This document shows, one piece after another, positions 1 through 64,000 of a stretch of DNA of 64,000 nucleotides. Numbering within the stretch: the stretch's first letter is position 1; each line of letters begins with the position of its first letter. Where the stretch lies: positions 3,542,904 through 3,606,903 of the forward strand of contig NZ_KB455575.1 in assembly GCF_000341735.1 (NCBI RefSeq), given 5' to 3'. Under the pieces are notes generated by a model. The model was not told where the DNA came from, searched no databases, and saw only the letters and a program-made list of their open reading frames with translations. Position numbers and translations under genes: made by a program. Source of the DNA: Methylotuvimicrobium buryatense 5G (GTDB lineage Bacteria; Pseudomonadota; Gammaproteobacteria; Methylococcales; Methylomonadaceae).

Positions 1-117
1 AGCGCCTTGAGTCCAGTTGCCGGCCAAGTGAATTGACCAGGTATCCGCATCGATTTGCTCAAGCTTGATATCGCCCGAGATATTTTTTATATCCGGCATG
101 CCGGTAGTCGCTTTCAT
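1..117 (-). CDS. MlaE-like lipid ABC transporter permease, N-terminal fragment (cut by window edge)
   Basis: On the minus strand an ATG at 117 opens a frame of 39 codons that runs off the left edge. Residues 26-37 read TWSIHLAGNWTQ, the kind of strand seen in the STAS-like N-terminal extension of many MlaE-family permeases, which sit in the inner membrane and move phospholipids. Only this part is visible and no membrane segment is in the window, so the family call rests on one short motif. The ribosome site is weak. It could be any STAS-like domain protein. Confidence 0.4.
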   Translation of the reverse strand, partial: MKATTGMPDIKNISGDIKLEQIDADTWSIHLAGNWTQGA

Positions 118-172
118 CAAAAATTTATCCACAAATTTTTTGGCCGAAAAAATATAAGGACTTCATGGCAAA

Positions 173-322
173 TATACCCATCGTAGATCAAAATTCGGCA
201 CCGAGGTGTTCGTCAAAGGACGCCGTGAATACGTCCATGTAGGCTCTATGCTGGCAAAGCCTTTGCCGAACACCCAGGCGCCTCCTTAAGTAATAACGAA
301 ATTTGAAGTGCGAATGTTATAA
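173..322 (+). repeat. Dispersed repeat family B, copy 1
   Basis: This copy runs from TATACCCATCG to the motif GAAGTGCGAA and a TTATAA. Close relatives are at 45047-45208 and 57310-57475, with diverged ones at 14838-15023 and 28788-29214. Shared blocks include CGCCGTGAATAC, TGTAGGCTCTATG and GGCGCCTCC. It carries no credible gene. Confidence 0.75.
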
Positions 323-353
323 CTCCCGGAAGTTATTTATCGCGAAATCCTAA
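323..353 (+). repeat. Orphan end of a TIR-bearing MITE
   Basis: The block GTTATTTATCGCGAAATCC followed by TAA matches the right terminal repeat of the complete element at 38706-38933 (GTTATTTATCACGAAATCC). Only this end is present, fused to the end of a family B repeat. Confidence 0.6.
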
Positions 354-385
354 ATATTCCTGCCATAGTAAAGCAAATCGGAATG

Positions 386-623
386 TTACTGTGAAAGTTC
401 GTAGATATAGACCCTTTATCTAATTTTTCGATATACGGCGCTCGACAGAGCAAATGCCGGTTCCGGAGAGGGTGCGGTTGCTCGACCGACAGGCGTCGGC
501 GGCAGGGACAGCCGCCGTCGAGCCTACAGGGACGTATTCACGGCGTCCTGTCGGGCGAGTGACCGTACCCTCCCCACCAGAGAACTTTCATTTGCCGGGG
601 CGATGGCTAGGCCTTCATGAACG
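386..623 (+). mobile_element. MITE family A, full-length copy
   Basis: About 238 bp with defined ends, TTACTGTGAAAG on the left and CTTTCATGAACG-like on the right. The middle is a long imperfect palindrome, GGGTGCGGTTGCTCG pairing with CGAGTGACCGTACCC. A second full copy in reverse orientation is at 46817-47055, and left-half pieces lie at 48128-48260. It has no transposase, so it is a passive element or a structured intergenic repeat. Confidence 0.7.
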
Positions 624-747
624 TTACTGTGAAAGTTCGCAAATCCGAAGTCCTTATCTAATTTTTCGATATGTAAAAATATGCTGTAATAATGCCCAGC
701 GCCTCGCACTTTCATTTGCTGGGGCGATTGCCAGGCTTTCATGAACG
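624..747 (+). mobile_element. MITE family A, internally deleted tandem copy
   Basis: It begins directly after the preceding copy with TTACTGTGAAAG, keeps the TTATCTAATTTTTCGATATG block, then jumps to CACTTTCATTTGCTGGGGCG and ends ATGAACG. The central palindrome is missing. This shows that the flanks belong to the element and that the palindrome is a separable module. Confidence 0.65.
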
Positions 748-750
748 TTC

Positions 751-774
751 GGAGCGGGTTGAATAACCCGCTCC
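751..774. repeat. Short hairpin repeat (family E)
   Basis: A perfect inverted repeat, GGAGCGGGTT and AACCCGCTCC, around a short loop. Similar hairpins are at 48298-48321 and 60661-60685. No T-run follows, so it is not a standard terminator. Confidence 0.5.
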
Positions 775-837
775 GCGAGAAAGGCGGCTAAGTTATAGGT
801 TTTTACGAAATTGCGCAAAACCCGAGCATGAAGAAGA

Positions 838-1248
838 TCAATGCTTGCCTGGCTCCAGCTTCACGCCGCGCCGTTCGTGCGTCACATAAGCCTGAATGGC
901 GGTCATTTTCGGGTCGTCGGCGTCGAGCGGTTGGCCTTCCAGCGGATTTTTCAGACACCAATTGATCATTTCCCACATCGGCACGACTTTACCTAGCTGT
1001 TTTTGAAATTTCGGATAAGTTTCAGGATGCGTGTTCGCGGCATTCGGATGGCACTGTGCGCAGGCGACGCCGTTGGTACCTAATTCAGGACTGGTCCATA
1101 GGCCTCGGCCTTGTTGGACGACGCCCATGAATTGTTGTTGCCAGCGTTCCAGATCGGCATCGGTAAATTCATCGGCGGAAGCAATGGGCATTGCGAATGT
1201 CAGCGCCAACGGCAGCAACAGGATAGCTTTAATGGGTTTGAGTTTCAT
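838..1248 (-). CDS. Periplasmic monohaem c-type cytochrome
   Basis: A 136-residue protein with a signal peptide (residues 1-25, ending PIASA) and one haem site, CAQCH, near residues 63-67. KMTAIQAYVTHERRG near residues 114-128 offers a Met axial ligand, as in SoxA/SoxX-like small cytochromes. The start has a GGGAGA ribosome site. It is the last gene of an operon behind a Tat metallophosphoesterase (21 bp away) and a dihaem peroxidase, so it probably passes electrons to or from the peroxidase in the periplasm. The natural partner is inferred, not shown. Confidence 0.85.
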   Translation of the reverse strand: MKLKPIKAILLLPLALTFAMPIASADEFTDADLERWQQQFMGVVQQGRGLWTSPELGTNGVACAQCHPNAANTHPETYPKFQKQLGKVVPMWEMINWCLKNPLEGQPLDADDPKMTAIQAYVTHERRGVKLEPGKH

Positions 1249-1269
1249 GCGGTTCTCCCTGTAGGAATC

Positions 1270-2346
1270 CTAGAAATGCGTTTGCGGCGGAATGCGTGCG
1301 TCTTCGCTTTGATAAGCGCTGTCTTCCGGTTGTTTGGTTTTAGTATTGTAGATCACCGAACGCGCGGTGTTGTTATACAGCGTGTAATGCAGATCGACAT
1401 TGCCGTTACTGGTATTGATAAACTGCCAACCGGTTGCGTCGCGCTCGAAAAAAGGATCGGCACGGTTCATCGGGACGGTTAATTTCGGTAGATATTGCTC
1501 GGCTTGAGCGTAAGACTGCGGATAGGGCCACGGCCATGCGGTGGCCATGACCGAGTTGAAGCTGATGTTGCCGATTTGGTTGTATTGGATTTGATGTACA
1601 TGGCCATATATAACCGATACCTTATCGAAGGGCTTGAGTAAGGCTTGGATTTCTTCGGCGTCTTCGGTCCAGAAATTCCAGCCTTTGAAGATTTTTTGCA
1701 GCGGCGAATGCGATAACACGACGATCGGTGTAGTTTTGGCGACTTTGGATAAATCGGATTTGAGCCAGTTTCTTTGTTCCTCGCCGACCATGAACGGCGA
1801 TCCGTTCGGATTGTCGAGTCCGGCCATTTCCAGCATACGCTGTTCGTTGCTCGGCCAGCGGTTGAAAGTCCAGTCGTCGTAAGTTCGGATGCTATTCAAT
1901 ACGATGAAATGCACGCCCTTATGATTGAAGCTGTAATATTGCGCGCCGAACAGTTGCTCCCAATAGTCGCCGAGGTCGAGATAATAGTCGTGCTCGCCCA
2001 TCACATAGTGGACTTTATAGCGCAGTGCCGACATGATTTCGGCGCCGTGATCCAATTCGGCTTTCGTGCCGAGTTGGGCCAGATCCCCGCCGAAAAACAC
2101 GAAATCGGGCTTCGGTACCAGTAGATTAGTTTCTGCCACTGCGCGAATCAGTCCCCGGTCCCAATTGCGGACGAAACGCGTGCCTTCGATATGCTGAATA
2201 TGGGCATCGGAAATATAGGCGAACGTGAAGTTTTCGGCCGTGTCGGCAAAAGCCAATTCAATCAGGCTGATCGGTAACGTGCTGCCAAGGGCTGCGGCTC
2301 CCGCTGTTTTCAAAAAACTCCGGCGGCTTTTATGGATCGTATTCAT
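1270..2346 (-). CDS. Tat-exported metallophosphoesterase
   Basis: 358 residues. A twin-arginine signal (SRRSFLKTAG, residues 7-16) is followed by a calcineurin-like phosphoesterase domain. Metal motifs seen are SDAHIQH (about residues 46-52), GGDLAQ (about 90), GEHDYY (about 116), LSHSP and YGHVHQI. The second motif has Glu where the family normally has the Asn of GNHD, which may change metal binding or activity. The start has an AGGAG site. It lies between a dihaem peroxidase gene and a cytochrome gene, 14 and 21 bp away, so all three are likely co-transcribed and act in the periplasm. The substrate cannot be told from sequence. Confidence 0.85.
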   Translation of the reverse strand: MNTIHKSRRSFLKTAGAAALGSTLPISLIELAFADTAENFTFAYISDAHIQHIEGTRFVRNWDRGLIRAVAETNLLVPKPDFVFFGGDLAQLGTKAELDHGAEIMSALRYKVHYVMGEHDYYLDLGDYWEQLFGAQYYSFNHKGVHFIVLNSIRTYDDWTFNRWPSNEQRMLEMAGLDNPNGSPFMVGEEQRNWLKSDLSKVAKTTPIVVLSHSPLQKIFKGWNFWTEDAEEIQALLKPFDKVSVIYGHVHQIQYNQIGNISFNSVMATAWPWPYPQSYAQAEQYLPKLTVPMNRADPFFERDATGWQFINTSNGNVDLHYTLYNNTARSVIYNTKTKQPEDSAYQSEDARIPPQTHF

Positions 2347-2360
2347 CGTTCAAGTCTCCT

Positions 2361-3575
2361 TCAATTAACCGCTAGAGCCGATTCGGGTTCGGCCGGTTTT
2401 TTAGGGCTAGTCAATGCTTTCATGAACTCGACCAAATCGTCGATTTGCGCACCGGTTAAGTTGAGCGGACGTATGCCGCCGCTCAAGAAATCGTTGACGC
2501 GCGCGCCGGCATCCGAGACGCCGCCGTTGTTGTAATGCACCATGACTTCGCGCAAGGTTTTCACGCTGCCGTCATGCATGTAGGGCGCGGTTAATTCGAC
2601 ATTGCGTAGCGTTGGCGTCTTGAATGCGCCGATCTTGTTCAATTCGTCGGTGACCGCGAAGCGGCCGAGTTCCGACGATTTCGGATCGGTCAGTACCATG
2701 ATATCGACGTCTTTACCCTGATATTTCGCCTCGAGGAAGGCTTGCGACAAGGCCGGAATGTCTTGCTCGATAAGATCGATGCCGATACCGATATTGTGAA
2801 AGCGGCTGTCGGTGAAGGTCGCATTATCTTGCTCGATCACATGGCAAGAGACGCACCGGCCTTGTCCGATGAATAAGTTGAATCCGCGAATTTGCGCATC
2901 GGTCATCGCATCGGTTTCGCCTTTGAAATAGAAACGGTCGAACGGCGAGTTGCCGGTGACAAGAGTACGCTCGAAACTGGCGATCGCTTGTACGACATGA
3001 TCGATCGTCAGCGCATCACCTGCAACTTCGAAGACGTCTTGAAAAGACTGTTGATAATCCGGATCGCTACGGACGATATCGAGAATCGGGTCGTGATTGG
3101 GCAGGCCGTGTTCGACCGGGTTGATTAATGGCTGTTTCGCTTGATTTTCGAGATCGGGTTCGCGCCCGTCCCAAAATTGGGAATGATAAAACGCCGCGTT
3201 CAGCACCGTCGGCGCATTGCGTGTGCCGGTTTTGCCGCTGTGGCCGACCGAGACGGGTAGATTGTCGGTAAAGGTTTTGTTTTCGTCATGGCAATTCCCG
3301 CAACTGACCGTGCCGTCGATCGAAAAGCGTTTGTCGTGAAAAAGTTTGTCGCCGAGCGCGATCTTGCCCGGTGTTTGCGGATTGTTTTCGGGGATGGGAA
3401 CCGGCGGTAAACCTAGTAGTTTGTCTTCTTCGGAATAGCGGATTGTAGGAGCGGTCTGAGTCTGCGGAGGGGGAGAAGTAGAAGGCTCGAGCGGGTCGGT
3501 TTTCGGTGTCTCGGTCGATTGCTCGCAACCGAACAAAACGGCAATGCCGAGCGTCAATACGAGTGAGTTGCGCAT
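2361..3575 (-). CDS. MauG/CcpA-type dihaem cytochrome c peroxidase, lipoprotein
   Basis: About 404 residues from the ATG at 3575, preceded by GGAGG; an upstream in-frame start at 3611 is less likely because the lipobox (LFGC, residues 13-16) then sits too deep. A Pro/Thr-rich linker follows. There are two haem sites, CGNCH and CVSCH, and the family signatures RNAPTVLNAAF, FWDGR and APYMHDG. Such enzymes reduce peroxide or, as MauG, oxidise other proteins. The lipobox predicts membrane attachment on the periplasmic side. It is the first gene of a three-gene operon with a metallophosphoesterase and a monohaem cytochrome. In methanotrophs MauG-like proteins are often linked to copper handling; whether that applies here is open. 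Confidence 0.85.
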   Translation of the reverse strand: MRNSLVLTLGIAVLFGCEQSTETPKTDPLEPSTSPPPQTQTAPTIRYSEEDKLLGLPPVPIPENNPQTPGKIALGDKLFHDKRFSIDGTVSCGNCHDENKTFTDNLPVSVGHSGKTGTRNAPTVLNAAFYHSQFWDGREPDLENQAKQPLINPVEHGLPNHDPILDIVRSDPDYQQSFQDVFEVAGDALTIDHVVQAIASFERTLVTGNSPFDRFYFKGETDAMTDAQIRGFNLFIGQGRCVSCHVIEQDNATFTDSRFHNIGIGIDLIEQDIPALSQAFLEAKYQGKDVDIMVLTDPKSSELGRFAVTDELNKIGAFKTPTLRNVELTAPYMHDGSVKTLREVMVHYNNGGVSDAGARVNDFLSGGIRPLNLTGAQIDDLVEFMKALTSPKKPAEPESALAVN

Positions 3576-3664
3576 TTCAAGCCTCCAGCGGACAGAAGAA
3601 CTGATTGGCATTGTAGTTTTTAAAAAGCCTTATCACAAGGCAATTCATGTTATGGACGATAGGT

Positions 3665-5923
3665 TTAGTCGAACATCGGAAATAAATCGATCAATCCATC
3701 GGCGGGAAGCGGTTTGGAATATAAAAAGCCTTGTCCGAAACGGCAGCCCGCTTGCATCAAGTAGGTGGCTTGTTCTTTATTTTCAATGCCTTCGGCAATG
3801 ATATCCAAACGCATGTGACGGGCAATCGAAATGATGGAGTGGACAATCACTTTATCGTCAGGGTCGTTCAATATGTCACGGACAAAGGAGCGGTCGATCT
3901 TGATCGAATTAATCGGAAATTTTTTAAGATACGTTAACGAGGAATAACCCGTGCCGAAATCGTCCAACGATACGGTTATGCCCATTTGCATCAATTGTTG
4001 CAAAATGCGTATCACGGCGGACATATGTTGCATCATGACGGTTTCGGTGATTTCGATTTCTAAAAACCTCGCGTCAAGTCCGGTGCTATCCAGGCACTGC
4101 CTGATCGAATGGACCAAATCATTTTGCAGAAATTGTCGTGCCGATAGATTGACGCAGATTTTTTTTAATTGCGGTTGATCTTGATCGCGCCAAATCTTGA
4201 ATTGCTTACAAGCGGACTTTAAAACCCATTCGCCGATTGCAACGATCATACCGGTTTCTTCGGCAATCGGAATGAAGTCATCGGGTGAAATCAGTCCTTT
4301 TCTCGGGTGATTCCAGCGTAACAACGCTTCGAAACCGATAATTTGATTCGGTGTTGTTTGTAAATCGATCAAGGGTTGGTAGTATACGATAAACTCATGA
4401 TTGGGCAGGGCATGATGCAGATCGTTTTCAAGCGTGCTGCGGGTGAGCGCCTCGGAGCGCATATTATCGGAGAAATATTGGTAATTATTGCGTCCCGAAG
4501 CTTTTGCGTGATACATCGCGGCATCCGCGTTTTTGATCAATTCATCGACCGAAGAGCCATCCTTCGGAAATAGCGTGAATCCGATACTCGTCGATGTGAT
4601 GAACTGGTTGCCGGATAAATCGAAAGGTTGCGATAACACATCGAGTATTTTTTTGGCGATCTCGGCGCTATGTAGTGCCGCACTCTGTTCGTCGACGAAA
4701 TCGGTCAATAAAATAACGAATTCGTCGCCACCGAAACGCGCGACCGTATCGCTTTCTCGCACGCAGCTTTTGAGGCGTTTAGCCACATTTTGCAGCAATA
4801 AGTCGCCGGCAAAATGACCGAGGGTATCGTTGAGTATTTTGAAGCGATCCAGATCGAGAAAAAACACCGAAAGCCATAGTTTATGGCGTACCGCTTGAAC
4901 GATGCCTTGCTTGAGCCGGTCGTTCAATAAAGCGCGATTAGGCAGTTCGGTCAAGGGATCGAAATAAGCCAATTGTTCGATTTGTTTCTCATTGAGTTTG
5001 CGTAGCGTGATGTCGGAAAATATGCCGATATAATGACTGACGCGACCGAATTTATCGTTGATGCGGCAAATACTGAGCCATTCGGCGTATAAATCTCCAT
5101 TTTTTCTACGGTTCCAGATTTCGCCTTGCCAACAGCCTTCTTTGTTGATTTTTTGCCACATATCGCGGTAGAACTCAGGGCTTTGTCGCCCGGAGGAGAG
5201 AATTTTCGGCGTTCGGCCGATGACTTCGGCCGGTTTATAGCCCGTTACCGCGGTAAAAGCGAAGTTTATTTTGAGAATGGTCGTATCGGGCGCGGTAATC
5301 ATGATGCTTTCCTGGCTATGCTCGAACACTTTCGCGGCAAGTTTTAGTTGCTCTTCCATTTTTTTGCGTTCGCCGATAGTAATGATATTGACCAGTAAAC
5401 AATCATGGTTGAAATCGACACTCGCGCCGGCTTGCTTTTTTATCAGGCGTCCGCTGAGTTCAACGTAAATGGGTTTTTTGTGCATATCGAGCACTCTCAA
5501 CTCGATTTGCTTTCCCTCCGGCTTTTTATAAAAAGCGTTGTAACGTGCGTTAAAAATACTCAAGTCGTCGGCATGAATAAAAGCGGCAAGAAACTTATCG
5601 CGTAATTCGCTATGGCTTTTACCGAGCATTTCTTGCACGGTCTGATTCGACTGCAAAATGCGTCCTTTTTCATCCAGTCTTAAAAAACCTACCGGCGCTA
5701 GGTCGAAAAGTGTAATGAAGTCGTTTCTTGAAGCAATGAGTTGTTGCTGCGCTTCTACGAGCTGTTCGTTTTGCATGCGCAGTTCGATTTGATGCACATT
5801 CAGCTCGTGAAACAGCGTCTGCAAATCAAGCGGCAAATCCGCATCGAGATGGTTCGGCTCGAAATTGATTAAGGATTCCGCTTCATGTCTTAAATCGTCG
5901 ATATCCGCTGGATTTTTCTTCAT
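3665..5923 (-). CDS. PAS-PAS-GGDEF-EAL c-di-GMP turnover protein
   Basis: About 752 residues from the ATG at 5923; a TTG at 5962 would add 13 residues and overlap the gene upstream. Coiled-coil segment, then two PAS domains (about residues 75-300), a GGDEF domain with intact RFGGDEF (about 395) and an RESD inhibitory site five residues before it, and an EAL domain with EALLRW, DDFGTGYSS and AEGIE. Both halves look catalytically complete, so it could make or destroy c-di-GMP depending on PAS input. No membrane segment: cytoplasmic. It follows the CheB-CheR fusion gene by 13 bp and is probably co-transcribed. Confidence 0.88.
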   Translation of the reverse strand: MKKNPADIDDLRHEAESLINFEPNHLDADLPLDLQTLFHELNVHQIELRMQNEQLVEAQQQLIASRNDFITLFDLAPVGFLRLDEKGRILQSNQTVQEMLGKSHSELRDKFLAAFIHADDLSIFNARYNAFYKKPEGKQIELRVLDMHKKPIYVELSGRLIKKQAGASVDFNHDCLLVNIITIGERKKMEEQLKLAAKVFEHSQESIMITAPDTTILKINFAFTAVTGYKPAEVIGRTPKILSSGRQSPEFYRDMWQKINKEGCWQGEIWNRRKNGDLYAEWLSICRINDKFGRVSHYIGIFSDITLRKLNEKQIEQLAYFDPLTELPNRALLNDRLKQGIVQAVRHKLWLSVFFLDLDRFKILNDTLGHFAGDLLLQNVAKRLKSCVRESDTVARFGGDEFVILLTDFVDEQSAALHSAEIAKKILDVLSQPFDLSGNQFITSTSIGFTLFPKDGSSVDELIKNADAAMYHAKASGRNNYQYFSDNMRSEALTRSTLENDLHHALPNHEFIVYYQPLIDLQTTPNQIIGFEALLRWNHPRKGLISPDDFIPIAEETGMIVAIGEWVLKSACKQFKIWRDQDQPQLKKICVNLSARQFLQNDLVHSIRQCLDSTGLDARFLEIEITETVMMQHMSAVIRILQQLMQMGITVSLDDFGTGYSSLTYLKKFPINSIKIDRSFVRDILNDPDDKVIVHSIISIARHMRLDIIAEGIENKEQATYLMQAGCRFGQGFLYSKPLPADGLIDLFPMFD

Positions 5924-5936
5924 CTTGCGTGCCGGT

Positions 5937-8900
5937 TTAGTGTCGTTGTTCGCTGAATGCAATCAAAAGCGCTTCTCCGACGTGATCTCCGAGAACCGAT
6001 GCGTTTATTTTGACGGCTAATTCTTGATTGTCCTTGGTGAGTCTTTGGGTCGATAGCGTTTGCGGGGCCGAACATCCCCGCGTCAATCCGGCGATAAAGC
6101 GCAGTACTTGTGTTCTGCCGGATTCGGGCGTTAGGTCCGCGATATTGCGGCCTATGGTTTCTTGCTTGAGCCAACCGTATAAATTCTCGGCGCCTTTATT
6201 CCAAGCGGTTATTTTTCCATTAGGGTCCAGTAAAATTAACGATTCTTCGGTATCCATCACGAGCGAAGCAAGGCGCTGAAGGCAACTGACGCAATCGTTT
6301 TTGACCGCCGTCATACGTGCACTAATATCGCGCTCGGTCAAGGCGATCAATTCGTTGCCTTGGCTTTCGGAATAAAGTAGCGAAGCCGTAACGGAAACAT
6401 CGATCAATTTACCGCTTTTGGTGATACGCCGAGTTTCAAATTGCGATACGGCTTCGCCTAGATGATTTTTTTGCTGCAGCTTAGCAGCGATCGAGATGTC
6501 GGCAGACGGCATAAGCGATTGAAATTTCATGCCCAGCGCTTCCCGTTCAGTCCATCCGTAGAGTTTTTCGGCGCCGCGGTTCCAGGTGACGATGTTGCCG
6601 TCCAAGTCTTGCAACGTGATCGCGTCGTCAGAATAAAGCGCGAAATTGGCTAAGCGTTCGCGTTCCATTTTTTCGCGTATCTTAAGCTCGGTTTCGGTGC
6701 GTTTTAGCCGGTCGATATCGATGAAAGTCAGAATGATGCCGGCATAGGCATTGTCGGATATGGCGTAGGGTAAAACACGCAATAGATACCAATCGCCATT
6801 GGCGGTTTGCAGTTCCTGTTCGAACGGCGTTTGATTTTCGGACACCTCGTTGACGATTGCATCCAGATTGATATCGAGAATCGAATGCGACAAATGAAAA
6901 AAGGGCCGGCCGAGATCGTTGTCTCGGATATGGAATATCGACTCGAGTTGATGAGTAAAGCGCCTGACTTCGAGATTTTCGTCGAGAAATAGTGTCGCGA
7001 TATTGGTGCTATTGAACAAATTATCCAAGTCGTTATTAAGCAGCGTTAATTCGGTGATCTTGCCTTGATACTCGGCGTTGACGGTATACAATTCTTCATT
7101 GACCGATTGCAGCTCTTCGTTGGTGCTTTGCAGTTCTTCGTTGCTGGCTAGCAGTTCTTCATTGGTTGCTTGCAGCTCTTCGTTGGATGTTTCCAACTCC
7201 TCTACCGTCGTTTGCAGGTTTTCTCGCGTGAATTGTAATTCCTGCTCCAGGTCATTGATGCGTTGTCGTGCATCCATGTCGACGTCGTAGGATAAAGGTT
7301 CGGTCGAGTTCGGCTTATTGGGCTCGGTCGTTTCGCTGATCATGACCGCGAGCAATTTTTCCTGGCTTTTCTTGCCGGGCAGGTTTTTGATGGTTAGCGT
7401 GACCGTTCTTAATTGATCATGGTCGTGAATGCGTATATTGGATAAGACGATTTCATTCGTGCCTTTTAACGCTTTATTAATGCCGGTTGCAATGGGTATT
7501 GCCAGATCCTTTATGACGATTTTCGTGACGTCGCTGCTGATTTTACCGCTGGGATAGGATAAATAGTCTCTGGCTTCACCGAAGGTATGCGAGATTTCCA
7601 TGTTTTCGTTAACCAACATTGTAAACGGCAAAATATCCCCTGCAATGCCGTTGACGAAACGCTCTAACGTCCGGTCTTCGGAAAAACGGTTGATGGCCGG
7701 GCGGTTGACAGTCGTTGTGAAGGAAGGTTGAAAGCTAGAACCGGTAATTGGGCGCTGTTCCAAAGGTGTCAGCCCGGTTGCTTTGTATTTACCTTTGGAG
7801 CGGTATAGTTTGGTTTTAGGACTGACAAAGTCGAAATAATCGACCATATCGCCGATAGTTTCGCTGGTGCCGAGCAGTAGCAAACCGTCCTTGGTCAGCG
7901 AAAAATTGAATAATTCTAAGATTTTTTTCTGTAAAACCGGCTGCAGATAAATCAGCACGTTTCTACAACTGATCATATGAATATTGGTGAATGGTGGGTC
8001 CTTGATCAGGTTATGCTGGGCAAAAACCACCATTTCTCTAATTTTTTGCGTGACTTGAAAATTATCTTCCTTGCGTGAAAAATATTTGCTCAATAGCTCT
8101 GGCGGCACATCGGCGGCAATACTTTCAGGGTACAAACCGGCGCTCGCTTTCTCGATAGCGTTTTGATCGATATCGGTCGCGAATATTTTGATGCGGAAGT
8201 AATGTCCGGATTGCTCACGATATTCGGCGAGTAACATCGCCAGCGAATAAGCCTCTTCGCCAGTCGAGCATGCGGTTACCCACAAACGTAGGTCATCTCC
8301 TTGCAGTTTTCCGATCGATTCAGGTAGCCATTTTTCATTGAACTCTTGAAAAACGAATTCGTCCCGGAAAAAACATGTCACACCGATCAAAAGCTCTTGA
8401 TAGAGGGTATTGATTTCTTGCTGGTTCGTTTCCATGAACCGGACATATTCGGTCAAATCGGCAAGTTGATTGATGCTGACCCGTCTCTCGATGCGGCGCA
8501 TTACAGTACTAGGTTTGTAATAGGTAAAATCGATTTTGCATTTTTCGCGAAGCAGCGCGAAGATGCGGGTAATGCTGGTGCCGCCTTGTGGGATGATGTC
8601 CGTTTCCAGGCTGCCGGAATAAGGATGTTTAATGAAGGATAATAACTGCGGAGGCATTTCGTCCGGCGCAAGAATAAAATCGGCAAGCCCGGTCGCGGTT
8701 GCGTTGTTCGGCATGCCGGTGAATTTGGCGGATTCTTCGTCTTGAACCATCACCATGCCGCCGTGTTCCTTGATCGCCCGAATGCCGCGAGTGCCATCGC
8801 TGCCTGTTCCGGACAAAATAATCGCAATCCCGCGATTTCCTGCATCCTCGGCTAGAGATCGCAAGAAGATATCGACTGGCAGGTTAAGTCCTTCGGTTCG

Positions 8901-9212
8901 AACTTGTTCCTTGAGCAACAGTTTGCCGTGAAAAATGGTTAGGTTTTGTCGAGGGGGTATCAGGTAAATGTGGTTCTGATTGACTGCCATGCCATCCTCG
9001 ATCCGATGTACGGGCATTTCGGTATGCTTGGACAGTAATTCAGCCATCAGGCTTTTATAATCGGGCGAAAGATGTTGAACGACGACAAATGCGAGTCCGG
9101 AATTGATCGGCATTTTCTTGAAGAATGACTCGATAGCCTCAAGGCCGCCGGCCGAGGCGCCGATGCCGACGATATAAGGCGCCGTAAGTTCGGATGAGGT
9201 GCCGTTTTCCAT
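5937..9212 (-). CDS. CheB-CheR fusion with coiled coil and PAS domains
   Basis: 1091 residues. CheB methylesterase (about 12-195) keeps the catalytic set: GASAGG Ser, VVQHLSP His and the Asp in GTGSDGTRG. CheR methyltransferase (about 215-475) has [16 protein letters not shown] and [10 protein letters not shown] coiled coil (about 640-725) repeats the unit TNEELQS/SNEELQ several times, followed by three PAS domains (about 730-1085). There is no kinase domain and no receiver on the CheB part, so it is not a classic phosphorylation-switched methylesterase. It is the only CheB activity in the window, and may serve the receptors of the nearby chemosensory cluster. It is flanked by two EAL proteins on the same strand. 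Confidence 0.9.
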
Positions 9213-9374
9213 TATTGTATTATTGTTGTTAGGGTTAATCGGTCGGCTAAGACTAACACTTAAGCTGATCAGTGTTAAGAAAAAACGAACAGCCTCTGAT
9301 TGAATGAGAGCGAGATAGCTCTATTTTTAATCACTACCGAGCGCTTTTCCGATATCAATACACTAAGTATATAT

Positions 9375-11087
9375 TCACGACGCAGCGACAGATCTTAATA
9401 TTTCGTTCGAAACGAAGTTGCCTTGTATTGGTTTTGAAAACAAATAGCCTTGCCCGTAGCTGCACCCGCTTTGTAAAACCAGTTCGGCTTGTTGTTCAGT
9501 TTCAATACCTTCTGCGAGTACTTCGAGATCTAAATTACGCCCGAGGCCTATGATTGCTCGCAGCATATCGGCCTGACGCGATTGTGGAGATTCGATTGTT
9601 CGTACGAAGGATTGATCGATTTTTAGCAAGTCAATCGGATAACGCTGAAGATATGCCAATGAAGAATAACCTGTACCGAAATCGTCCATCGACAATGAAA
9701 GTCCCATATTCTTTAAATGCGACATGATTCTCAATGTTGCATCTTCATGACAAATCGCAATATTTTCGGTGATTTCGAGATCTAGGCAATGCGGGGGCAA
9801 ACCGCTGTCATCGAGAGCTCTTTTGACTGATTCTAGTAAGCCGCTCTTATAAAATTGGATGACAGACAAATTTACGGCCACTTTGATCGGTAGTCCGATC
9901 TGGTCTAGCCATTGCTTAGCTTGTCGGCAAGACTCTTGAATGACCCAGTTTCCAACAGGGACGATCAAGCCGGTTCTTTCCAATAATGGAATGAATTTTA
10001 ACGGAGACACAATGCCTAGGGTGGGGTGGTGCCAGCGCAACAAGGCTTCAGCGCCGATAATTTTCCTGCTGGCGATATCGATTTGCGGTTGATATAAGAT
10101 ATGAAATTGTTTGCTAGCCAATGCTCGATGGATGTCGGATTCTAAAAGGTAGCGGTCGTGTAAGCCCGAATTCATTTCCGATGAATAGAAGATTAACGGT
10201 TTGACGCCGTAAGTATCCGTATGTTCCAGTGCAATTTCGGCACCGAGCAATAGCTCTTCGCCAGTCGAACCGCCATTCGGGTAAGTGTTTACACCGACCG
10301 AGATATCGGCAAATACGATTTGACCATCCAAAGAGAAAGGCTGCGAAAAAATGTCGAGTAAATCGAGCAGCGTTTTTTGCAATACATCGATGCGTATGTT
10401 ATGGGCAATAACGGCCAAGCAATTGTGACTGATCATATAAGCATCGTCTTTCAACAAACTTGATATACGTTCCGAAACTGTTTTGACTAAGTCTTGGTAT
10501 AAGCCATTGCCAATGGTAAAACGGCTTTGCGGTAGACGATTCAAACGAAATAGAACCAGAGAAAAGGGCATTTCTTGATTGGTTTTAGCCGATATCATGC
10601 GCAAATTTTCTAGTAAATGTTCGCGATTCGGCAAGCCGGTATAATTGTCGTAATTAACTAGACGGTGAATATTGGCTTTGGCTTTGCGCAGTCCATCGCG
10701 AATAGAGAATTCCCGTAACTCACGCTCTATAACCGGTAGTAGTCTGGCGAAATCGCCTTTACGAATAAAATCTTGTGCACCGGCCTGCATTGCTTCAATC
10801 ATTATTTCATCAGTTATCGAGCCGGATACGATAATCAGCGGAATATCTAGCCCCGTCTGATTCAGAATATTCAGAGCAGACATCAAATCGAAGCATGGCA
10901 TATTATGATCGCACAATACCGCATGCCATTGATTTATTGTCAAGGCTTGTTGAAATGATTCCGGATTATCGACACGTTCGTAATTGAGCTGATAACCGGC
11001 GTTGTGAAACTGATAACTCAGTAGTTCGCAATCATCGGCATTATCTTCAACGAACAATAAATTTAATTGCTTAGTTTCGCAATTCAT
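9375..11087 (-). CDS. Receiver-degenerate GGDEF-EAL c-di-GMP phosphodiesterase
   Basis: 570 residues. N-terminal receiver domain (about 8-125) with the phospho-acceptor Asp in LCDHNMP. The GGDEF domain (about 150-300) keeps its fold motif YTGLPNREHL but has ISHNCLAVI where GGDEF should be, so it should not make c-di-GMP. The EAL domain (about 315-560) has EALLRW, LEITEN, DDFGTGYSS, LKIDQSF and AEGIE, all needed for hydrolysis. It is therefore predicted to be a phosphorylation-controlled phosphodiesterase. AGGAG precedes the start. It lies between cheR and the CheB-CheR fusion gene, linking chemosensory output to c-di-GMP. Confidence 0.88.
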   Translation of the reverse strand: MNCETKQLNLLFVEDNADDCELLSYQFHNAGYQLNYERVDNPESFQQALTINQWHAVLCDHNMPCFDLMSALNILNQTGLDIPLIIVSGSITDEIMIEAMQAGAQDFIRKGDFARLLPVIERELREFSIRDGLRKAKANIHRLVNYDNYTGLPNREHLLENLRMISAKTNQEMPFSLVLFRLNRLPQSRFTIGNGLYQDLVKTVSERISSLLKDDAYMISHNCLAVIAHNIRIDVLQKTLLDLLDIFSQPFSLDGQIVFADISVGVNTYPNGGSTGEELLLGAEIALEHTDTYGVKPLIFYSSEMNSGLHDRYLLESDIHRALASKQFHILYQPQIDIASRKIIGAEALLRWHHPTLGIVSPLKFIPLLERTGLIVPVGNWVIQESCRQAKQWLDQIGLPIKVAVNLSVIQFYKSGLLESVKRALDDSGLPPHCLDLEITENIAICHEDATLRIMSHLKNMGLSLSMDDFGTGYSSLAYLQRYPIDLLKIDQSFVRTIESPQSRQADMLRAIIGLGRNLDLEVLAEGIETEQQAELVLQSGCSYGQGYLFSKPIQGNFVSNEILRSVAAS

Positions 11088-11241
11088 GGTGATGCTCCTT
11101 CCTAGTTAGTATGAATATTCTTCTATGCGGTGGAAGCGCTTCAATCGGAGAGGATTCGTTTTTAATAAACTTAAGGGATATGCGATGAGTTAATCTTTTA
11201 ATAAATCGGATAATAAATCGGAATCCGTGAACGCTTCGTTG

Positions 11242-12102
11242 TTATAAGGGCTTTCGGTAAATCGAGGGCGATACCATGCGCAAATTACTATGGAAACCAT
11301 TCAACGATTCGGAATGGCTGATAAATAAATAGCCGCCGGGCCGAAGAAAATGTTGTATTCGTTCGATTAAGCGTTGCTTGGTGGTGACGTCGAAATAAAT
11401 CATCACATTGCGCAAGAATATAATGTCGAAAGTTCCGAGGTCAGGTAGTTTTTCTATTAAATTAGCCCGTATAAATTTTACACGGCTGCGTAAACCTGCA
11501 TCGATCAAGAAAAAACCGTCATATTCCCCGTGACCTTTGAGGCAGTGTTTTTTTAACAAAGACTTCGGTATTTTATCGGCGGCAGCGATTGGATACAGGC
11601 CCCTCCTTGCTTTATCGAGCATACGCGTAGAAATATCGGTTCCGACAACTTCCCATTGGCTGGTTTTGGCGTGTTCCGATGCTAGTAGTGCTAACGTATA
11701 GGATTCTTCTCCACTCGAACTTGCCGCGCTCCAAAAACGCAGACGTTGCCCAGGTTGACAAGTCGGGAAATATTGATCGATCAGAAAATCGAAGTGTTTG
11801 TACTCTCTAAAGAAATAAGTCTCATTGGTTGTCAGTAAATCGATTGCGGTTAATGTTTCGTGCTCGAAGCCGGGTTGACCCAGCAGTCGAAAATATTCAC
11901 TGTAACTCGTAAAACCATAATGGCGTAAGCGTTTTTCGAGGCGACCGCAAACAAGTGCTTTTTTCGAATCGTTCAATACGATACCTGCGCGTTCGTATAA
12001 ATAATCTCTAATCCATTCGAATTCATAACGTTCGAGCGTCAATGAGCCGTACAAAAATTGATTTCGTTGAAGACTTGTGGCTGACATAATCGACCTGTCC
12101 AT
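11242..12102 (-). CDS. cheR: Chemoreceptor methyltransferase CheR
   Basis: 286 residues. Helical CheR N-domain (about 20-95) then an S-adenosylmethionine-dependent methyltransferase domain with FWSAASSSGEESY (about 160), VGTDIS and FLRNVMIYF. It methylates glutamates on chemoreceptors. The ATG at 12102 starts 2 bp after the Aer-like receptor gene; an ATG at 12087 has a better-spaced AGG and may be the true start. No CheD or CheB follows it, which is unusual for such clusters. There is no C-terminal pentapeptide on the receptors here to recruit it. Confidence 0.92.
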   Translation of the reverse strand: MDRSIMSATSLQRNQFLYGSLTLERYEFEWIRDYLYERAGIVLNDSKKALVCGRLEKRLRHYGFTSYSEYFRLLGQPGFEHETLTAIDLLTTNETYFFREYKHFDFLIDQYFPTCQPGQRLRFWSAASSSGEESYTLALLASEHAKTSQWEVVGTDISTRMLDKARRGLYPIAAADKIPKSLLKKHCLKGHGEYDGFFLIDAGLRSRVKFIRANLIEKLPDLGTFDIIFLRNVMIYFDVTTKQRLIERIQHFLRPGGYLFISHSESLNGFHSNLRMVSPSIYRKPL

Positions 12103-12104
12103 TT

Positions 12105-14717
12105 TTAATGATGTATATGTTTCGGAGAGGTTTTGCGCCCCTCGGTTTGAAAGAAAGACATTAACCGGTGCAACTGTTCGATACGTTGCGTCATATCCTT
12201 TGCTGTCGCCGCCAATTCCTCGCTGACCGAGACATTTTGCTGAGTGATCGTATTGATTTGGGACATAGTTAAATTGACTTGCTGCACGCCCGAGGATTGT
12301 TCGCGTGATGCATCCGCAATCTCTCTTACCAATTCGGAGGTTTTGGCAATGCCTGGAACAATTTCGTCGAGCATTCTCCCGGCGTTTTCGGCGGTTTTGA
12401 CGCTGTTTTCGGCCAAATCGCCGATTTCCTGAGCGGCGATTTGGCTGTGTTCGGCCAGTTTACGGACTTCTGCCGCGACAACAGCGAAACCTTTACCATG
12501 ATCTCCCGCTCGGGCTGCTTCGATCGCTGCATTCAAAGCCAGCATGTTGGTTTGATAGGCGATATCATCAATGATGCTGATTTTGTCGGCGATCATTTTC
12601 ATTGCCGCGATGGTTTGTTTGACGGCTAGCCCGCCTTCGTCGGCTTCATGGGCGGCCTTGCCGGCTGTCGTATCGGTCATTTTTGCGTTTTCGGCGTTTT
12701 GGTCGATTCTTCCCGCCATTTGTTCGATACTGGCGCTGGTTTCTTCGACATTGGCTGCTTGTTTGCTTGCCGATTCCGATAACCCTTGGGAGGTCGAAAG
12801 AATTTGCTTGGACGCACGGTTTAACAACACGGCGGCATCAACGACCTCGCTGACAGTTTGTCCCAATTTTCGGACGGTATTGTTTGTCGCTGCTCTTAGC
12901 TCTTCGAGTTGACCTTTATATCGTTCGTTAATCTGCTGAGTCATGTCGCCTTGCTCCATCGCCATTAATATTCTCTGAACCTGATCGAGCGGATCGATGA
13001 CGGCATCCATCGTAGCATTGATACCTTCGACAATTTTTCGATAATCACCCTGATGCTTCGATGCATCGGCTCTTGTTTCGAGACGCCCTTCGACGGCGGC
13101 TTGGGACAGGATTATTGAGTCGGAGATCAAAGCCTGTACACTCAACACGGCTGCGTTGAGACCTTCTTTGAGCTGATTGAATTCCAAACCGTAATCGGTT
13201 TCATCGCGCTCGGGCATTTCACCGCGGCCGAGCTTACCGACAGCATCGACCATTACCGAGACCGGGTGTAGTATGCCTCGCACAATAAACCAGCTCAGCA
13301 CAGAAAAAAGTGCGAACAAACTCAAAACTATCAATAAGATCGTGTATGTGTGACTGTTGATTTCATATATTCTCGCATTAAGTGCATCGGATAATGCACG
13401 ATTGAAACTGTCGGAAGCAGTGTAACGGCGTGCAGTCATCGCATCGGTTTGATCAATAAAAGCATTAAGCGATAACAGGGGAGATTTCATATCGATGATT
13501 CGATCTTTGACGAGTTGGGTAATTTGCTTTGCATCTTTCGCCAGAGTGTGGCTAATATTGTTGAGTGTGTCATCGTTCACCGAAATTTTAGCGATACTTT
13601 CATCTAATAAAGTTTGGTTCTTATGTAGCGCTGCGATGAGCTGTATAAGAGCTGCCTGATCTTCAGGGGAAATGACTTGTCGCTTTAATACATGAGCACT
13701 TCGATTTATTAACTGGTTGAATAAATTTGCCGTATCCGGCAGTTGATTGATAGCGACCGTCATCAAGTAATAGGTATCGACTTCAGGGTCTAATGCCAAT
13801 CCGGATACATCGGCGAGCTTGCGATTGAAAACCGACAGTTTGTCGATTAATCCGGCATTTTGCTCGGCGCCGAATTCTGAAGGTGATTTCGGGGTGTTGC
13901 GATATGTAATGCGCTGCCAATCGGATTTGATATCGTCCCAAAAGTGCGTCAAAGCAAAATCGGATAATTCGTTGTCGATGGTATCAATGGTTTTTATTTG
14001 ATTGTCGATGGCGATGCTAATAGATTCAATACGATCCGATAATCCCTCGGTACCAGACAGCACTCGGCTATTGATGTTTGAATACTGTTGAAGCAATTGC
14101 ATTAGCTTAATCGTTTCCCGTACATATCGAACGCCTAGTTTTTCCTGTTCGGTGACGTATGTCTCTTGGTTTGCGCGAACGATAAGCATTCCGGTCGGAA
14201 CTGCGAACATAGTTACTGCCAGAAATACGAGTATGAAAAACTTATGAGACAGTTTGATATTGCTTAAAAAAGTTCTGAGTTTACCGGTTTCGAAAGGATT
14301 GGCTATCCGGCCTGCATTGATTTCTTGATAAAGCTTGTCAGCTTCCTCGATTTGCATTCGGGTTGGCTTAAAGCGCAAAGAGCGGTAAGCGACGATCTTG
14401 CCGTTATCGTAGACCGGCGCAACATGGGCATCGACCCAATAATAATCGCCGTTTTTGCAACGGTTTTTAATGCGGCCGTTCCAGGTGCGACCGGATGTGA
14501 TTGTTTTCCAGAGCGACTGAAACGCTTGCGGCGGCATGTCCGGATGGCGGACTATGTTATGGTTTTGTTTCAGCAGTTCCTGTTCGCTGAAGCCGCTTAT
14601 TTTGACGAATGCCGGGCTGGCGCTGGTAATGACACCATTTAAATCGGTCGTTGAGACCAGTTTGTCCTCTTCGCCGAAATGCACTTCGTTCTGTGTGATC
14701 GGTTCATTGTTTCTCAT
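12105..14717 (-). CDS. Aer-like PAS methyl-accepting chemotaxis protein
   Basis: About 870 residues from the ATG at 14717, which has an AGGA site; a TTG 17 codons upstream is less likely. An N-terminal cytoplasmic PAS domain (about 18-125) carries [11 protein letters not shown], typical of Aer-type redox or energy sensors. A membrane segment at about 160-180, a roughly 270-residue periplasmic stretch, and a second membrane segment at about 450-470 follow. Then come HAMP-like repeats and the receptor signalling domain with [20 protein letters not shown]. It likely senses internal redox state and also a periplasmic cue. Unlike E. coli Aer it has a large periplasmic part. Coupled to cheR. Confidence 0.9.
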
Positions 14718-14837
14718 CGAAGTTGTTTCCTGTGCGTGTGGCGTTTGTGTCTGTCTTGGGTTGAGCAATGCGCGTTCGCCCGAATGACGCTCAATATTAT
14801 TTTTTATTATTATTTCTATTCTTTGCTAGTCTAATTT

Positions 14838-15023
14838 CTGCACCGGAATAGTGACAAAGGACGCGGTGAATACATCTATGTACGCTCAATAATCCCTAAC
14901 CTATAGCGTTTTATCTGTATTCATAACATTCTTGTGATGCTGCAGTTGCCGAGAATCGAAAATCAGCCGAACACCTCGGCGCCTTCATACGATAATGTCG
15001 AAATGTGAAGTGCAATAGGTATG
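14838..15023 (+). repeat. Dispersed repeat family B, decayed copy
   Basis: It keeps the outer blocks AAAGGACGCGGTGAATACAT and CCTCGGCGCC...GAAGTGCAA, but the middle is changed. It fills the gap between cheW and the Aer-like receptor gene (14718-15110), which has no gene. Confidence 0.55.
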
Positions 15024-15110
15024 GATTCCATAGTCAGCATGCTCCCATATAAACGATCGTCAAATATCGGCAGAGCTGTTCGGGCTTAGCCATAACACAT
15101 CGACACATCG

Positions 15111-15662
15111 TTATTCGATGTCTAACGGACGAGTTTCGCCGGCCTCGCTCAATGCAGCCATTTCATCGACCGAAAGTACGCGGTTGCCGTTTAACAAAAT
15201 AATGAAGCGGCCGTTGCTTTTGGCCATGCCATTGATGAAGTCAGGGCGGATGCCAATGCCGAAATTGGGGGGCGGCTCGATTTCTTGTTGTGCAATATCG
15301 ATGACTTCGTTAACGGCATCGACGATGATGCCAATGTCGTGTGAGCCCTCCCCCCCGTTTTCGGTTTCGACGATCACGATTCCGCTTCGTTTGGCGATTG
15401 GCGTCATTCCTTTGCCGAAGCGCGCCATCAGATCGATGACCGGGACGACACTACCTCGCAGGTTGATGACACCGCGTACAAAATCGGGCATCATCGGGAC
15501 TTCGGTTAATTCGCCGTAGGCTATGATTTCCTTGATATTCAAGATGCCCAGCGCATATACTTCGCCGTTTAGCATAAAAGTGAGGTACTGACCGGCCTTG
15601 GCGAGCGTTTGCGTGTTTTTTACCACTGGCTTGCGTTCGGTTGTCGTTGCGATTTCAGTCAT
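15111..15662 (-). CDS. cheW: Chemotaxis coupling protein CheW
   Basis: 183 residues, one CheW domain (about 22-165) with VRGVINLRGSVVPVIDL, and an acidic/threonine-rich tail. It couples the receptors to CheA in the signalling array. GGAGG lies before the ATG. It starts 9 bp after the stop of the upstream receptor gene. Phe/Tyr-rich N-terminal extension of 20 residues is unremarkable. Confidence 0.93.
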   Translation of the reverse strand: MTEIATTTERKPVVKNTQTLAKAGQYLTFMLNGEVYALGILNIKEIIAYGELTEVPMMPDFVRGVINLRGSVVPVIDLMARFGKGMTPIAKRSGIVIVETENGGEGSHDIGIIVDAVNEVIDIAQQEIEPPPNFGIGIRPDFINGMAKSNGRFIILLNGNRVLSVDEMAALSEAGETRPLDIE

Positions 15663-15671
15663 GAGTTCCTC

Positions 15672-17621
15672 CTAAAAGCGTGCGAATTGCTTGAGATCGA
15701 ATTCGCTCTCAACGTCGGTTGTTTCGTATTCTTCGATCGGTTTGACAGGTTTGGTTTTTTTCTGCTCCCTGACAGCAAAGGCCGGCGATTTTTTTTCGTT
15801 CCGCGCGATAGTGAAGAACCCCATCAAGCTTTGTAATTGTTCGGCTTGCCCTGTCATTTCTTCTGCAGTCGCGGCCAACTCCTCGCTTGCCGAGGCATTC
15901 TGTTGAGTGATCTGGTTCATTTGATTCATCGCAGTATTGATTTGGCTGACACCCGAGGCTTGTTCTTGAGAGGAGGCGGCAATTTCTTGAACCAAGTCTG
16001 ACGTTTTTGCGATGCTAGGTACGATTTCGTCGAGCAATTTTCCAGCGCTTTCGGCGGTCATAACGCTGCTTTCCGCTAGTTCGCCGATTTCTTGTGCGGC
16101 TATTTGGCTACGTTCAGCCAATTTACGCACTTCCGCAGCGACTACCGCGAAGCCTTTTCCGTGGTCGCCTGCTCGAGCAGCCTCAATGGCGGCATTTAAT
16201 GCCAACATATTGGTTTGATAAGCGATATCGTCGATGATGCCGATTTTTGCCGCGATGTCTTTCATTGCCGAGACGGTTTGTTTGACGGCTTCTCCGCCTT
16301 CGGTTGCTTCTTTCGATGCTTTGCCGGCCATGCCGTCGGTAACTTTGGCGTTTTCCGAATTCTGATTAATGCTGGCGGCCATTTGTTCAATGCTGGCGCT
16401 GGTTTGTTCGACGCTGGCGGCTTGCTCGCTAGATGCTTGCGACAACGATTGCGACGTTGCGCTTATTTGCTCTGAAGCCGAACCTAATTGGTCGGCAGCT
16501 GCGACGACTTCGGCTATCGTTTGCGAAAGCTTGACGATGGTATTGTTGACCGTTTGTTTGAAGTCGTTGAGTTGGCCTTTGTAGTCGCCGGCAATGTTGA
16601 GTGTAAGGTCGCCTTGTTCGACTCGCGTCAATACATCGATGGCTTCGTTGACGGGTACAATTACGCCATCTAATGTATCGTTCACGCCTTGGACAATTTT
16701 ACGGAATTCGCCTTGATGTTTACTCGCTTCGGCTCGTGTTGCCAAGCGACCGTCCGTGGCGGCTTGAGCTAGCATATTGGCATCGTCGACCAAGGATTGA
16801 ATAGCCGACATCATGTTTTTCATTGCCGCCATCACACTGGATCTATCGTCGGATTTCAATTCGATTTGGGTAGATAGATCGCCGACTGCAATTTTATTGG
16901 CCAGCATGACGACGAAATCGGGTTCTCCTCCGAGTTGAGCCATGATGCTGCGAGTTATCCAGGCCCCTAGAGCAAATAACGCAATCAACATCAAAAAAGC
17001 ACCGGTCAGCATCATGGTTTTCGACGAATTGACTTGCTGATTGCCTACAGCAACCGCTTCATCGCCATATTTGACGTTCAAATCGATGATTTTGGCTAGC
17101 GTTGCTTCTGCTTTTGCGAATAAAGGTTCGTTCTTTTGAGTGCGTTGATAAAACTCTGCGAAGAGATCCTTCTGACGCTGCTCGTCCCGATTTTCGCTTA
17201 ATGCGGAAATCGTATCGGTAATCTTGTTATCGGCTAACTTCCATTCCTCCCATTCACTGACGAATTGTTTCCACAATACGGCTTCTTCCTCGGTTTGCGG
17301 CAGCGGTTCGTAAAGTTTCCAGCCATTATCGATGCGGCGCCATATGTTTTTTTTCCTATTCGCTTCTTCGGAAAATTGGGTTTGCGCTTGATAGTCGTTC
17401 TCGAAAAAAGCGATGCGCCGGTTGGACGCGCTGATTGCGGTTTGCCCTTCATTAATGATTTCAAGACCGAGTACCGACGGCAAACGAACTTCGCCGACTT
17501 CGCTAAGTGAAGCGGCCGTGCCGACTAAACCGTACCAGCCGAATGCACCGACGATTAGTAACGCTATAAGAGCGACGGCTTGTATGCCGATTAACTTTGT
17601 TTTTAATGTCAGATTTTTCAT
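15672..17621 (-). CDS. Methyl-accepting chemotaxis protein, transmembrane
   Basis: 649 residues. Membrane segments at about 9-30 and 203-222 enclose a roughly 170-residue periplasmic four-helix-type sensor domain. Tandem HAMP-like repeats and a signalling domain with the hairpin tip [21 protein letters not shown] follow. The C-terminus has a [13 protein letters not shown] linker and ends FARF, not a CheR-tethering pentapeptide. It sits directly between cheA (92 bp upstream) and cheW, so it is the likely main receptor of this array. Its ligand is unknown. Confidence 0.92.
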
Positions 17622-17713
17622 AGTTATCTTCCGATTATGTGTAATTAACGAATAACCATTTCAGTCGATTACCGGACCCAGGCAAACGTGCGATCCAGTG
17701 GTCGTAGCGGATA

Positions 17714-19897
17714 TCAATGTGTGTTCGAAGCAAATTCTTGTTGTCTTAGCAATGTCGGGACATCGATAATCAGTGCGACTTCGCCGCTACCGAGAATCGT
17801 CGAGCCGCCGACCCCTTGCACATGCCCGAACAACTTTCCGAGTGGTTTGATTACCGTTTGCAGTTCGCCTTTTAGTTTGTCGACGACCAAACCAGCCTTG
17901 ACGCCAAGATGTTCGACGACAATGACATTTTGGCGTTTTGATAGGGTTGCCTTTTTGTTGAACAGTTGGCGCAGGCGAATGAAAGGCAAAACTTCGCCGC
18001 GCAATTCCATATAATCGTGATTTTCATTAGGCGGCAGCGCGACGCATTCGACGACCCTGTCAAGCGGTATCACATAAGAAGATTCGCCGACGCCGACTAA
18101 AAATCCGTCGATGATCGCAAGCGTCAAAGGTAAATAAATCCGCAGTGTCGTACCTTTTCCGGGTGTACTGTCGATAGCGATGTCGCCCCGTAATTCGGTG
18201 ATATTGCGTTTGACGACATCCATGCCAACGCCACGGCCGGATAAGTTTGAAATTTGATCGGCAGTCGAAAAGCCGGGTTCGAAAATCAGCGAATAAACTT
18301 CCTGGTCGCTCAATGTTTCACCAACTTGTATCAACCCGCGTTCGACCGCTTTCGCTAAAATCTTGTCACGGTCAAGTCCGCGTCCGTCGTCTGAAACTTC
18401 GATTACAATGTTGCCCGAGCTATGGTAAGCATTGAGTTGTAAATTTCCTTGCGCGGGTTTATCGCGTTCAATGCGCAACTGGGCTGGCTCGATGCCGTGA
18501 TCCATCGCATTACGCACCAAATGCATCAAAGGATCGCCGATTTTTTCGACGACCGATTTATCGATTTCAGTATCGGCGCCGCTGATATGTAACTTAATGT
18601 CTTTACCCAATTCTTTGCTGACATCGCGAACGACGCGTTGAAAACGGCTGAATGTGGATCCGATCGGCACCATGCGTAGTTGCAGTGCGCTGTCGCGTAC
18701 TTCCTCGACAAGGCTAATGACGGCCGCATTGGCTTCTTGTAAAGCCATGTCTCCGGTTTGCGAGGCGCGTAAGCTAGCGGATGCACCGGCGATAACTAGC
18801 TCGCCTATCAAATCGATTAGTATGTCGAGTCGTCCGGCGTCAACGCGAATACTTTGGTTCTCAATTGCCTTGCTCTCCTTGACGCGTTGCTGTTTTTCGA
18901 GAGCGGCGCTGACGATCGGTTTTTGTACGGTTTGTTGTTCGATAAGAATGTCGCCGATATGCTGCGACTGTTGTCGTTCGCGTTTGGCTTGTTGAGCCTG
19001 AAGTCCCTCTTCAAGTTCGCGGCGCGTAATGACGCCGCATTTGATCAACAACTCGCCGAGTTGCATGTCATCTGATTCGAGTGAGTCGATCAAATCGATG
19101 TAATATTCGATCTTGCTTTCCAGCGGTAGGATATGAATTTGGCTGCCGGCCCTTACGAAATCGAAAACATTCTCGATATCGGCTTTTTCCGCATCGCTTT
19201 TGAAGACAATTTCGAAGATGAGATAATTGCTTTCAGGATCCATTTCGCCGGCGCTTGGTAACGCTTGCGTAGATGTCGTCAACTCGATGATTTCACCGAG
19301 CTTCGTCAAATAAAGGATGAACGACAACGGGTCCATGCCATCGCGCAGACAATCCGGATTGAAATGCAAAAAGAGATGCCAATTGCCGCTTTTTGAATTG
19401 TCGCACTCAATATTTTGGACACGATGGGTTTCGTCTTGCACTTGGATAGACTGTGATGCCACTTGGCTCGAATCGGTCTGTTTTCCCTCGGCGTTATCGA
19501 GAAAGGGCTGCAATCCCGCAATTATTTTTTCACTTTGCTTCGTTAGATCAGAATTTTCTTCGGTATGTCCTTTGGCAATTTCTCGAACTAGAATGCCGAG
19601 ATGGTCGCAACAAGGCAGCAACGCGGCGACCAATTCAGAATCGACTTTTAAAAGACCGTCTCGCATGGCATCGAGCACGCTTTCAACAACGTGAGTAAAG
19701 CCGACGATGTGTTCGAACCCGAATATGCCCGCGCCACCTTTGATTGTATGAGCCGCGCGAAAGATTGCATTGATGGTTTCTTCGGATTCTTCAATGCTTT
19801 CCAGTTCCATCAAACCCTCTTCCATGACCTGCAATAACTCGGCGCTTTCGATGGTGTAGTTAACCAGCAATTCCTGCATTTCTTTATCTAAACTCAT
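17714..19897 (-). CDS. cheA: Chemotaxis histidine kinase CheA with an MshEN-like insert
   Basis: 727 residues. Hpt domain with phospho-acceptor His50 in AAHTIKGG; a P2-like domain (about 172-258, from NWHLFLHFNP); an insert at 278-340; dimerisation (about 350-410); ATPase with LVRNAMDHGIEP and DDGRGLD; CheW-like C-terminal domain. The insert contains QLGELLIKCGVITRRELEEG followed by a second half, HIGDILIEQQ. This resembles the MshEN fold of type II secretion and pilus ATPases, which in some proteins binds c-di-GMP. That resemblance is by eye. GAGGAG precedes the start. It lies 4 bp after the STAS gene. The kinase should phosphorylate CheY (20269-20637) and perhaps other receivers here. Confidence 0.94.
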   Translation of the reverse strand: MSLDKEMQELLVNYTIESAELLQVMEEGLMELESIEESEETINAIFRAAHTIKGGAGIFGFEHIVGFTHVVESVLDAMRDGLLKVDSELVAALLPCCDHLGILVREIAKGHTEENSDLTKQSEKIIAGLQPFLDNAEGKQTDSSQVASQSIQVQDETHRVQNIECDNSKSGNWHLFLHFNPDCLRDGMDPLSFILYLTKLGEIIELTTSTQALPSAGEMDPESNYLIFEIVFKSDAEKADIENVFDFVRAGSQIHILPLESKIEYYIDLIDSLESDDMQLGELLIKCGVITRRELEEGLQAQQAKRERQQSQHIGDILIEQQTVQKPIVSAALEKQQRVKESKAIENQSIRVDAGRLDILIDLIGELVIAGASASLRASQTGDMALQEANAAVISLVEEVRDSALQLRMVPIGSTFSRFQRVVRDVSKELGKDIKLHISGADTEIDKSVVEKIGDPLMHLVRNAMDHGIEPAQLRIERDKPAQGNLQLNAYHSSGNIVIEVSDDGRGLDRDKILAKAVERGLIQVGETLSDQEVYSLIFEPGFSTADQISNLSGRGVGMDVVKRNITELRGDIAIDSTPGKGTTLRIYLPLTLAIIDGFLVGVGESSYVIPLDRVVECVALPPNENHDYMELRGEVLPFIRLRQLFNKKATLSKRQNVIVVEHLGVKAGLVVDKLKGELQTVIKPLGKLFGHVQGVGGSTILGSGEVALIIDVPTLLRQQEFASNTH

Positions 19898-19901
19898 CGT
19901 T

Positions 19902-20195
19902 TTACTCCTCGTCGCTGGAGAGCACTACTTGATCGCCGAAAGTGCCGGTCAAGTTGGTCAGCTCCAATACGTTCAGGACCGCTTGGCTATGCATGACAAA
20001 CTTGAGTTTTTTACCGGCTTTCATGGCTTCGCGTTTAATCAGGATCAAAAGCTGCAAGCCGGCGGTGTCGATTTCCGAAACATTAGCGAGATCGACCTCC
20101 AATTCTTCGTCGCACTCGAGAAACTCAAGTAAGCGCGGCTTTTGTTCTGCTGCGTTGAAAATGTTGAGTTCGCTTTCCAGAGCTAGAGTTTGCAT
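19902..20195 (-). CDS. STAS-domain protein of the chemosensory cluster
   Basis: 97 residues forming a single STAS domain, with VDLANVSEIDTAGLQLL (about 33-50), where Ser39 or Thr43 could be a phosphorylation site as in SpoIIAA-type anti-anti-sigma factors. It is between cheY and cheA with an AGGAGA site. Small STAS proteins are common in this kind of alternative chemotaxis operon, but their role there is not well settled. No anti-sigma kinase or PP2C gene is nearby, so the partner is unknown. Confidence 0.85.
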   Translation of the reverse strand: MQTLALESELNIFNAAEQKPRLLEFLECDEELEVDLANVSEIDTAGLQLLILIKREAMKAGKKLKFVMHSQAVLNVLELTNLTGTFGDQVVLSSDEE

Positions 20196-20268
20196 GAGTT
20201 CTCCTAGGCTTTAAGTTCGGTTACGATTGCTGAGCCATTTGCAGTGCCATCGAGCAGATTATTGAAGT

Positions 20269-20637
20269 TCACGGGAGAATCAATTTGGAAACTGCGGCTA
20301 GCATCTGTTGCGGCTGAAACGGCTTAACGACCCAGGCTTTGGCGCCTGCCGCTTGACCCTCTTGGATCTTACTTTGCTGTGATTCGGTAGTCAGCATGAT
20401 GATCGGCGTAAATTTATAGGCAGGTAGTTTTTTGGCTTCTTTGACGAATGTGATGCCGTCCATGTTCGGCATATTGACATCGGAAATGATCAAATGAATT
20501 TTCTTGCCGTCCATTTTGCTTAGTGCGTCTTTGCCGTCGCAGGCCTCGATGACCTCGTAGCCGTCGCCTTTCAACGAGATTTTGACGAGTTGACGGATCG
20601 ATGAGGAATCGTCGACGATCATGATGGTTTTGCTCAT
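20269..20637 (-). CDS. cheY: CheY-type response regulator
   Basis: 122 residues from the ATG at 20637 (MSKTIMIVDD), chosen because AGGAGA precedes it; the longer frame from 20679 overlaps the upstream receptor. It is a lone receiver domain with acidic pocket VDDSSS, phospho-acceptor Asp in ISDVNMPNMDG, and Lys in VVKPFQPQQ. It is the likely direct target of the CheA encoded two genes downstream. Whether it drives a flagellar motor, pili or c-di-GMP enzymes is not visible. Confidence 0.93.
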   Translation of the reverse strand: MSKTIMIVDDSSSIRQLVKISLKGDGYEVIEACDGKDALSKMDGKKIHLIISDVNMPNMDGITFVKEAKKLPAYKFTPIIMLTTESQQSKIQEGQAAGAKAWVVKPFQPQQMLAAVSKLILP

Positions 20638-20647
20638 GGTTTTTCTC

Positions 20648-21844
20648 CTAGAAAAAAGTAATGATTGAAGGGGCGTCATCGGCCGTTTGGTCCGGCTTCC
20701 GACCCTCTTGGTGAAGCTGGCGCTCTTCCGCCATCGCGTAAGAGCGTTCCAATTCGGCCATTAACGCTTCGGGATCGATGGTTTCGATTTCGCCGTTAGT
20801 GTTGAATTTTTCGAGCATGCTGTCGAAACGAGGAGGCAGGCTTTCGATGTTTTCGCAGACGTGACTGAGTACTTGGCTGACACGGTCTTGGAATTGCAAG
20901 CTGACGATAGCGTTTTGCACTTCCCGTTGAATACAGGCGCTTTCGTTGCGTAGAATTGCCGTCGATTCGGCAAGCGTATTCGTGGCTTCGTGAAAATCGC
21001 TCAAAACTTTGTTGATCGATTGCTCGGCATGATTGACCGACTCGGCATCGTGTTCTGCTGTATGCGTGGCTTCTTCAAATGCCGAAGAGATCGCGGCATT
21101 GATCGTTTCGACTTTTTCGGTGATGCGTTTGCCGGTTTCACCAGACATGGTCGACAGTTTACGAACCTCATCGGCCACCACCGCGAAACCTCGACCTGCC
21201 TCTCCGGCGCGCGCCGCCTCGATCGATGCATTGAGCGCGAGCAGATTGGTTTGACCCGCGATGCCGGCGACATCGGCGGCCATGGTTTTCAGATCGTCGA
21301 TGAATTGCAGCAATCGGTGTATTTCCATCAGCAGAGCATCTTTGTTTTGTTTAGCCGCGCGAAGAGAATTGACGACGGTTTCGAGTTCTTGCTTATTGCG
21401 CTCGAACATCACGACTAAACCGGAATCGCCCGAAGCCATCGCCGAAGCGTCGATCGATTGTTCGATGCGGTCAATGATTTCGCTAAATTGGTCGAGAAGT
21501 TGCATCGTCGCGTTTTCCATCTGGCTGCGGGAGCTTTCGATCTGCCGTGTCCATACCGGCATCAATTGGTGTGCCAAATGTTGCTGATTTTCCAGTAATG
21601 TTGCGATCAAATTTTTGTCGGATTCCCGGTTTTTTGTATTATCCGAATTTAATGTGGCCGCGACTTGACCTGAAAGTGTATTGCTGAGGCGTATGCCAAT
21701 ACCGATAGCAACGATAGGCAATGATGCGGCGATTGCCGCAGCTTGCCAACCAAGGTCCGCAATAGCGGTGATCGCGACGGCACAGGCGCCCATTGCACCG
21801 ATAATTGCCGTACCGATCAGGCAAGCTGTTCTGATGTTTTCCAT
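20648..21844 (-). CDS. Short methyl-accepting chemotaxis protein
   Basis: 398 residues. Two N-terminal membrane helices close together (about 8-50) with almost no periplasmic loop, then directly a coiled-coil receptor domain with [20 protein letters not shown]. No HAMP or sensor domain can be seen, so it probably senses from the membrane or the cytoplasm, or acts as a structural member of the array. The C-terminal end is Glu/Gln-rich. It is 10 bp before cheY. Confidence 0.9.
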
Positions 21845-21860
21845 ATTGACTCCCAGTCGA

Positions 21861-22244
21861 CTAATGTTTTGAATTCATATCCGGGCGACCGACCAAGCCC
21901 GTAATGACCTCGATAATATTGTTATAGTCCTTGATCTTGTCGAAGAAATAGCTGGCGCCATATTGCAATGCACGCTTTTTGTGCTGCTCGGTCGGGACGA
22001 GTGTCATTACTAAAATGTGTACGACTTCGCATTTGGATTTGATAGCTTTTAGAACTTCGAATCCATGACCGTCTTCCAGGCATAAATCGAGCAAAACGAT
22101 TTCAGGATGGTGAACGGTGGCCAATGCGATCGCTGTTTCAACAGAATCGGCTTCGAGTAGCGAATGTTCCGGAATGCTGAGGCTAAGCATTTCGATGATT
22201 CGTTGGCGAACCAACGGGGAATCTTCAACAACCATCAGTTTCAT
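21861..22244 (-). CDS. Single-domain response regulator
   Basis: 127 residues, a lone receiver with acidic pocket VVEDSP, phospho-acceptor Asp in [12 protein letters not shown], and a Lys in FFDKIKDYN in place of the usual KPF. It starts the chemosensory transcription unit, 16 bp ahead of the short receptor gene. It may be a second CheA target acting as a phosphate sink, or belong to another kinase. Confidence 0.88.
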
Positions 22245-22523
22245 GACTTTTTAATAAATGTTTTTCGTTGGGAAGCATCATGCGAAAAAAAGCGCATAAA
22301 AAATATCGGTGTATTTCCGAAATGACTTCTAGGAAAAAAGACGAGTGGCTATAGGAAAATTCCTATAAATGGTTTGTAAGCCGTGTTGCTTGCGGGCTAT
22401 TGGTAGTTCTTAAGGAAAGAAGGTGTCGGGGGACGGGTTGATGAGATTGCAAACGATTTCACGTTTTCGAGAAGAACTCGATGCATACCGGCTATAAATC
22501 CGGCTTTTGTTGTCGGTCGATTT
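22245..22523. other. Intergenic region before the chemosensory operon
   Basis: No gene seen. It holds a 16-bp perfect palindrome, ATAGGAAAATTCCTAT-like (22351-22366), which might be an operator, and a small GCG...CGC hairpin with a T-run near 22279-22299. It is the likely promoter region of the chemosensory operon on the minus strand, but no clear -35/-10 pair was found. Confidence 0.3.
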
Positions 22524-23171
22524 TCAAGGCATATCTAGAAGCTGATGTTTGATTGCATAACGGATTAAGTCGGCGTTAGTCGTCAATTGCATTTTTTGGA
22601 GGATATGCGTCTTGTGCGTGCTGATGGTTTTTACGCTGACAGAGAGTCGGTTGGCAATTTCGGTCAGGCCTTGACCGTCCGCCAATAGTTTGAAAATTTG
22701 AAATTCGCGGTCGGAGAGCAATGTGTGCGGTGGTTTGTCGCCGGATGATGTATTGCTATTAAATTCCATCGCCATGCGTTCAGCCGACGCTGGACTAATG
22801 AAAATGCCGCCGCTTGCCGCTTTGCGGATTGCCGAGACCAGTAATGTTGATGCGCTTTCTTTGGTCAGATAGCCAGAGGCGCCGGCTTTATATGCGCGAA
22901 TCGCATATTGTTCCTCGCTATGCATGCTGAGGATTAGTACCGGTAATTTAGGTTGATCGGATTTGATTTGTTTCAACAATTCCAAACCGCTACGCCCGGG
23001 CATCGTCATGTCCATTACCATGACATGAATGTCGAGTTTACGCATGAGCCGGAGCGCTTCCATGCCGTCTGAGGCCTCGCCGACCACTTCGATGTCGTCG
23101 GAATCGGCGAGGATTAGCTTCAGGCCTTCGCGCAAGATCGCGTGATCGTCAACCAGCAATACTTTTATCAT
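22524..23171 (-). CDS. NarL/FixJ-type response regulator
   Basis: 215 residues. Receiver domain (about 2-118) with Asp in VMDMTMPGRSG and Lys in YLTKES, then a LuxR-type DNA-binding domain (about 148-210) with SDREFQIFKLLADG and SVKTISTHK. Its start lies 23 bp inside the end of the preceding kinase gene, so the two are coupled and form a NarX/NarL-like pair. Target genes are unknown. Confidence 0.92.
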   Translation of the reverse strand: MIKVLLVDDHAILREGLKLILADSDDIEVVGEASDGMEALRLMRKLDIHVMVMDMTMPGRSGLELLKQIKSDQPKLPVLILSMHSEEQYAIRAYKAGASGYLTKESASTLLVSAIRKAASGGIFISPASAERMAMEFNSNTSSGDKPPHTLLSDREFQIFKLLADGQGLTEIANRLSVSVKTISTHKTHILQKMQLTTNADLIRYAIKHQLLDMP

Positions 23172-24675
23172 GTTCTTTTAATGGTTCGGTAATGACTTGT
23201 TTTGGCAGCATGACACGAATTTTGGTACCTTGTCCCGCTTGCCCGGTGATATCGATATGACCGCCCAGCGAGGTGACGCGTTCGCGTATGCCAAGTAAGC
23301 CGAACGGCTTTCGTTTGTTCGCGCTAGCGGCTTGGTGAATAAGGCCGATACCGTCGTCTTTTATCGATAGTACAATGCGTTCGTCGCAGTCTTCCAGTTC
23401 GACATCGAGACGGGAGGCTTTGGCGTGGCGTGCCACGTTGGTGACGGCCTCCTGCAAAATACGAAATATCGTTGTGTTAAGAACGTTATCGAAATCGAAT
23501 TCCTCATGGCTTATTTTTAAGGTATATTCGACGCCAGTCCGCTCTTGAAATTCTGCGAGTAACCATTCGGCAGTTGCGGCCAATCCTAGGTCATCGAGTA
23601 AACCGGGGCGCAGGTTCGCAGAGATACGGCGCATCGAGTCGACCGTCGAATCGACGAGTGTGATCATATTGTCGGTTTTGACGAGCATTTCATCCTGGTC
23701 GTCGGCAAATCGTGTTAGCAACCAGGTTAAATCCATTTTCAGCGCGGTTAGTGCTTGTCCCAGTTCGTCGTGTAGCTCCCGCGCGATGCGAGTTCTTTCT
23801 TCTTCCCGGACCGACTGTAAAAAAGAGGACAATTCGCGCAAACGGCAGCGCGATTCGTTCAATTCGCGCTCGGCTTGTTTTCGGCGGCTAATGTCATGAA
23901 ATGCCGTTACGACCGCTATGACTTGGTCGTTTTCGCGGATCGGTGTAGCAACATAAGAAACTTCAAAAAATGAGCCGTCGCGACGAATGAAAATTTCATC
24001 CTCGGTACGGTAGGGAATACCTTGACGGGTATAGTTGCCGACCGGGCAATCTTGTTCTGGATAGGGCGAACCGTCCGCTTTGAGGTAATGTATCAGTCGA
24101 TGAAGATTTAGTCCGCTGACTTCGTTATTGCGCCAACCTAACAGCCTCTCCGCTTCGGGGTTTATGAACAGGATGCGTCCCTGGGCATCGGTAACTGCCA
24201 GTCCTTCGCCCAGCGCGCCGACGATGTTGTTTAATAATTTTTCTTTTTGTTTCAACGCCTGTTCGACTTGACGTTTTGTCGCGCGGTTTTTCGCTTCGGC
24301 GACTTCTCTTCGAATGGCGGGAACCAGTCGGACAAGGTTGTGTTTCGGTATGAAATCGTGAGCGCCTTTTTTCAGCAGCGTGACTGCGGTTTCTTCGTTC
24401 AAACAACCTGAAATAACGATACAGGGGATATCGAGATTGTTCGCTTCGAGGATATCGAGTACTTCGTAAGCGCTGAATGCCGGCAGATTATAATCGGAGA
24501 CGATGACGTCCCAAGGCCGACTATCGAGTAATGTATGTAGGTCTTGTTTATTTTGTATCGCAGTATGCTCGAACGACAGTCCATCTCTTTCAAGAGTTGA
24601 TATGACTAGCGCTTCGTCCAACTTATCGTCTTCGATCATCAGGATCGAAATTTTGCCGATTTGAGTCGTATTCAT
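23149..24675 (-). CDS. Receiver-PAS-HisKA_3 sensor kinase (NarX/UhpB class)
   Basis: 508 residues, no membrane segment. N-terminal receiver (about 8-125) with Asp in VSDYNLPAF, PAS domain (about 145-265), and a HisKA_3 dimerisation domain with RIARELHDELGQ, His near residue 301. A HATPase with KDDGIGL and GLLGIRERV ends it. Its start overlaps the stop of the receiver gene before it by 4 bp (ATGA), so that receiver, this hybrid kinase and the NarL-type regulator form one relay. It can accept a phosphate on its own receiver from another kinase. Confidence 0.92.
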   Translation of the reverse strand: MNTTQIGKISILMIEDDKLDEALVISTLERDGLSFEHTAIQNKQDLHTLLDSRPWDVIVSDYNLPAFSAYEVLDILEANNLDIPCIVISGCLNEETAVTLLKKGAHDFIPKHNLVRLVPAIRREVAEAKNRATKRQVEQALKQKEKLLNNIVGALGEGLAVTDAQGRILFINPEAERLLGWRNNEVSGLNLHRLIHYLKADGSPYPEQDCPVGNYTRQGIPYRTEDEIFIRRDGSFFEVSYVATPIRENDQVIAVVTAFHDISRRKQAERELNESRCRLRELSSFLQSVREEERTRIARELHDELGQALTALKMDLTWLLTRFADDQDEMLVKTDNMITLVDSTVDSMRRISANLRPGLLDDLGLAATAEWLLAEFQERTGVEYTLKISHEEFDFDNVLNTTIFRILQEAVTNVARHAKASRLDVELEDCDERIVLSIKDDGIGLIHQAASANKRKPFGLLGIRERVTSLGGHIDITGQAGQGTKIRVMLPKQVITEPLKEHDKSIAG

Positions 24676-25109
24676 GTTATTACTGTTTCATTCCAGTTCA
24701 GCCAATAGCCGGCAATTTCGCGCACGGCTTCGACAAACTTTGCAAAATCGAGCGGTTTTTGGATATAGCTGTTGGCTCCGAGACGATAACTGGCTTCCAG
24801 GTCGCAGGATTCTTTGGACGAAGTTAATACGACAACCGGAGTTAGACGAGTTTGATCGATGCCGCGGATTTGTTTGAGCACTTCCAAACCGTCCAGTTTG
24901 GGTAATTTTAAATCGAGCAAGATGATGCGAGGTAATAATCGGCGATCTCGTTCGCTATGCTTGCCGCGAGCAAACAAATAGTCCAGTGCCTCTTCGCCGT
25001 CTCTGACGACTTCTATTTTATTCGTAATGTTATTATCTTGTAAGGCCCTGAGCATCAACGTAACGTCGTCTTCGTTGTCTTCCACCAGCAATATGACTTT
25101 GTCGCTCAT
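24672..25109 (-). CDS. Rcp1-like single-domain response regulator
   Basis: 145 residues from the ATG at 25109 (MSDKVILLVEDNEDD); a longer reading from 25337 would lie inside the upstream kinase gene. Acidic VEDNEDD pocket, phospho-acceptor Asp in ILLDLKLPKLDG and Lys in YIQKPLDF are typical of receivers paired with phytochrome-like kinases (Rcp1 family). It follows the MASE3 kinase gene by 25 bp and precedes the hybrid kinase with a 4-bp overlap, so it probably carries phosphate from the former. Confidence 0.9.
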   Translation of the reverse strand: MSDKVILLVEDNEDDVTLMLRALQDNNITNKIEVVRDGEEALDYLFARGKHSERDRRLLPRIILLDLKLPKLDGLEVLKQIRGIDQTRLTPVVVLTSSKESCDLEASYRLGANSYIQKPLDFAKFVEAVREIAGYWLNWNETVIT

Positions 25110-25134
25110 GTTATATAATCTCATGGTAGTAAAA

Positions 25135-28100
25135 TTAGAGTTTGAAAAAAAAGGTCGCTCCTTCATCCGGAACGCTTTCCGCCCAAACGCTGCCGTTGTG
25201 ACGAGAAATAATACGCTGTACCGTCGCCAAACCGACACCTGTACCCTCGAATTCATCTTCGCTGTGCAGCCGTTGAAAAGCTCCGAACAGCTTGTGCGTG
25301 TATTTCGGATTGAATCCGGCGCCATTATCGCGCACAAAATAGACCGTTTGCTCGTTACTACGATAAAAACCGAGTTCGATTATAGTCGGTTCTCGATGAC
25401 GCGTGAATTTCCATGCGTTGGCTAACAAGTTTTCCAAAACGATTTTCAATAATTGACTGTCGCCGAATATGCGACAGTCAGGCGCTATTAGGAATTCAGC
25501 CTTGCGCTCCGGTTCCCTTTGCTTGAGGTCCGTAAGAATCTCTTGCGCCATTTTTGATAAATCGACTTCGACGTATCGTAATTCGCCTCGGTTAACGCGG
25601 GACAATTGTAGCAAGTCGTCGATTAACTCAGCCATGCGCTTGGCTGCATTTTGAATACGATCGAGATAGCGGCGAGCTTTTTCGTCCATCGAATCGCCGT
25701 AATCGACTGATAGCATGTGTGAAAAGCCGTCAATCGCGCGCAACGGTGCACGAAGATCGTGGGAAACCGAATAACTGAATGCTTCCAGTTCTTTGTTGGC
25801 CGCTTCAAGCTGGGCCGTGCGTTTTTTAACGCGTTGCTCCAGTTGTCGGTTCAGGGCCTCGATCTCGGTCTTGTTTTGCCAGCTTTCGGTAATGTCGAGA
25901 TGCATGACGACTGCGCCAAGCTGTTCTTCGGTCGATAGCGGTACGGCGATCATACGGTACCAACGCTGCTGATCCGGGGAGTTGCAGTCGTATTCATTGA
26001 CGAATTGCGGACTTTGTCCGGACAGTACGTTTTTTAATCCATCAATTGTCGATTGAATGTCGGAATTGAGGCAAGTGGCGTTGTAACAGGCTTTAGGGTA
26101 ATTGGTGCCGACGCCGAATTGTTGTAATGATAGACCGTTTTGACGCGCAAAATCATCCCAGCGCTTATTTACTGCAATAATTATACCGTCGTTGTCCAGT
26201 AACGCTAAATTGGCGGGGAGTGCGTCAAGTATCGCGCGTAGAATATTCGATTGATGCTGCAATTCTAGCTGGTTTTTCTTCAATTCATATTCAGCGAGCT
26301 TTCGTTCTGTAATATCGAGCGTCGTTCCTGTCATTTGTATTGGTTTTCCGTCGGCATTTAGAACGGTTTCACCTTGTCCGAGAATGTAGCGTATTTTTCC
26401 ATCGGGCCTGCGGATACGGAATTCGCAACGGTAAGTGGATGACGTGTCGAGCGCTTTTTGAATTTCGTTGATGAAGAGTGTCCGGTCTTCTTCGACAATG
26501 AATTCGAGAAATGCATCATAGCTGGTTGCGATGCTTCCGGGCTCTAGGCCTAAAATACGGAAGCGTTCGTCTGACCACGACTGCCGGCCGGATTCAATGT
26601 CCCATTCCCAGCTACCCATGTGCGCGATGGCCTGTGCTTTGGATAGGTTTTGTTCTTTTTCGGTCAGGGATTGCTGGGCTTTTTTACGTTCGGTGATGTC
26701 GTTGAGAGTGGAGCGGCTGGCAATATAATGGCCTTGTTCGTCATAAATCGCGGTGGCGTTGACCGATACGAAAAAATGCGAGCCGTCTTTACGGACCATT
26801 TCGAACTCGAGATCTTGAACCGAACCTTCGTGTTTGAAGCGAGGAAAGTTTTTTTGAAATACTTTAACGTATTCGTCGGGAATCAAATCGATAAAAAGAA
26901 CCTTGTCGACCAATTCCTCGCTTTCGTAGCCAAGCCAGTCGAGTTCGGTTCGATTGATTTTACGAATCACGCCGTCGCTATCCAAAGAATGGTATCCGCA
27001 GGGTGCATTTTCGTAGAGGTCTTCGATTTCGGCTTTCGAGCGAAGCAATTGTTTTTCTGTGCGTTTTTGCTCGGTGATGTCCAGCAAGGTCCCGAATATT
27101 GCGATCGGTTTACCCGCTTCATTCGTCTGAACATGAATCGATGCCTGTATATGACGTATCGCACCGTCAATTCGTACAATACGATATTCCATTTCGATCG
27201 GCTCGAGGTTTTTGGAGATATCTTCAAGAGCGGTCAATACCTTGTCTCTGTCTTCAAAATAGAGCAATGAAGCGAACGATGAGTAGTCGGGTTGGCGCGA
27301 TTGCGGAGTCATGCCTACGATCCGAAACATTTCGTCGGACCAGCTCATTTGATCACTGATCAAGTCCCATTCCCAATTGCCGAGATGTGCAATCGCTTGG
27401 GCTTGTGACAGCATTTTTTCTTGACGGACAAGGTTGTCTCGGATTCGTCTGTGTTCGGTGACATCGCGAAAAACCATGACGACACCGATGATCGAGCCGT
27501 CTTTGTCGATAATCGGCGATGCTAATTGCTCTATCGAATACGTCGTGCCGAAAGCCGAAACTATCATGGCATGGTTGGCCAGCAATATTGCCCGTTGTTC
27601 GCGCAGACAACGATCGACCGGGTTTTCGATCGGGCTGTGATCGGTTTCGTCGAAAACTTTAAATACCTCGGCAAGCGGACGACCGGATGCCGCTTCGTTC
27701 GACAAGCCTGTCAATTGCGAAGCGACGGTATTCAACGAGGTCACGATACCTTTCGAATTAGTCGTGATAACGCCGTCCATGATCGAATGCAGCGTGACTT
27801 CCGCGCGCTCTTTCTCTCGATGCATGGCTTGCCTGGAAAGCTCCAGTTTGGCGTAAGGGTCGCGTACCAATTGTTCGAATAAAACACGGTACAAAAAGAG
27901 ATAGGCCACGATTTTGTATATGTGCCCGAGCAAATTGAACGCGTCGGTCACGCTGGAATAACTGGTGAAGCATAATTCGCTGATGACGATGACGCTGGCT
28001 GCAGGACAAAGACCGCGACAATCGAAATGCATTCGAGTCTTAGTGGATACTCGGTAAAATAATACGGCCGATACGGCATACATCGTCATCACGATGTATT

Positions 28101-28647
28101 CGGCAATTTTTTTGGCGGGTGTCAAACCGCTTTGTTCGTCCCAAAACAGCGGTATCCAAGTCGGATGCCATAATTCGACCCAATATGTCAAAGCGGTTAT
28201 CGTCAAAAAAAACGCGAGTAGGCGATAACGTCCTTGTTGAGACTTGAATGGTCGCCAAGCCAGCGTTGATGATGCTAGCATTGCGGCGGCCAGCATGAAT
28301 CGAGCAGCAAGCCAAAACACAATCCCTTTTTGCGGACTGCTGGGGCTAATGAAGTCCGGCATGCCTTGATACGACATTAAATGCGCGAAATCCAGTAAGC
28401 CGACAGACAAAAAAGCGGTGCCTAGAATAGTTAGGTTACGTGGACGGTCGGCGTCGCATGTGTTCCAGATAATTCCAAAAATCATGCATGAAACGATGAC
28501 CGAAAAAGTTTCCATTATCGTATGTAATGGAAGATAGGAGTCGATTTCGCGTAACTCCGATATCGGTGGCAAGAGAAGAAAAATGAAATAAATCAGAGCG
28601 AAAAAGCCGACTAGAATCCAAGTTTTGAGAATTAGGCTATTGATCAT
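25135..28647 (-). CDS. MASE3 membrane sensor with five PAS domains and histidine kinase
   Basis: 1170 residues. About 230 N-terminal residues form several membrane helices resembling the MASE3 sensor domain (LPLHTIMETFSVIVSC near 40). Five PAS domains lie between about 285 and 915; two begin with the related WEWDL/WEWDI signature of PAS_3. The kinase core has HisKA with SYSVSHDLRAPLRAIDG (His near 958) and a HATPase with ENLLANAWKFT, VRDNGAGF and GTGVGL. This is a Cph1-type kinase core without the phytochrome chromophore domain. The signal is unknown. It is transcribed first, ahead of the Rcp1-like receiver. Confidence 0.92.
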   Translation of the reverse strand: MINSLILKTWILVGFFALIYFIFLLLPPISELREIDSYLPLHTIMETFSVIVSCMIFGIIWNTCDADRPRNLTILGTAFLSVGLLDFAHLMSYQGMPDFISPSSPQKGIVFWLAARFMLAAAMLASSTLAWRPFKSQQGRYRLLAFFLTITALTYWVELWHPTWIPLFWDEQSGLTPAKKIAEYIVMTMYAVSAVLFYRVSTKTRMHFDCRGLCPAASVIVISELCFTSYSSVTDAFNLLGHIYKIVAYLFLYRVLFEQLVRDPYAKLELSRQAMHREKERAEVTLHSIMDGVITTNSKGIVTSLNTVASQLTGLSNEAASGRPLAEVFKVFDETDHSPIENPVDRCLREQRAILLANHAMIVSAFGTTYSIEQLASPIIDKDGSIIGVVMVFRDVTEHRRIRDNLVRQEKMLSQAQAIAHLGNWEWDLISDQMSWSDEMFRIVGMTPQSRQPDYSSFASLLYFEDRDKVLTALEDISKNLEPIEMEYRIVRIDGAIRHIQASIHVQTNEAGKPIAIFGTLLDITEQKRTEKQLLRSKAEIEDLYENAPCGYHSLDSDGVIRKINRTELDWLGYESEELVDKVLFIDLIPDEYVKVFQKNFPRFKHEGSVQDLEFEMVRKDGSHFFVSVNATAIYDEQGHYIASRSTLNDITERKKAQQSLTEKEQNLSKAQAIAHMGSWEWDIESGRQSWSDERFRILGLEPGSIATSYDAFLEFIVEEDRTLFINEIQKALDTSSTYRCEFRIRRPDGKIRYILGQGETVLNADGKPIQMTGTTLDITERKLAEYELKKNQLELQHQSNILRAILDALPANLALLDNDGIIIAVNKRWDDFARQNGLSLQQFGVGTNYPKACYNATCLNSDIQSTIDGLKNVLSGQSPQFVNEYDCNSPDQQRWYRMIAVPLSTEEQLGAVVMHLDITESWQNKTEIEALNRQLEQRVKKRTAQLEAANKELEAFSYSVSHDLRAPLRAIDGFSHMLSVDYGDSMDEKARRYLDRIQNAAKRMAELIDDLLQLSRVNRGELRYVEVDLSKMAQEILTDLKQREPERKAEFLIAPDCRIFGDSQLLKIVLENLLANAWKFTRHREPTIIELGFYRSNEQTVYFVRDNGAGFNPKYTHKLFGAFQRLHSEDEFEGTGVGLATVQRIISRHNGSVWAESVPDEGATFFFKL

Positions 28648-28787
28648 GACTTATTTTAAAGGGATAAGCACATCTTGGGCGGTTGCTGATTATGCTGTGA
28701 AAAAGGCGATGATTATTCTATAGGCTGACTATAACACGGAAATTTGATGGTATTGATTCGAATCGATTAAACCCTAGTCCTTTTATT

Positions 28788-29214
28788 TTACCTATCGTAG
28801 ATCAAAATACGACACCGCGGCGCTCGTCAAAGGACGTCGTGAATCCAGCACATAAATTATCCAAGAAAATTCACTATGAACTATGGAATTTAGGTGTAGG
28901 GTGAATATGTTCTTGTAGACTCTTTGCCAGCATTCATGATGGCAAAGCCTTGCTATCGCCGTGGCTGGTGACGTGAACATCAATGTTGCATTACGCCCAG
29001 GATGGCGTGTAATAGGGCGCCACAGTAGGCGCTTTAGGCGACAACTAGTCTGACATGTGGCAAGTAGAAAAATCCCCCTGCATTTTCTGCATTCTTTTCA
29101 TCCCTGTAACTCAGCAGTTGCCGAGAAGTAAAAATCGACCTAACGCCCCGGCGCCTCTTCAGGCACTAATGTAAAGCGTATAAAAGGCCTGTTCGAGGTG
29201 CGAAGGAGTTATAA
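28788..29214 (+). repeat. Dispersed repeat family B, expanded copy
   Basis: It opens with CTATCGTAGATCAAAATACG and closes with GGCGCCTCTTCAGGCACT and GTGCGAAGGAGTTATAA. The roughly 280-bp middle carries other shared modules, such as TGCATTACGCCCAGGATGG (also in the MITE at 55588-55845) and CAGCATTCATGATGGCAAAG. The right end runs over the last codon and stop of the asparaginase gene. The gap 28648-29208 has no gene. Confidence 0.6.
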
Positions 29215-30222
29215 ATGTTCCGAGGCAATTTCAAGCTTGATGAATCGACTTATGTTGCTATCGCTAAAATTACCGTAAGCCAGCAGCAGTTTCACATAAG
29301 CACATTCGAGCGACAGATTCCAAAGCATTTCGGCGCCTTGTTCGAGTAATTCTCGCGTGCTTTCGTAGGCGCTATCGGTGTGTATCGACGGCGCCAGATA
29401 AACCGGAATGCCCTGCTTACTGCAACGTTCGATGAACGGCAGCAATGACCAATCAGCGCCCCACTGCATCGAAGCGCACGCTGTGCCGGAATGATAGAGA
29501 TCGTGCAATACCGCATCGATGCCATCCAAATTAAACAGCGTGTAATTCAACCCCGGATAAGGCCTGATTAATGCGATGCGTTTCGAGAAATCCGGTTTTA
29601 AATCGAAAGCCGTGCCGGCTTTGTTTTTAAGCGTGATGAGCGGTTCGGAAAAAACGCCGTTTTCGAAACGGCAATAGCTTTTGTTTTGCACGCTGATAAA
29701 ATCGCCGCTGAGTTGCAGCGAAGAAGCCAGGCGGCTGCCTAAATGGATTTGCGTGTATTCGCCCGGGTTTCGATAAGGGACGAAAACGCCCGTTTCGCGG
29801 CGCTGACGGATGAATTCGATCGCGGCGATAAAATTGTTCAAGCCGTTGGCCTCGGGATGATCAAGGGGGCGGTCGCTCGATACCAGCAGCATCGGTTTGT
29901 TTAGCGCATGGAAATAAAGACTTAACGCGGCGGCGGTATAGGCTAAGGTATCGGTGCCGTGCGTGACGATGACGCCGTCGTAGCGTTCGGGTTGCTCTGC
30001 CTCGATGGTTTTAATCAGTGTTTCCCAGAAGGTAGGTGTAATATTTTCGCTTAAAATTTGAACCGGTCGTATCGTTGTGAAGTCGATTTGTGAATGTTCC
30101 GGATACTGTCGTTCAAATAGCTGCAGTAAACGGTATGGCGCGTTGACGGAAGTTGCGATCGTGCCGCAGGAAGCCTCCGATCCGATCGTGCCGCCGGTAA
30201 ATACAAGCAAAACGTTTTTCAT
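29209..30222 (-). CDS. L-asparaginase, type I (cytoplasmic)
   Basis: 337 residues from the ATG at 30222; the longer frame to 30459 crosses the folA gene and is not real. TGGTIGSE near residue 10 provides the first catalytic Thr, and the second motif VTHGTDTLAYTA (about 90) the Thr-Asp pair. No signal peptide, so cytoplasmic. It hydrolyses asparagine to aspartate and ammonia. It is divergent from folA with 58 bp between the starts. A repeat overlaps its 3' end. An Asn/Gln amidotransferase-related role is less likely. Confidence 0.88.
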   Translation of the reverse strand: MKNVLLVFTGGTIGSEASCGTIATSVNAPYRLLQLFERQYPEHSQIDFTTIRPVQILSENITPTFWETLIKTIEAEQPERYDGVIVTHGTDTLAYTAAALSLYFHALNKPMLLVSSDRPLDHPEANGLNNFIAAIEFIRQRRETGVFVPYRNPGEYTQIHLGSRLASSLQLSGDFISVQNKSYCRFENGVFSEPLITLKNKAGTAFDLKPDFSKRIALIRPYPGLNYTLFNLDGIDAVLHDLYHSGTACASMQWGADWSLLPFIERCSKQGIPVYLAPSIHTDSAYESTRELLEQGAEMLWNLSLECAYVKLLLAYGNFSDSNISRFIKLEIASEHL

Positions 30223-30280
30223 AGTATGATGAATTCCAAAACAAATCTTCCAAGAATAGCAAAGACCTTTTTTTAACAAA

Positions 30281-30772
30281 ATGAAAATATCTCTAATCGT
30301 CGCCATGTCTAGTAATCGCGTGATCGGTATCGATAACCGCTTGCCGTGGTATTTATCCGCGGACCTGAAAAAATTCAAGTCCATCACGATGGGATCGCCG
30401 ATATTGATGGGCCGTAAAACGTACGAGTCGATCGGCAGGCCGTTGCCGGGACGGATCAATATCGTTATTACGCGTAATCCCGATTACCGTCCTTCGGGCT
30501 GCGAGGTATATAACGATATCGAAAGCGCGATGGAAAGTTGCCGTAATCATAACGAAATTTTCGTGATCGGCGGAGCGACATTTTACGAGGCCATGCTGCC
30601 GGTTGCCGATTACCTATACCTAACCGAGGTTAGGTGTGCGTTCGAAGGCGATACTTTTTTTCCGGAAATCGACAATAATCATTGGTTGGAAACGCATCGT
30701 GAGGATATTCACAATGACCCGGACGTTTCCTTCGGGTACAGTTTTGTGAAGTTGGAAAGAATAAAAAAATAG
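30281..30772 (+). CDS. folA: Dihydrofolate reductase
   Basis: 163 residues, the usual length. SLIVAMSSNRVIGIDNRLPW at the N-terminus holds the Met20-loop region, DLKKFKSITMGSPILMGRKT the NADPH site, and VIGGATFY the conserved Gly-Gly turn. The enzyme reduces dihydrofolate to tetrahydrofolate with NADPH. No thymidylate synthase gene is adjacent. The ribosome site is weak. Confidence 0.96.
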   Translation: MKISLIVAMSSNRVIGIDNRLPWYLSADLKKFKSITMGSPILMGRKTYESIGRPLPGRINIVITRNPDYRPSGCEVYNDIESAMESCRNHNEIFVIGGATFYEAMLPVADYLYLTEVRCAFEGDTFFPEIDNNHWLETHREDIHNDPDVSFGYSFVKLERIKK

Positions 30773-30890
30773 GCGGATTCAACCGATCATCAGTTCCCTC
30801 ATGTTCAGATTTTAAATCACAACGAACACGACGGCGGCGACAATACCATGCTGTTTAGAGAAATTGTAATCATGCATTCGTTCGGCAAAA

Positions 30891-30896
30891 TATAAT
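30891..30896 (+). promoter_or_regulatory. Possible -10 element for the multicopper oxidase gene
   Basis: A perfect TATAAT lies 21 bp before the start codon, just ahead of an AGAGGAAGGA ribosome site. No good -35 was found at 16-18 bp, so a regulator may be needed. No CueR-type dyad was recognised. Confidence 0.3.
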
Positions 30897-30917
30897 TACA
30901 AAAAAGAGGAAGGAACA

Positions 30918-32888
30918 ATGACAAAACTAATCAATCAACAAAGACGTCAGTTTTTACAATATTCGTTTTTCGGCGTGGCCGCAGCTTCCTTGCCCGGCAT
31001 TAGCGCTGCGGCGATGAAACAAATCAAGAGCGAGCCCTCCCCCGACTTCAACCCCGATGTCGAAATCGAATTTACCTCGCGTAACGCTTTCGTGCCTATT
31101 CTAAGCAATGGGGAGAAGTCAAAAGTACAAAAATATTATGGCAAGCTATTGAAAGGCCCTAAGGATACCTTGCAAGACCTCGGCGATAATTTTTTGGGGC
31201 CTGTGATGAATCTGGTCAAAGGCCAAAAAGTCAGGGTTTATTATCGTAACCGGCTAAGCGAACCATCGATCATTCATTGGCACGGACTGCATGTACCGCA
31301 AGCCAGCGACGGGCATCCGATGTATACGATAGGTCCTGGCGAGCAATATGTGTATGAATTCGAAGTGATGAACCCTGCCGGAACCAGTTTTTATCATTCG
31401 CATGCGCATGAAGTCACCGGCGATCAAGTCTATTTCGGCTTAGCTGGGTTGATTAAAGTCACCGACGATACTGAAAAAGCCTTGGGACTGCCCAGCGGCG
31501 AATACGATGTTCCGTTAGTGCTGCAAGACAGGCGCTTCGACGCCAAAAACCAATTGCGTTACGTACATGGCATGCACGACAAAATGATGGGCTTTCTCGG
31601 CGATAAAATTATCGTTAATGGCAAGGAGGATGCCGAATTTTCGGTCAAGGCGCGGGCTTACCGCTTCCGTGCTTTGAACGGTTCCAATTCCAGAATCTAT
31701 AAATTGGGTTGGGATGACGGTACGCCGTTGACCGCGATCGGCACCGACGCCCATTTACTGGAAAAGCCGGAAACGCGCCCTTACATCATGCTGGCGCCCG
31801 GCGAGAGGGTCGATCTTTGGCTCGACTTTAGCGGGCGCGAAGCCGGGTCGAAGCTCGTTATGTATAGTTTGCCGTATACCGGTGCGATGCCGCCGATGTA
31901 TGAACGCATGCACGGCATACAAAGCGATCATGGCGGCATGGAGGAGAATGACGCAGCAAACGAAACCCGCGGCATGGGCATGATGGGCGGCGGAATGATG
32001 TCGGGCGGCTTGGCGCAGGGCGCTAAATTTGCCGTCGCGACCTTCAATGTCACCGCAACAGCCGAAGACTCGCCCAAGCTACCGGCCCAATTGGTCGCCT
32101 TCGAGCGTTTGACCGAACAACACGTCGATAATGCCGCTAAACCGATTCCAATCGGGATTTCCGAAAAACCGATGCGGCCGCAACTGAACGGCAAATCGTT
32201 TACGATGGATCATGTGTTCGATTTTGAGAAAGTCAAGCTGGGTTCGATCAAAAAAATCAAAATCTTTCATGATCATGGCCCTGGCGGCGGTCAGCACGGC
32301 GATGCCAAAATGGAGCACGATCCTAAACCGAAAGCAGATTCGGCAATGCAGATGAAGCATGGCACCGATAAACAAGAAGGAGAGTCGATGCAAGGCGGTC
32401 ATGGCCGCGGCGGCATGGGTAAGATGGGAGGCATGCGCCATGGCGGCGGTATGGGCATGATGGGCGGTATGCAACATGACGGCGATGCACAACAAGCCGA
32501 TCATGAAGGCGGAATGGGCATGGGTCGCGGTATGCGTGGGATGCAGCACGGTGGCGATACCGACATGCAAATGGGCGGTGGTATGGAAGAGGGAGAAGGT
32601 ATGGGTATGATGGGCGGCATGAATCTATCGATGGCGCATCCGATTCATTTACACGGTCAACAATACCAAATTCTATCGAGAAAAATCGGTCCGATGGGTT
32701 CGAAGGGTTATGAGACCGTCAAAGACGGTTTCATCGATAGCGGTTGGAAGGATACCGTCTTGGTCATGCCTGGCGAAGAAGTGGAAATTGCCAAGCCCTT
32801 CCAAGATTTTAAAGGCCTGTTCTTATACCACTGTCATAATCTGGAGCATGAAAACTTGGGCATGATGCGGCAGTTCTTGGTTGAATAG
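30918..32888 (+). CDS. Tat-exported multicopper oxidase (CopA/CueO type) with Met/His-rich insert
   Basis: 656 residues. Twin-arginine signal RRQFLQYSFFG (about 9-19). Copper motifs: HWHGLH (about 119-124), HSHAH (about 160), HPIHLHGQQY (about 574), and YHCHNLEHENLGM near 637, the type 1 site with its axial Met. Between domains two and three (about 331-567) is a long stretch rich in Met, His and Gly with repeats such as GMGMMGGM, much longer than the Met-rich helix of CueO. It probably binds Cu(I), feeding an oxidase that turns Cu(I) into less toxic Cu(II) in the periplasm. It is monocistronic with its own terminator. Confidence 0.93.
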   Translation: MTKLINQQRRQFLQYSFFGVAAASLPGISAAAMKQIKSEPSPDFNPDVEIEFTSRNAFVPILSNGEKSKVQKYYGKLLKGPKDTLQDLGDNFLGPVMNLVKGQKVRVYYRNRLSEPSIIHWHGLHVPQASDGHPMYTIGPGEQYVYEFEVMNPAGTSFYHSHAHEVTGDQVYFGLAGLIKVTDDTEKALGLPSGEYDVPLVLQDRRFDAKNQLRYVHGMHDKMMGFLGDKIIVNGKEDAEFSVKARAYRFRALNGSNSRIYKLGWDDGTPLTAIGTDAHLLEKPETRPYIMLAPGERVDLWLDFSGREAGSKLVMYSLPYTGAMPPMYERMHGIQSDHGGMEENDAANETRGMGMMGGGMMSGGLAQGAKFAVATFNVTATAEDSPKLPAQLVAFERLTEQHVDNAAKPIPIGISEKPMRPQLNGKSFTMDHVFDFEKVKLGSIKKIKIFHDHGPGGGQHGDAKMEHDPKPKADSAMQMKHGTDKQEGESMQGGHGRGGMGKMGGMRHGGGMGMMGGMQHDGDAQQADHEGGMGMGRGMRGMQHGGDTDMQMGGGMEEGEGMGMMGGMNLSMAHPIHLHGQQYQILSRKIGPMGSKGYETVKDGFIDSGWKDTVLVMPGEEVEIAKPFQDFKGLFLYHCHNLEHENLGMMRQFLVE

Positions 32889-32895
32889 ACTGGGC

Positions 32896-32928
32896 TGCCG
32901 GATTAACCAAGATCCGGCATGATTTTTA
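32896..32928 (+). terminator. Intrinsic terminator of the multicopper oxidase gene
   Basis: Perfect 8-bp stem TGCCGGAT / ATCCGGCA with an 8-base loop, followed by TGATTTTTA. It starts 7 bp after the stop codon. Confidence 0.8.
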
Positions 32929-33060
32929 CGGTATTCATTTTCCCCTTGTCGAAGACGCTTACATGGATGTAAGCGGTAGACTGCGTCGGGAACCGGCAGT
33001 CGAGGTGGCGTATTAACTCGAAGGGCTAACGAATTCATACAATTCCAATTTAATTCCACT

Positions 33061-33882
33061 ATGCAGTTTCTGACCAGTTTAGTTTTATTTCGCACCCGGT
33101 ATTGGGTTGCTTTGTATTTTACGGCCGCCTTGCTCGGTGCCCTGATCGGCTTTTTCTTTTTATATCCGATCAACGAATTCGTTTATTACTTCGAACACGA
33201 ACGCTACCGGCCCGATGCAGCGAATGTGATTCGATATGTGACCGGTGAAGTGATGAATTCGCTGAGGGGCAAGACTCCGATGAAAACAACTTTTTATGCT
33301 TTCGTCGGCGCAAGTTTAGGCTGCATTACCGCGTTGCTTTACAATGTCATGCATCGGCGCTGGCTGCAAATTCAACAGCTTACGCATGAGTTGGACAAGG
33401 ATTTAGAGGCGCTGATCAAACAGGGAGAAAATCCGCATTTGGAATTTAAATCGTCATTGCGCTGGGACATCGTTGAAAATCGGGTTAATCGCGCGCTCGA
33501 GGGCGTCGTGATCAAGACCTTAGCCGGCTTTATGAACGGACAAGGCGGCACATTATTGATCGGGGTATCCGACGAGGGCGAAATCCTGGGATTAAACCAG
33601 GATTATCAAACGTTGAAAAAACCCGGCCGTGACGGATATGAGCAGCTGATCATGACCATGATCGCGTCGAATATGGGCGCCGATATCTGTCAATTCGTAC
33701 GGGTCGTCTATCATGATCTCGACGGACTGGATATTTGCCGCTTGATCGTGCTCCCGTCAACACGCCCGGTCTTCATTCAACAAGGTAACAACCCGAAGCT
33801 TTATTTGAGAACCGGCGGCGGAACACGAGAGCTCAATGTGCAGGAAGCAATGGATTATATGAAGGTCCGCTGGCATAAATAG
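33061..33882 (+). CDS. Membrane-anchored AlbA_2 (Schlafen-like) domain protein
   Basis: 273 residues. Two N-terminal membrane helices (about 17-40 and 76-95), a coiled linker, and an AlbA_2 domain (about 125-260) with NPHLEFKSSLRWD and GGTLLIGVSDEGEILG. Cytosolic AlbA_2 domains are linked to nucleic-acid binding or cleavage, often in regulatory or defence proteins; here the domain would be tethered to the membrane. No clear ribosome site before the ATG. It lies just left of the integron remnant but shows no cassette features. Confidence 0.8.
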   Translation: MQFLTSLVLFRTRYWVALYFTAALLGALIGFFFLYPINEFVYYFEHERYRPDAANVIRYVTGEVMNSLRGKTPMKTTFYAFVGASLGCITALLYNVMHRRWLQIQQLTHELDKDLEALIKQGENPHLEFKSSLRWDIVENRVNRALEGVVIKTLAGFMNGQGGTLLIGVSDEGEILGLNQDYQTLKKPGRDGYEQLIMTMIASNMGADICQFVRVVYHDLDGLDICRLIVLPSTRPVFIQQGNNPKLYLRTGGGTRELNVQEAMDYMKVRWHK

Positions 33883-34250
33883 CCGGTATACCCGATTCCC
33901 AAAATCCCGTTTTCCAATAACTGTTACTCTCGGAGATTGATGCTGAAAAGGCTTTCACGTTTTTTCAGAAACCACGGCCTGTGGTATGGTCAATTCTTAG
34001 CAATACCGGCTTAAAAAATTGGGGTATTCTGAATCCGGTGTTGAAAAGTTAACGTTTGGCCGTGTCAAAAATTTCATTGATTGTTGACGCCAATAAAAAA
34101 CCAACTTTTAACCGAACCTTGTCGAATGTTGAAGTACTGTATAACTGACATTCGAACCGACAATTTTTCGAGAAGACCACAGGCGACATCCGGCCACTTT
34201 GCGACATTTAAAGATTTTAGCGTATGACGGCAGTAATTACGAAAGCAATC
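33883..34250. other. Non-coding stretch next to the attC-like site
   Basis: No convincing gene or RNA was found. If the integron reading is right, this would be the remains of the next cassette downstream of the attC-like site on the minus strand. A search by eye for a second attC gave nothing. Confidence 0.3.
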
Positions 34251-34342
34251 GCTTAACGTAGAGTTAACCGGGCGCGGCTCACCAAAGCTTGAAAATTGAT
34301 AAAGTGGCAAATGGCCTCGCCCGGTTAAGCGTTTTGTTGGAC
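34251..34342 (-). repeat. attC-like recombination site of an integron cassette
   Basis: On the minus strand the outer boxes are GTCCAAC (34342-34336, fits RYYYAAC) and GTTAAGC (34257-34251, fits GTTRRRY). Inside them, GCTTAACCGGGCG pairs with CGCCCGGTTAACTC as the L boxes. The total of about 92 bp fits attC sites. The stop codon of the DUF2442 gene lies within the site, as is common in cassettes. No exact match to a known attC is claimed. Confidence 0.65.
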
Positions 34343-34579
34343 CGATTTTTTTTTGCATTTATCGTAAACAAACTCAGGATCGAGGTCGGCTCCAGACTCC
34401 CATTCAATGGTGTCAAAAACAACTCTAACTTTTTCAAATGATTTGCAATCTTTAAGACGATTAAAAATTCCAAAACCCAAGTATGGCTTCATATCTAACA
34501 CGCCGCTTTCGCCGTTACTAAAGGTGATATCAAGCATGAAATCATCTCTGGGGACAACATCTGTTACTGATGGATACAT
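34325..34579 (-). CDS. DUF2442 protein, cassette gene
   Basis: 84 residues. The pattern DDFMLDITFSNGESGVLDMKPYL and an acidic EWESGADLDPEFVYDK end fit DUF2442, a small family often found beside DUF4160 genes. GGAGGG lies 7 bp before the ATG. It follows the DUF4160 gene by 11 bp, and its stop lies in an attC-like site. Such pairs have been proposed as toxin-antitoxin-like, but the biochemical function is unknown. Confidence 0.85.
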   Translation of the reverse strand: MYPSVTDVVPRDDFMLDITFSNGESGVLDMKPYLGFGIFNRLKDCKSFEKVRVVFDTIEWESGADLDPEFVYDKCKKKSVQQNA

Positions 34580-34590
34580 TTTATTCCCTC

Positions 34591-34884
34591 CTATTGTAAT
34601 GGTTGAATTTTGAACGGTTCCTCACCATTCATAACCAAATTCCAGTCATTCATAAGTTCTTCTTGATGTATTTCAGCCCATGCTAAGACAAGCTTTATTT
34701 GCCTCCTCGGCAAATTTCCCTCAATCAGTTCACATGTGCGTATGTCTACCGTAGCTGTATATTCAGCATAGTAGACATGAAAGTGCGGTGGCGGATGTTC
34801 ACCAGGCGCAAAGTACATGCGGATGATAATTCCATAAAACGTCGATATTGTTGGCAAGACAATCCCCTGTTTAACATCTTTCAT
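34591..34884 (-). CDS. DUF4160 protein, cassette gene
   Basis: 97 residues with the family signature FYGIIIRMYFAPGEHPPPHFHV near the start, then LIEGNLPRRQIKLVLAWAE. No ribosome site is visible ahead of the ATG at 34884, which is consistent with a cassette expressed from an upstream promoter that has been lost. The first residues before FYGI may not be translated. It pairs with the DUF2442 gene. Another DUF4160 gene, broken, is at 36721-36810. Confidence 0.85.
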   Translation of the reverse strand: MKDVKQGIVLPTISTFYGIIIRMYFAPGEHPPPHFHVYYAEYTATVDIRTCELIEGNLPRRQIKLVLAWAEIHQEELMNDWNLVMNGEEPFKIQPLQ

Positions 34885-34997
34885 CCGGCGGGACCGCTGG
34901 AGAGTTCCGCCTTATGAGGGTTTTGATTTCACTCTGCCCCGATTATCTTGCGACCCCGATTATCTGATGGAGTTTCACTCTTTATTTACAAAAATAA

Positions 34998-35345
34998 AAA
35001 TATAAAAATGCCGCCAAAAAATTCATTTGGCAGTGGCTTTTCCCTCGACAGTCATTAACATTGGTCACGGAAACGCAAGAACGTAAGCGCTATCATATCC
35101 ATGAGTTTGTGGTACAGAAAGCGATCAAGCGTGCAGTAAATGATGCTAAATTGACCAAACGGGCAACCGCCCATACTTTGCGGCATTCCTTCGCCAGCCA
35201 TTTATTAGAATCCAATTATGACATTCGCACTATTCAGGAATTGCTAGACCACAGCGATATCAGAACCACGATGATTTATACCCATATAGTACAAAGCAGA
35301 ACACTCAAGCAAGCAAAAAGTCCATTGGATTTTGATACAGAATAA
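34998..35345 (+). pseudogene. Integron-type tyrosine recombinase, 3' third only
   Basis: The frame is open from 34998 and stays in register through [13 protein letters not shown], the IntI-like [18 protein letters not shown], the catalytic [12 protein letters not shown] and the C-terminal tyrosine box TTMIYTH. These match integron integrases (IntI) better than XerC/D. About 115 of some 320 residues remain; the N-terminal catalytic Arg region is gone, so it cannot recombine. It points away from the cassettes at 34325-34884, as intI does in real integrons. Confidence 0.85.
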
Positions 35346-35558
35346 GTTGTCTTATTTTTCGATCATAAAGTGACTGCTTTTATTCGCTTTTCTGCCATTA
35401 AGAAATTAGTATTCTATGACGGCTTTGGGTCGTTTTAGTCTATTTCGATTCAAACCCAAAATGACATTGGTGACTGGCTGCTATTGAGAAGTTCGGCATT
35501 TGCCGTGAAAACAATTTGGTTTTTTAAGGACAATTGAAAAGCCGGTATCTAAGGAGAG
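35346..35558. other. Intergenic gap between the integrase fragment and the toxin-antitoxin genes
   Basis: Nothing recognised in this stretch. It is A/T-rich and holds no attC boxes that I can see. Confidence 0.3.
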
Positions 35559-35885
35559 TCACTTTTTGCCATAGGTGTTATCGTGGTCAGGGGCAATGGT
35601 TAGAAGACGAATGAAATCGCCATCACAATAAGCGGTAGCCCTTCTGGCTTGGGTGATCCGCAACGAATAAATTGCATCAATCCCCGTCGGGGGGTTGACA
35701 CTAATGATCTTTTCCCACTTTATGCCGCTGTCTCGATAAACTTGATTCCAGGTCATTTGCCGTATTTTGTTGAGAGAGTCTAAGGCAGCGTGTCTTTCCG
35801 GCTTTTGCAGCATAAATAAGTTTTTTTGAAAAACAGGGTTGTTAAGATCAAGCCTGACCAGTTTATCTTGGTCATTCTTCGCCAC
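35559..35885 (-). CDS. RelE/HigB-like toxin candidate
   Basis: 108 residues, GTG start with GGAG 7 bp ahead, overlapping the upstream antitoxin-like gene by 14 bp. The core IYSLRITQARRATAYCDGDFIRLL resembles the strands of RelE/ParE-fold toxins, with LTIAPDHD near the end. Toxins of this fold cut mRNA on the ribosome or poison gyrase; which applies here cannot be told. The gene order antitoxin first, toxin second is the usual one. Confidence 0.7.
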   Translation of the reverse strand: MAKNDQDKLVRLDLNNPVFQKNLFMLQKPERHAALDSLNKIRQMTWNQVYRDSGIKWEKIISVNPPTGIDAIYSLRITQARRATAYCDGDFIRLLTIAPDHDNTYGKK

Positions 35886-36150
35886 TTAATTTCTCCAGCA
35901 TGCTATCCAAATTACTTTCAGCGGGTTTATTGGTTTGCGCCCAAGACAAGGCATTTTGCAAGTCTGTAGCCGCTTTTGGTTGGTGTAACCAGCTTTCGTT
36001 GTCAGGGATGATAGTTGCCGTGCGTATTAGCCATACCCCCGGCTCTTGCTCCTCCACTAGCACTTGTCGGCCAGCGTAATGCTTCCCAAGTGAGATTTGC
36101 CCATTTGCGCCAATGACTTTGACACTAGGTTGTGTAGTTGCTCTCGACAT
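35872..36150 (-). CDS. AbrB-like antitoxin candidate
   Basis: 92 residues from the ATG at 36150, which has AGGAGG in ideal position; a start 10 codons upstream is less likely. ANGQISLGKHYAGRQVLVEE (about 15-34) fits a swapped-hairpin AbrB/SpoVT-like DNA-binding domain, and the C-terminal part with SNLDSMLEKL probably wraps the toxin. It likely represses its own promoter. Together with the following gene it forms a toxin-antitoxin module in the accessory island. Confidence 0.7.
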   Translation of the reverse strand: MSRATTQPSVKVIGANGQISLGKHYAGRQVLVEEQEPGVWLIRTATIIPDNESWLHQPKAATDLQNALSWAQTNKPAESNLDSMLEKLSGEE

Positions 36151-36441
36151 TGCAACCTCCTTAATAATATAAGAAGGCACTATAGCACCAACATGGAAAA
36201 ATTAATAGCTCCCGACAAGGGGGAAAATATTCGATAAAAACCTAAGCGAAGATAACCGGGGATGTAAGCGAATTTTTAGCAATTTCAATAAACTATGATA
36301 AATAATAAACGTATTCGCCATGCCGGACTATGGCTCATATCAACCATTTTTGAAAGATCGGCCAACACCCTCCGGTCGGGGTAGCAATCTAGATTTAATA
36401 GTTAAGGCATTCTGCGACCCAGTCGACTGTCCGGTATTCGG

Positions 36442-36720
36442 CCAGCAATTCCCAATTTGGAGATCAAAAAGGGTGCGGGGTATGCTTGGCGAGGATGTCG
36501 GCAGCAGGGCAGGTTTTTGCTCCTCGGCAATTGCTGAGTTACATGGATGTAATGAATGCAGAAAATGCAGGAGCATTTTTCTGTCCTGCATTGCCCTACT
36601 ACACGCCATCCTTGGCGTTCGAGCTGCCGCCAAGCCCCCATGGATGGGTTTACGGCGTTCCTCGACAGGCATACCCCACACCCTAAAATCGGCGAAACTG
36701 CTCAAACTGGGAATTGCTGG
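36442..36720 (+). mobile_element. MITE with 18-bp terminal inverted repeats
   Basis: The ends are CCAGCAATTCCCAATTTG and CAAACTGGGAATTGCTGG, 17 of 18 bases matching as inverted repeats; inside them GGGTGCGGGGTATGC pairs with GCATACCCCACACCC. The 279-bp body carries modules shared with other repeats in the window (GCAGGTTTTTGCTCCT, TACATGGATGTAA). It has no transposase. It interrupts a DUF4160 gene. Confidence 0.75.
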
Positions 36721-36810
36721 AGTATGTGGTGGTGGATGCACTTTTGGCGCAAAGTTCATGCGCATAATTATGCCATAGAAGCGATGGGTATTTTGCTTGT
36801 CAATACCTGA
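36721..36810 (-). pseudogene. DUF4160 gene, N-terminal remnant cut by a MITE
   Basis: On the minus strand HRFYGIIMRMNFAPKVHPPPH matches the start of the intact DUF4160 protein at 34591-34884, then the frame enters the MITE. No start codon is seen in the normal place; the frame begins at a TTG. The piece beyond the MITE (left of 36442) may encode EYRTVDWV, similar to the expected next strand, but this is uncertain. The interval 36181-36441 has no intact gene. Confidence 0.7.
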
Positions 36811-36842
36811 TACCAAATACCCGAAAGGGAAATACCAATAAA

Positions 36843-37676
36843 TCAGCTCTTTTTTTGCCTAGGCTTCAATACGCCTTCGCAATCGATACTGACTCGGAAA
36901 ACACTCTCTCCCAAATGTAACGCTGTTAGTGCGCCGCCCCAGAGACAGCCGGTGTCGATGCAATAACAATTGTTGCCTCGATAGTAACCGAGCGAGGACC
37001 AATGTCCGAATACGATGCGCAGGTCGGCGTTTTTACGGTTGGCAATTTCAAACCAAGGTTTTAAATTCTTAGACTGGGTTCCAGGCGGCCCGTTATGAAT
37101 AAAATCGAGTTTGCCGTTATCATCGCAATAGCGCATGCGCGTAAAACAATTGATAATAAAACGTAGCCGCTCGACGCCTTTTAATTGAGGCGACCATAGG
37201 TTCGGTTTGTTGCCGTACATGTCTTTGAGAAAATCGGCATAATTGGAATCTTGTAGTGCATTTTCCGCCAGAGCGGCCATTTCGCGGGTCGTGTCGAAAT
37301 CCCATTGCGGGGGCAGGCCGGCATGCACGAGACAAAAGTCGTCATTGTAGTGAAACAGCGGCCGATGTCTGAGCCAATCGAGCAGTTCGTCTCGGTCCGG
37401 CGCCTCGAGGATTTCGCTCAGCGAGTCTTTTTTGCGCTCGGATCTAATCGAACAAGCCGTAGCGAGCAAGTGTAAATCATGATTGCCCAGTACGGTCACG
37501 GCCGAGGAACCAAGCGATCTTACGAAACGTAGGGTTTCCAGCGATTTCGGCCCGCGGTTGACCAAGTCGCCCGCAAACCAGATTTGGTCGGAGCGTTCAT
37601 TGAATCGGAGTGCATCCAATAGTCTAAGCAAATCGTCGTAGCAACCTTGAATATCGCCAATCGCATAAATGGACAT
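36843..37676 (-). CDS. apaH: Bis(5'-nucleosyl)-tetraphosphatase, symmetrical (ApaH)
   Basis: 277 residues. Phosphoesterase motifs GDIQGC (6-12), GDLVNRGP (about 40), LGNHDLH (about 65) and VHAGLPP (about 120). It splits diadenosine tetraphosphate into two ADP and can also remove NpnN caps from RNA. It starts 2 bp after the apaG stop, so the two are co-transcribed. The usual E. coli neighbours ksgA and pdxA are absent here. Confidence 0.95.
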   Translation of the reverse strand: MSIYAIGDIQGCYDDLLRLLDALRFNERSDQIWFAGDLVNRGPKSLETLRFVRSLGSSAVTVLGNHDLHLLATACSIRSERKKDSLSEILEAPDRDELLDWLRHRPLFHYNDDFCLVHAGLPPQWDFDTTREMAALAENALQDSNYADFLKDMYGNKPNLWSPQLKGVERLRFIINCFTRMRYCDDNGKLDFIHNGPPGTQSKNLKPWFEIANRKNADLRIVFGHWSSLGYYRGNNCYCIDTGCLWGGALTALHLGESVFRVSIDCEGVLKPRQKKS

Positions 37677-37678
37677 GG

Positions 37679-38056
37679 TCAGTGTAAGGTTCTAGGAATC
37701 GACAGCGTGAACTTAGGGATATAAGCTTCAAAATCCTCGCCGTCATCGGAGCGCATCGAATATTTGCCTTGCATCACGCCTACCGGCGTTTCGATCATTG
37801 CGCCGCTGGTATAACGAAATGATTCGCCGGGTTTGAGATAGGGTTGTTCGCCGATGACGCCTTCGCCCGTAACCTCTTGTACTTTGCCGTTGGCATCGGT
37901 AATCAACCAATGCCGAGTCAATAATTTCGCCGGAATCATGCCGGCATTGGTGATCGTAATCGTATAGGCGAAGACGTAACGTCCTTCTTCCGGGTATGAT
38001 TGCGTTTCGATGAAATGAGGGGTAGCCTCGATCATGATTTTATTTTTTGTGCTCAT
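37679..38056 (-). CDS. apaG: ApaG protein
   Basis: 125 residues, full length. Beta-sandwich signatures [27 protein letters not shown] and [20 protein letters not shown] are typical. ApaG is linked to ApaH genetically; its exact role is unsettled. First gene of the apaG-apaH unit, divergent from the ankyrin gene with 80 bp between the starts. Confidence 0.95.
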
Positions 38057-38136
38057 CGACGATGGTATAAATTATGAATGCTAAATTGATTAGTATTTCA
38101 ACTTAACTCGGTTTTAAACGCAAGCAACTATTCAAC

Positions 38137-38658
38137 ATGAGATTCGACAGAGCGTTTACTATTCTATTGCTTTTGTTGCCATTGAACGTTTACGCGGCAA
38201 GTGCCGTTGATTTGTTTTCCGCCTCGGTCGGCGGTAATCAAGCCCGAGTCGAAGCGCTTCTGGCTCAAGGCCTCAATGTTAATAGCGCAACTCCCGGCGG
38301 GCGCACCGCATTGATGGGCGCGAGTTTCGGCGGTAATGCGCGGATTGCGCAAACTCTCTTGGCTTACGGCGCCGATGTGAATATGGCCGATAATACCGGG
38401 ACGACGGCGTTGATGGATGCATTGATGTTCAGTCATGAAAATATCGTTAACTTGTTGATAACGGCAGGCGCCGATGTCAATGCCAAAGACAATCAAAATA
38501 TAACGGTATTGGGTCGAGCGAAAAAAGTCGGTAATGAGCGCATCATCAAAATCCTCGAGCAAGCAGGCGCTCAGGAAGCACCGGAAGTCGAAGAAACGGA
38601 GCCTGTGGAGGAAGAAGGCGAAGCCCCTGCGGAAGAACAAGAAAAGCCTGAAGAATAG
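38137..38658 (+). CDS. Exported ankyrin-repeat protein with acidic tail
   Basis: 173 residues. Signal peptide (1-20, ending VYAAS), three to four ankyrin repeats (about 25-145; GGRTALMGASFGGN, GTTALMDALMFSHE), and a Glu/Pro-rich tail (about 147-173). Ankyrin repeats bind proteins; the partner is unknown. The tail is very acidic and could interact with metals or cationic surfaces. A MITE starts 48 bp after the stop. Confidence 0.88.
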   Translation: MRFDRAFTILLLLLPLNVYAASAVDLFSASVGGNQARVEALLAQGLNVNSATPGGRTALMGASFGGNARIAQTLLAYGADVNMADNTGTTALMDALMFSHENIVNLLITAGADVNAKDNQNITVLGRAKKVGNERIIKILEQAGAQEAPEVEETEPVEEEGEAPAEEQEKPEE

Positions 38659-38705
38659 AGAGGGGAATCGAGATTTTCGTAAGCAATTAAAGCTATACTT
38701 CCCTA

Positions 38706-38933
38706 CTAAGGATTTGGTCGTAAATAACTTCCGGGAGGGTTCGGTTGCTCGATTGGCAGGTGTCGGCGGCAGGGCAGATTTTTGCTCCTGCAAAATCTGC
38801 ATTCATGCCATCCTTGGCAATCAGTCGCCGCCGTCAAGCCTACAAGGACGTATTCACGGCGTCCTGCCAAGCGAGTTACCGAACCCTCAACAAAGCTCAT
38901 AATTCCAGGGCGTTATTTATCACGAAATCCTAA
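38706..38933 (+). mobile_element. MITE with long imperfect terminal inverted repeats, complete copy
   Basis: Ends AAGGATTTGGTCGTAAATAAC and GTTATTTATCACGAAATCC are inverted copies, flanked by TAA or TA on both sides, which would fit a TA target duplication. The interior holds the family A palindrome GGGTTCGGTTGCTCG / CGAGTTACCGAACCC with a GCCGGCGGCAGGG-like arm. A relative is at 55588-55845 and a lone end at 323-353. It ends 24 bp before icd, whose ribosome site lies just outside. Confidence 0.75.
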
Positions 38934-38957
38934 TTCCAAAATCTAAAGGAGCGCGGC

Positions 38958-40187
38958 ATGACCAAAATCCCCGTTAAATCGCCTGTTGTCGAACTGGATG
39001 GCGACGAAATGACCCGAATCATTTGGCATTTCATCAAGCAAGAATTGATTCTGCCCTACCTGGACCTGACGATCGATTATTACGATTTGAGTATTCAACA
39101 ACGCGATGCGACCGACGATCAAATTACAATCGATGCCGCTCATGCCATTAAAAAGCATGGCGTAGGTATTAAATGCGCAACGATTACGCCGGACGAAGGG
39201 CGTGTCGAAGAATTCAATCTGAAGAAAATGTATAAATCGCCGAACGGGACGATACGGAATATTCTCGACGGCACCGTGTTCCGAGAGCCGATCATTTGCC
39301 GAAACGTACCCCGGTTGGTCCCGAATTGGACGCAACCGATCTGCATCGGCCGTCACGCCTTCGGCGATCAATACCGAGCGACCGATTTTTTAACGAAAGG
39401 CAAAGGTACGCTGCGTATAAGCTTTACCCCGGATGACGGCGGCGAAGTTCAGGATTTCGAAGTCTATCATTTCGAAGGCGACGGCGTGGCCTTGGCGATG
39501 TACAACACCGACGAGTCGATCGCGGGATTCGCGCGCAGTTGCTTCAATGTCGCATTGGATCGCGGTTGGCCGCTGTACTTGTCGACCAAGAACACGATTC
39601 TGAAAAAATACGACGGCCGCTTCAAGGATATATTCGAAGCGGTCTATCAGGCCGAATACAAGGACCGTTTCGCCGAGCAAGGCATAACTTACGAACATAA
39701 ATTGATCGACGACATGGTCGCTTCGGCATTGAAATGGAACGGCGCATTTGTCTGGGCCTGCAAGAATTACGACGGCGACGTGCAATCCGATACGGTCGCG
39801 CAAGGTTTCGGTTCGTTGGGACTAATGACTTCGACCCTAGTGACGCCAGACGGTCAAACCATGGAGGCCGAAGCTGCTCACGGCACCGTCACGCGGCATT
39901 ACCGCATGCACCAACAAGGCAAGAAGACCTCGACCAATCCAATCGCATCGATTTTCGCCTGGACGCGGGGCCTTGCGTTTCGCGGCAAGTTGGATAGCAA
40001 TCAGGCCTTGATCGATTTTTGCGACACGCTTGAGAAAGTTTGCGTCGAAACCGTCGAAGCAGGGCAAATGACCAAAGACCTGGCCTTGTGTATTCACGGA
40101 GACGACCTGAACGACTCGCATTATTTAACTACCGAAGACTTTTTAAACGTGTTGCGAACGAATCTGGAGCAGCGCCTGACAACATGA
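38958..40187 (+). CDS. icd: NADP-dependent isocitrate dehydrogenase, eukaryote-like dimer type
   Basis: 409 residues. Substrate and metal motifs: [12 protein letters not shown] at the N-terminus, KSPNGTIRN (about 94), [17 protein letters not shown], and [13 protein letters not shown]. These fit the type II NADP enzyme rather than E. coli Icd. It converts isocitrate to 2-oxoglutarate in the citric acid cycle, giving NADPH. AAAGGAG precedes the ATG. Its stop overlaps the start of the efflux adaptor gene by 4 bp (ATGA), an unusual coupling of metabolism with a transporter. Confidence 0.96.
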
Positions 40188-41317
40188 GTCGATCGGCACT
40201 CATTAGCCTTGCGGTGATGGGCGTTATCGTCGGCGCTTATTATTACGCGAAACGGCCCAAGCCGGTCGAAGTCGAGGTTTATGTTTTGACCGACGGAGAG
40301 GTCAAGGCGACCGTGTCGAATACCCGTGTCGGCACCGTCAAGGCTTGCCGTAGATCCTATTTGGCTCCGGCTACCGGCGGCCAGGTGGCGGCATTGCATG
40401 TCGCGGAAGGCGATGGCGTCAAAAGAAATCAATTGTTGCTCGAAATCTGGAACGACGATTTGAAGGCGCAAGTCGAGCTTCAATCGGCACAAATCAAAGT
40501 CAATCGAGCCAATGCCGAACAAATTTGCGAGCTCGCCGCAGGCGCCGGACGAGAGGCCGACCGACTGGTTAAATTGCAAAAAAGCAAACAATTCGTTTCG
40601 GTCGATATGGTTGACAAGGCCGTGACTCAGGCCAAGGCGCAACAAGCCAGTTGTCGGTCTGCCCGCACTAACGTCGAGGTCGGTATTGCGAATTTGAATG
40701 TCGCCAAGGCCGCCGTCGAACGCACGATGATACGCGCGCCGTTCGACGGTGTCGTCGCCGAAGTCAACGCCGAAGTGGGCGAATTCGTCACGCCGTCGCC
40801 GCCCGGCATTCTCACATTGCCGCCGATCGATTTGCTGGATCTCAGTTGTTTGTTTGTCTCGGCGCCGATCGATGAAGTCGATGCCGCACAGATCAGAACC
40901 GGGATGCAGGCTTGCGTGTCGCTCGATGCGTTTAGCGGAGAGCGTTGTTCCGGCAAAGTATCGCGCATCGCACCTTATGTCTTGGAAAAGGAAAAACAGG
41001 CGCGCACCGTCGAAATCGAAGTCATATTAACGGACCCGAAGGACCTTGAAGGTTTGATGCCCGGTTACAGCGCCGATGTCGAAGTATTGTTGGCGCGCAA
41101 GGACAGCGCCTTGAGACTGCCTGCCGAAGCGATTCTAGGTACCGAGCGGGTTCTGTTGATCGGAGCCGACGGCGTTCTTGAAGAGCGCCGCTTCGAACCG
41201 GGCTTGGCGAATTGGAATTTTACCGAAGTCGTGTCGGGGCTCGACAAGGGCGATCGGGTCGTGTTCTCGGTAGGCCAGGAAGGCATCGAGGCAGGCGTTG
41301 CGGTGCGCGAAAAGTAA
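40184..41317 (+). CDS. HlyD/MacA-type periplasmic adaptor protein
   Basis: 377 residues from the ATG at 40184; a longer frame from 40040 runs in another frame of icd and is not supported. One membrane anchor (about 5-20), a biotinyl-lipoyl-like half ([21 protein letters not shown]), a coiled-coil hairpin (about 95-170), and the second half [20 protein letters not shown]. Such adaptors join an inner-membrane pump to an outer-membrane channel. It is followed with a 1-bp overlap (TAATG) by an ABC ATPase gene, so a MacAB-like exporter is expected. Confidence 0.9.
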
Positions 41318-41985
41318 TGATTCGCCTGGAAGACATTCACCGGTATTTTCAAGTCGGGGAACAGTCGGTGCATGCCCTCGACGATATCGATCTGACCATT
41401 GCGCACGGCGAATATCTATCGGTGATGGGGCCGTCGGGTTCCGGAAAGTCGACTTTATTGAATGTGATCGCGCTGCTGGATCAGCCTAGTTCCGGGCACT
41501 ATTTTTTAAATGACCGGGATATTACACAGTACAGTGATGACGAATTGGCCAAGGTGCGCCGCGAAAATATCGGCTTCGTGTTCCAATTTTTTCATTTGAT
41601 CCCTCGCCTGACCGCCGCCGAAAATGTCGAAATGCCGATGATGCTGGCCGGAATCGACCGCAAGGAACGGCAACAGCGAATCGAAACAGCCTTGAAGCAA
41701 GTCGGTTTATCCGATCGAGCCGGCCATAGGCCCGATCAATTATCCGGCGGCCAGTTGCAGCGCGTCGCGATCGCCCGAGCGATGATCATGAATCCCGGTA
41801 TTCTGCTAGCCGACGAGCCGACCGGCAATCTCGACAGCAAATCGGGCGCCGAAATCATCGATCTATTGGAGCGTCTTAACGAGCAAGGCGTGACCTTGGT
41901 GGTGATCACGCACGACCCGTCGATCGGCGAGCGGGCCAAACGCAAGATTCGTATCGTGGACGGCAAAATCGAAGCTGAAACATGA
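41317..41985 (+). CDS. MacB/LolD-type ABC transporter ATPase
   Basis: 222 residues from the ATG at 41317. Walker A GPSGSGKST, Q-loop FVFQFFHLI, signature LSGGQLQRV, Walker B ILLADEPTGNLDS, and switch His in VITHDP. The MacB/LolD class powers FtsX-like permeases and partner adaptors. No permease gene follows: an ATG overlapping its stop by 4 bp opens a short frame that soon meets the 3' end of rlmJ on the other strand. It might use a permease encoded elsewhere. Confidence 0.93.
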   Translation: MIRLEDIHRYFQVGEQSVHALDDIDLTIAHGEYLSVMGPSGSGKSTLLNVIALLDQPSSGHYFLNDRDITQYSDDELAKVRRENIGFVFQFFHLIPRLTAAENVEMPMMLAGIDRKERQQRIETALKQVGLSDRAGHRPDQLSGGQLQRVAIARAMIMNPGILLADEPTGNLDSKSGAEIIDLLERLNEQGVTLVVITHDPSIGERAKRKIRIVDGKIEAET

Positions 41986-42007
41986 ATCGTGACTTTATCG
42001 GGTCATA

Positions 42008-42847
42008 TCATTCCGGAACCAGCCAATCGACAGACCAAGTCCCCATACCATCCGTAAGCCTATCGTTCAGCCAAGGCATTAATTCCCGGGCCTGGCTTTC
42101 CAATTGCCAAGGCGGATTGATGAACAACAAGCCCGATCCGGTCATGCCCAATTCTTCGCTGTCCGGAAGAATACAGTGTTCGATTCGCAATTGTTTTTTG
42201 ATACCGGTCTCGACGAGTGCGGCCATTAGATTATCGACTGTTTCTCGGCGAATCACGGGATACCAAAGACAATACACACCGATGGCGAAACGTCGGTACG
42301 CTTTTGCGAGCGTGTCAACCACACTGCTGTAATCCTCCTTCACTTCATAACTCGGGTCGATAAAAATCAATCCTCTTTTTTGTGGAGGCGGCAGTTTTTT
42401 TAATAGATTTTTTAAGCCGTCCTCTTGGGCAACGCTGATTTGCCGGCCGTTACGGTAGCGTTCTTGCAAGACCGCAAAATCGCTACCGTGCAGTTCGCTA
42501 AGTTGCATTCTGTCCTGAGAGCGCATCAACGCACGGACAAATTCCGGCGACCCGGGATAATGGCTTAGTTTACTATTGGTGTTTAACGAGCGAATTCCAG
42601 CGAAATAACTATCGAGCAAAGGGTGAAAGGTTTGGCTGGGATATAGGCGACCGATGCCTTGCCGGTATTCGCCGGTTTTTTCGGCAAAGGGCGACTGCAA
42701 AGAATAGGCCCCGGCGCCGGCATGTGTGTCGATATAAACGAAGGGTTTGTCTTTTTTCTTGAGTTCGATGATCGTCAAACAAAGCAGGCTGTGTTTGAGT
42801 ACATCCGCGAAATTGCCGGCATGAAATCCGTGACGGTAGCTGAGCAT
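42008..42847 (-). CDS. rlmJ: 23S rRNA adenine-2030 N6-methyltransferase
   Basis: 279 residues, starting LSYRHGFHAGNFADVLKH, the family hallmark. AdoMet-site region with YIDTHAGAGAYSL, and the catalytic FIDPSYEVKEDY matching the DPPY-like motif of N6-adenine methyltransferases. It modifies A2030 of 23S rRNA. It lies head to head with no operon partner, and its stop is 23 bp from the end of the ABC ATPase gene. Confidence 0.94.
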   Translation of the reverse strand: MLSYRHGFHAGNFADVLKHSLLCLTIIELKKKDKPFVYIDTHAGAGAYSLQSPFAEKTGEYRQGIGRLYPSQTFHPLLDSYFAGIRSLNTNSKLSHYPGSPEFVRALMRSQDRMQLSELHGSDFAVLQERYRNGRQISVAQEDGLKNLLKKLPPPQKRGLIFIDPSYEVKEDYSSVVDTLAKAYRRFAIGVYCLWYPVIRRETVDNLMAALVETGIKKQLRIEHCILPDSEELGMTGSGLLFINPPWQLESQARELMPWLNDRLTDGMGTWSVDWLVPE

Positions 42848-42920
42848 GATTTTGGCTTCGCACTAGAAATTTTAATAAGGCGGGAATGCATGCCGATATT
42901 GCCTCGGCAGCCACGGTATG

Positions 42921-42946
42921 GGTTCCCACGGAGGGCCGTGGGAACC
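42921..42946. repeat. Perfect hairpin in the gap before rlmJ
   Basis: GGTTCCCACG and CGTGGGAACC form a 10-bp stem with loop GAGGGC. No T-run follows on either strand. It may be a repeat unit or block read-through from the gene at 43063-43815. Confidence 0.45.
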
Positions 42947-43062
42947 AGAAAAATAGATTCGGCGCCATCCCTGGCAGCCGGATTCCGGCGATCCCTACCG
43001 GACTGTCGCGTCCCCTGTTGACTGCGACGTCAATGAGCCGGACAGAGTGCTGTTTTAGACCG

Positions 43063-43815
43063 CTATAAAGCGTCCGACACTTGGCGGTGATAATAAGGCC
43101 ATGTTTTGACATGCAAATGCTTGCGGATTGGCGTTTTGATAACCGATACGCATAATGCAATCGAAAACAGACACCAAACAGCGGCATATTCGTTCGGGTC
43201 GGTCGTGGTCAGATCGGAAACGAACGGACCGATTAAATAATGGAATCCGACAAAACGCCAAGATCCGTAAAGTAGCGGCAGATAGAAAGACACCAAAATA
43301 TAAGTAAAAGCATGCAACCCCCAATCGAAACCGAATAACCAGCTTTGCGGTTCGGACATCAGGCCGTTCAATGGCATTTGCCAAGCGATATGCCAATCGC
43401 CGGATACCGAACAGGTCGCCGGTCCGCAAAAACCTTCGACACCGATTTGGCATGATCCTGCCCAATCGAAAGGAAACATTTTAACCAACATTGCCAACGA
43501 TCCCATCGCGCAAATCGTATAAACAGTCGTACGAATTTTTAATTTGACGCTTTCCGGAATGAAATACATTGCGACCATATTGACGAAAAATGGCTGAAAA
43601 GCGATGTGAACATAACCGAAAAGCGTCAATATCTGATTATTCGGATTGTCGCATAGATTGATGTAAACGTAGGTTGCCGCTTGCAGGAGTTCCATCAGTG
43701 CAAAATACACCAAGGGAATCCACAATTCGTTCGATTCGCCTTTCCTGGCGACATAAACCGCCGTCGACAGCCCTGCAGCCGCCAAAACGGTCGATGCTTC
43801 TCCACTCCAACACAT
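43063..43815 (-). CDS. Multi-pass membrane protein, DUF5765-like
   Basis: 250 residues from the ATG at 43815, preceded by GAGGATAGGA; a start 5 codons upstream lacks a ribosome site. About six to seven membrane helices. The start MCWSGEAST and the motifs LMELLQAATYVYINLCDN and FGYVHIAFQPFFVN fit a family of unknown function annotated as DUF5765. Several Trp and Cys residues lie near the membrane edges (CQIGVEGFCGPATC). No function can be assigned. Confidence 0.75.
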   Translation of the reverse strand: MCWSGEASTVLAAAGLSTAVYVARKGESNELWIPLVYFALMELLQAATYVYINLCDNPNNQILTLFGYVHIAFQPFFVNMVAMYFIPESVKLKIRTTVYTICAMGSLAMLVKMFPFDWAGSCQIGVEGFCGPATCSVSGDWHIAWQMPLNGLMSEPQSWLFGFDWGLHAFTYILVSFYLPLLYGSWRFVGFHYLIGPFVSDLTTTDPNEYAAVWCLFSIALCVSVIKTPIRKHLHVKTWPYYHRQVSDAL

Positions 43816-44170
43816 AATTCCTATCCTCATTTGTTATAGTTATAGAGATCCCGGTTTTAGCGGGCCTTTTTAGTACTATTTTATAATTTTATTGTTTCGA
43901 CTGAATTCGGGTAATTCATTAGAAGCCGAAACCGTGCGCGTGATTATATTACAAAGCTTCCGGTTTATTGATTTCATTCGTAAAAAATTTAGTCTCGATT
44001 AAATCCGGGCACGAGACTGCAAAAGGCAAGAAATACGTCTAAACTTTAGAAAAATATTGAGTCAGTGGTGAACGGTTAGCCGTTAGCAGGGAGTAGACTT
44101 TATTTGACTATGGATACAATTGCTTTCTAAATACCGCTAACTGCAACGGGAACGCATCAATCAACCGCTT
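43816..44170. other. Divergent intergenic region
   Basis: No gene seen between the DUF5765-like gene (-) and the two-receiver gene (+). It must hold promoters for both. It is A/T-rich, with no clear operator. A short CCCG...CGGG hairpin with a T-run is at about 43850-43870, with no upstream gene on that strand to terminate. Confidence 0.3.
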
Positions 44171-44974
44171 ATGACATCTTTAAAAATAGAAGACTTATCG
44201 ATTTTACTGGTCGAACCATCCTCAACGCAGCTTAAAGTCATTATCAAACATCTTAAGGAAGAAGGGATTGCCAGTATTGAAGGGGCGGATTCGGGTAATT
44301 CGGCTTTGATGATATTGTCCGATTATAAGCCCGATTTAATCATTAGTAGTATGTATTTGCCGGACATGACGGCTGCCGAAATGATTGTCAAAATCAAAGC
44401 CAATCAAGAACTAAACGACGTCCCGTTTATGTTGATATCCAGCGAGACTCGGTTTTCGGCATTAGACCCGATCCGGCAGGCCGGCGTCGTGGCGATCTTG
44501 CCCAAGCCCTTCGATCATGACAATTTGCGAAGAGCCCTGCGCTCGACGATCGAATTCATCGAACCGGAAGAACTCGAGTTGGATAATTATGCGATCGAAG
44601 CCTTGCGCGTCTTGGTGGTCGACGACAGTTCGATGGCGCGTAAGCATATCGTTCGGGTATTGAATAACATGGGCATCACTCAGATTACCACGGCCAATGA
44701 CGGTAAGGCGGCGGCCGAGCTATTTCAAGCGACCGGCGAAGCCTTCGATTTAATCGTGACCGATTACAACATGCCGGAAATGGACGGACGAGAGCTGATT
44801 AGCCACATCCGCAACGACCGGCAAAATACCTTCATACCGATTCTCATGGTGACCAGCGAATCGAACGAAACCCGCTTGGATCAAGTTCAGCAAGCCGGCG
44901 TATCGGCGATTTGCGACAAACCCTTCGAGCCGCAAAACGTTAAAGAAATCTTATTCCGGGTGCTGAACGGCTAA
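44171..44974 (+). CDS. Tandem receiver protein, first receiver degenerate
   Basis: 267 residues, two receiver domains. The first (about 10-130) has LIISSMYLPDM, with Ser where the phospho-acceptor Asp should be, so it cannot be phosphorylated in the normal way. The second (about 145-265) is intact: VVDDSS pocket, Asp in IVTDYNMPEMDG, Lys in CDKPFEP. The second is CheY-like. The pseudo-receiver may control dimer formation or the other domain. No kinase gene is adjacent, and an HK gene lies 377 bp downstream beyond repeats. Confidence 0.88.
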   Translation: MTSLKIEDLSILLVEPSSTQLKVIIKHLKEEGIASIEGADSGNSALMILSDYKPDLIISSMYLPDMTAAEMIVKIKANQELNDVPFMLISSETRFSALDPIRQAGVVAILPKPFDHDNLRRALRSTIEFIEPEELELDNYAIEALRVLVVDDSSMARKHIVRVLNNMGITQITTANDGKAAAELFQATGEAFDLIVTDYNMPEMDGRELISHIRNDRQNTFIPILMVTSESNETRLDQVQQAGVSAICDKPFEPQNVKEILFRVLNG

Positions 44975-45046
44975 CACTTCTTAATTTTTGCACAATTTCC
45001 GGCGACAATGAGCTATCGCTTAATGGGTAAAGCTTGTGCGCCAGTC

Positions 45047-45208
45047 TATACCCATCGCAGATCAAAATTCGGCACCAGGGTGTCCGCCAAAGGACGCCGT
45101 GAATACATCCCTGTAGGCTCTATGCCAGCTCCATGCTGGCAAAGCCTTTGCCGCACACCCTGGCGCCTCCTCAGGCACTGCCGAAATTTGAAGTGCGAAA
45201 GGTATATA
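45047..45208 (+). repeat. Dispersed repeat family B, intact copy
   Basis: Nearly identical to 57310-57475 over about 160 bp. Contains CATGCTGGCAAAGCC hairpin arms and the end AAGTGCGAAAGGTATATA, which merges with the family C repeat. Confidence 0.8.
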
Positions 45209-45370
45209 TACTTCGCGCGGCCACATTTGCTGTTTTCTAACGCGCTCTTTTGTTCGATAGCGGCGTTACGAAAACAGTTACATAGCTTGCTATGCGCCTG
45301 TTTTCGCGCCTTGCTCTCGAACAAAATAGCATTGCCATAAAAGCCGCAAACATGAACGCACGAAGTATAC
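45204..45370 (+). repeat. Palindromic repeat family C, copy 1
   Basis: Ends GTATATACTTCGCGCGGCC and the inverted-looking AACGCACGAAGTATAC; inside, AAACAGTTACATAGCTTGCTATGCGCCTGTTTT is a long palindrome. A longer copy in the opposite orientation is at 56716-56928. Its right end contains the start codon and first codons of the sensor kinase gene. Confidence 0.75.
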
Positions 45371-46800
45371 GTGTCAAATTATTCCTGACTTTCCTGCTCA
45401 CCACGCTGCTTTTGGTTTCGGGTATGTATGTGTTTATGCGCTGGTCTTTGGATCGGGGTTTTAACGAATTCATCAAATCGAGACAGCAGGAGCGCGTATC
45501 GGCGCTGATCGAAACGCTTAGCGATTATTATGCTCAAGAACACGATTGGGAAAAGTTGGCTGCTAATAAACAATTATGGATTCAGTTATTGTGGCAGTCC
45601 GATCAGCGCCGCCATCGTCCGCCGCCTAGTTTGATAGAGCAGGCGCAAAGCGAACCGTCGGGCTATTGGCCTCCGGCTATGCCGGAAAATTCGATGAGCC
45701 GGCGTTATACGCCTTTGCAACTGCGCGTTATGCTGTTGCGCGCAGATCGAACGATCATATACGGACGTGCCGATGCAGTAGAGAAACTGGAGGAACTAGA
45801 GCCTATCCATTACCAAGACGGTATTGTCGGATATTTGGGAATTTTGCCGGGTAAAACGCCGAGCCAACCCGGCGAATTGCGATTTATCGAGGGTCAGGCC
45901 AAGGCCTTCGTCTGGATTGCCTTATTGATGATATTGTTGTCCGCCTTTCTGGCTTGGTTATTGGCTTACATACTGGGAAGGCCGCTAAAGCGGATCACCA
46001 CGGCGGCGAAAGCGCTTGCTATCGGTCGATACGATGTAAGGCTTCCTGTCGAATCCTCTGACGAACTCGGCGATTTGGCGCGCGATTTTAACGAATTGGC
46101 AACGGCGTTGGAACGGTCCGAACAATCGAAACGGCGCTGGGTCGCCGATATTTCCCATGAGTTGCGTACGCCTTTGGCGGTGCTGCATGGAGAATTGGAG
46201 GCCTTGCAAGACGGAATCCGCCCACTGACAGCCGAAGCGGTCGATTCGCTGCTTGGCGATGTCATGAGACTGAATCGTTTGACGGAGGATCTTTATCAAT
46301 TGGCGCTTTCGGACCAGGGGGCGTTAAGCTATCGCAAGCAAACGCTCGACCCGATGACAGTGTTGCAGGAGGATGTCACCGCCTTATCGCCGGAATTCGA
46401 TAACCGGCAAATCCGCTTGGAGTTGCTGAATCGTCTGACCAAAGCCGTGCGCATTCATGCCGACCCGGACCGATTGTCGCAACTATTCCGCAACCTATTG
46501 AGCAACAGCGCCAAGTATACCGATACCGACGGTTGCTTGAAGATCTTCGTCATGAAAAAAAGCGGTTCGTTGCTGATCGAATTCGCCGACAGCGCGCCCG
46601 GCGTACCTGAACAGGAAATAGGGCATTTATTCGATCGCTTTTATCGAGTCGAAAGTTCCCGCAGCCGACATCATGGCGGCGCAGGACTAGGCCTTGCCAT
46701 TTGCGCGAATATCGTCCATGCGCACAACGGTACGATTACAGCCGGGAAATCAAAATTGGGCGGGCTTAACATCCGTATTGCGCTACCGTTATTATCTTAA
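45352..46800 (+). CDS. BaeS-like sensor histidine kinase
   Basis: 482 residues from the ATG at 45352 (MNARSIRVKLFL); an upstream ATG at 45292 would lie within a repeat and adds no known domain. Membrane helices at about 8-28 and 180-202 bracket a periplasmic domain. HAMP (about 203-255), HisKA with ADISHELRTPLAVLHGELEAL, HATPase with LLSNSAKYT and a G-rich GGAGLGL box. BaeS-type kinases sense envelope stress. No Shine-Dalgarno is visible; the leader is repeat sequence. Its likely regulator is at 47350-48033. Confidence 0.9.
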   Translation: MNARSIRVKLFLTFLLTTLLLVSGMYVFMRWSLDRGFNEFIKSRQQERVSALIETLSDYYAQEHDWEKLAANKQLWIQLLWQSDQRRHRPPPSLIEQAQSEPSGYWPPAMPENSMSRRYTPLQLRVMLLRADRTIIYGRADAVEKLEELEPIHYQDGIVGYLGILPGKTPSQPGELRFIEGQAKAFVWIALLMILLSAFLAWLLAYILGRPLKRITTAAKALAIGRYDVRLPVESSDELGDLARDFNELATALERSEQSKRRWVADISHELRTPLAVLHGELEALQDGIRPLTAEAVDSLLGDVMRLNRLTEDLYQLALSDQGALSYRKQTLDPMTVLQEDVTALSPEFDNRQIRLELLNRLTKAVRIHADPDRLSQLFRNLLSNSAKYTDTDGCLKIFVMKKSGSLLIEFADSAPGVPEQEIGHLFDRFYRVESSRSRHHGGAGLGLAICANIVHAHNGTITAGKSKLGGLNIRIALPLLS

Positions 46801-46816
46801 GAAAGTTTCATCCTAT

Positions 46817-47055
46817 CGTTCATGAAAGCGCGGCAATCACCCCGGCAAATGAAAGTACGAGGCGTGGGGAGGGCGCGGTCGCTCGCCCGACAGGACACCG
46901 TGAATACGTCCATGTAGGCTCGATGGCGGCTATCCTGCCGCCAACGCCTGTCGATCGAGCAACCGCCCCCTTTCCGGAACCGGTATTTTCTCTGCCGAGT
47001 TTCAACTATCGAAAAATTAGATAAAGAGCCAAAATCTACGAACTTTCACAGTAAA
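46817..47055 (-). mobile_element. MITE family A, full-length copy, reverse orientation
   Basis: Full copy matching 386-623 from end to end (right end GTTCATGAAAG, left end CTTTCACAGTAA). It sits between the kinase and regulator genes. The rest of the 549-bp gap (47056-47349) has a CACATGAAGTTCATTAA block also found at 48060-48080, and no gene. Confidence 0.7.
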
Positions 47056-47349
47056 ATCGGCAGTTTAACCATGAAGCACATGAAGTTCATTAAATTACTC
47101 AAGAAGTTGTCTGAGTATCCCCGCTAACCTACCGGGTGAGCGAAAGTTTTATACGAACGCGTAGCAAGTTATCGAGTTAGCTTCTTCTTATTCTTCATGA
47201 TCTTCATGGTGAAATGTTTTTTCTACTCCCTTTATACTCAAAAAATGGCTAACTTTATTCTTAGACGGTTTTTCGATCAAAGGAAGTAGGCTCATCCACG
47301 GTCTCCATTGCGGCTAATAATGGGAGACTTTTGATCCGAGGAATATTTT

Positions 47350-48033
47350 ATGAACCGTATCTTGATTGTCGAAGACGAACTCAAATTAGCTCGTCTGGAG
47401 GCGGATTATTTACATAATGCCGGTTATGCAACCGATTGCCTCGATGACGGTCTTAAAGTAGTGCCGTGGTTGAAACAAAATCCGGTCGATTTGATTTTGC
47501 TGGATTTGATGCTGCCGGGAAAAGACGGTTTGGATATTTGCCGCGAAATACGGGGCTTCAGTTCAGTACCGATCATTATCGTGACCGCACGTATCGAAGA
47601 AGTCGACAGGTTGCTGGGCTTAGAATTAGGCGCGGATGATTATATTTGTAAACCGTTTAGTCCGCGCGAAATGGTTGCTCGCGTCAAAGCAGTCTTGCGC
47701 AGGCTGCAGCCGCAAAAGGTAAGCGGCAGGGAAGGTCCGATATCGCTGATGTCGGAAAGTTTTCGAGTCCGGGCGGGGCATAGGGAAACCGAATTGACTG
47801 CGGTGGAATTTCAATTATTGCAGGCCTTATACGATCAACCCGGACGAATTTTTTCGCGTTCTAAATTAATGGATTTGATCTATCAGGACCAACGCATCGT
47901 TTCCGATCGGACGATCGATAGCCATATCAAGAAATTGCGCAAGAAATTGTCGGACTTGTTACCGGGACAGGAATTAGTCCACTCGGTTTACGGTGCCGGT
48001 TACCGTTACGAACCGCAATCGAACGAGGGCTAA
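47350..48033 (+). CDS. BaeR-like OmpR-family response regulator
   Basis: 227 residues. Receiver (about 3-118) with VEDELKLARLEADYL, Asp in LILLDLMLPGKDG, Lys in CKPFSPREM; winged-helix DNA-binding domain (about 130-222) with SRSKLMDLIY and SDRTIDSHIKKLRKKL. The ribosome site is GAGGA. It probably receives phosphate from the BaeS-like kinase upstream. In relatives the two genes are adjacent. The Spy-like gene downstream is a likely target. Confidence 0.92.
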   Translation: MNRILIVEDELKLARLEADYLHNAGYATDCLDDGLKVVPWLKQNPVDLILLDLMLPGKDGLDICREIRGFSSVPIIIVTARIEEVDRLLGLELGADDYICKPFSPREMVARVKAVLRRLQPQKVSGREGPISLMSESFRVRAGHRETELTAVEFQLLQALYDQPGRIFSRSKLMDLIYQDQRIVSDRTIDSHIKKLRKKLSDLLPGQELVHSVYGAGYRYEPQSNEG

Positions 48034-48127
48034 CGGTGAGCAGTAGACCTAACTCGACAATTTACCCCTGAAACACATGAAGTTCACTAATTCTTTCAAC
48101 GGTTTGCTATAAAGCTATGAATATCCT

Positions 48128-48260
48128 TTACTGTGAAAGTTCGTAGGTTGAGACTCTTTATCTAATTTTTCGATATGCAACACAATGCCGGTTTCGAAGA
48201 GGGTGCGGTTGCTCGATCGGCAGGCGTCGGCGGCAGGGTAGATTTTTGCTCCTGCAAAAG
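48128..48260 (+). mobile_element. MITE family A, left-half fragment
   Basis: Begins TTACTGTGAAAGTTCG and runs to GGCGGCAGGG, then carries the TTTTTGCTCCTGCAAAA module seen in the 38706 element. The right half is missing. Gap 48034-48587 holds only repeats. Confidence 0.6.
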
Positions 48261-48297
48261 AAGTCAGCCGAAATGTTTAGGGCAAACCGAAACGTTG

Positions 48298-48321
48298 GGG
48301 ACGGGTTAAATAACCCGTCCC
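48298..48321. repeat. Short hairpin repeat (family E)
   Basis: GGGACGGGTT pairs with AACCCGTCCC around AAAT. It is preceded by CGAAACGTTGG, as in the copy near 60650. No T-run. Confidence 0.5.
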
Positions 48322-48330
48322 GCAGAAGTG

Positions 48331-48392
48331 GCTACGACTGGTCACTGCTCGGACAGTTGGCTTCGGCAAGCTGAAGCATCTTGCTAATCAGG
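48331..48392 (+). repeat. 62-bp dispersed repeat D, copy 1
   Basis: Starts CTACGACTGG and ends CTTGCTAATCAGG; matches 57197-57258 with only a few changes, including the hairpin GGCTTCGGCAAGCTGAAGC. Confidence 0.7.
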
Positions 48393-48536
48393 CAAAAACT
48401 TGAGCTAACTTCATGCCCTTCATGGAGGAATGCTTTTTTATAGAAAGCTTTGAGTTTCAACCGTTGTCATACACTTTCACAATCTTTCCACAATTGCTGC
48501 AAATTGTTTACGCATTTGGCGTTTATATTAATTATC

Positions 48537-48566
48537 AAGAACGGAGATAAACCGTTCTTTTATTAC
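48537..48566 (+). promoter_or_regulatory. Terminator-like hairpin in the leader of the Spy-like gene
   Basis: Perfect 8-bp stem AAGAACGG / CCGTTCTT with loop AGATAAA, followed by TTATTA. It lies 22 bp before the start codon, between the A/T-rich promoter-like segment and the ribosome site AGAGGA. It may attenuate the gene, or end transcripts from the repeats upstream. Confidence 0.5.
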
Positions 48567-48587
48567 TAACCCCAAGAGGATAAGATC

Positions 48588-48971
48588 ATGAACAAAAAAA
48601 TCATCGCAATCGCAATCGCATTGGCACTTCCGTTGACTGCAGCCGCATTCCCTCCCGGCGGCGGAAAAGGCGATATGGAAGGCCGTCATGGACAAAGAAT
48701 AGAGCGCTTAGCCAAGGATTTGGACTTGACTGAAGAGCAACGCACTCAGCTGGAATCCATTTTCAAGGAACAGCATGAAAAATACCGAGCGATACACGAA
48801 GAAACCCGCGGCCGCATGCAGGAAGTGCTGAATGAAGAACAAATGCAAAAAATGGAAGCGTTAAAACAGCAGCGTAATGAAACATGGCAGGAAAAACGTC
48901 AGGAAAAACGTCAAGAGAGACGCCAGGAAAGACAGGAAAGGAAATCCGGCAAAACTGTCGACGCACAATAA
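48588..48971 (+). CDS. Spy/CpxP-like periplasmic protein
   Basis: 127 residues. Signal peptide (1-20, ending TAAA). LTEEQRTQLESIFKEQ is the LTxxQ-type helix of Spy/CpxP chaperones, and a very basic tail repeats the unit EKRQ/ERRQ. These proteins protect envelope proteins and damp stress signalling. It follows a BaeSR-like pair, which would fit envelope-stress control. Charged repeats at the C-terminus are longer than in E. coli Spy. Confidence 0.85.
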   Translation: MNKKIIAIAIALALPLTAAAFPPGGGKGDMEGRHGQRIERLAKDLDLTEEQRTQLESIFKEQHEKYRAIHEETRGRMQEVLNEEQMQKMEALKQQRNETWQEKRQEKRQERRQERQERKSGKTVDAQ

Positions 48972-49098
48972 GCGCAACGACTTGATCTTCTAAGCGATAA
49001 ACAAAGAGTACGGCTGAGAAGGCAAGTATCGGTAGACAAAATACAACCGCAAGCCAGGGACGGATAGCGGTTTCGCTCGGTACCACCGGGAGATCGTT

Positions 49099-49587
49099 AT
49101 GAAAAGTCTAACAAAAATAGTCGTCTTGGCCATGAGTGCGATGCTGTTGATGAATAGCGCCGTCTATGCTCAAGATCACCGGCCTCGTTCGAGTCGGCAC
49201 AGTTATTCGAAACAACGGACTGCGCCGCCGCAAGCGCCGCGAACACGCATATATGCGACGCCTCGGCAACACTACACGCCATCTCCGCCCTATCCGCATT
49301 ATTATAAACCCGGTCACCGGACTAGACCTTTGCCTCGCGGCGCATCGAGGATAGTGATCGACCGTTCGAGCTACTATTTTTATGATGGCTTTTATTATCA
49401 GCCGTTTCAATCAGGCTATATCATCGTCGATGCGCCGATCGGCGCGATCATCGCCACATTGCCGAGACTGCATCATCAAATGATTTGGCGAGGCTCACCT
49501 TATTTTGTCGTAGGCAATACGTTTTATCGTAGGCACCCGAGAGGCTACATCGTCGTCAATAATCCAGGCATTGTGCTTTGGCGATAA
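49099..49587 (+). CDS. Exported DUF6515-like protein
   Basis: 162 residues. Signal peptide (1-25, ending VYA), a Pro/Arg/His-rich stretch (about 26-80) and a conserved core with RIVIDRSSYYFYDGFYY and GAIIATLP, ending in VVNNPGIVLWR. This looks like the DUF6515 family, of unknown function. Ribosome site GGGAG. It lies 127 bp after the Spy-like gene and may share its control. Confidence 0.7.
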   Translation: MKSLTKIVVLAMSAMLLMNSAVYAQDHRPRSSRHSYSKQRTAPPQAPRTRIYATPRQHYTPSPPYPHYYKPGHRTRPLPRGASRIVIDRSSYYFYDGFYYQPFQSGYIIVDAPIGAIIATLPRLHHQMIWRGSPYFVVGNTFYRRHPRGYIVVNNPGIVLWR

Positions 49588-49642
49588 ACCCAAATTGGCT
49601 TCCCAATTAAGGTGGGACAAAAGCACTAAGGATTAACCGTTC

Positions 49643-49664
49643 GCCCTGAGCGCAGCCGAAGGGC
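49643..49664. repeat. Hairpin repeat GCCCTGAGC...GAAGGGC
   Basis: GCCCTGAGCGCAGCCGAAGGGC, a short imperfect hairpin of the type found as dispersed repeats in many gammaproteobacteria. Only one copy was seen here. Confidence 0.4.
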
Positions 49665-49729
49665 TCACCAAGAACGGATTAACCTTAAACTGTCCCGCGT
49701 TAAGTGAGTAGCCCCTAAATTCAATTAGA

Positions 49730-49779
49730 AAGAACACGGAGGGCGTAAAAATTAAAGTTCGCCCTCCCTTCGTGTTCTT
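49730..49779. terminator. Large hairpin between convergent genes
   Basis: AGAACACGGAGGGCG pairs with CGCCCTCCCTTCGTGTTCT through a short loop, with two extra bases on one side. It lies between the convergent DUF6515-like gene and pgl, so it could end transcripts from both sides, although the T-run is weak. Confidence 0.5.
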
Positions 49780-49812
49780 AGTGGCCGATTTCAGTGAGAG
49801 GCTTATGGAGCG

Positions 49813-50502
49813 TTATCTACAAGCATCGCCAAGGGCTGCCTCATCGATATAAACATCGACGCCGGCGTCCGGTCTGATTAATGCGACCGGCAATACTTCT
49901 CCTTGACGCCATTGCTTGACGGCTTCTTGTTTGCCGGCCCCGGTCACTAAAAACAACACCTGCAGGCTATTGCTGAGGGCTTTGGAGCTCAAAGAAATTC
50001 TTTCCGGCGGCGGCTTCGGCGAATTAAACACGGCATGCACCGTCTCATCGCTTGAATGAACATGGCCTGGAAATAAGCTCGCGGTATGTCCGTCTTCGCC
50101 CATACCTAACAAGACCATATCGAATCGGCCGACCTGTTCGATCGTCGGGCGGTAGGCTTCGGCCGCTTTTTCCGGGCCGAGTTCGGCCGGCATCGTATGG
50201 ATTTGCCCGGAAGGAATAGAAACCTTATCCAAAAATACCGAGCCAGCCATGCGGCTATTGCGGTCGGCATGATCGACAGGCAAACAGCGCTCGTCTCCAT
50301 AATAGATATGCCAGTTGTTCCAATCGGCCGAGCTTTCGGCTAACAATTGATAAACCTTTTCGGGCGTGCTTCCACCCGCTAAGACTAATTTGAAGGCACC
50401 TCTCGCCGCGATGGCTTGTTCGGAGGCGGCAAGGATTTGCTGTGCAGCGGACGCGGCGACCTTGTCCGCTGTCGCAAACGAATGCCAATGGATTTTTTGC
50501 AT
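49813..50502 (-). CDS. pgl: 6-phosphogluconolactonase
   Basis: 229 residues, full length for the DevB/SOL type. LVLAGGSTPEKVYQLL (about 39-54), YYGDERCLPVDHADRNSRMA (about 68-87) and LLGMGEDGHTASLFPG (about 132-147) are the family motifs. It hydrolyses 6-phosphogluconolactone in the pentose phosphate and Entner-Doudoroff paths. No zwf or edd gene is beside it. The start has a weak ribosome site. Confidence 0.94.
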   Translation of the reverse strand: MQKIHWHSFATADKVAASAAQQILAASEQAIAARGAFKLVLAGGSTPEKVYQLLAESSADWNNWHIYYGDERCLPVDHADRNSRMAGSVFLDKVSIPSGQIHTMPAELGPEKAAEAYRPTIEQVGRFDMVLLGMGEDGHTASLFPGHVHSSDETVHAVFNSPKPPPERISLSSKALSNSLQVLFLVTGAGKQEAVKQWRQGEVLPVALIRPDAGVDVYIDEAALGDACR

Positions 50503-50915
50503 GGTTTTAAGTCCTCTCGGTGGGTAATGGGTAGTAAGGCATTAATCTTAATTCGGCAGTCAGCCCACGAAATAAACGAAAGTAATCATGCAGTTACATA
50601 AATCTGTTAAATTACCCTTTGGGTGAGCAACTTGAAAAACATAACTATTTGGATATTTTCGTGATTTTCGTGGACAAAATGCTTTTTCTAAAATTAATCC
50701 AATGAACATGAAGAAACCCCTTCATCTCGATTTCTCTTCAATTACGGCTTTTCCGGGTTGCTTTAATCGAAGAACAATTGTATCAGTTCTTCGGTACTCG
50801 TTTCTTGAGTCCACGTTCTTACCGGGCTTTCCATCTCTTCATGCCTATAAGCCGGCCGGCAATACAAACGTCCTCGCCGATTTGACTGAACGCTCCCTGC
50901 CGACAGATTACGAAT
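50503..50915. other. Intergenic region upstream of pgl
   Basis: No real gene recognised. A 90-codon frame on the plus strand (50702-50974) has no ribosome site, no domain, and runs into the peptidase gene, so it was not called. The region holds a block AATTTTCGTGATTTTCGTGG-like near 50650, similar to pieces at 47190 and 48410. Confidence 0.3.
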
Positions 50916-51905
50916 TTATTCGGCTTGCCGGTCGGCAAAAAAACCTACCAGACTCTGAACCAGTTCCGCCATGAACCGGTAATCCAACGTCTCCATCGTG
51001 TCGGTGCTTCGGTGATAGTGAGGATTGCGGTAAAAGGCGGTATCGGTGATCATTACGGCTCGGTAGCCTTCGTCCCAAAAAGAAGCATGATCGCTTAAGC
51101 GCACCGCCGGCATGATCCGTCCGCTCAGCGGCACAGTGAGCTTGACGACCGGAAGGTTTGGGTTCTGTTGAAAAGACCGGTGCAACGAACGGGTCAACGG
51201 CAAGGAACTGAAGTTGCCCACGATGCCGATAAAATCGCCTTGTTTTGGATAGCCCAGGAACATCAAGGGAAACGGATAGCGTTGGCAGCTTGGCTCGTGG
51301 CAAGTATAACCAACCATCTCAAGGCAAAGCATGCCGTCGATATTTTGCCCCGCCTCCCGGGCCCTTCTTGCATGAACCCGGCTGCCCATGTACCGAGTCC
51401 CGAATACCGGCGGTTCTTCCAGCGCGAAAGAAACAAAACTGACAGCCGTATCGAGTCGGCCTTGTTTCGACAAGGCTAGCAATTGGCGCGCCGTCTCCAA
51501 TTGCACGGCTATTGCGCTGGCGTTGTCGTCTGCGCCTACCGTTCCGGTAACCGAATCGTAATGGGCGCCTATCAAATAATGCCGGGCGGATTGTTTCTCC
51601 GGTTCGAGACGCGCTATTACATTGGCCACCGTCATATCCCGATAATCGTAAGGCTCTCTTTCCGTCGTCATGCCAAGGCCTCGATAAAAAGACTCTATAT
51701 AGGCCGCCGTTTTTTCGAGATGCTCCGGAAAACGCACGCTACGCTCGCCGATGGTCACTGTCAATGCTTTAAGGTGCTCTTTTAAACGTTGTTCGGTCAT
51801 ATCGAGTTCCACTGACGAAAATGCCTGTCGAGCATCGTTCGCCTTAACGCTTGCAGCAAAAAATGCGGCCAAAGCCGCGCTCAAAATCATAGGACGCATG
51901 ATCAT
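50916..51905 (-). CDS. Exported M28-family zinc aminopeptidase
   Basis: 329 residues from the ATG at 51905, which has GGAG; an upstream ATG at 51932 is less likely. Signal peptide (about 1-23). Zinc ligands in GAHYDSVTGTVGADDNASAI, the catalytic Glu pair in FALEEPPVFG, and HASFWDEGYRAVMITD. M28 enzymes release amino acids from peptides in the periplasm or outside. An N-terminal region with YIESFYRGLG precedes the domain. It is downstream of the giant propeller/TPR gene on the same strand but 250 bp away. Confidence 0.9.
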   Translation of the reverse strand: MIMRPMILSAALAAFFAASVKANDARQAFSSVELDMTEQRLKEHLKALTVTIGERSVRFPEHLEKTAAYIESFYRGLGMTTEREPYDYRDMTVANVIARLEPEKQSARHYLIGAHYDSVTGTVGADDNASAIAVQLETARQLLALSKQGRLDTAVSFVSFALEEPPVFGTRYMGSRVHARRAREAGQNIDGMLCLEMVGYTCHEPSCQRYPFPLMFLGYPKQGDFIGIVGNFSSLPLTRSLHRSFQQNPNLPVVKLTVPLSGRIMPAVRLSDHASFWDEGYRAVMITDTAFYRNPHYHRSTDTMETLDYRFMAELVQSLVGFFADRQAE

Positions 51906-51957
51906 TGTTAAAACTCCGGTAAGGCTATGCATTGAATCTCTATCCAGGTCGAAACCT

Positions 51958-52106
51958 ATTGTGGGAGCGACGCCTTCGTCGCGATGTCGATACCTGTGAT
52001 GCTAAGCCCTCTTTGTTTTTCGAAGCTTTGGTGTTGTGGCTTCGATTTCGTTGTGCGTTATTAATCTCGGCTTCGATGATCGCGATCAGGGGATCGCTCC
52101 CACAAT
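51958..52106. repeat. REP-like inverted pair with GTGGGAGCGA core
   Basis: ATTGTGGGAGCGA (51958-51970) and TCGCTCCCACAAT (52094-52106) are exact inverted copies, with secondary inner hairpins (CGACGCCTTCGTCG). This is the same core as REP elements of pseudomonads and related bacteria. It fills most of the gap between the peptidase and the TPR gene. Confidence 0.65.
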
Positions 52107-52154
52107 GGGTGTGTTGCTCACATTGTCTTCGCTGTTTCCCTAACACCGGTAAAG

Positions 52155-55100
52155 CTATTTAAGAGTCTTGAATCCATCCAGATCGAAAACCGCTAAATAA
52201 TCGGCAAAAAGGCGGCGCGTCGGCAACCATTTGGGATTCGATTCCCGGATTATAATCTCAAAGGCTTGATTGAGCCTTGCCGGTATATCGATTGAAAATT
52301 GGCCGGGCGATACGCCGGCAAAAATACAGAGTTCCGCGGCCGTTTGCAGCAGGGCCAACGTTACCGAATCCATTGGGGCGCCGGCGTGAGCTCGCCAGGT
52401 ATCGGCATCGGACAAACCTTCCTCGATATGACGGATAGCCGCACCCAGCCTACCTTGCATTACCGATAAGACGGCGAGATGATGACTGGCGCTTGCCGCT
52501 TCTTGAAGATAGGTTTCCTGCTCATATTCCTCAAAACGCTTCAAGAGCCATCGACGCCGCTCCCGCATCGCATCGAAGGCGGCATCGAAATTGCCGGCGC
52601 CGCGCTGGGCATGCGCCAAAAGACCGGCGACGATATGGCGGTAATCGTCTTTATCGAGCCGTCCGGCGCGAGTTTCATTTCGTCGCATCGGCTCATCGCT
52701 ATCGAGTAGCGCCCAGGCATGACTTAATTCCGCGATGGCGGGTTCGTATTGCGACGTTTTTAGCAGCGACGCCCCGAGGCCTAAATGTGCTTTTAAGCGT
52801 TCGGCAAGGTTTTCCCCGGCAATTTCGGGTAACAAAGCGCGATAAAGATTTTCGGCCTGTTCATAGTCGCCTCCGACATAATGATAAAAAGCGCCTCTAT
52901 CGATGACTAAAGCCCTGAATTCGGCGAGTTTGTCGCGATGGTCATCGATTAGCGTCTGCGCGCTTTCGATCTCGCTTTTCGAGGTTCTGTAGCGGCCTCT
53001 GAAATAATGACTGCGTGCCTTATCCAAACGGAAAGACAACTCTTGGCGAGGCCGGGTAAACGGCAAGCGAGCGCGTTCCTGAAAGTGGCGTAGCGCAATA
53101 TGATGATTGCCCAAGGCGGCTTGCAGCAGACCTAATTCATGCAGCACGCTGGCTTTTCGGCGCGGATTGCGCGGTGCCAAGTCCAAGGCCAAATGATAAT
53201 GAGTATGTGCGATCATCGCCATCTCATGATCGTGGCTGCGATGAAATTCGCGGTGCGCCAGATAGGCGTACAAATGATGAATTTCAGGGCTACGAGGCAA
53301 GACTTGCAAGGCCGGAAGAAGTAAAGCCATATCGCGGTCGACCTCCGTGCGGTGTTTCTCCAAGTCGGTGATCGCGTTGAGTCGCTGCCCCCTGAGATAA
53401 GCCTGCACGAAAGCCCATTCCGGCGCTTTCGACCGATCGGAATAACGGGTTTTATAGGCGGCCAGCAATTGCTCGCTGAATTTTCCGCTTCGAAGGCTCG
53501 CCTCAATATAGCCTTCATGCGCTTCCAACGATGTCGTAGTTTCGGTGATCTCATGAAATAACTCGGCGGCCTCAGTCGGATGTCCGCCGGCCATTTCGGC
53601 ATAGGCTTTTTCCAGCACGATATCGGCAAAGATCGCCTCGGCGTGTTTCCGCTCGGGATGGCCGACTGGTACCGTGTCGAGCCAGAGTAAGCCCATTGTG
53701 TACAATAATTGTTGATAATCGTTGTACGCGGCATGATCGATTGCGCTCATGATCAAAGCGCGCCGCCGTTCGAAAGAGCCGGTCTCTTGAAAAAGCGAAG
53801 TCAAGTGATCCTGAGTGATGGCTTGACTAGCGGCATCGGTTGCCAGCAAATGCGATTCGATGGAAAGCATGAAGCCCAGCGGCGAATCGGGTTCGACCGT
53901 TTCGAGACGTTTTGCCAGCGATTGCCGTTGTTCGCGACGCGCAAGGCCTTGTAACAAGCTGCGTTTGTAAGCATCGGCATAACGCAGACGTTCGCGTTCG
54001 GAAAAGGCGGAATGTTCGGCCAGTTGCCGGAACATTCGAAGCAAGCGTTCGCGCTCATCCAAGAGACGTAAAAATTTTTGTTGTTGCATGGCGATCAGAT
54101 GCAAACTGAAAGTATCCTTTTCGCCGGCCAAGTCCAATGCATCAGAAAGCGCTAAGGCTTGTTTTTTATCGCCTAGCACATCGAGTATCTCAAGGCGCGC
54201 CATCGCCGCCAAACGATGCACGGTGCTATGTCGAGCGCCTTGCCAACGAGACAGTCTATCCAGTCGCTCTTGCTGAGCCTGAATGAAGGCGGCATTAAGC
54301 TTGCCATGCGGGAGACGCTGTTCATCACGGCGGTAAGCCGTCAATTCCAACAAGACCTCAGTCCAATCGGCTAGCCAAGCATCGGCATCGTCTAAATCTT
54401 GCAGCAAGCGCAAATGATATTCGGTCGATTCGTATTCATGCAGGCTTAAGTGCTCCAGAATAATCCGGCGGTAAATTGCGATACGCTTGGCTTGGTCTTC
54501 AGTATCCGGCAACAGCCTTTTGAGCAAGAGCAAACGTTCCCAAGGATCGCGGGTGACTAAAAGCTCTTCTTCAATACGTTGCCGCGTCCAATCGGGCGGG
54601 ACTAAGCCGCTCAAGGGCAGGCTATAGATTTGTAAATAACCGGCGCGCAAACAGGTCGCGATCAACTTATCTCGTGCCGGGGACGGATATTGGCAATTTC
54701 TTCGCCCGCTGGTCAATTGCTCGTAAGAGCCCCGCCGTATCGGGCTTACGGCATCGCCGTCGAATCGCGCGCGAAACAAGATACCGTTATCGCCGCCGTC
54801 GATTACGCCGTCGAAATTAGTGTCATTGAGAAATTGGGTAAAGTACAAATATTGTCCGTCCGGCGAAAAGGTAGGAAAACCCGTCGATCCCGGCATATCT
54901 GGGCGAAACAGCCGAGGGGATAGACCGGAAATCAACGGATGCAGGACAAATCCGGACGAGGCGCGCATCATGAAACTGAATTGCCCGGATGTCCCTTGTT
55001 CGAGTGGAACATAAACCAACCAACGCCCGTCCGGCGATACGGTGGGAGCGGCTATATTGCGGCTTAATAATAATTCGCCCGTGTCGCCGCGCCTTTGACC

Positions 55101-55841
55101 GACGGAATATTTACGAAGTTCATGCGTATCCAATAATCCGGTTCGGGTCAGCGCGCCAATGTGCAGGCTGTCCGGAAACCAAAAAACGTGCAGCACTTCG
55201 GTGTTTTCATCGGTTAAGCAACGGCGATCGCGCTGTTTGAAATGATATATGCAGGCATCGCCGGAGGCGTCTTCCTGATAAGAAATATACAATAAGCTTT
55301 GCCCGTCCGGGCTCAAGCGTGGTTGGCTCGTGTCGGCATTATCATCGAATACCAAGGTCGGCGCATTGCGCAATAGGCTTTGCCGATGAATCTCGGTGGT
55401 AGTGTTGGCGTTGCTTACAAAGGAAAGGGTTTCTCCGTCGTCGGCAAGTTGACCTTGGAAATGGTCGTAGCGCCCGGCGGTTAGGCCGACCATCGTTTCT
55501 AGTCGATCCTTGGGCGGATTCGCGCCGATTGCAACATTGCTCAGCAATCCGGAGGCGAGCAGACTCCATAGACATGTCTGCAGCCTGTTAGGATTTCGTG
55601 ATAAATAACGTCCTGGAACTATGAGCGTTGTTGAGGGTTCGGTCACTCGCTTGACAGGACTCCGTGAATACGTCCGTGCTTGACGGCGGCGACTGATTGC
55701 CGAGGATGGCATGAATGCAGATTTTGCATTACGCCATGGGTGGCGTGTATTAGGGCAATGCAGGAGCAATTGCCGAGGAGAAAAAATCTGCCCTGCCGCC
55801 GACACCAGCCAATCGAGTAACCGAACCCTCCCTGAAATCAT
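52155..55841 (-). CDS. Giant exported propeller/TPR protein; 5' end fused to a MITE
   Basis: Up to 1228 codons, though the first 85 or so are MITE sequence, so the true start is unclear. After the MITE comes a hydrophobic stretch (CLWSLLASGLLSNVAIG, about 91-107) like a signal peptide that lost its Met. Then TolB-like propeller blades (SPDGQSLLYIS, SPDGRWLVYVP, SPDGQYLYF), one with a calcium-loop-like DTNFDGVIDGGD, and many TPR-type helices (about 430-1150). The only in-frame starts upstream are ATGs inside the repeat and a GTG at 55646. It is a large periplasmic scaffold; its function is unknown. Confidence 0.8.
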   Translation of the reverse strand: MISGRVRLLDWLVSAAGQIFSPRQLLLHCPNTRHPWRNAKSAFMPSSAISRRRQARTYSRSPVKRVTEPSTTLIVPGRYLSRNPNRLQTCLWSLLASGLLSNVAIGANPPKDRLETMVGLTAGRYDHFQGQLADDGETLSFVSNANTTTEIHRQSLLRNAPTLVFDDNADTSQPRLSPDGQSLLYISYQEDASGDACIYHFKQRDRRCLTDENTEVLHVFWFPDSLHIGALTRTGLLDTHELRKYSVGQRRGDTGELLLSRNIAAPTVSPDGRWLVYVPLEQGTSGQFSFMMRASSGFVLHPLISGLSPRLFRPDMPGSTGFPTFSPDGQYLYFTQFLNDTNFDGVIDGGDNGILFRARFDGDAVSPIRRGSYEQLTSGRRNCQYPSPARDKLIATCLRAGYLQIYSLPLSGLVPPDWTRQRIEEELLVTRDPWERLLLLKRLLPDTEDQAKRIAIYRRIILEHLSLHEYESTEYHLRLLQDLDDADAWLADWTEVLLELTAYRRDEQRLPHGKLNAAFIQAQQERLDRLSRWQGARHSTVHRLAAMARLEILDVLGDKKQALALSDALDLAGEKDTFSLHLIAMQQQKFLRLLDERERLLRMFRQLAEHSAFSERERLRYADAYKRSLLQGLARREQRQSLAKRLETVEPDSPLGFMLSIESHLLATDAASQAITQDHLTSLFQETGSFERRRALIMSAIDHAAYNDYQQLLYTMGLLWLDTVPVGHPERKHAEAIFADIVLEKAYAEMAGGHPTEAAELFHEITETTTSLEAHEGYIEASLRSGKFSEQLLAAYKTRYSDRSKAPEWAFVQAYLRGQRLNAITDLEKHRTEVDRDMALLLPALQVLPRSPEIHHLYAYLAHREFHRSHDHEMAMIAHTHYHLALDLAPRNPRRKASVLHELGLLQAALGNHHIALRHFQERARLPFTRPRQELSFRLDKARSHYFRGRYRTSKSEIESAQTLIDDHRDKLAEFRALVIDRGAFYHYVGGDYEQAENLYRALLPEIAGENLAERLKAHLGLGASLLKTSQYEPAIAELSHAWALLDSDEPMRRNETRAGRLDKDDYRHIVAGLLAHAQRGAGNFDAAFDAMRERRRWLLKRFEEYEQETYLQEAASASHHLAVLSVMQGRLGAAIRHIEEGLSDADTWRAHAGAPMDSVTLALLQTAAELCIFAGVSPGQFSIDIPARLNQAFEIIIRESNPKWLPTRRLFADYLAVFDLDGFKTLK

Positions 55842-55845
55842 AAGT
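55588..55845 (-). mobile_element. MITE related to the 38706 element, at the start of the TPR gene
   Basis: One end is TTAGGATTTCGTGATAAATAAC, matching the terminal repeat at 38706-38933. The interior carries the same GGGTTCGGT palindrome and the module TGCATTACGCCATGGGTGGC. The other end is degraded. The intact end lies on the coding frame of the TPR gene. The rest of the gap (55846-56066) has no gene. Confidence 0.7.
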
Positions 55846-56066
55846 ATCTACACATCTTTATCATTTAAAATCATGCTGTTATAAAGTTTCTTCTGGTTTA
55901 TTATGAAGATAGGGACTAAAAATTGAGGTTTTTAATCTACTTATTTATCCTAGATCACAGAAGAATTAACTTAACTAATTGTTTTATAGAGCTGAAAACT
56001 TGTGTAGATACCTATGCCCTGAAATAGGGAAGTTATTTACGCCCCAGTCCTTGACGGAAAGAATGC

Positions 56067-56642
56067 TTATTCGCATTGTTTGATATCCCATTCGCCGCTG
56101 TCTTGTTGAACTTGCCCGCCGCAAACCAAGGCTTGCAAATGGCGCTGGCGCCAGATGTCTCTTATCTGCACCGAGCTGCTTTCGGGATTGTGTTCTTGAA
56201 GATAGCGCCAAAGTTGTTTACGGCTGCGGTTGACTCGCTGCACGGCTGCGCTGGTGCGTACCGTGGCGGCCGGGCCTGTGCAAGTCGCCGGCGTTTCAAT
56301 CAACAAACCGCTACGCGCCTCACCGATACAGCGCCCGACCAGTAAATTATCCAAATAGTCGATTTCGCTCAACGGTATTTGCTGAAGTTGCACCAAACGG
56401 CCCAGTGCGTCATGGGACAAGTCAGTGCCGGCGGCTTCCAGTTGGCCACGCGTATAAGGGACGGCTTGCGGCACGATCGCCGATTCGCGCAAAGCATTCG
56501 CAAGCGTTAGCAATTCGCCGGCCGCTTGTTCTTCAAGAATGGTTTTGCGGTCCAGCAGCACGACATCGGGCGCACTGATACAAGCGGCAAGGGATAGCGC
56601 CAGCGCGAATGATATTGAAAATATTGTAAATCGAACGGTCAT
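56067..56642 (-). CDS. Lipoprotein of unknown function
   Basis: 191 residues. Signal with lipobox LAAC (about 18-21), then a helical body with repeated Leu-rich heptads, and Cys residues (CIGE, CTGP, LVCGG, KQCE) that could form disulphides. I do not recognise the family. It is upstream of the giant propeller/TPR gene on the same strand, 225 bp away, and may once have been co-transcribed with it before a MITE arrived. Confidence 0.75.
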   Translation of the reverse strand: MTVRFTIFSISFALALSLAACISAPDVVLLDRKTILEEQAAGELLTLANALRESAIVPQAVPYTRGQLEAAGTDLSHDALGRLVQLQQIPLSEIDYLDNLLVGRCIGEARSGLLIETPATCTGPAATVRTSAAVQRVNRSRKQLWRYLQEHNPESSSVQIRDIWRQRHLQALVCGGQVQQDSGEWDIKQCE

Positions 56643-56715
56643 GATTGATTAAATGGATAACATTAGCATGCAAAAAGTTTCCTGATTTCGCAAAACTTTC
56701 AACCGAATCGGCAAC

Positions 56716-56928
56716 GTATACTTCGCGCGGCCATGTTTGCGGATTTTATGGCAATGCTATTTTGTTCGGTAGCAAGACGCGAAAACAGGCGCATAGCAAG
56801 CTATGTAACTGTTTTCGCAAAGCTTCCGCTCCTGCTCACGCCCCTTACCTACATCCATGTAGGTAACGCCGCTATCGGACAAAAGAGCGCGCCAGAAAGC
56901 CGCAAATGTGGCCGCGCGAAGTATATAT
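56716..56928 (-). repeat. Palindromic repeat family C, copy 2
   Basis: Outer arms GTATACTTCGCGCGGCC and GGCCGCGCGAAGTATA are inverted repeats. The middle holds ACCTACATCCATGTAGGT, a second perfect palindrome absent from copy 1 (45204-45370). No coding capacity of note. The gap 56643-57584 is filled by this and other repeats. Confidence 0.75.
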
Positions 56929-57150
56929 CCTGATTAGCAAGTTTCTTCAGCTAAAGCCCAAAGATCAGCATATCCTTAGCAGGATGGGGTCGCAATCCAT
57001 GCACGTCAAGCTAAAACGGCCAACCCACATCACGCTCTTTCCCAAGCTCCAGCTTCCTGAGACCGACACAACCTTCGCACATTCTCAATCAACCCCGACT
57101 CGCTCGTTCAATCTTTCTTGATTGTCGGGAAGCTAGAGCTTCCTGAACAG

Positions 57151-57176
57151 ATTACCCAAGCTGGAGCTTGGGTAAT
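57151..57176. repeat. Perfect hairpin ATTACCCAAGCT / AGCTTGGGTAAT
   Basis: 12-bp stem with a 2-base loop. Related AAGCT...AGCTT copies lie just upstream (near 57040 and 57130), so it is part of a local repeat cluster. Confidence 0.55.
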
Positions 57177-57196
57177 AGCATATTTTAGTTTTTGCG

Positions 57197-57258
57197 ACTA
57201 CGACTGGCCCCTGCTCGGACACTTGGCTTCGGCAAGCTGAAGCATCTTGCTAATCAGG
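57197..57258 (+). repeat. 62-bp dispersed repeat D, copy 2
   Basis: Matches 48331-48392, with the GGCTTCGGCAAGCTGAAGC hairpin intact. Confidence 0.7.
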
Positions 57259-57309
57259 ACGTATATTGATGTTCATCATACCGTCTACATAAACAGGCTG
57301 CTATTTTGT

Positions 57310-57475
57310 TATACCCATCGCAGATCAAAATTCGGCACCAGGGTGTCCGTCAAAGGACGCCGTGAATACATCCCTGTAGGCTCTATGCCAGCTCCATGCT
57401 GGCAAAGCCTTTGCCGCACACCCTGACGCCTCCTCAGGCACTGCCCAAATTTGAAGTGCGAAAGGTATATATACC
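57310..57475 (+). repeat. Dispersed repeat family B, intact copy 2
   Basis: Almost identical to 45047-45208. It ends 110 bp before cstA, whose promoter must lie in or after it. Confidence 0.8.
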
Positions 57476-57584
57476 TTGTTCACGTCAAATTTCGGCAATG
57501 CCCGGGGCATAATTTTGATCCTCGAGGGGTATAATCGGCCGGATTTTGATAATCTAGGACACTTTTCTCTCAAGAGTCGGCTGA

Positions 57585-59264
57585 ATGAATGCAATTTATT
57601 TGATGTTAATAGGCTTGGCTGCCATGGCGCTGGGTTATTTTGTCTACGCAAAATTTATTTGCGAAAAAATCTTTAAAGTCGATCCCATGTTTCTGACCCC
57701 GGCCCATGAATTGAACGACGGTATCGATTACGTGCCGACCAACAAATATGTACTTTGGGGGCATCATTTTACCTCGGTGGCTGGCGCCGCGCCGATCATC
57801 GGTCCCGCTATCGCCGTAATTTGGGGCTGGGTACCGGCTTTCGTTTGGGTTGTTTTAGGCACCATCTTCTTTGCCGGCGTGCATGACGCCGGCGGCATCT
57901 GGGCCAGTAACCGCAATCAAGCCAAATCGATCGGCTCATTGACCGGCGACATTATCGGTAAACGCGCCCGCAGTTGTTTCATGATCGTGATTTTTTTGTT
58001 GCTGCTGATGGTGAATGCGGTGTTCGCAGTCGTCATTGCCAGCCAATTGATTAGCTTTCCCAGCGCGACGATACCGGTCTGGGGAGCTATCGTTGTGGCG
58101 CTGATCATCGGCCAACTGATTTATCGCCGCTCCATCGGCTTGATGAGCGTAACACTGTTAGGCGTCATTGCACTGTATGCGATGATTTATGTCGGTGCCG
58201 AATTGCCGGTTTCATTGCCCGAGCAAGTGGCCGGTTTAAACGCCAACCAAAGCTGGATCATCATCCTGTTCGCTTATGCGGCGATCGCTTCGTTATTGCC
58301 GGTATGGGTGTTGCTGCAACCGAGAGATTACATCAACGGCATTCAACTGTTCATCGGACTGATTTTGTTTTACGGTGCAGTATTGGCTGCAGGCCCCGAG
58401 ATTGTCGCTCCAGCTTTCAACACCGATTTGCCGGAAGGCACGCCGTCGATCATTCCGATTTTATTCGTGACCATTGCCTGCGGCGCCATTTCCGGCTTTC
58501 ATGGCTTGGTGTCGAGCGGCACGACGTCCAAGCAATTGGATAAAGAGCCTGATTTGCGTTTCGTCGGTTATTTCGGCGCGGTCGGCGAAGGTTCGTTGGC
58601 ATTGTCGGCCATCATAGCGACGACCGCGGGCTTCGCTACCTTGGGCGACTGGCAGGCGATCTATCACAGCTTCGGGCAAGGCGGCGTCGGCGCTTTCATC
58701 CAAGGCGGCGGCAATATTCTCCAGCAAGGTCTTGGGTTGGATAGCGTCTTGGCGGAAACACTTTTGACGGTGATGGTCGTCTTGTTTGCCGGCACCACGA
58801 TGGATACTAGCTTGCGTTTGCAGCGCTATATCTTTCAAGAATGGGGCGTGATTTACCGGATCGGCTGGCTGCAAAAACCGCTTCAAGCGACACTATTGGC
58901 GGTCGGTTCGTGTTTGCTGCTGGCCTTCGGCGTCGGCGGCGACGGTAGCGGGGGGCTCTTGATATGGCCATTGTTCGGCACAACCAATCAATTGCTGGCC
59001 GGATTCACGCTCTTGGTGATTACGGTGATGTTGGTAAAACGCGGCCGGCCGATGTGGTATACCTTGGCGCCGCTGCTGTTTCTGCTGATCATGACCACGC
59101 TGGGCTTGCTAATTCAGCTGAAAAGCTTTTACGACCAACAAGACTGGTTCCTGTTGTCGCTCGACATCGTGGTATTGATTGCCGCCATCCTGATTTCGCT
59201 GGAATCGAGCTGGGTACTCGGCAAGCAAATCAAAGCCAATAAAGCCGAGGCCGTTAACCCATGA
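57585..59264 (+). CDS. cstA: Carbon starvation protein A-family transporter
   Basis: 559 residues with about 16 membrane helices. Signatures: WGHHFTSVAGAAPIIGPAIAV (about 58-78), GTIFFAGVHDAGGIWAS, and GFHGLVSSGTTSKQL. CstA imports peptides or pyruvate during carbon starvation in E. coli, where it is about 700 residues; this shorter form is one of the natural subtypes. Its stop overlaps the next gene's start by 4 bp. The operon with an ArsA-type ATPase is discussed in the findings. The substrate is not known here. Confidence 0.93.
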   Translation: MNAIYLMLIGLAAMALGYFVYAKFICEKIFKVDPMFLTPAHELNDGIDYVPTNKYVLWGHHFTSVAGAAPIIGPAIAVIWGWVPAFVWVVLGTIFFAGVHDAGGIWASNRNQAKSIGSLTGDIIGKRARSCFMIVIFLLLLMVNAVFAVVIASQLISFPSATIPVWGAIVVALIIGQLIYRRSIGLMSVTLLGVIALYAMIYVGAELPVSLPEQVAGLNANQSWIIILFAYAAIASLLPVWVLLQPRDYINGIQLFIGLILFYGAVLAAGPEIVAPAFNTDLPEGTPSIIPILFVTIACGAISGFHGLVSSGTTSKQLDKEPDLRFVGYFGAVGEGSLALSAIIATTAGFATLGDWQAIYHSFGQGGVGAFIQGGGNILQQGLGLDSVLAETLLTVMVVLFAGTTMDTSLRLQRYIFQEWGVIYRIGWLQKPLQATLLAVGSCLLLAFGVGGDGSGGLLIWPLFGTTNQLLAGFTLLVITVMLVKRGRPMWYTLAPLLFLLIMTTLGLLIQLKSFYDQQDWFLLSLDIVVLIAAILISLESSWVLGKQIKANKAEAVNP

Positions 59265-59533
59265 AATTGAGCGATCTAAAAACCCTGTTCAAGCAGGCCG
59301 ATTATTACGCCGAAGAGTTCTATAACGCCCCCTATCGGGCGGCTATCGCCCGCGCCCGCCGTGAGCAGGACGATCTTTTCATGTTGCTGGTGTTTAGCGA
59401 AATGATGGGCGTGCCCAATCCTGTCAGTTATTACACACTGGAATTGCAGCCCATCCTGCTGGAACGTTTTCACGACTGGCATCGGCGAATGGGCATGGAG
59501 CACTCGCCGCTGGACCATATCAAATGCTGTTGA
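59261..59533 (+). CDS. Small CC-ending protein of the cstA operon (cory-CC-star-like)
   Basis: 90 residues, helical, with EEFYNAPYRAAIARARREQDD, MGVPNPVSYYTLEL, and a C-terminal end HIKCC immediately before the stop. This matches the small family I know as cory-CC-star, recognised by its two Cys at the end. Function unknown; the Cys pair could be a metal site, lipid anchor or redox pair. It sits between cstA (4-bp overlap) and an ArsA/GET3-type ATPase gene (4 bp apart). Confidence 0.75.
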   Translation: MKLSDLKTLFKQADYYAEEFYNAPYRAAIARARREQDDLFMLLVFSEMMGVPNPVSYYTLELQPILLERFHDWHRRMGMEHSPLDHIKCC

Positions 59534-59537
59534 CGCA

Positions 59538-60545
59538 ATGAGTCACCTAACCGATAAGCGTATTCTGTTAGTCGGCGGCAAGGGCGGTGTGGGAAAAACC
59601 ACGGTGTCCTCGGCGCTGGCCTTACTCGCCGCCCGGCGCGGAAAAAAAGTGCTGCTGGTTTCGACCGACCCGGCGCATAGCCTGGCCGATGCATTCGGCT
59701 GCCGAATCGGCGACAACATAACCCGACTGACGGCCAACATAGACGGACTGGAACTGGACCCCGACCGCGAAGTGGAACAGCACCTAGAGCGAGTGAGCGT
59801 CCAGTTGAAGCAGTTTGCCCGACCGGAAATGTACGGTGCGATCGAAAAACAAATGCGCTTGACCCGTCAATCGCCGGGCGCGCAAGAAGCCGCGATGCTA
59901 GAGCGGATTGCCAACACCCTGAAACTGGGTCTCAAGGACTACGATCTGACGATTTTCGATACGGCGCCGACCGGCCATACCTTGCGTTTATTAAGTCTGC
60001 CCGAGGCCATCGCGGCCTGGACCCAGGGCTTGCTGAACGCCAATCGACGTTCGGAAAAATTGGCTGAAGTTCTCGAGCACTTAACGCCTAAAGCCGGGCG
60101 CAGCATCGATAATCCGTTGTCCGATCCAAAAGAACATGCCACGGCAGACATGGATGCACGCACCAAGGCCATCGCTGAAACGCTGTTGACCCGGCAGCGC
60201 TTGTTGTTGCGAACCCGCGAACTATTTCAAGACAAAGAGCAAACGGCCTTGCTGTTTGTCTTGACGCCCGAAAAATTGCCGATTCTCGAAACCGCCCGCA
60301 CCGTAAAAACCTTGCAGCAAGAACGGCTGCCTATAGCCGGCTTGGTCGTCAACCGTATATTGCCGGAAGAGGCCGGCGGCGATTTTTTAGCTCAACGCCG
60401 CCGGCAAGAAAAAATACACCTGCAGCAAATAGACCAAGACTTCGACGATCTACCGAGATATTCGATTCCGCTACAGGCAACCGACATACAAGGGATCGAC
60501 GGGCTGAATGGGATGGCGGATTTGTTAAAGAATGCGGGGTTGTGA
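59538..60545 (+). CDS. ArsA/GET3-family ATPase
   Basis: 335 residues, a single ATPase domain. Deviant P-loop GGKGGVGKTTVSSA (about 12-25), switch I-like STDPAHSLADAFG, and an A-loop region TAPTGHTLRLLSLP. No CxxC zinc motif of eukaryotic Get3 is present. Family members pump arsenite via ArsB or guide tail-anchored membrane proteins. No arsenic gene is near. It is the last gene of the cstA operon, so it may assist the CC-ending protein or CstA. Confidence 0.9.
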   Translation: MSHLTDKRILLVGGKGGVGKTTVSSALALLAARRGKKVLLVSTDPAHSLADAFGCRIGDNITRLTANIDGLELDPDREVEQHLERVSVQLKQFARPEMYGAIEKQMRLTRQSPGAQEAAMLERIANTLKLGLKDYDLTIFDTAPTGHTLRLLSLPEAIAAWTQGLLNANRRSEKLAEVLEHLTPKAGRSIDNPLSDPKEHATADMDARTKAIAETLLTRQRLLLRTRELFQDKEQTALLFVLTPEKLPILETARTVKTLQQERLPIAGLVVNRILPEEAGGDFLAQRRRQEKIHLQQIDQDFDDLPRYSIPLQATDIQGIDGLNGMADLLKNAGL

Positions 60546-60623
60546 CGGTATTTTCCAAATGGCTTATCGAGCGATAATCGGATGAAGGGTTCTTGCTCTG
60601 GGCCGATTTTCCAGCCCGCCCCG

Positions 60624-60685
60624 AACGTTTCGATTTGCTTGGGCCACGGTCGAAACGTTGAGGACGGGATTACAAATCCCGTCCT
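60624..60685. repeat. Nested hairpins (family E)
   Basis: AACGTTTCGA (60624-60633) pairs exactly with TCGAAACGTT (60650-60659), then AGGACGGGAT pairs with ATCCCGTCCT (60661-60685). The second hairpin recurs at 751 and 48298. It lies 79 bp after the ATPase gene. The rest of 60546-60955 has no gene. Confidence 0.5.
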
Positions 60686-60955
60686 GCCAAGGTAGAGAAG
60701 GCGCCGCTTTGCCGTTGACCGGCAGATGCGTCGAAAACTGTTCCACCTCGCTAGTGCTTAGGTCACATGGATGGCGCTTGCCAACATGCAAAATAAAGCG
60801 TTTAATCCACTTGGTTTAGGCCTGTTCGGTACGAATGCTATAGTGCTTCAAACGAATCTTGGCTCGTACTTGATTCCATAATGTAGGTGAATTTTCCGAA
60901 GCCGGCACTGACGGTATTTTGCATTTAAGCCTGGTGCACATAAAAGGAGAAACCA

Positions 60956-62893
60956 ATGATAAACGACGATCTTAAAAGTAGGGAAAACTCAATGCCGGGC
61001 AGCGGCATATCGCGCCGTGACTTTATAAAAGTTACCGCTGGCAGCGTCACATGCTTTTCTTTGAGTTCATGGATGCTTGGATGCGTCACCCATGACAGCG
61101 GGTTTGCCAAGGTCGCGAGTTACCCGATTGATTCCGATGTTTATACTACCCTCGATAGAACCATCAAGCCCGAGCCAACATCAGGGGCTATTTTGCCTGA
61201 ATATCTCAACCGGATTTCAGAATACGATCAAAATGGATATGGTGTCTGGAGTTATGGCGAAGCGCTAGTTTGCGAACAACGCTTCGATATCATGGGAGTC
61301 TATAACCCTCCGGAAAGCAATCATCCTACAACACTGTTAAGATTTTTCAGTATCAGCGACATCCATATCACGGATAAAGAATCGCCTTCCCAGTTGATCT
61401 ATATGCAGCAACTGAATCAATGTGGTTTTGAGGCAGGTGTTACGTCAGTTTATTCGCCTGTCATGATGTACACACCCCATGTGCTAGACGCGGCGATCCA
61501 GACGGTAAACGCCCTGCACCAAAATCAGCCCATCGACTTCGGCATCTCATTGGGGGATGCCTGCAACAGCACGCAGTACAACGAGTTGAGATGGTATATT
61601 GATGTCATTGACGGCAAGGTTATCAAACCCAGTTCCGGTGCTCATGAGGGCGCCGATGACATCGACTATCAGAAACCTTTCAAAGCCGCAGGGCTCGACC
61701 CGTCGATTCCCTGGTATCAAGCCATCGGCAATCACGATCATTTCTGGCTTGGCTCCATCCCGCCGGACGGTAAATACGGGGATGACCCGAGCTTGCGGGA
61801 ATCTTGCACCAGCGACGAAGTCATTGCCATGTCAAATGCGCTTTGCCGCGCTAACGACATATATAGCTATAAAACCCCTGAAGAGACACTGTACTATATG
61901 GGCGTCATTGATGGTGCTACCCCGAACGGGGAGATCGTAAAGTATGGTCAAGTTGAAAACTTCAGCGCGCCCCCCAAAGTCGTCGCCGACTCAGACCGCT
62001 ATTCACTGACCAAGATGCAGTGGGTTAAAGAGTTTTTTAACACCTCGACCGAACCGGTTGGTCATGGCTTTAGTCTGGTTCCCACAGGACAGGAAGCCGG
62101 CTTTGCCTGTTACAGCTTCGTGCCAAAAGTAAATATACCCATCAAGGTGATTGTTCTGGATAACACCCAGAGGGAGGACGACCAATCCACCAGCATCCAT
62201 GGGCATGGTTTTCTTGACGAAGCCCGCTGGCAATGGCTTAAAGCGGAGCTTGCGGAGGGTGATGATCAGGATCAACTCATGATCATTGCGGCTCACATAC
62301 CCATTGGCGTTCAAAAAGCAGGTACCTATATGGAATGGTTTGATAATTCCGCCAACCCCGATGAGCCGCAAAATGCGGTAGACCTGCCCGAATTGCTTGA
62401 AGAACTTCACAGCCATCCCAATCTGCTGATGTGGATTGCCGGTCATCGTCATGTGAATGCCGTTAAGGCATTTGAATCACCTGATCCGGTCGACGCTCCT
62501 GAAAAAGGTTTCTGGCAGGTGGAAACCTCATCACTGCATGATTTCCCGCAGCAATTGCGTATGTTTGATATCAAGCTCAACAGCGACTATACGATTTCCA
62601 TCGTCACGACCAACGTTGATCCGGCAGCCAAAGAAGGAACGCCTGCATGGACCTCCCGCAAGTATGTTGTCGCAGCGCAGCAGATTGTCAACACTGAGTC
62701 GATATATCAAGCGGATAACAGGTCTAACTACCTTGTCGATCCAGCCACCCAAAACGAAGCTCGCGTGGATGGCAAGGTCGTTATGGATCCGAGCATTCGG
62801 CCGATGCCGACGGGGTCGTATAATGCCGAACTACTCAAACAACTGAGTCCGGCAATGATGGCGAAGATGCAGGTGCTGTTCCCCACAATATAA
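60956..62893 (+). CDS. Tat-signal metallophosphoesterase, TIGR03768-like
   Basis: 645 residues. Twin-arginine signal SRRDFIKVTAG (about 18-28) ending in a possible lipobox MLGC. Metal motifs are complete: ISDIHITD (about 131), SLGDACN, AIGNHDHFW, AAHIPIG and AGHRHVN. The long insert between the first motifs is typical of the TIGR03768 group. Good AAAGGAG ribosome site. It acts outside the cytoplasm on an unknown phosphoester. A second, different Tat phosphoesterase is at 1270-2346. Confidence 0.87.
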   Translation: MINDDLKSRENSMPGSGISRRDFIKVTAGSVTCFSLSSWMLGCVTHDSGFAKVASYPIDSDVYTTLDRTIKPEPTSGAILPEYLNRISEYDQNGYGVWSYGEALVCEQRFDIMGVYNPPESNHPTTLLRFFSISDIHITDKESPSQLIYMQQLNQCGFEAGVTSVYSPVMMYTPHVLDAAIQTVNALHQNQPIDFGISLGDACNSTQYNELRWYIDVIDGKVIKPSSGAHEGADDIDYQKPFKAAGLDPSIPWYQAIGNHDHFWLGSIPPDGKYGDDPSLRESCTSDEVIAMSNALCRANDIYSYKTPEETLYYMGVIDGATPNGEIVKYGQVENFSAPPKVVADSDRYSLTKMQWVKEFFNTSTEPVGHGFSLVPTGQEAGFACYSFVPKVNIPIKVIVLDNTQREDDQSTSIHGHGFLDEARWQWLKAELAEGDDQDQLMIIAAHIPIGVQKAGTYMEWFDNSANPDEPQNAVDLPELLEELHSHPNLLMWIAGHRHVNAVKAFESPDPVDAPEKGFWQVETSSLHDFPQQLRMFDIKLNSDYTISIVTTNVDPAAKEGTPAWTSRKYVVAAQQIVNTESIYQADNRSNYLVDPATQNEARVDGKVVMDPSIRPMPTGSYNAELLKQLSPAMMAKMQVLFPTI

Positions 62894-63063
62894 GCAGATC
62901 AGAGTCACCGATATCCCACAGAGCGGAAGGTTGGCCTTACATTTGACATTCAGACCTCCTTTTTCTAATTTGAAATTCAATATTTTTTTGATTCTTGGAT
63001 TACATGGATGTGACGCTACGCATTGCCATCCCTGGCGGAATGACCCGCTTTTCCCTTAAGTTG

Positions 63064-63090
63064 GCGCCTATGGGAGCGAGCCCTAGGCGC
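63064..63090. repeat. Hairpin with GGGAGCGAG loop
   Basis: GCGCCTA (63064-63070) and TAGGCGC (63084-63090) enclose TGGGAGCGAGCCC, echoing the REP-like core at 51958-52106. It lies just past the 3' end of the ligase gene. Confidence 0.45.
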
Positions 63091-63113
63091 GAAAGTGAGC
63101 AGGCTGACAGAAC

Positions 63114-63965
63114 TCAAGGTTCATCGCGTATTCTGATGAATACGGCAAAACGAGGAATGCCCTTATCGGTGTAGCCTTGATGACGAAAGCTAATAAGGCT
63201 GCCCAGAGGCGGCGGGTCTTCTCTTTCCCGCTGGCTGAATCCGGTGCCGATGTAAAATTCCTTACCGTTTTCGGCTCGGACTTTAAGAGAGCCCATCTTG
63301 CCGACAAATTGTCCTTTGCCGGGACGATAACCGATCACGACCGCTTCCGCATCGTCGTAAGGTTTTAATTTAAGCAACCGATTGCTGCGGCCATGCTGGT
63401 AAAGACTGTCTTGATGATGCAGCATGAGGCCTTCGCCGCCTTCGGCCACGACTTGATCCAGTTTCTGTTTTAATTCGTCGGGGGATACGACTCGGAATTG
63501 CTTAATGAAATTCAGATACGGCGTATGCCGTCGCTGTGCCATTTGACGCATTGCGGCGACCCGTTCTGAAAAGGGTTTCGGATTGTCAGGCAGGTCAAAG
63601 ACCATCAGTTTTATTTTCTCCCAGCCGGAATGAGGAGCCTTGCGACTGACGATTGAAACGGTCTGCTGATATTGACCTCTTGCCAACCATAGTTCACCAT
63701 CCAGCGTTACATCGGGAAAGTCTTCGATGAACCAGTCTGGCGCATGGAGTAGGTGGCCGTTTTTAGAAATCAGTTGTTTTCCGTCCCAGCGCGCCCGGAC
63801 CCCATCAAGCTTTTCGCTGACCCAATATTCCGTGACATCGATCGACGGATCGAAAACTTTGGCCTGCATGATGTCTGGTTTTTCAATGGCCGCGGCGCTT
63901 GCAACAAACAGAAATATCGGGATAAGCAGCAGGCGGACTAAGTTGAATCGATTAGCTTTGTTCAT
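63114..63965 (-). CDS. Periplasmic ATP-dependent DNA ligase (LigE type)
   Basis: 283 residues. Signal peptide (about 1-26, ending ASAAA). Nucleotidyltransferase motif I SEKLDGVRARWDG with the adenylated Lys near 52, motif III TLDGELWL, motif IV EGLML, motif V LLKLKPYDDAEAVV; a small OB-fold ends it, with no extra domains. Such minimal exported ligases join nicks outside the cytoplasm and have been tied to DNA uptake or biofilm. Ribosome site GGAG. No partner gene is visible. Confidence 0.93.
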   Translation of the reverse strand: MNKANRFNLVRLLLIPIFLFVASAAAIEKPDIMQAKVFDPSIDVTEYWVSEKLDGVRARWDGKQLISKNGHLLHAPDWFIEDFPDVTLDGELWLARGQYQQTVSIVSRKAPHSGWEKIKLMVFDLPDNPKPFSERVAAMRQMAQRRHTPYLNFIKQFRVVSPDELKQKLDQVVAEGGEGLMLHHQDSLYQHGRSNRLLKLKPYDDAEAVVIGYRPGKGQFVGKMGSLKVRAENGKEFYIGTGFSQREREDPPPLGSLISFRHQGYTDKGIPRFAVFIRIRDEP

Positions 63966-64000
63966 GCTGTTTGCTCCGTTGGTGGACCGAAATGCTATAG

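Follow-up and report, generated by a model that had tools for sequence, protein, structure and literature searches.

A divergent MshEN_N domain in a CheA kinase of Methylotuvimicrobium buryatense, a predicted receptor for c-di-GMP

Can a chemotaxis kinase itself be a receptor for c-di-GMP? Known direct links between this messenger and chemosensing are PilZ adaptors, PilZ-bearing chemoreceptors and motor brakes. The question is raised by a cheA gene located in a stretch of 64,000 nucleotides of the Methylotuvimicrobium buryatense 5G genome (contig NZ_KB455575.1, positions 3,542,904 to 3,606,903 of the forward strand), hereafter called the window. A sequence-only reading had noticed two half-repeats at residues 278–340 of the protein and had proposed that they form an MshEN domain, by which CheA activity could be tuned directly by c-di-GMP. 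Translation of the minus strand at 18878–19066 gives MQLGELLIKCGVITRRELEEGLQAQQAKRERQQSQHIGDILIEQQTVQKPIVSAALEKQQRVK, and both half-repeats are indeed present, in frame. The plus strand of the same interval is also open, without a recognisable protein.

Four domains of this CheA are identified by Pfam above cut-off: Hpt (P1), H-kinase_dim (P3), HATPase_c (P4) and CheW (P5), and the phosphorylation motif HTIKG is found in the translation of P1 (Table 1). In the AlphaFold2 model of residues 160–410 (pLDDT 85), a P2-like domain (171–259) is followed by a four-helix bundle. The P2-like domain has no Pfam match, P2 included, and a fold search with the same model yielded, for this part, nothing more specific than ferredoxin-like, PII-like and ribosomal matches. 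Helix 4 of the bundle (326–348) carries the second half of motif II in this model and runs towards the dimerisation domain; five residues separate its end from the start of the first P3 helix (354–381).

Table 1. Features of the CheA gene and of its chemosensory neighbourhood (positions in the window).
Feature	Position	Strand	Basis and remarks
PAS-GGDEF-EAL protein	3665..5962	minus	Pfam; both signatures present: RFGGDEF, EALLRW, DDFGTG
CheB-CheR-PAS fusion, 1091 aa	5937-9212	minus	within chemosensory block
REC - degenerate GGDEF - EAL protein	9375..11087	minus	Pfam; GGDEF motif absent, EALLRW and DDFGTG present
Core block: CheW, MCP, CheA, STAS, CheY, MCP-like, REC, REC-LuxR	15111..23171	minus	Pfam
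cheA, 727 aa	17714..19897	minus	P1 (Hpt, HTIKG), P3, P4, P5; Pfam and translation
P2-like alpha/beta domain, residues 171-259	19121..19387	minus	beta-alpha-beta-beta-alpha-beta order in AlphaFold2 model
Helix, residues ~262-272, directly before the MshEN domain	19082..19114	minus	AlphaFold2 models
MshEN motif I, residues 279-302, QLGELLIKCGVITRRELEEGLQAQ	18992..19063	minus	10/11 consensus positions; NF053729
Inter-motif spacer, residues 303-312, 10 residues	18962..18991	minus	sequence
MshEN motif II, residues 313-336, HIGDILIEQQTVQKPIVSAALEKQ	18890..18961	minus	6/11 strict consensus positions
Long helix alpha-4, residues 326-348, predicted	18854..18922	minus	AlphaFold2 model of residues 160-410
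P3 dimerisation domain, residues 347-404	18686..18859	minus	Pfam H-kinase_dim

Motif I departs from the published 24-residue consensus at a single one of its 11 positions, where Arg1 is replaced by Gln279, and is the best of all 24-mers of the CheA. Motif II agrees at six positions and ranks equal third among these 24-mers; it retains Gly315, Leu333 and Gln336, and has His313 for Arg1 and Gln322 for Gly10. The two motifs resemble each other beyond chance, since 20 of 100,000 shuffles of motif II reach the observed score. The NCBIfam model NF053729, which describes an MshE-related c-di-GMP motif (53 residues, cut-off 38 bits), matches the 63-residue segment along its entire length (model positions 1–53 of 53, E=5.9e-9). 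Scores for the window CheA lie just below the cut-off (35.6 bits for the segment, 27.2 for the whole protein and 31.3 in the genome scan), and the segment is the top single-domain match genome-wide. All 57 homologous CheA segments scanned are matched by this model. Among ten relatives scanned singly, seven exceed the cut-off (L010, L012, L013, L014, L031, L040 and L073, at 41.6–64.4 bits), and scores just under it (34–37 bits) were obtained for the close orthologues L009 and L006 and also for L018.

The Pfam MshEN profile, to which the sequence-only reading would have turned for confirmation, proved to be misleading as a test. PF05157 gave no match at E<10 on the window segment or on the CheA, nor did it match any of the 57 CheA homologues. 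In a pilus ATPase of the same genome (L002), PF05157 matches C-terminal to (downstream of) the stretch recognised as the c-di-GMP motif. PF05157 is therefore a poor test of MshEN_N, and its negative outcome says little. The Pfam family DUF4388 gave weak matches (3e-4 at best) in 28 of the 57 CheA MshEN segments, perhaps a sign of distant kinship between DUF4388 and the MshEN bundle.

A profile constructed from the 57 segments was searched against the PDB and matched residues 291–360 of Thermus thermophilus PilF, its GSPII-C domain, at 5.2e-22; PilB was found at 7e-10 and MshE (5htl) at 5e-7. The AlphaFold2 model of an 84-residue segment (pLDDT 89.9) shows helices at 280–286, 292–307, 314–320 and 326–344, with a short helix before them. 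The nine best PDB fold matches obtained with Foldseek are all c-di-GMP-bound MshE or PilF GSPII-B. The predicted model superimposes on 5htl_B (c-di-GMP-bound MshE) at 0.8 Å rmsd over 61 columns, with a probability of 1.00. With so small a domain, the Foldseek E-values are weak (0.17–0.27 for the three best matches). A coiled coil, which would have spoken against the proposed domain, is not what AlphaFold2 predicts, since the structure obtained is a four-helix bundle. The segment is Gln/Glu-rich and helical, as would be a low-complexity or coiled-coil linker resembling MshEN by chance, but this origin is rejected as exceedingly improbable in view of the NF053729 match, the PDB profile match (5e-22), the confident AlphaFold2 bundle, the Foldseek matches and the invariance of ligand residues in 57 CheAs. 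By its sequence and predicted fold, this part of the CheA is a divergent MshEN_N (GSPII N-terminal) domain, without the MshEN_C subdomain.

We then considered the residues by which MshEN_N domains hold their ligand. In MshE and PilF, position 1 stacks on c-di-GMP, positions 2, 17 and 21 form hydrophobic clusters, and further contacts come from backbone amides at positions 3–4 and from Gln24 (PMC5013675, PMC11731258). Gly3 and Gln24 are present in both motifs of the window CheA (Gly281 and Gln302, Gly315 and Gln336), and positions 2, 17 and 21 are filled by Leu280, Leu295 and Leu299 in motif I and by Ile314, Val329 and Leu333 in motif II. The spacer of 10 residues compares with 5 in MshE and with 1 or 5–17 in the homologues. 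The 57 CheAs show no variation at Gly3, Leu21 and Gln24 in motif I, at Gly3 and Gln24 in motif II and at one Ala. The ten contact positions have a mean majority frequency of 0.92. The figure is 0.58 for the remaining motif positions (Mann-Whitney p=2e-4) and 0.68 where the bundle has its hydrophobic and turn residues (p=0.005). These CheAs were selected for a recognisable segment, which inflates overall conservation; such a selection does not by itself explain an invariant Gln pair amid mostly variable neighbours. The MshEN identity suspected from the half-repeats is thus backed by NF053729, the PDB profile search, the predicted fold and a conservation centred on ligand residues; the identity of the domain, its position and the conservation of its ligand residues are established by computation.

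The sequence-only reading had expected conserved Arg and Gln contacts. Both Gln are found (302 and 336), whereas both Arg1 are missing, being replaced by Gln279 and His313, which do not belong to the extended position-1 set Arg/Lys/Leu either. In motif II of the window copy, Gln322 also takes the place of the turn Gly of MshE. Position 1 is Arg in motif I of 49 of the 72 relatives and Pro in motif II of 47 of the 72. In close Methylococcaceae orthologues it is Gln, Lys, Phe or Arg in motif I and Arg, His, Pro or Gln in motif II, and these proteins retain both Gln24 and both Gly3. In T. thermophilus PilF, GSPII-B binds c-di-GMP with a KD of 6 nM despite Lys/Leu at position 1, and GSPII-C, with Pro at position 1 of motif II, binds it at ~0.3–0.5 µM (PMC11731258, PMC12002112). 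The absence of Arg1 therefore leaves binding possible and, since Pro occurs in a published binder, Arg1 is not strictly defining. The replacements assayed and tolerated in published binders are Lys, Leu and Pro, a set that does not extend to Gln and His (PMC11731258, PMC12002112). Substitution of Ile for two Leu in PilF GSPII-A constructs cost only 2.4-fold in affinity (PMC12002112). In PilF GSPII-B, by exchange of both Gln24 for Glu, binding was abolished. For the inactive GSPII-A to regain measurable binding, the two Gln were required, together with Gly3 for high affinity, once other obstacles had been removed (PMC11731258, PMC12002112). Because the window CheA has both Gln and both Gly3, the same residues that were needed to restore GSPII-A, its copy of the domain probably binds c-di-GMP; this estimate, drawn from sequence and from analogy with PilF, is a judgement and not a computed value.

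To follow the history of the domain, we used a tree of 99 CheAs that were gathered by similarity to the window CheA, so that its counts are not frequencies among all CheAs: 72 possess both motifs, 3 a single motif and 24 none, and 12 changes are needed. Pseudomonas accounts for most of the losses, and isolated ones are found in Xanthomonas, Variovorax and Azonexus-like lineages. As the relatives deprived of the domain remain CheAs, it is dispensable for CheA function in general. An MshEN-type domain is widespread in related beta- and gammaproteobacterial CheAs, many of them from environmental bacteria. Among 399 genomes sampled from the phylum, about 12 belonging to the same class gave matches that cover the MshEN segment together with P3. 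In a further set, drawn from other classes, the segment is compact and its spacer is reduced to one residue. In the CheAs L129, L132, L133, L135 and L136, which belong to other classes, motif II begins about one residue past motif I; the genomes concerned often contain several CheA-like matches.

The genome of the window encodes three CheAs of this family. Besides the window copy, these are the paralogue L087, which is more canonical (RLG...Q / PIG...Q) and scores above the NF053729 cut-off (40.7 bits), and a third CheA (L138:4646-6916) whose MshEN segment, RVAESIRKCGSLTQEECRTALSE, is decayed and lacks motif II. An MCP with five HAMP_2 stretches follows this third gene. Three genomes of the same genus (G002, G003 and G004) have kept the paralogue and lack the window CheA, so that the chemosensory block of the window appears to be patchily distributed.

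These data bear on the main rival to c-di-GMP binding, namely that the MshEN fold has been kept as a structural spacer or as a protein-contact module between P2 and P3 and no longer binds the ligand. Several observations go in this direction. In the window copy both Arg1 and the turn Gly of motif II are replaced, the domain has been repeatedly lost or has decayed in CheAs of Pseudomonas, Xanthomonas, Azonexus and others as well as in the third CheA of the same genome, and the fold exists without c-di-GMP binding in XpsE (PMC5013675) and in PilF GSPII-A (PMC12002112). However, ligand Gln, Gly or Leu residues are missing from XpsE and GSPII-A. The window CheA, by contrast, retains both Gln, both Gly3 and a hydrophobic residue in each place of the clusters, and among published binders no contact position tolerates more change than Arg1. 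Furthermore, both motifs are gone in 24 of the 27 non-intact relatives, as expected for the loss of a joint function. We consider a non-binding spacer to be unlikely.

The best explanation overall, to which we attribute a probability of about 0.55, is an MshEN_N receptor domain at residues ~275–340, between the P2-like domain and P3, that would bind c-di-GMP and tune the kinase. Most likely, one c-di-GMP molecule would be bound per domain, each half gripping one guanine through the backbone amides of Gly281/Glu282 and Gly315/Asp316. The clusters Leu280-Val329-Leu333 and Ile314-Leu295-Leu299 would pack on the ligand, with Gln302 and Gln336 contacting the ribose-phosphate. Binding would then clamp the helix pair 1–2 onto the pair 3–4 and, because helix 4 runs on to the P3 helix, would alter the freedom of P1/P2 relative to the P3–P4 core. 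Such a change in P1/P2 freedom, or in dimer geometry, could tune autophosphorylation or output. We infer an effect of c-di-GMP on CheA kinase activity with slightly less than even confidence. Another possibility is that c-di-GMP is bound for localisation, for array assembly or for contact with a pilus or other partner, without any tuning of the kinase. The domain family is indeed best known from type IV pilus and secretion ATPases (PMC5013675), and placement inside a CheA is alone no proof of allostery. This role is nonetheless very unlikely in our opinion, since the domain lies directly before the dimerisation helices and its predicted continuous helix 4 is suited to act on the kinase core.

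Does the gene neighbourhood point to the same messenger? The order of genes in the block, as deduced from Pfam matches, is REC, MCP-like, CheY, STAS, CheA, MCP, CheW, PAS-HAMP-MCP, CheR, REC-GGDEF-EAL, CheB-CheR-PAS and PAS-GGDEF-EAL. The three c-di-GMP or PAS/EAL proteins that had been announced for this block are there, as two GGDEF/EAL proteins and the PAS-bearing CheB-CheR fusion. The 3′ end of the fusion gene overlaps the PAS-GGDEF-EAL gene by 26 bases if the latter starts at the listed TTG. The REC-GGDEF-EAL protein is a candidate phosphodiesterase, since it has kept the EAL signatures and lost the GGDEF motif. The CheA described here might phosphorylate this protein and thus produce a closed feedback loop, a prospect that we infer from gene content and regard as distinctly unlikely. 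As general support for a c-di-GMP receptor, linkage to such genes had to be rejected, because only 3 of 59 intact homologues, as compared to 0 of 21 others, have GGDEF/EAL coding sequence at a distance of 3 kb or less. The gene content of this block fits a c-di-GMP-connected pathway. Read against work on Shewanella and Pseudomonas, it did not establish a numbered chemosensory class, F7 or another, for the cluster.

The closest known systems are the MshEN_N domains of traffic ATPases. The CheA domain shares with that of Vibrio cholerae MshE (PDB 5HTL; Wang et al. 2016, PMC5013675) two 24-residue motifs, a four-helix bundle and the Gly, Leu/Ile/Val and Gln positions of the ligand site. It differs in the absence of both Arg1 and of MshEN_C, in its longer spacer and in its location inside a chemotaxis kinase, the MshE domain being N-terminal to an ATPase. 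PilF GSPII-C, which of all PDB sequences matches the CheA family best, deviates only by Pro at position 1 of motif II, a residue shared with the CheA consensus and replaced by His313 in the window copy; unlike the CheA domain, it is part of a traffic ATPase and contains a further motif. The association of MshEN with CheA is not new, since Wang et al. 2016 list CheA among MshEN-associated proteins, in one sentence and a supplementary table (PMC5013675). No follow-up on this fusion was found in the open-licence papers searched.

In CckA, ShkA and SgmT, kinase output is set by direct binding of c-di-GMP, a property that is only predicted for CheA. None of the three is a CheA and none uses MshEN; SgmT binds c-di-GMP through its GGDEF domain. 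The c-di-GMP site is located in the CA domain of CckA and in the Rec1-Rec2 linker of ShkA (PMC7288161), and SgmT is both a histidine kinase and a c-di-GMP receptor (PMC3509222).

If a c-di-GMP receptor does reside inside CheA, the messenger would act at the kinase itself. Judging from its sequence and its model, the chemosensory pathway of the window CheA may sense c-di-GMP directly. A wider and doubtful generalisation is that a broad clade of beta- and gammaproteobacterial CheAs, the window CheA included, would be direct c-di-GMP receptors by virtue of an MshEN_N domain between P2 and P3, the messenger gating kinase output within the very array by which receptor ligands are detected; a loop through the REC-EAL protein may close the circuit in this genome. 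The lineages without the domain, mainly Pseudomonas, would then represent natural controls.
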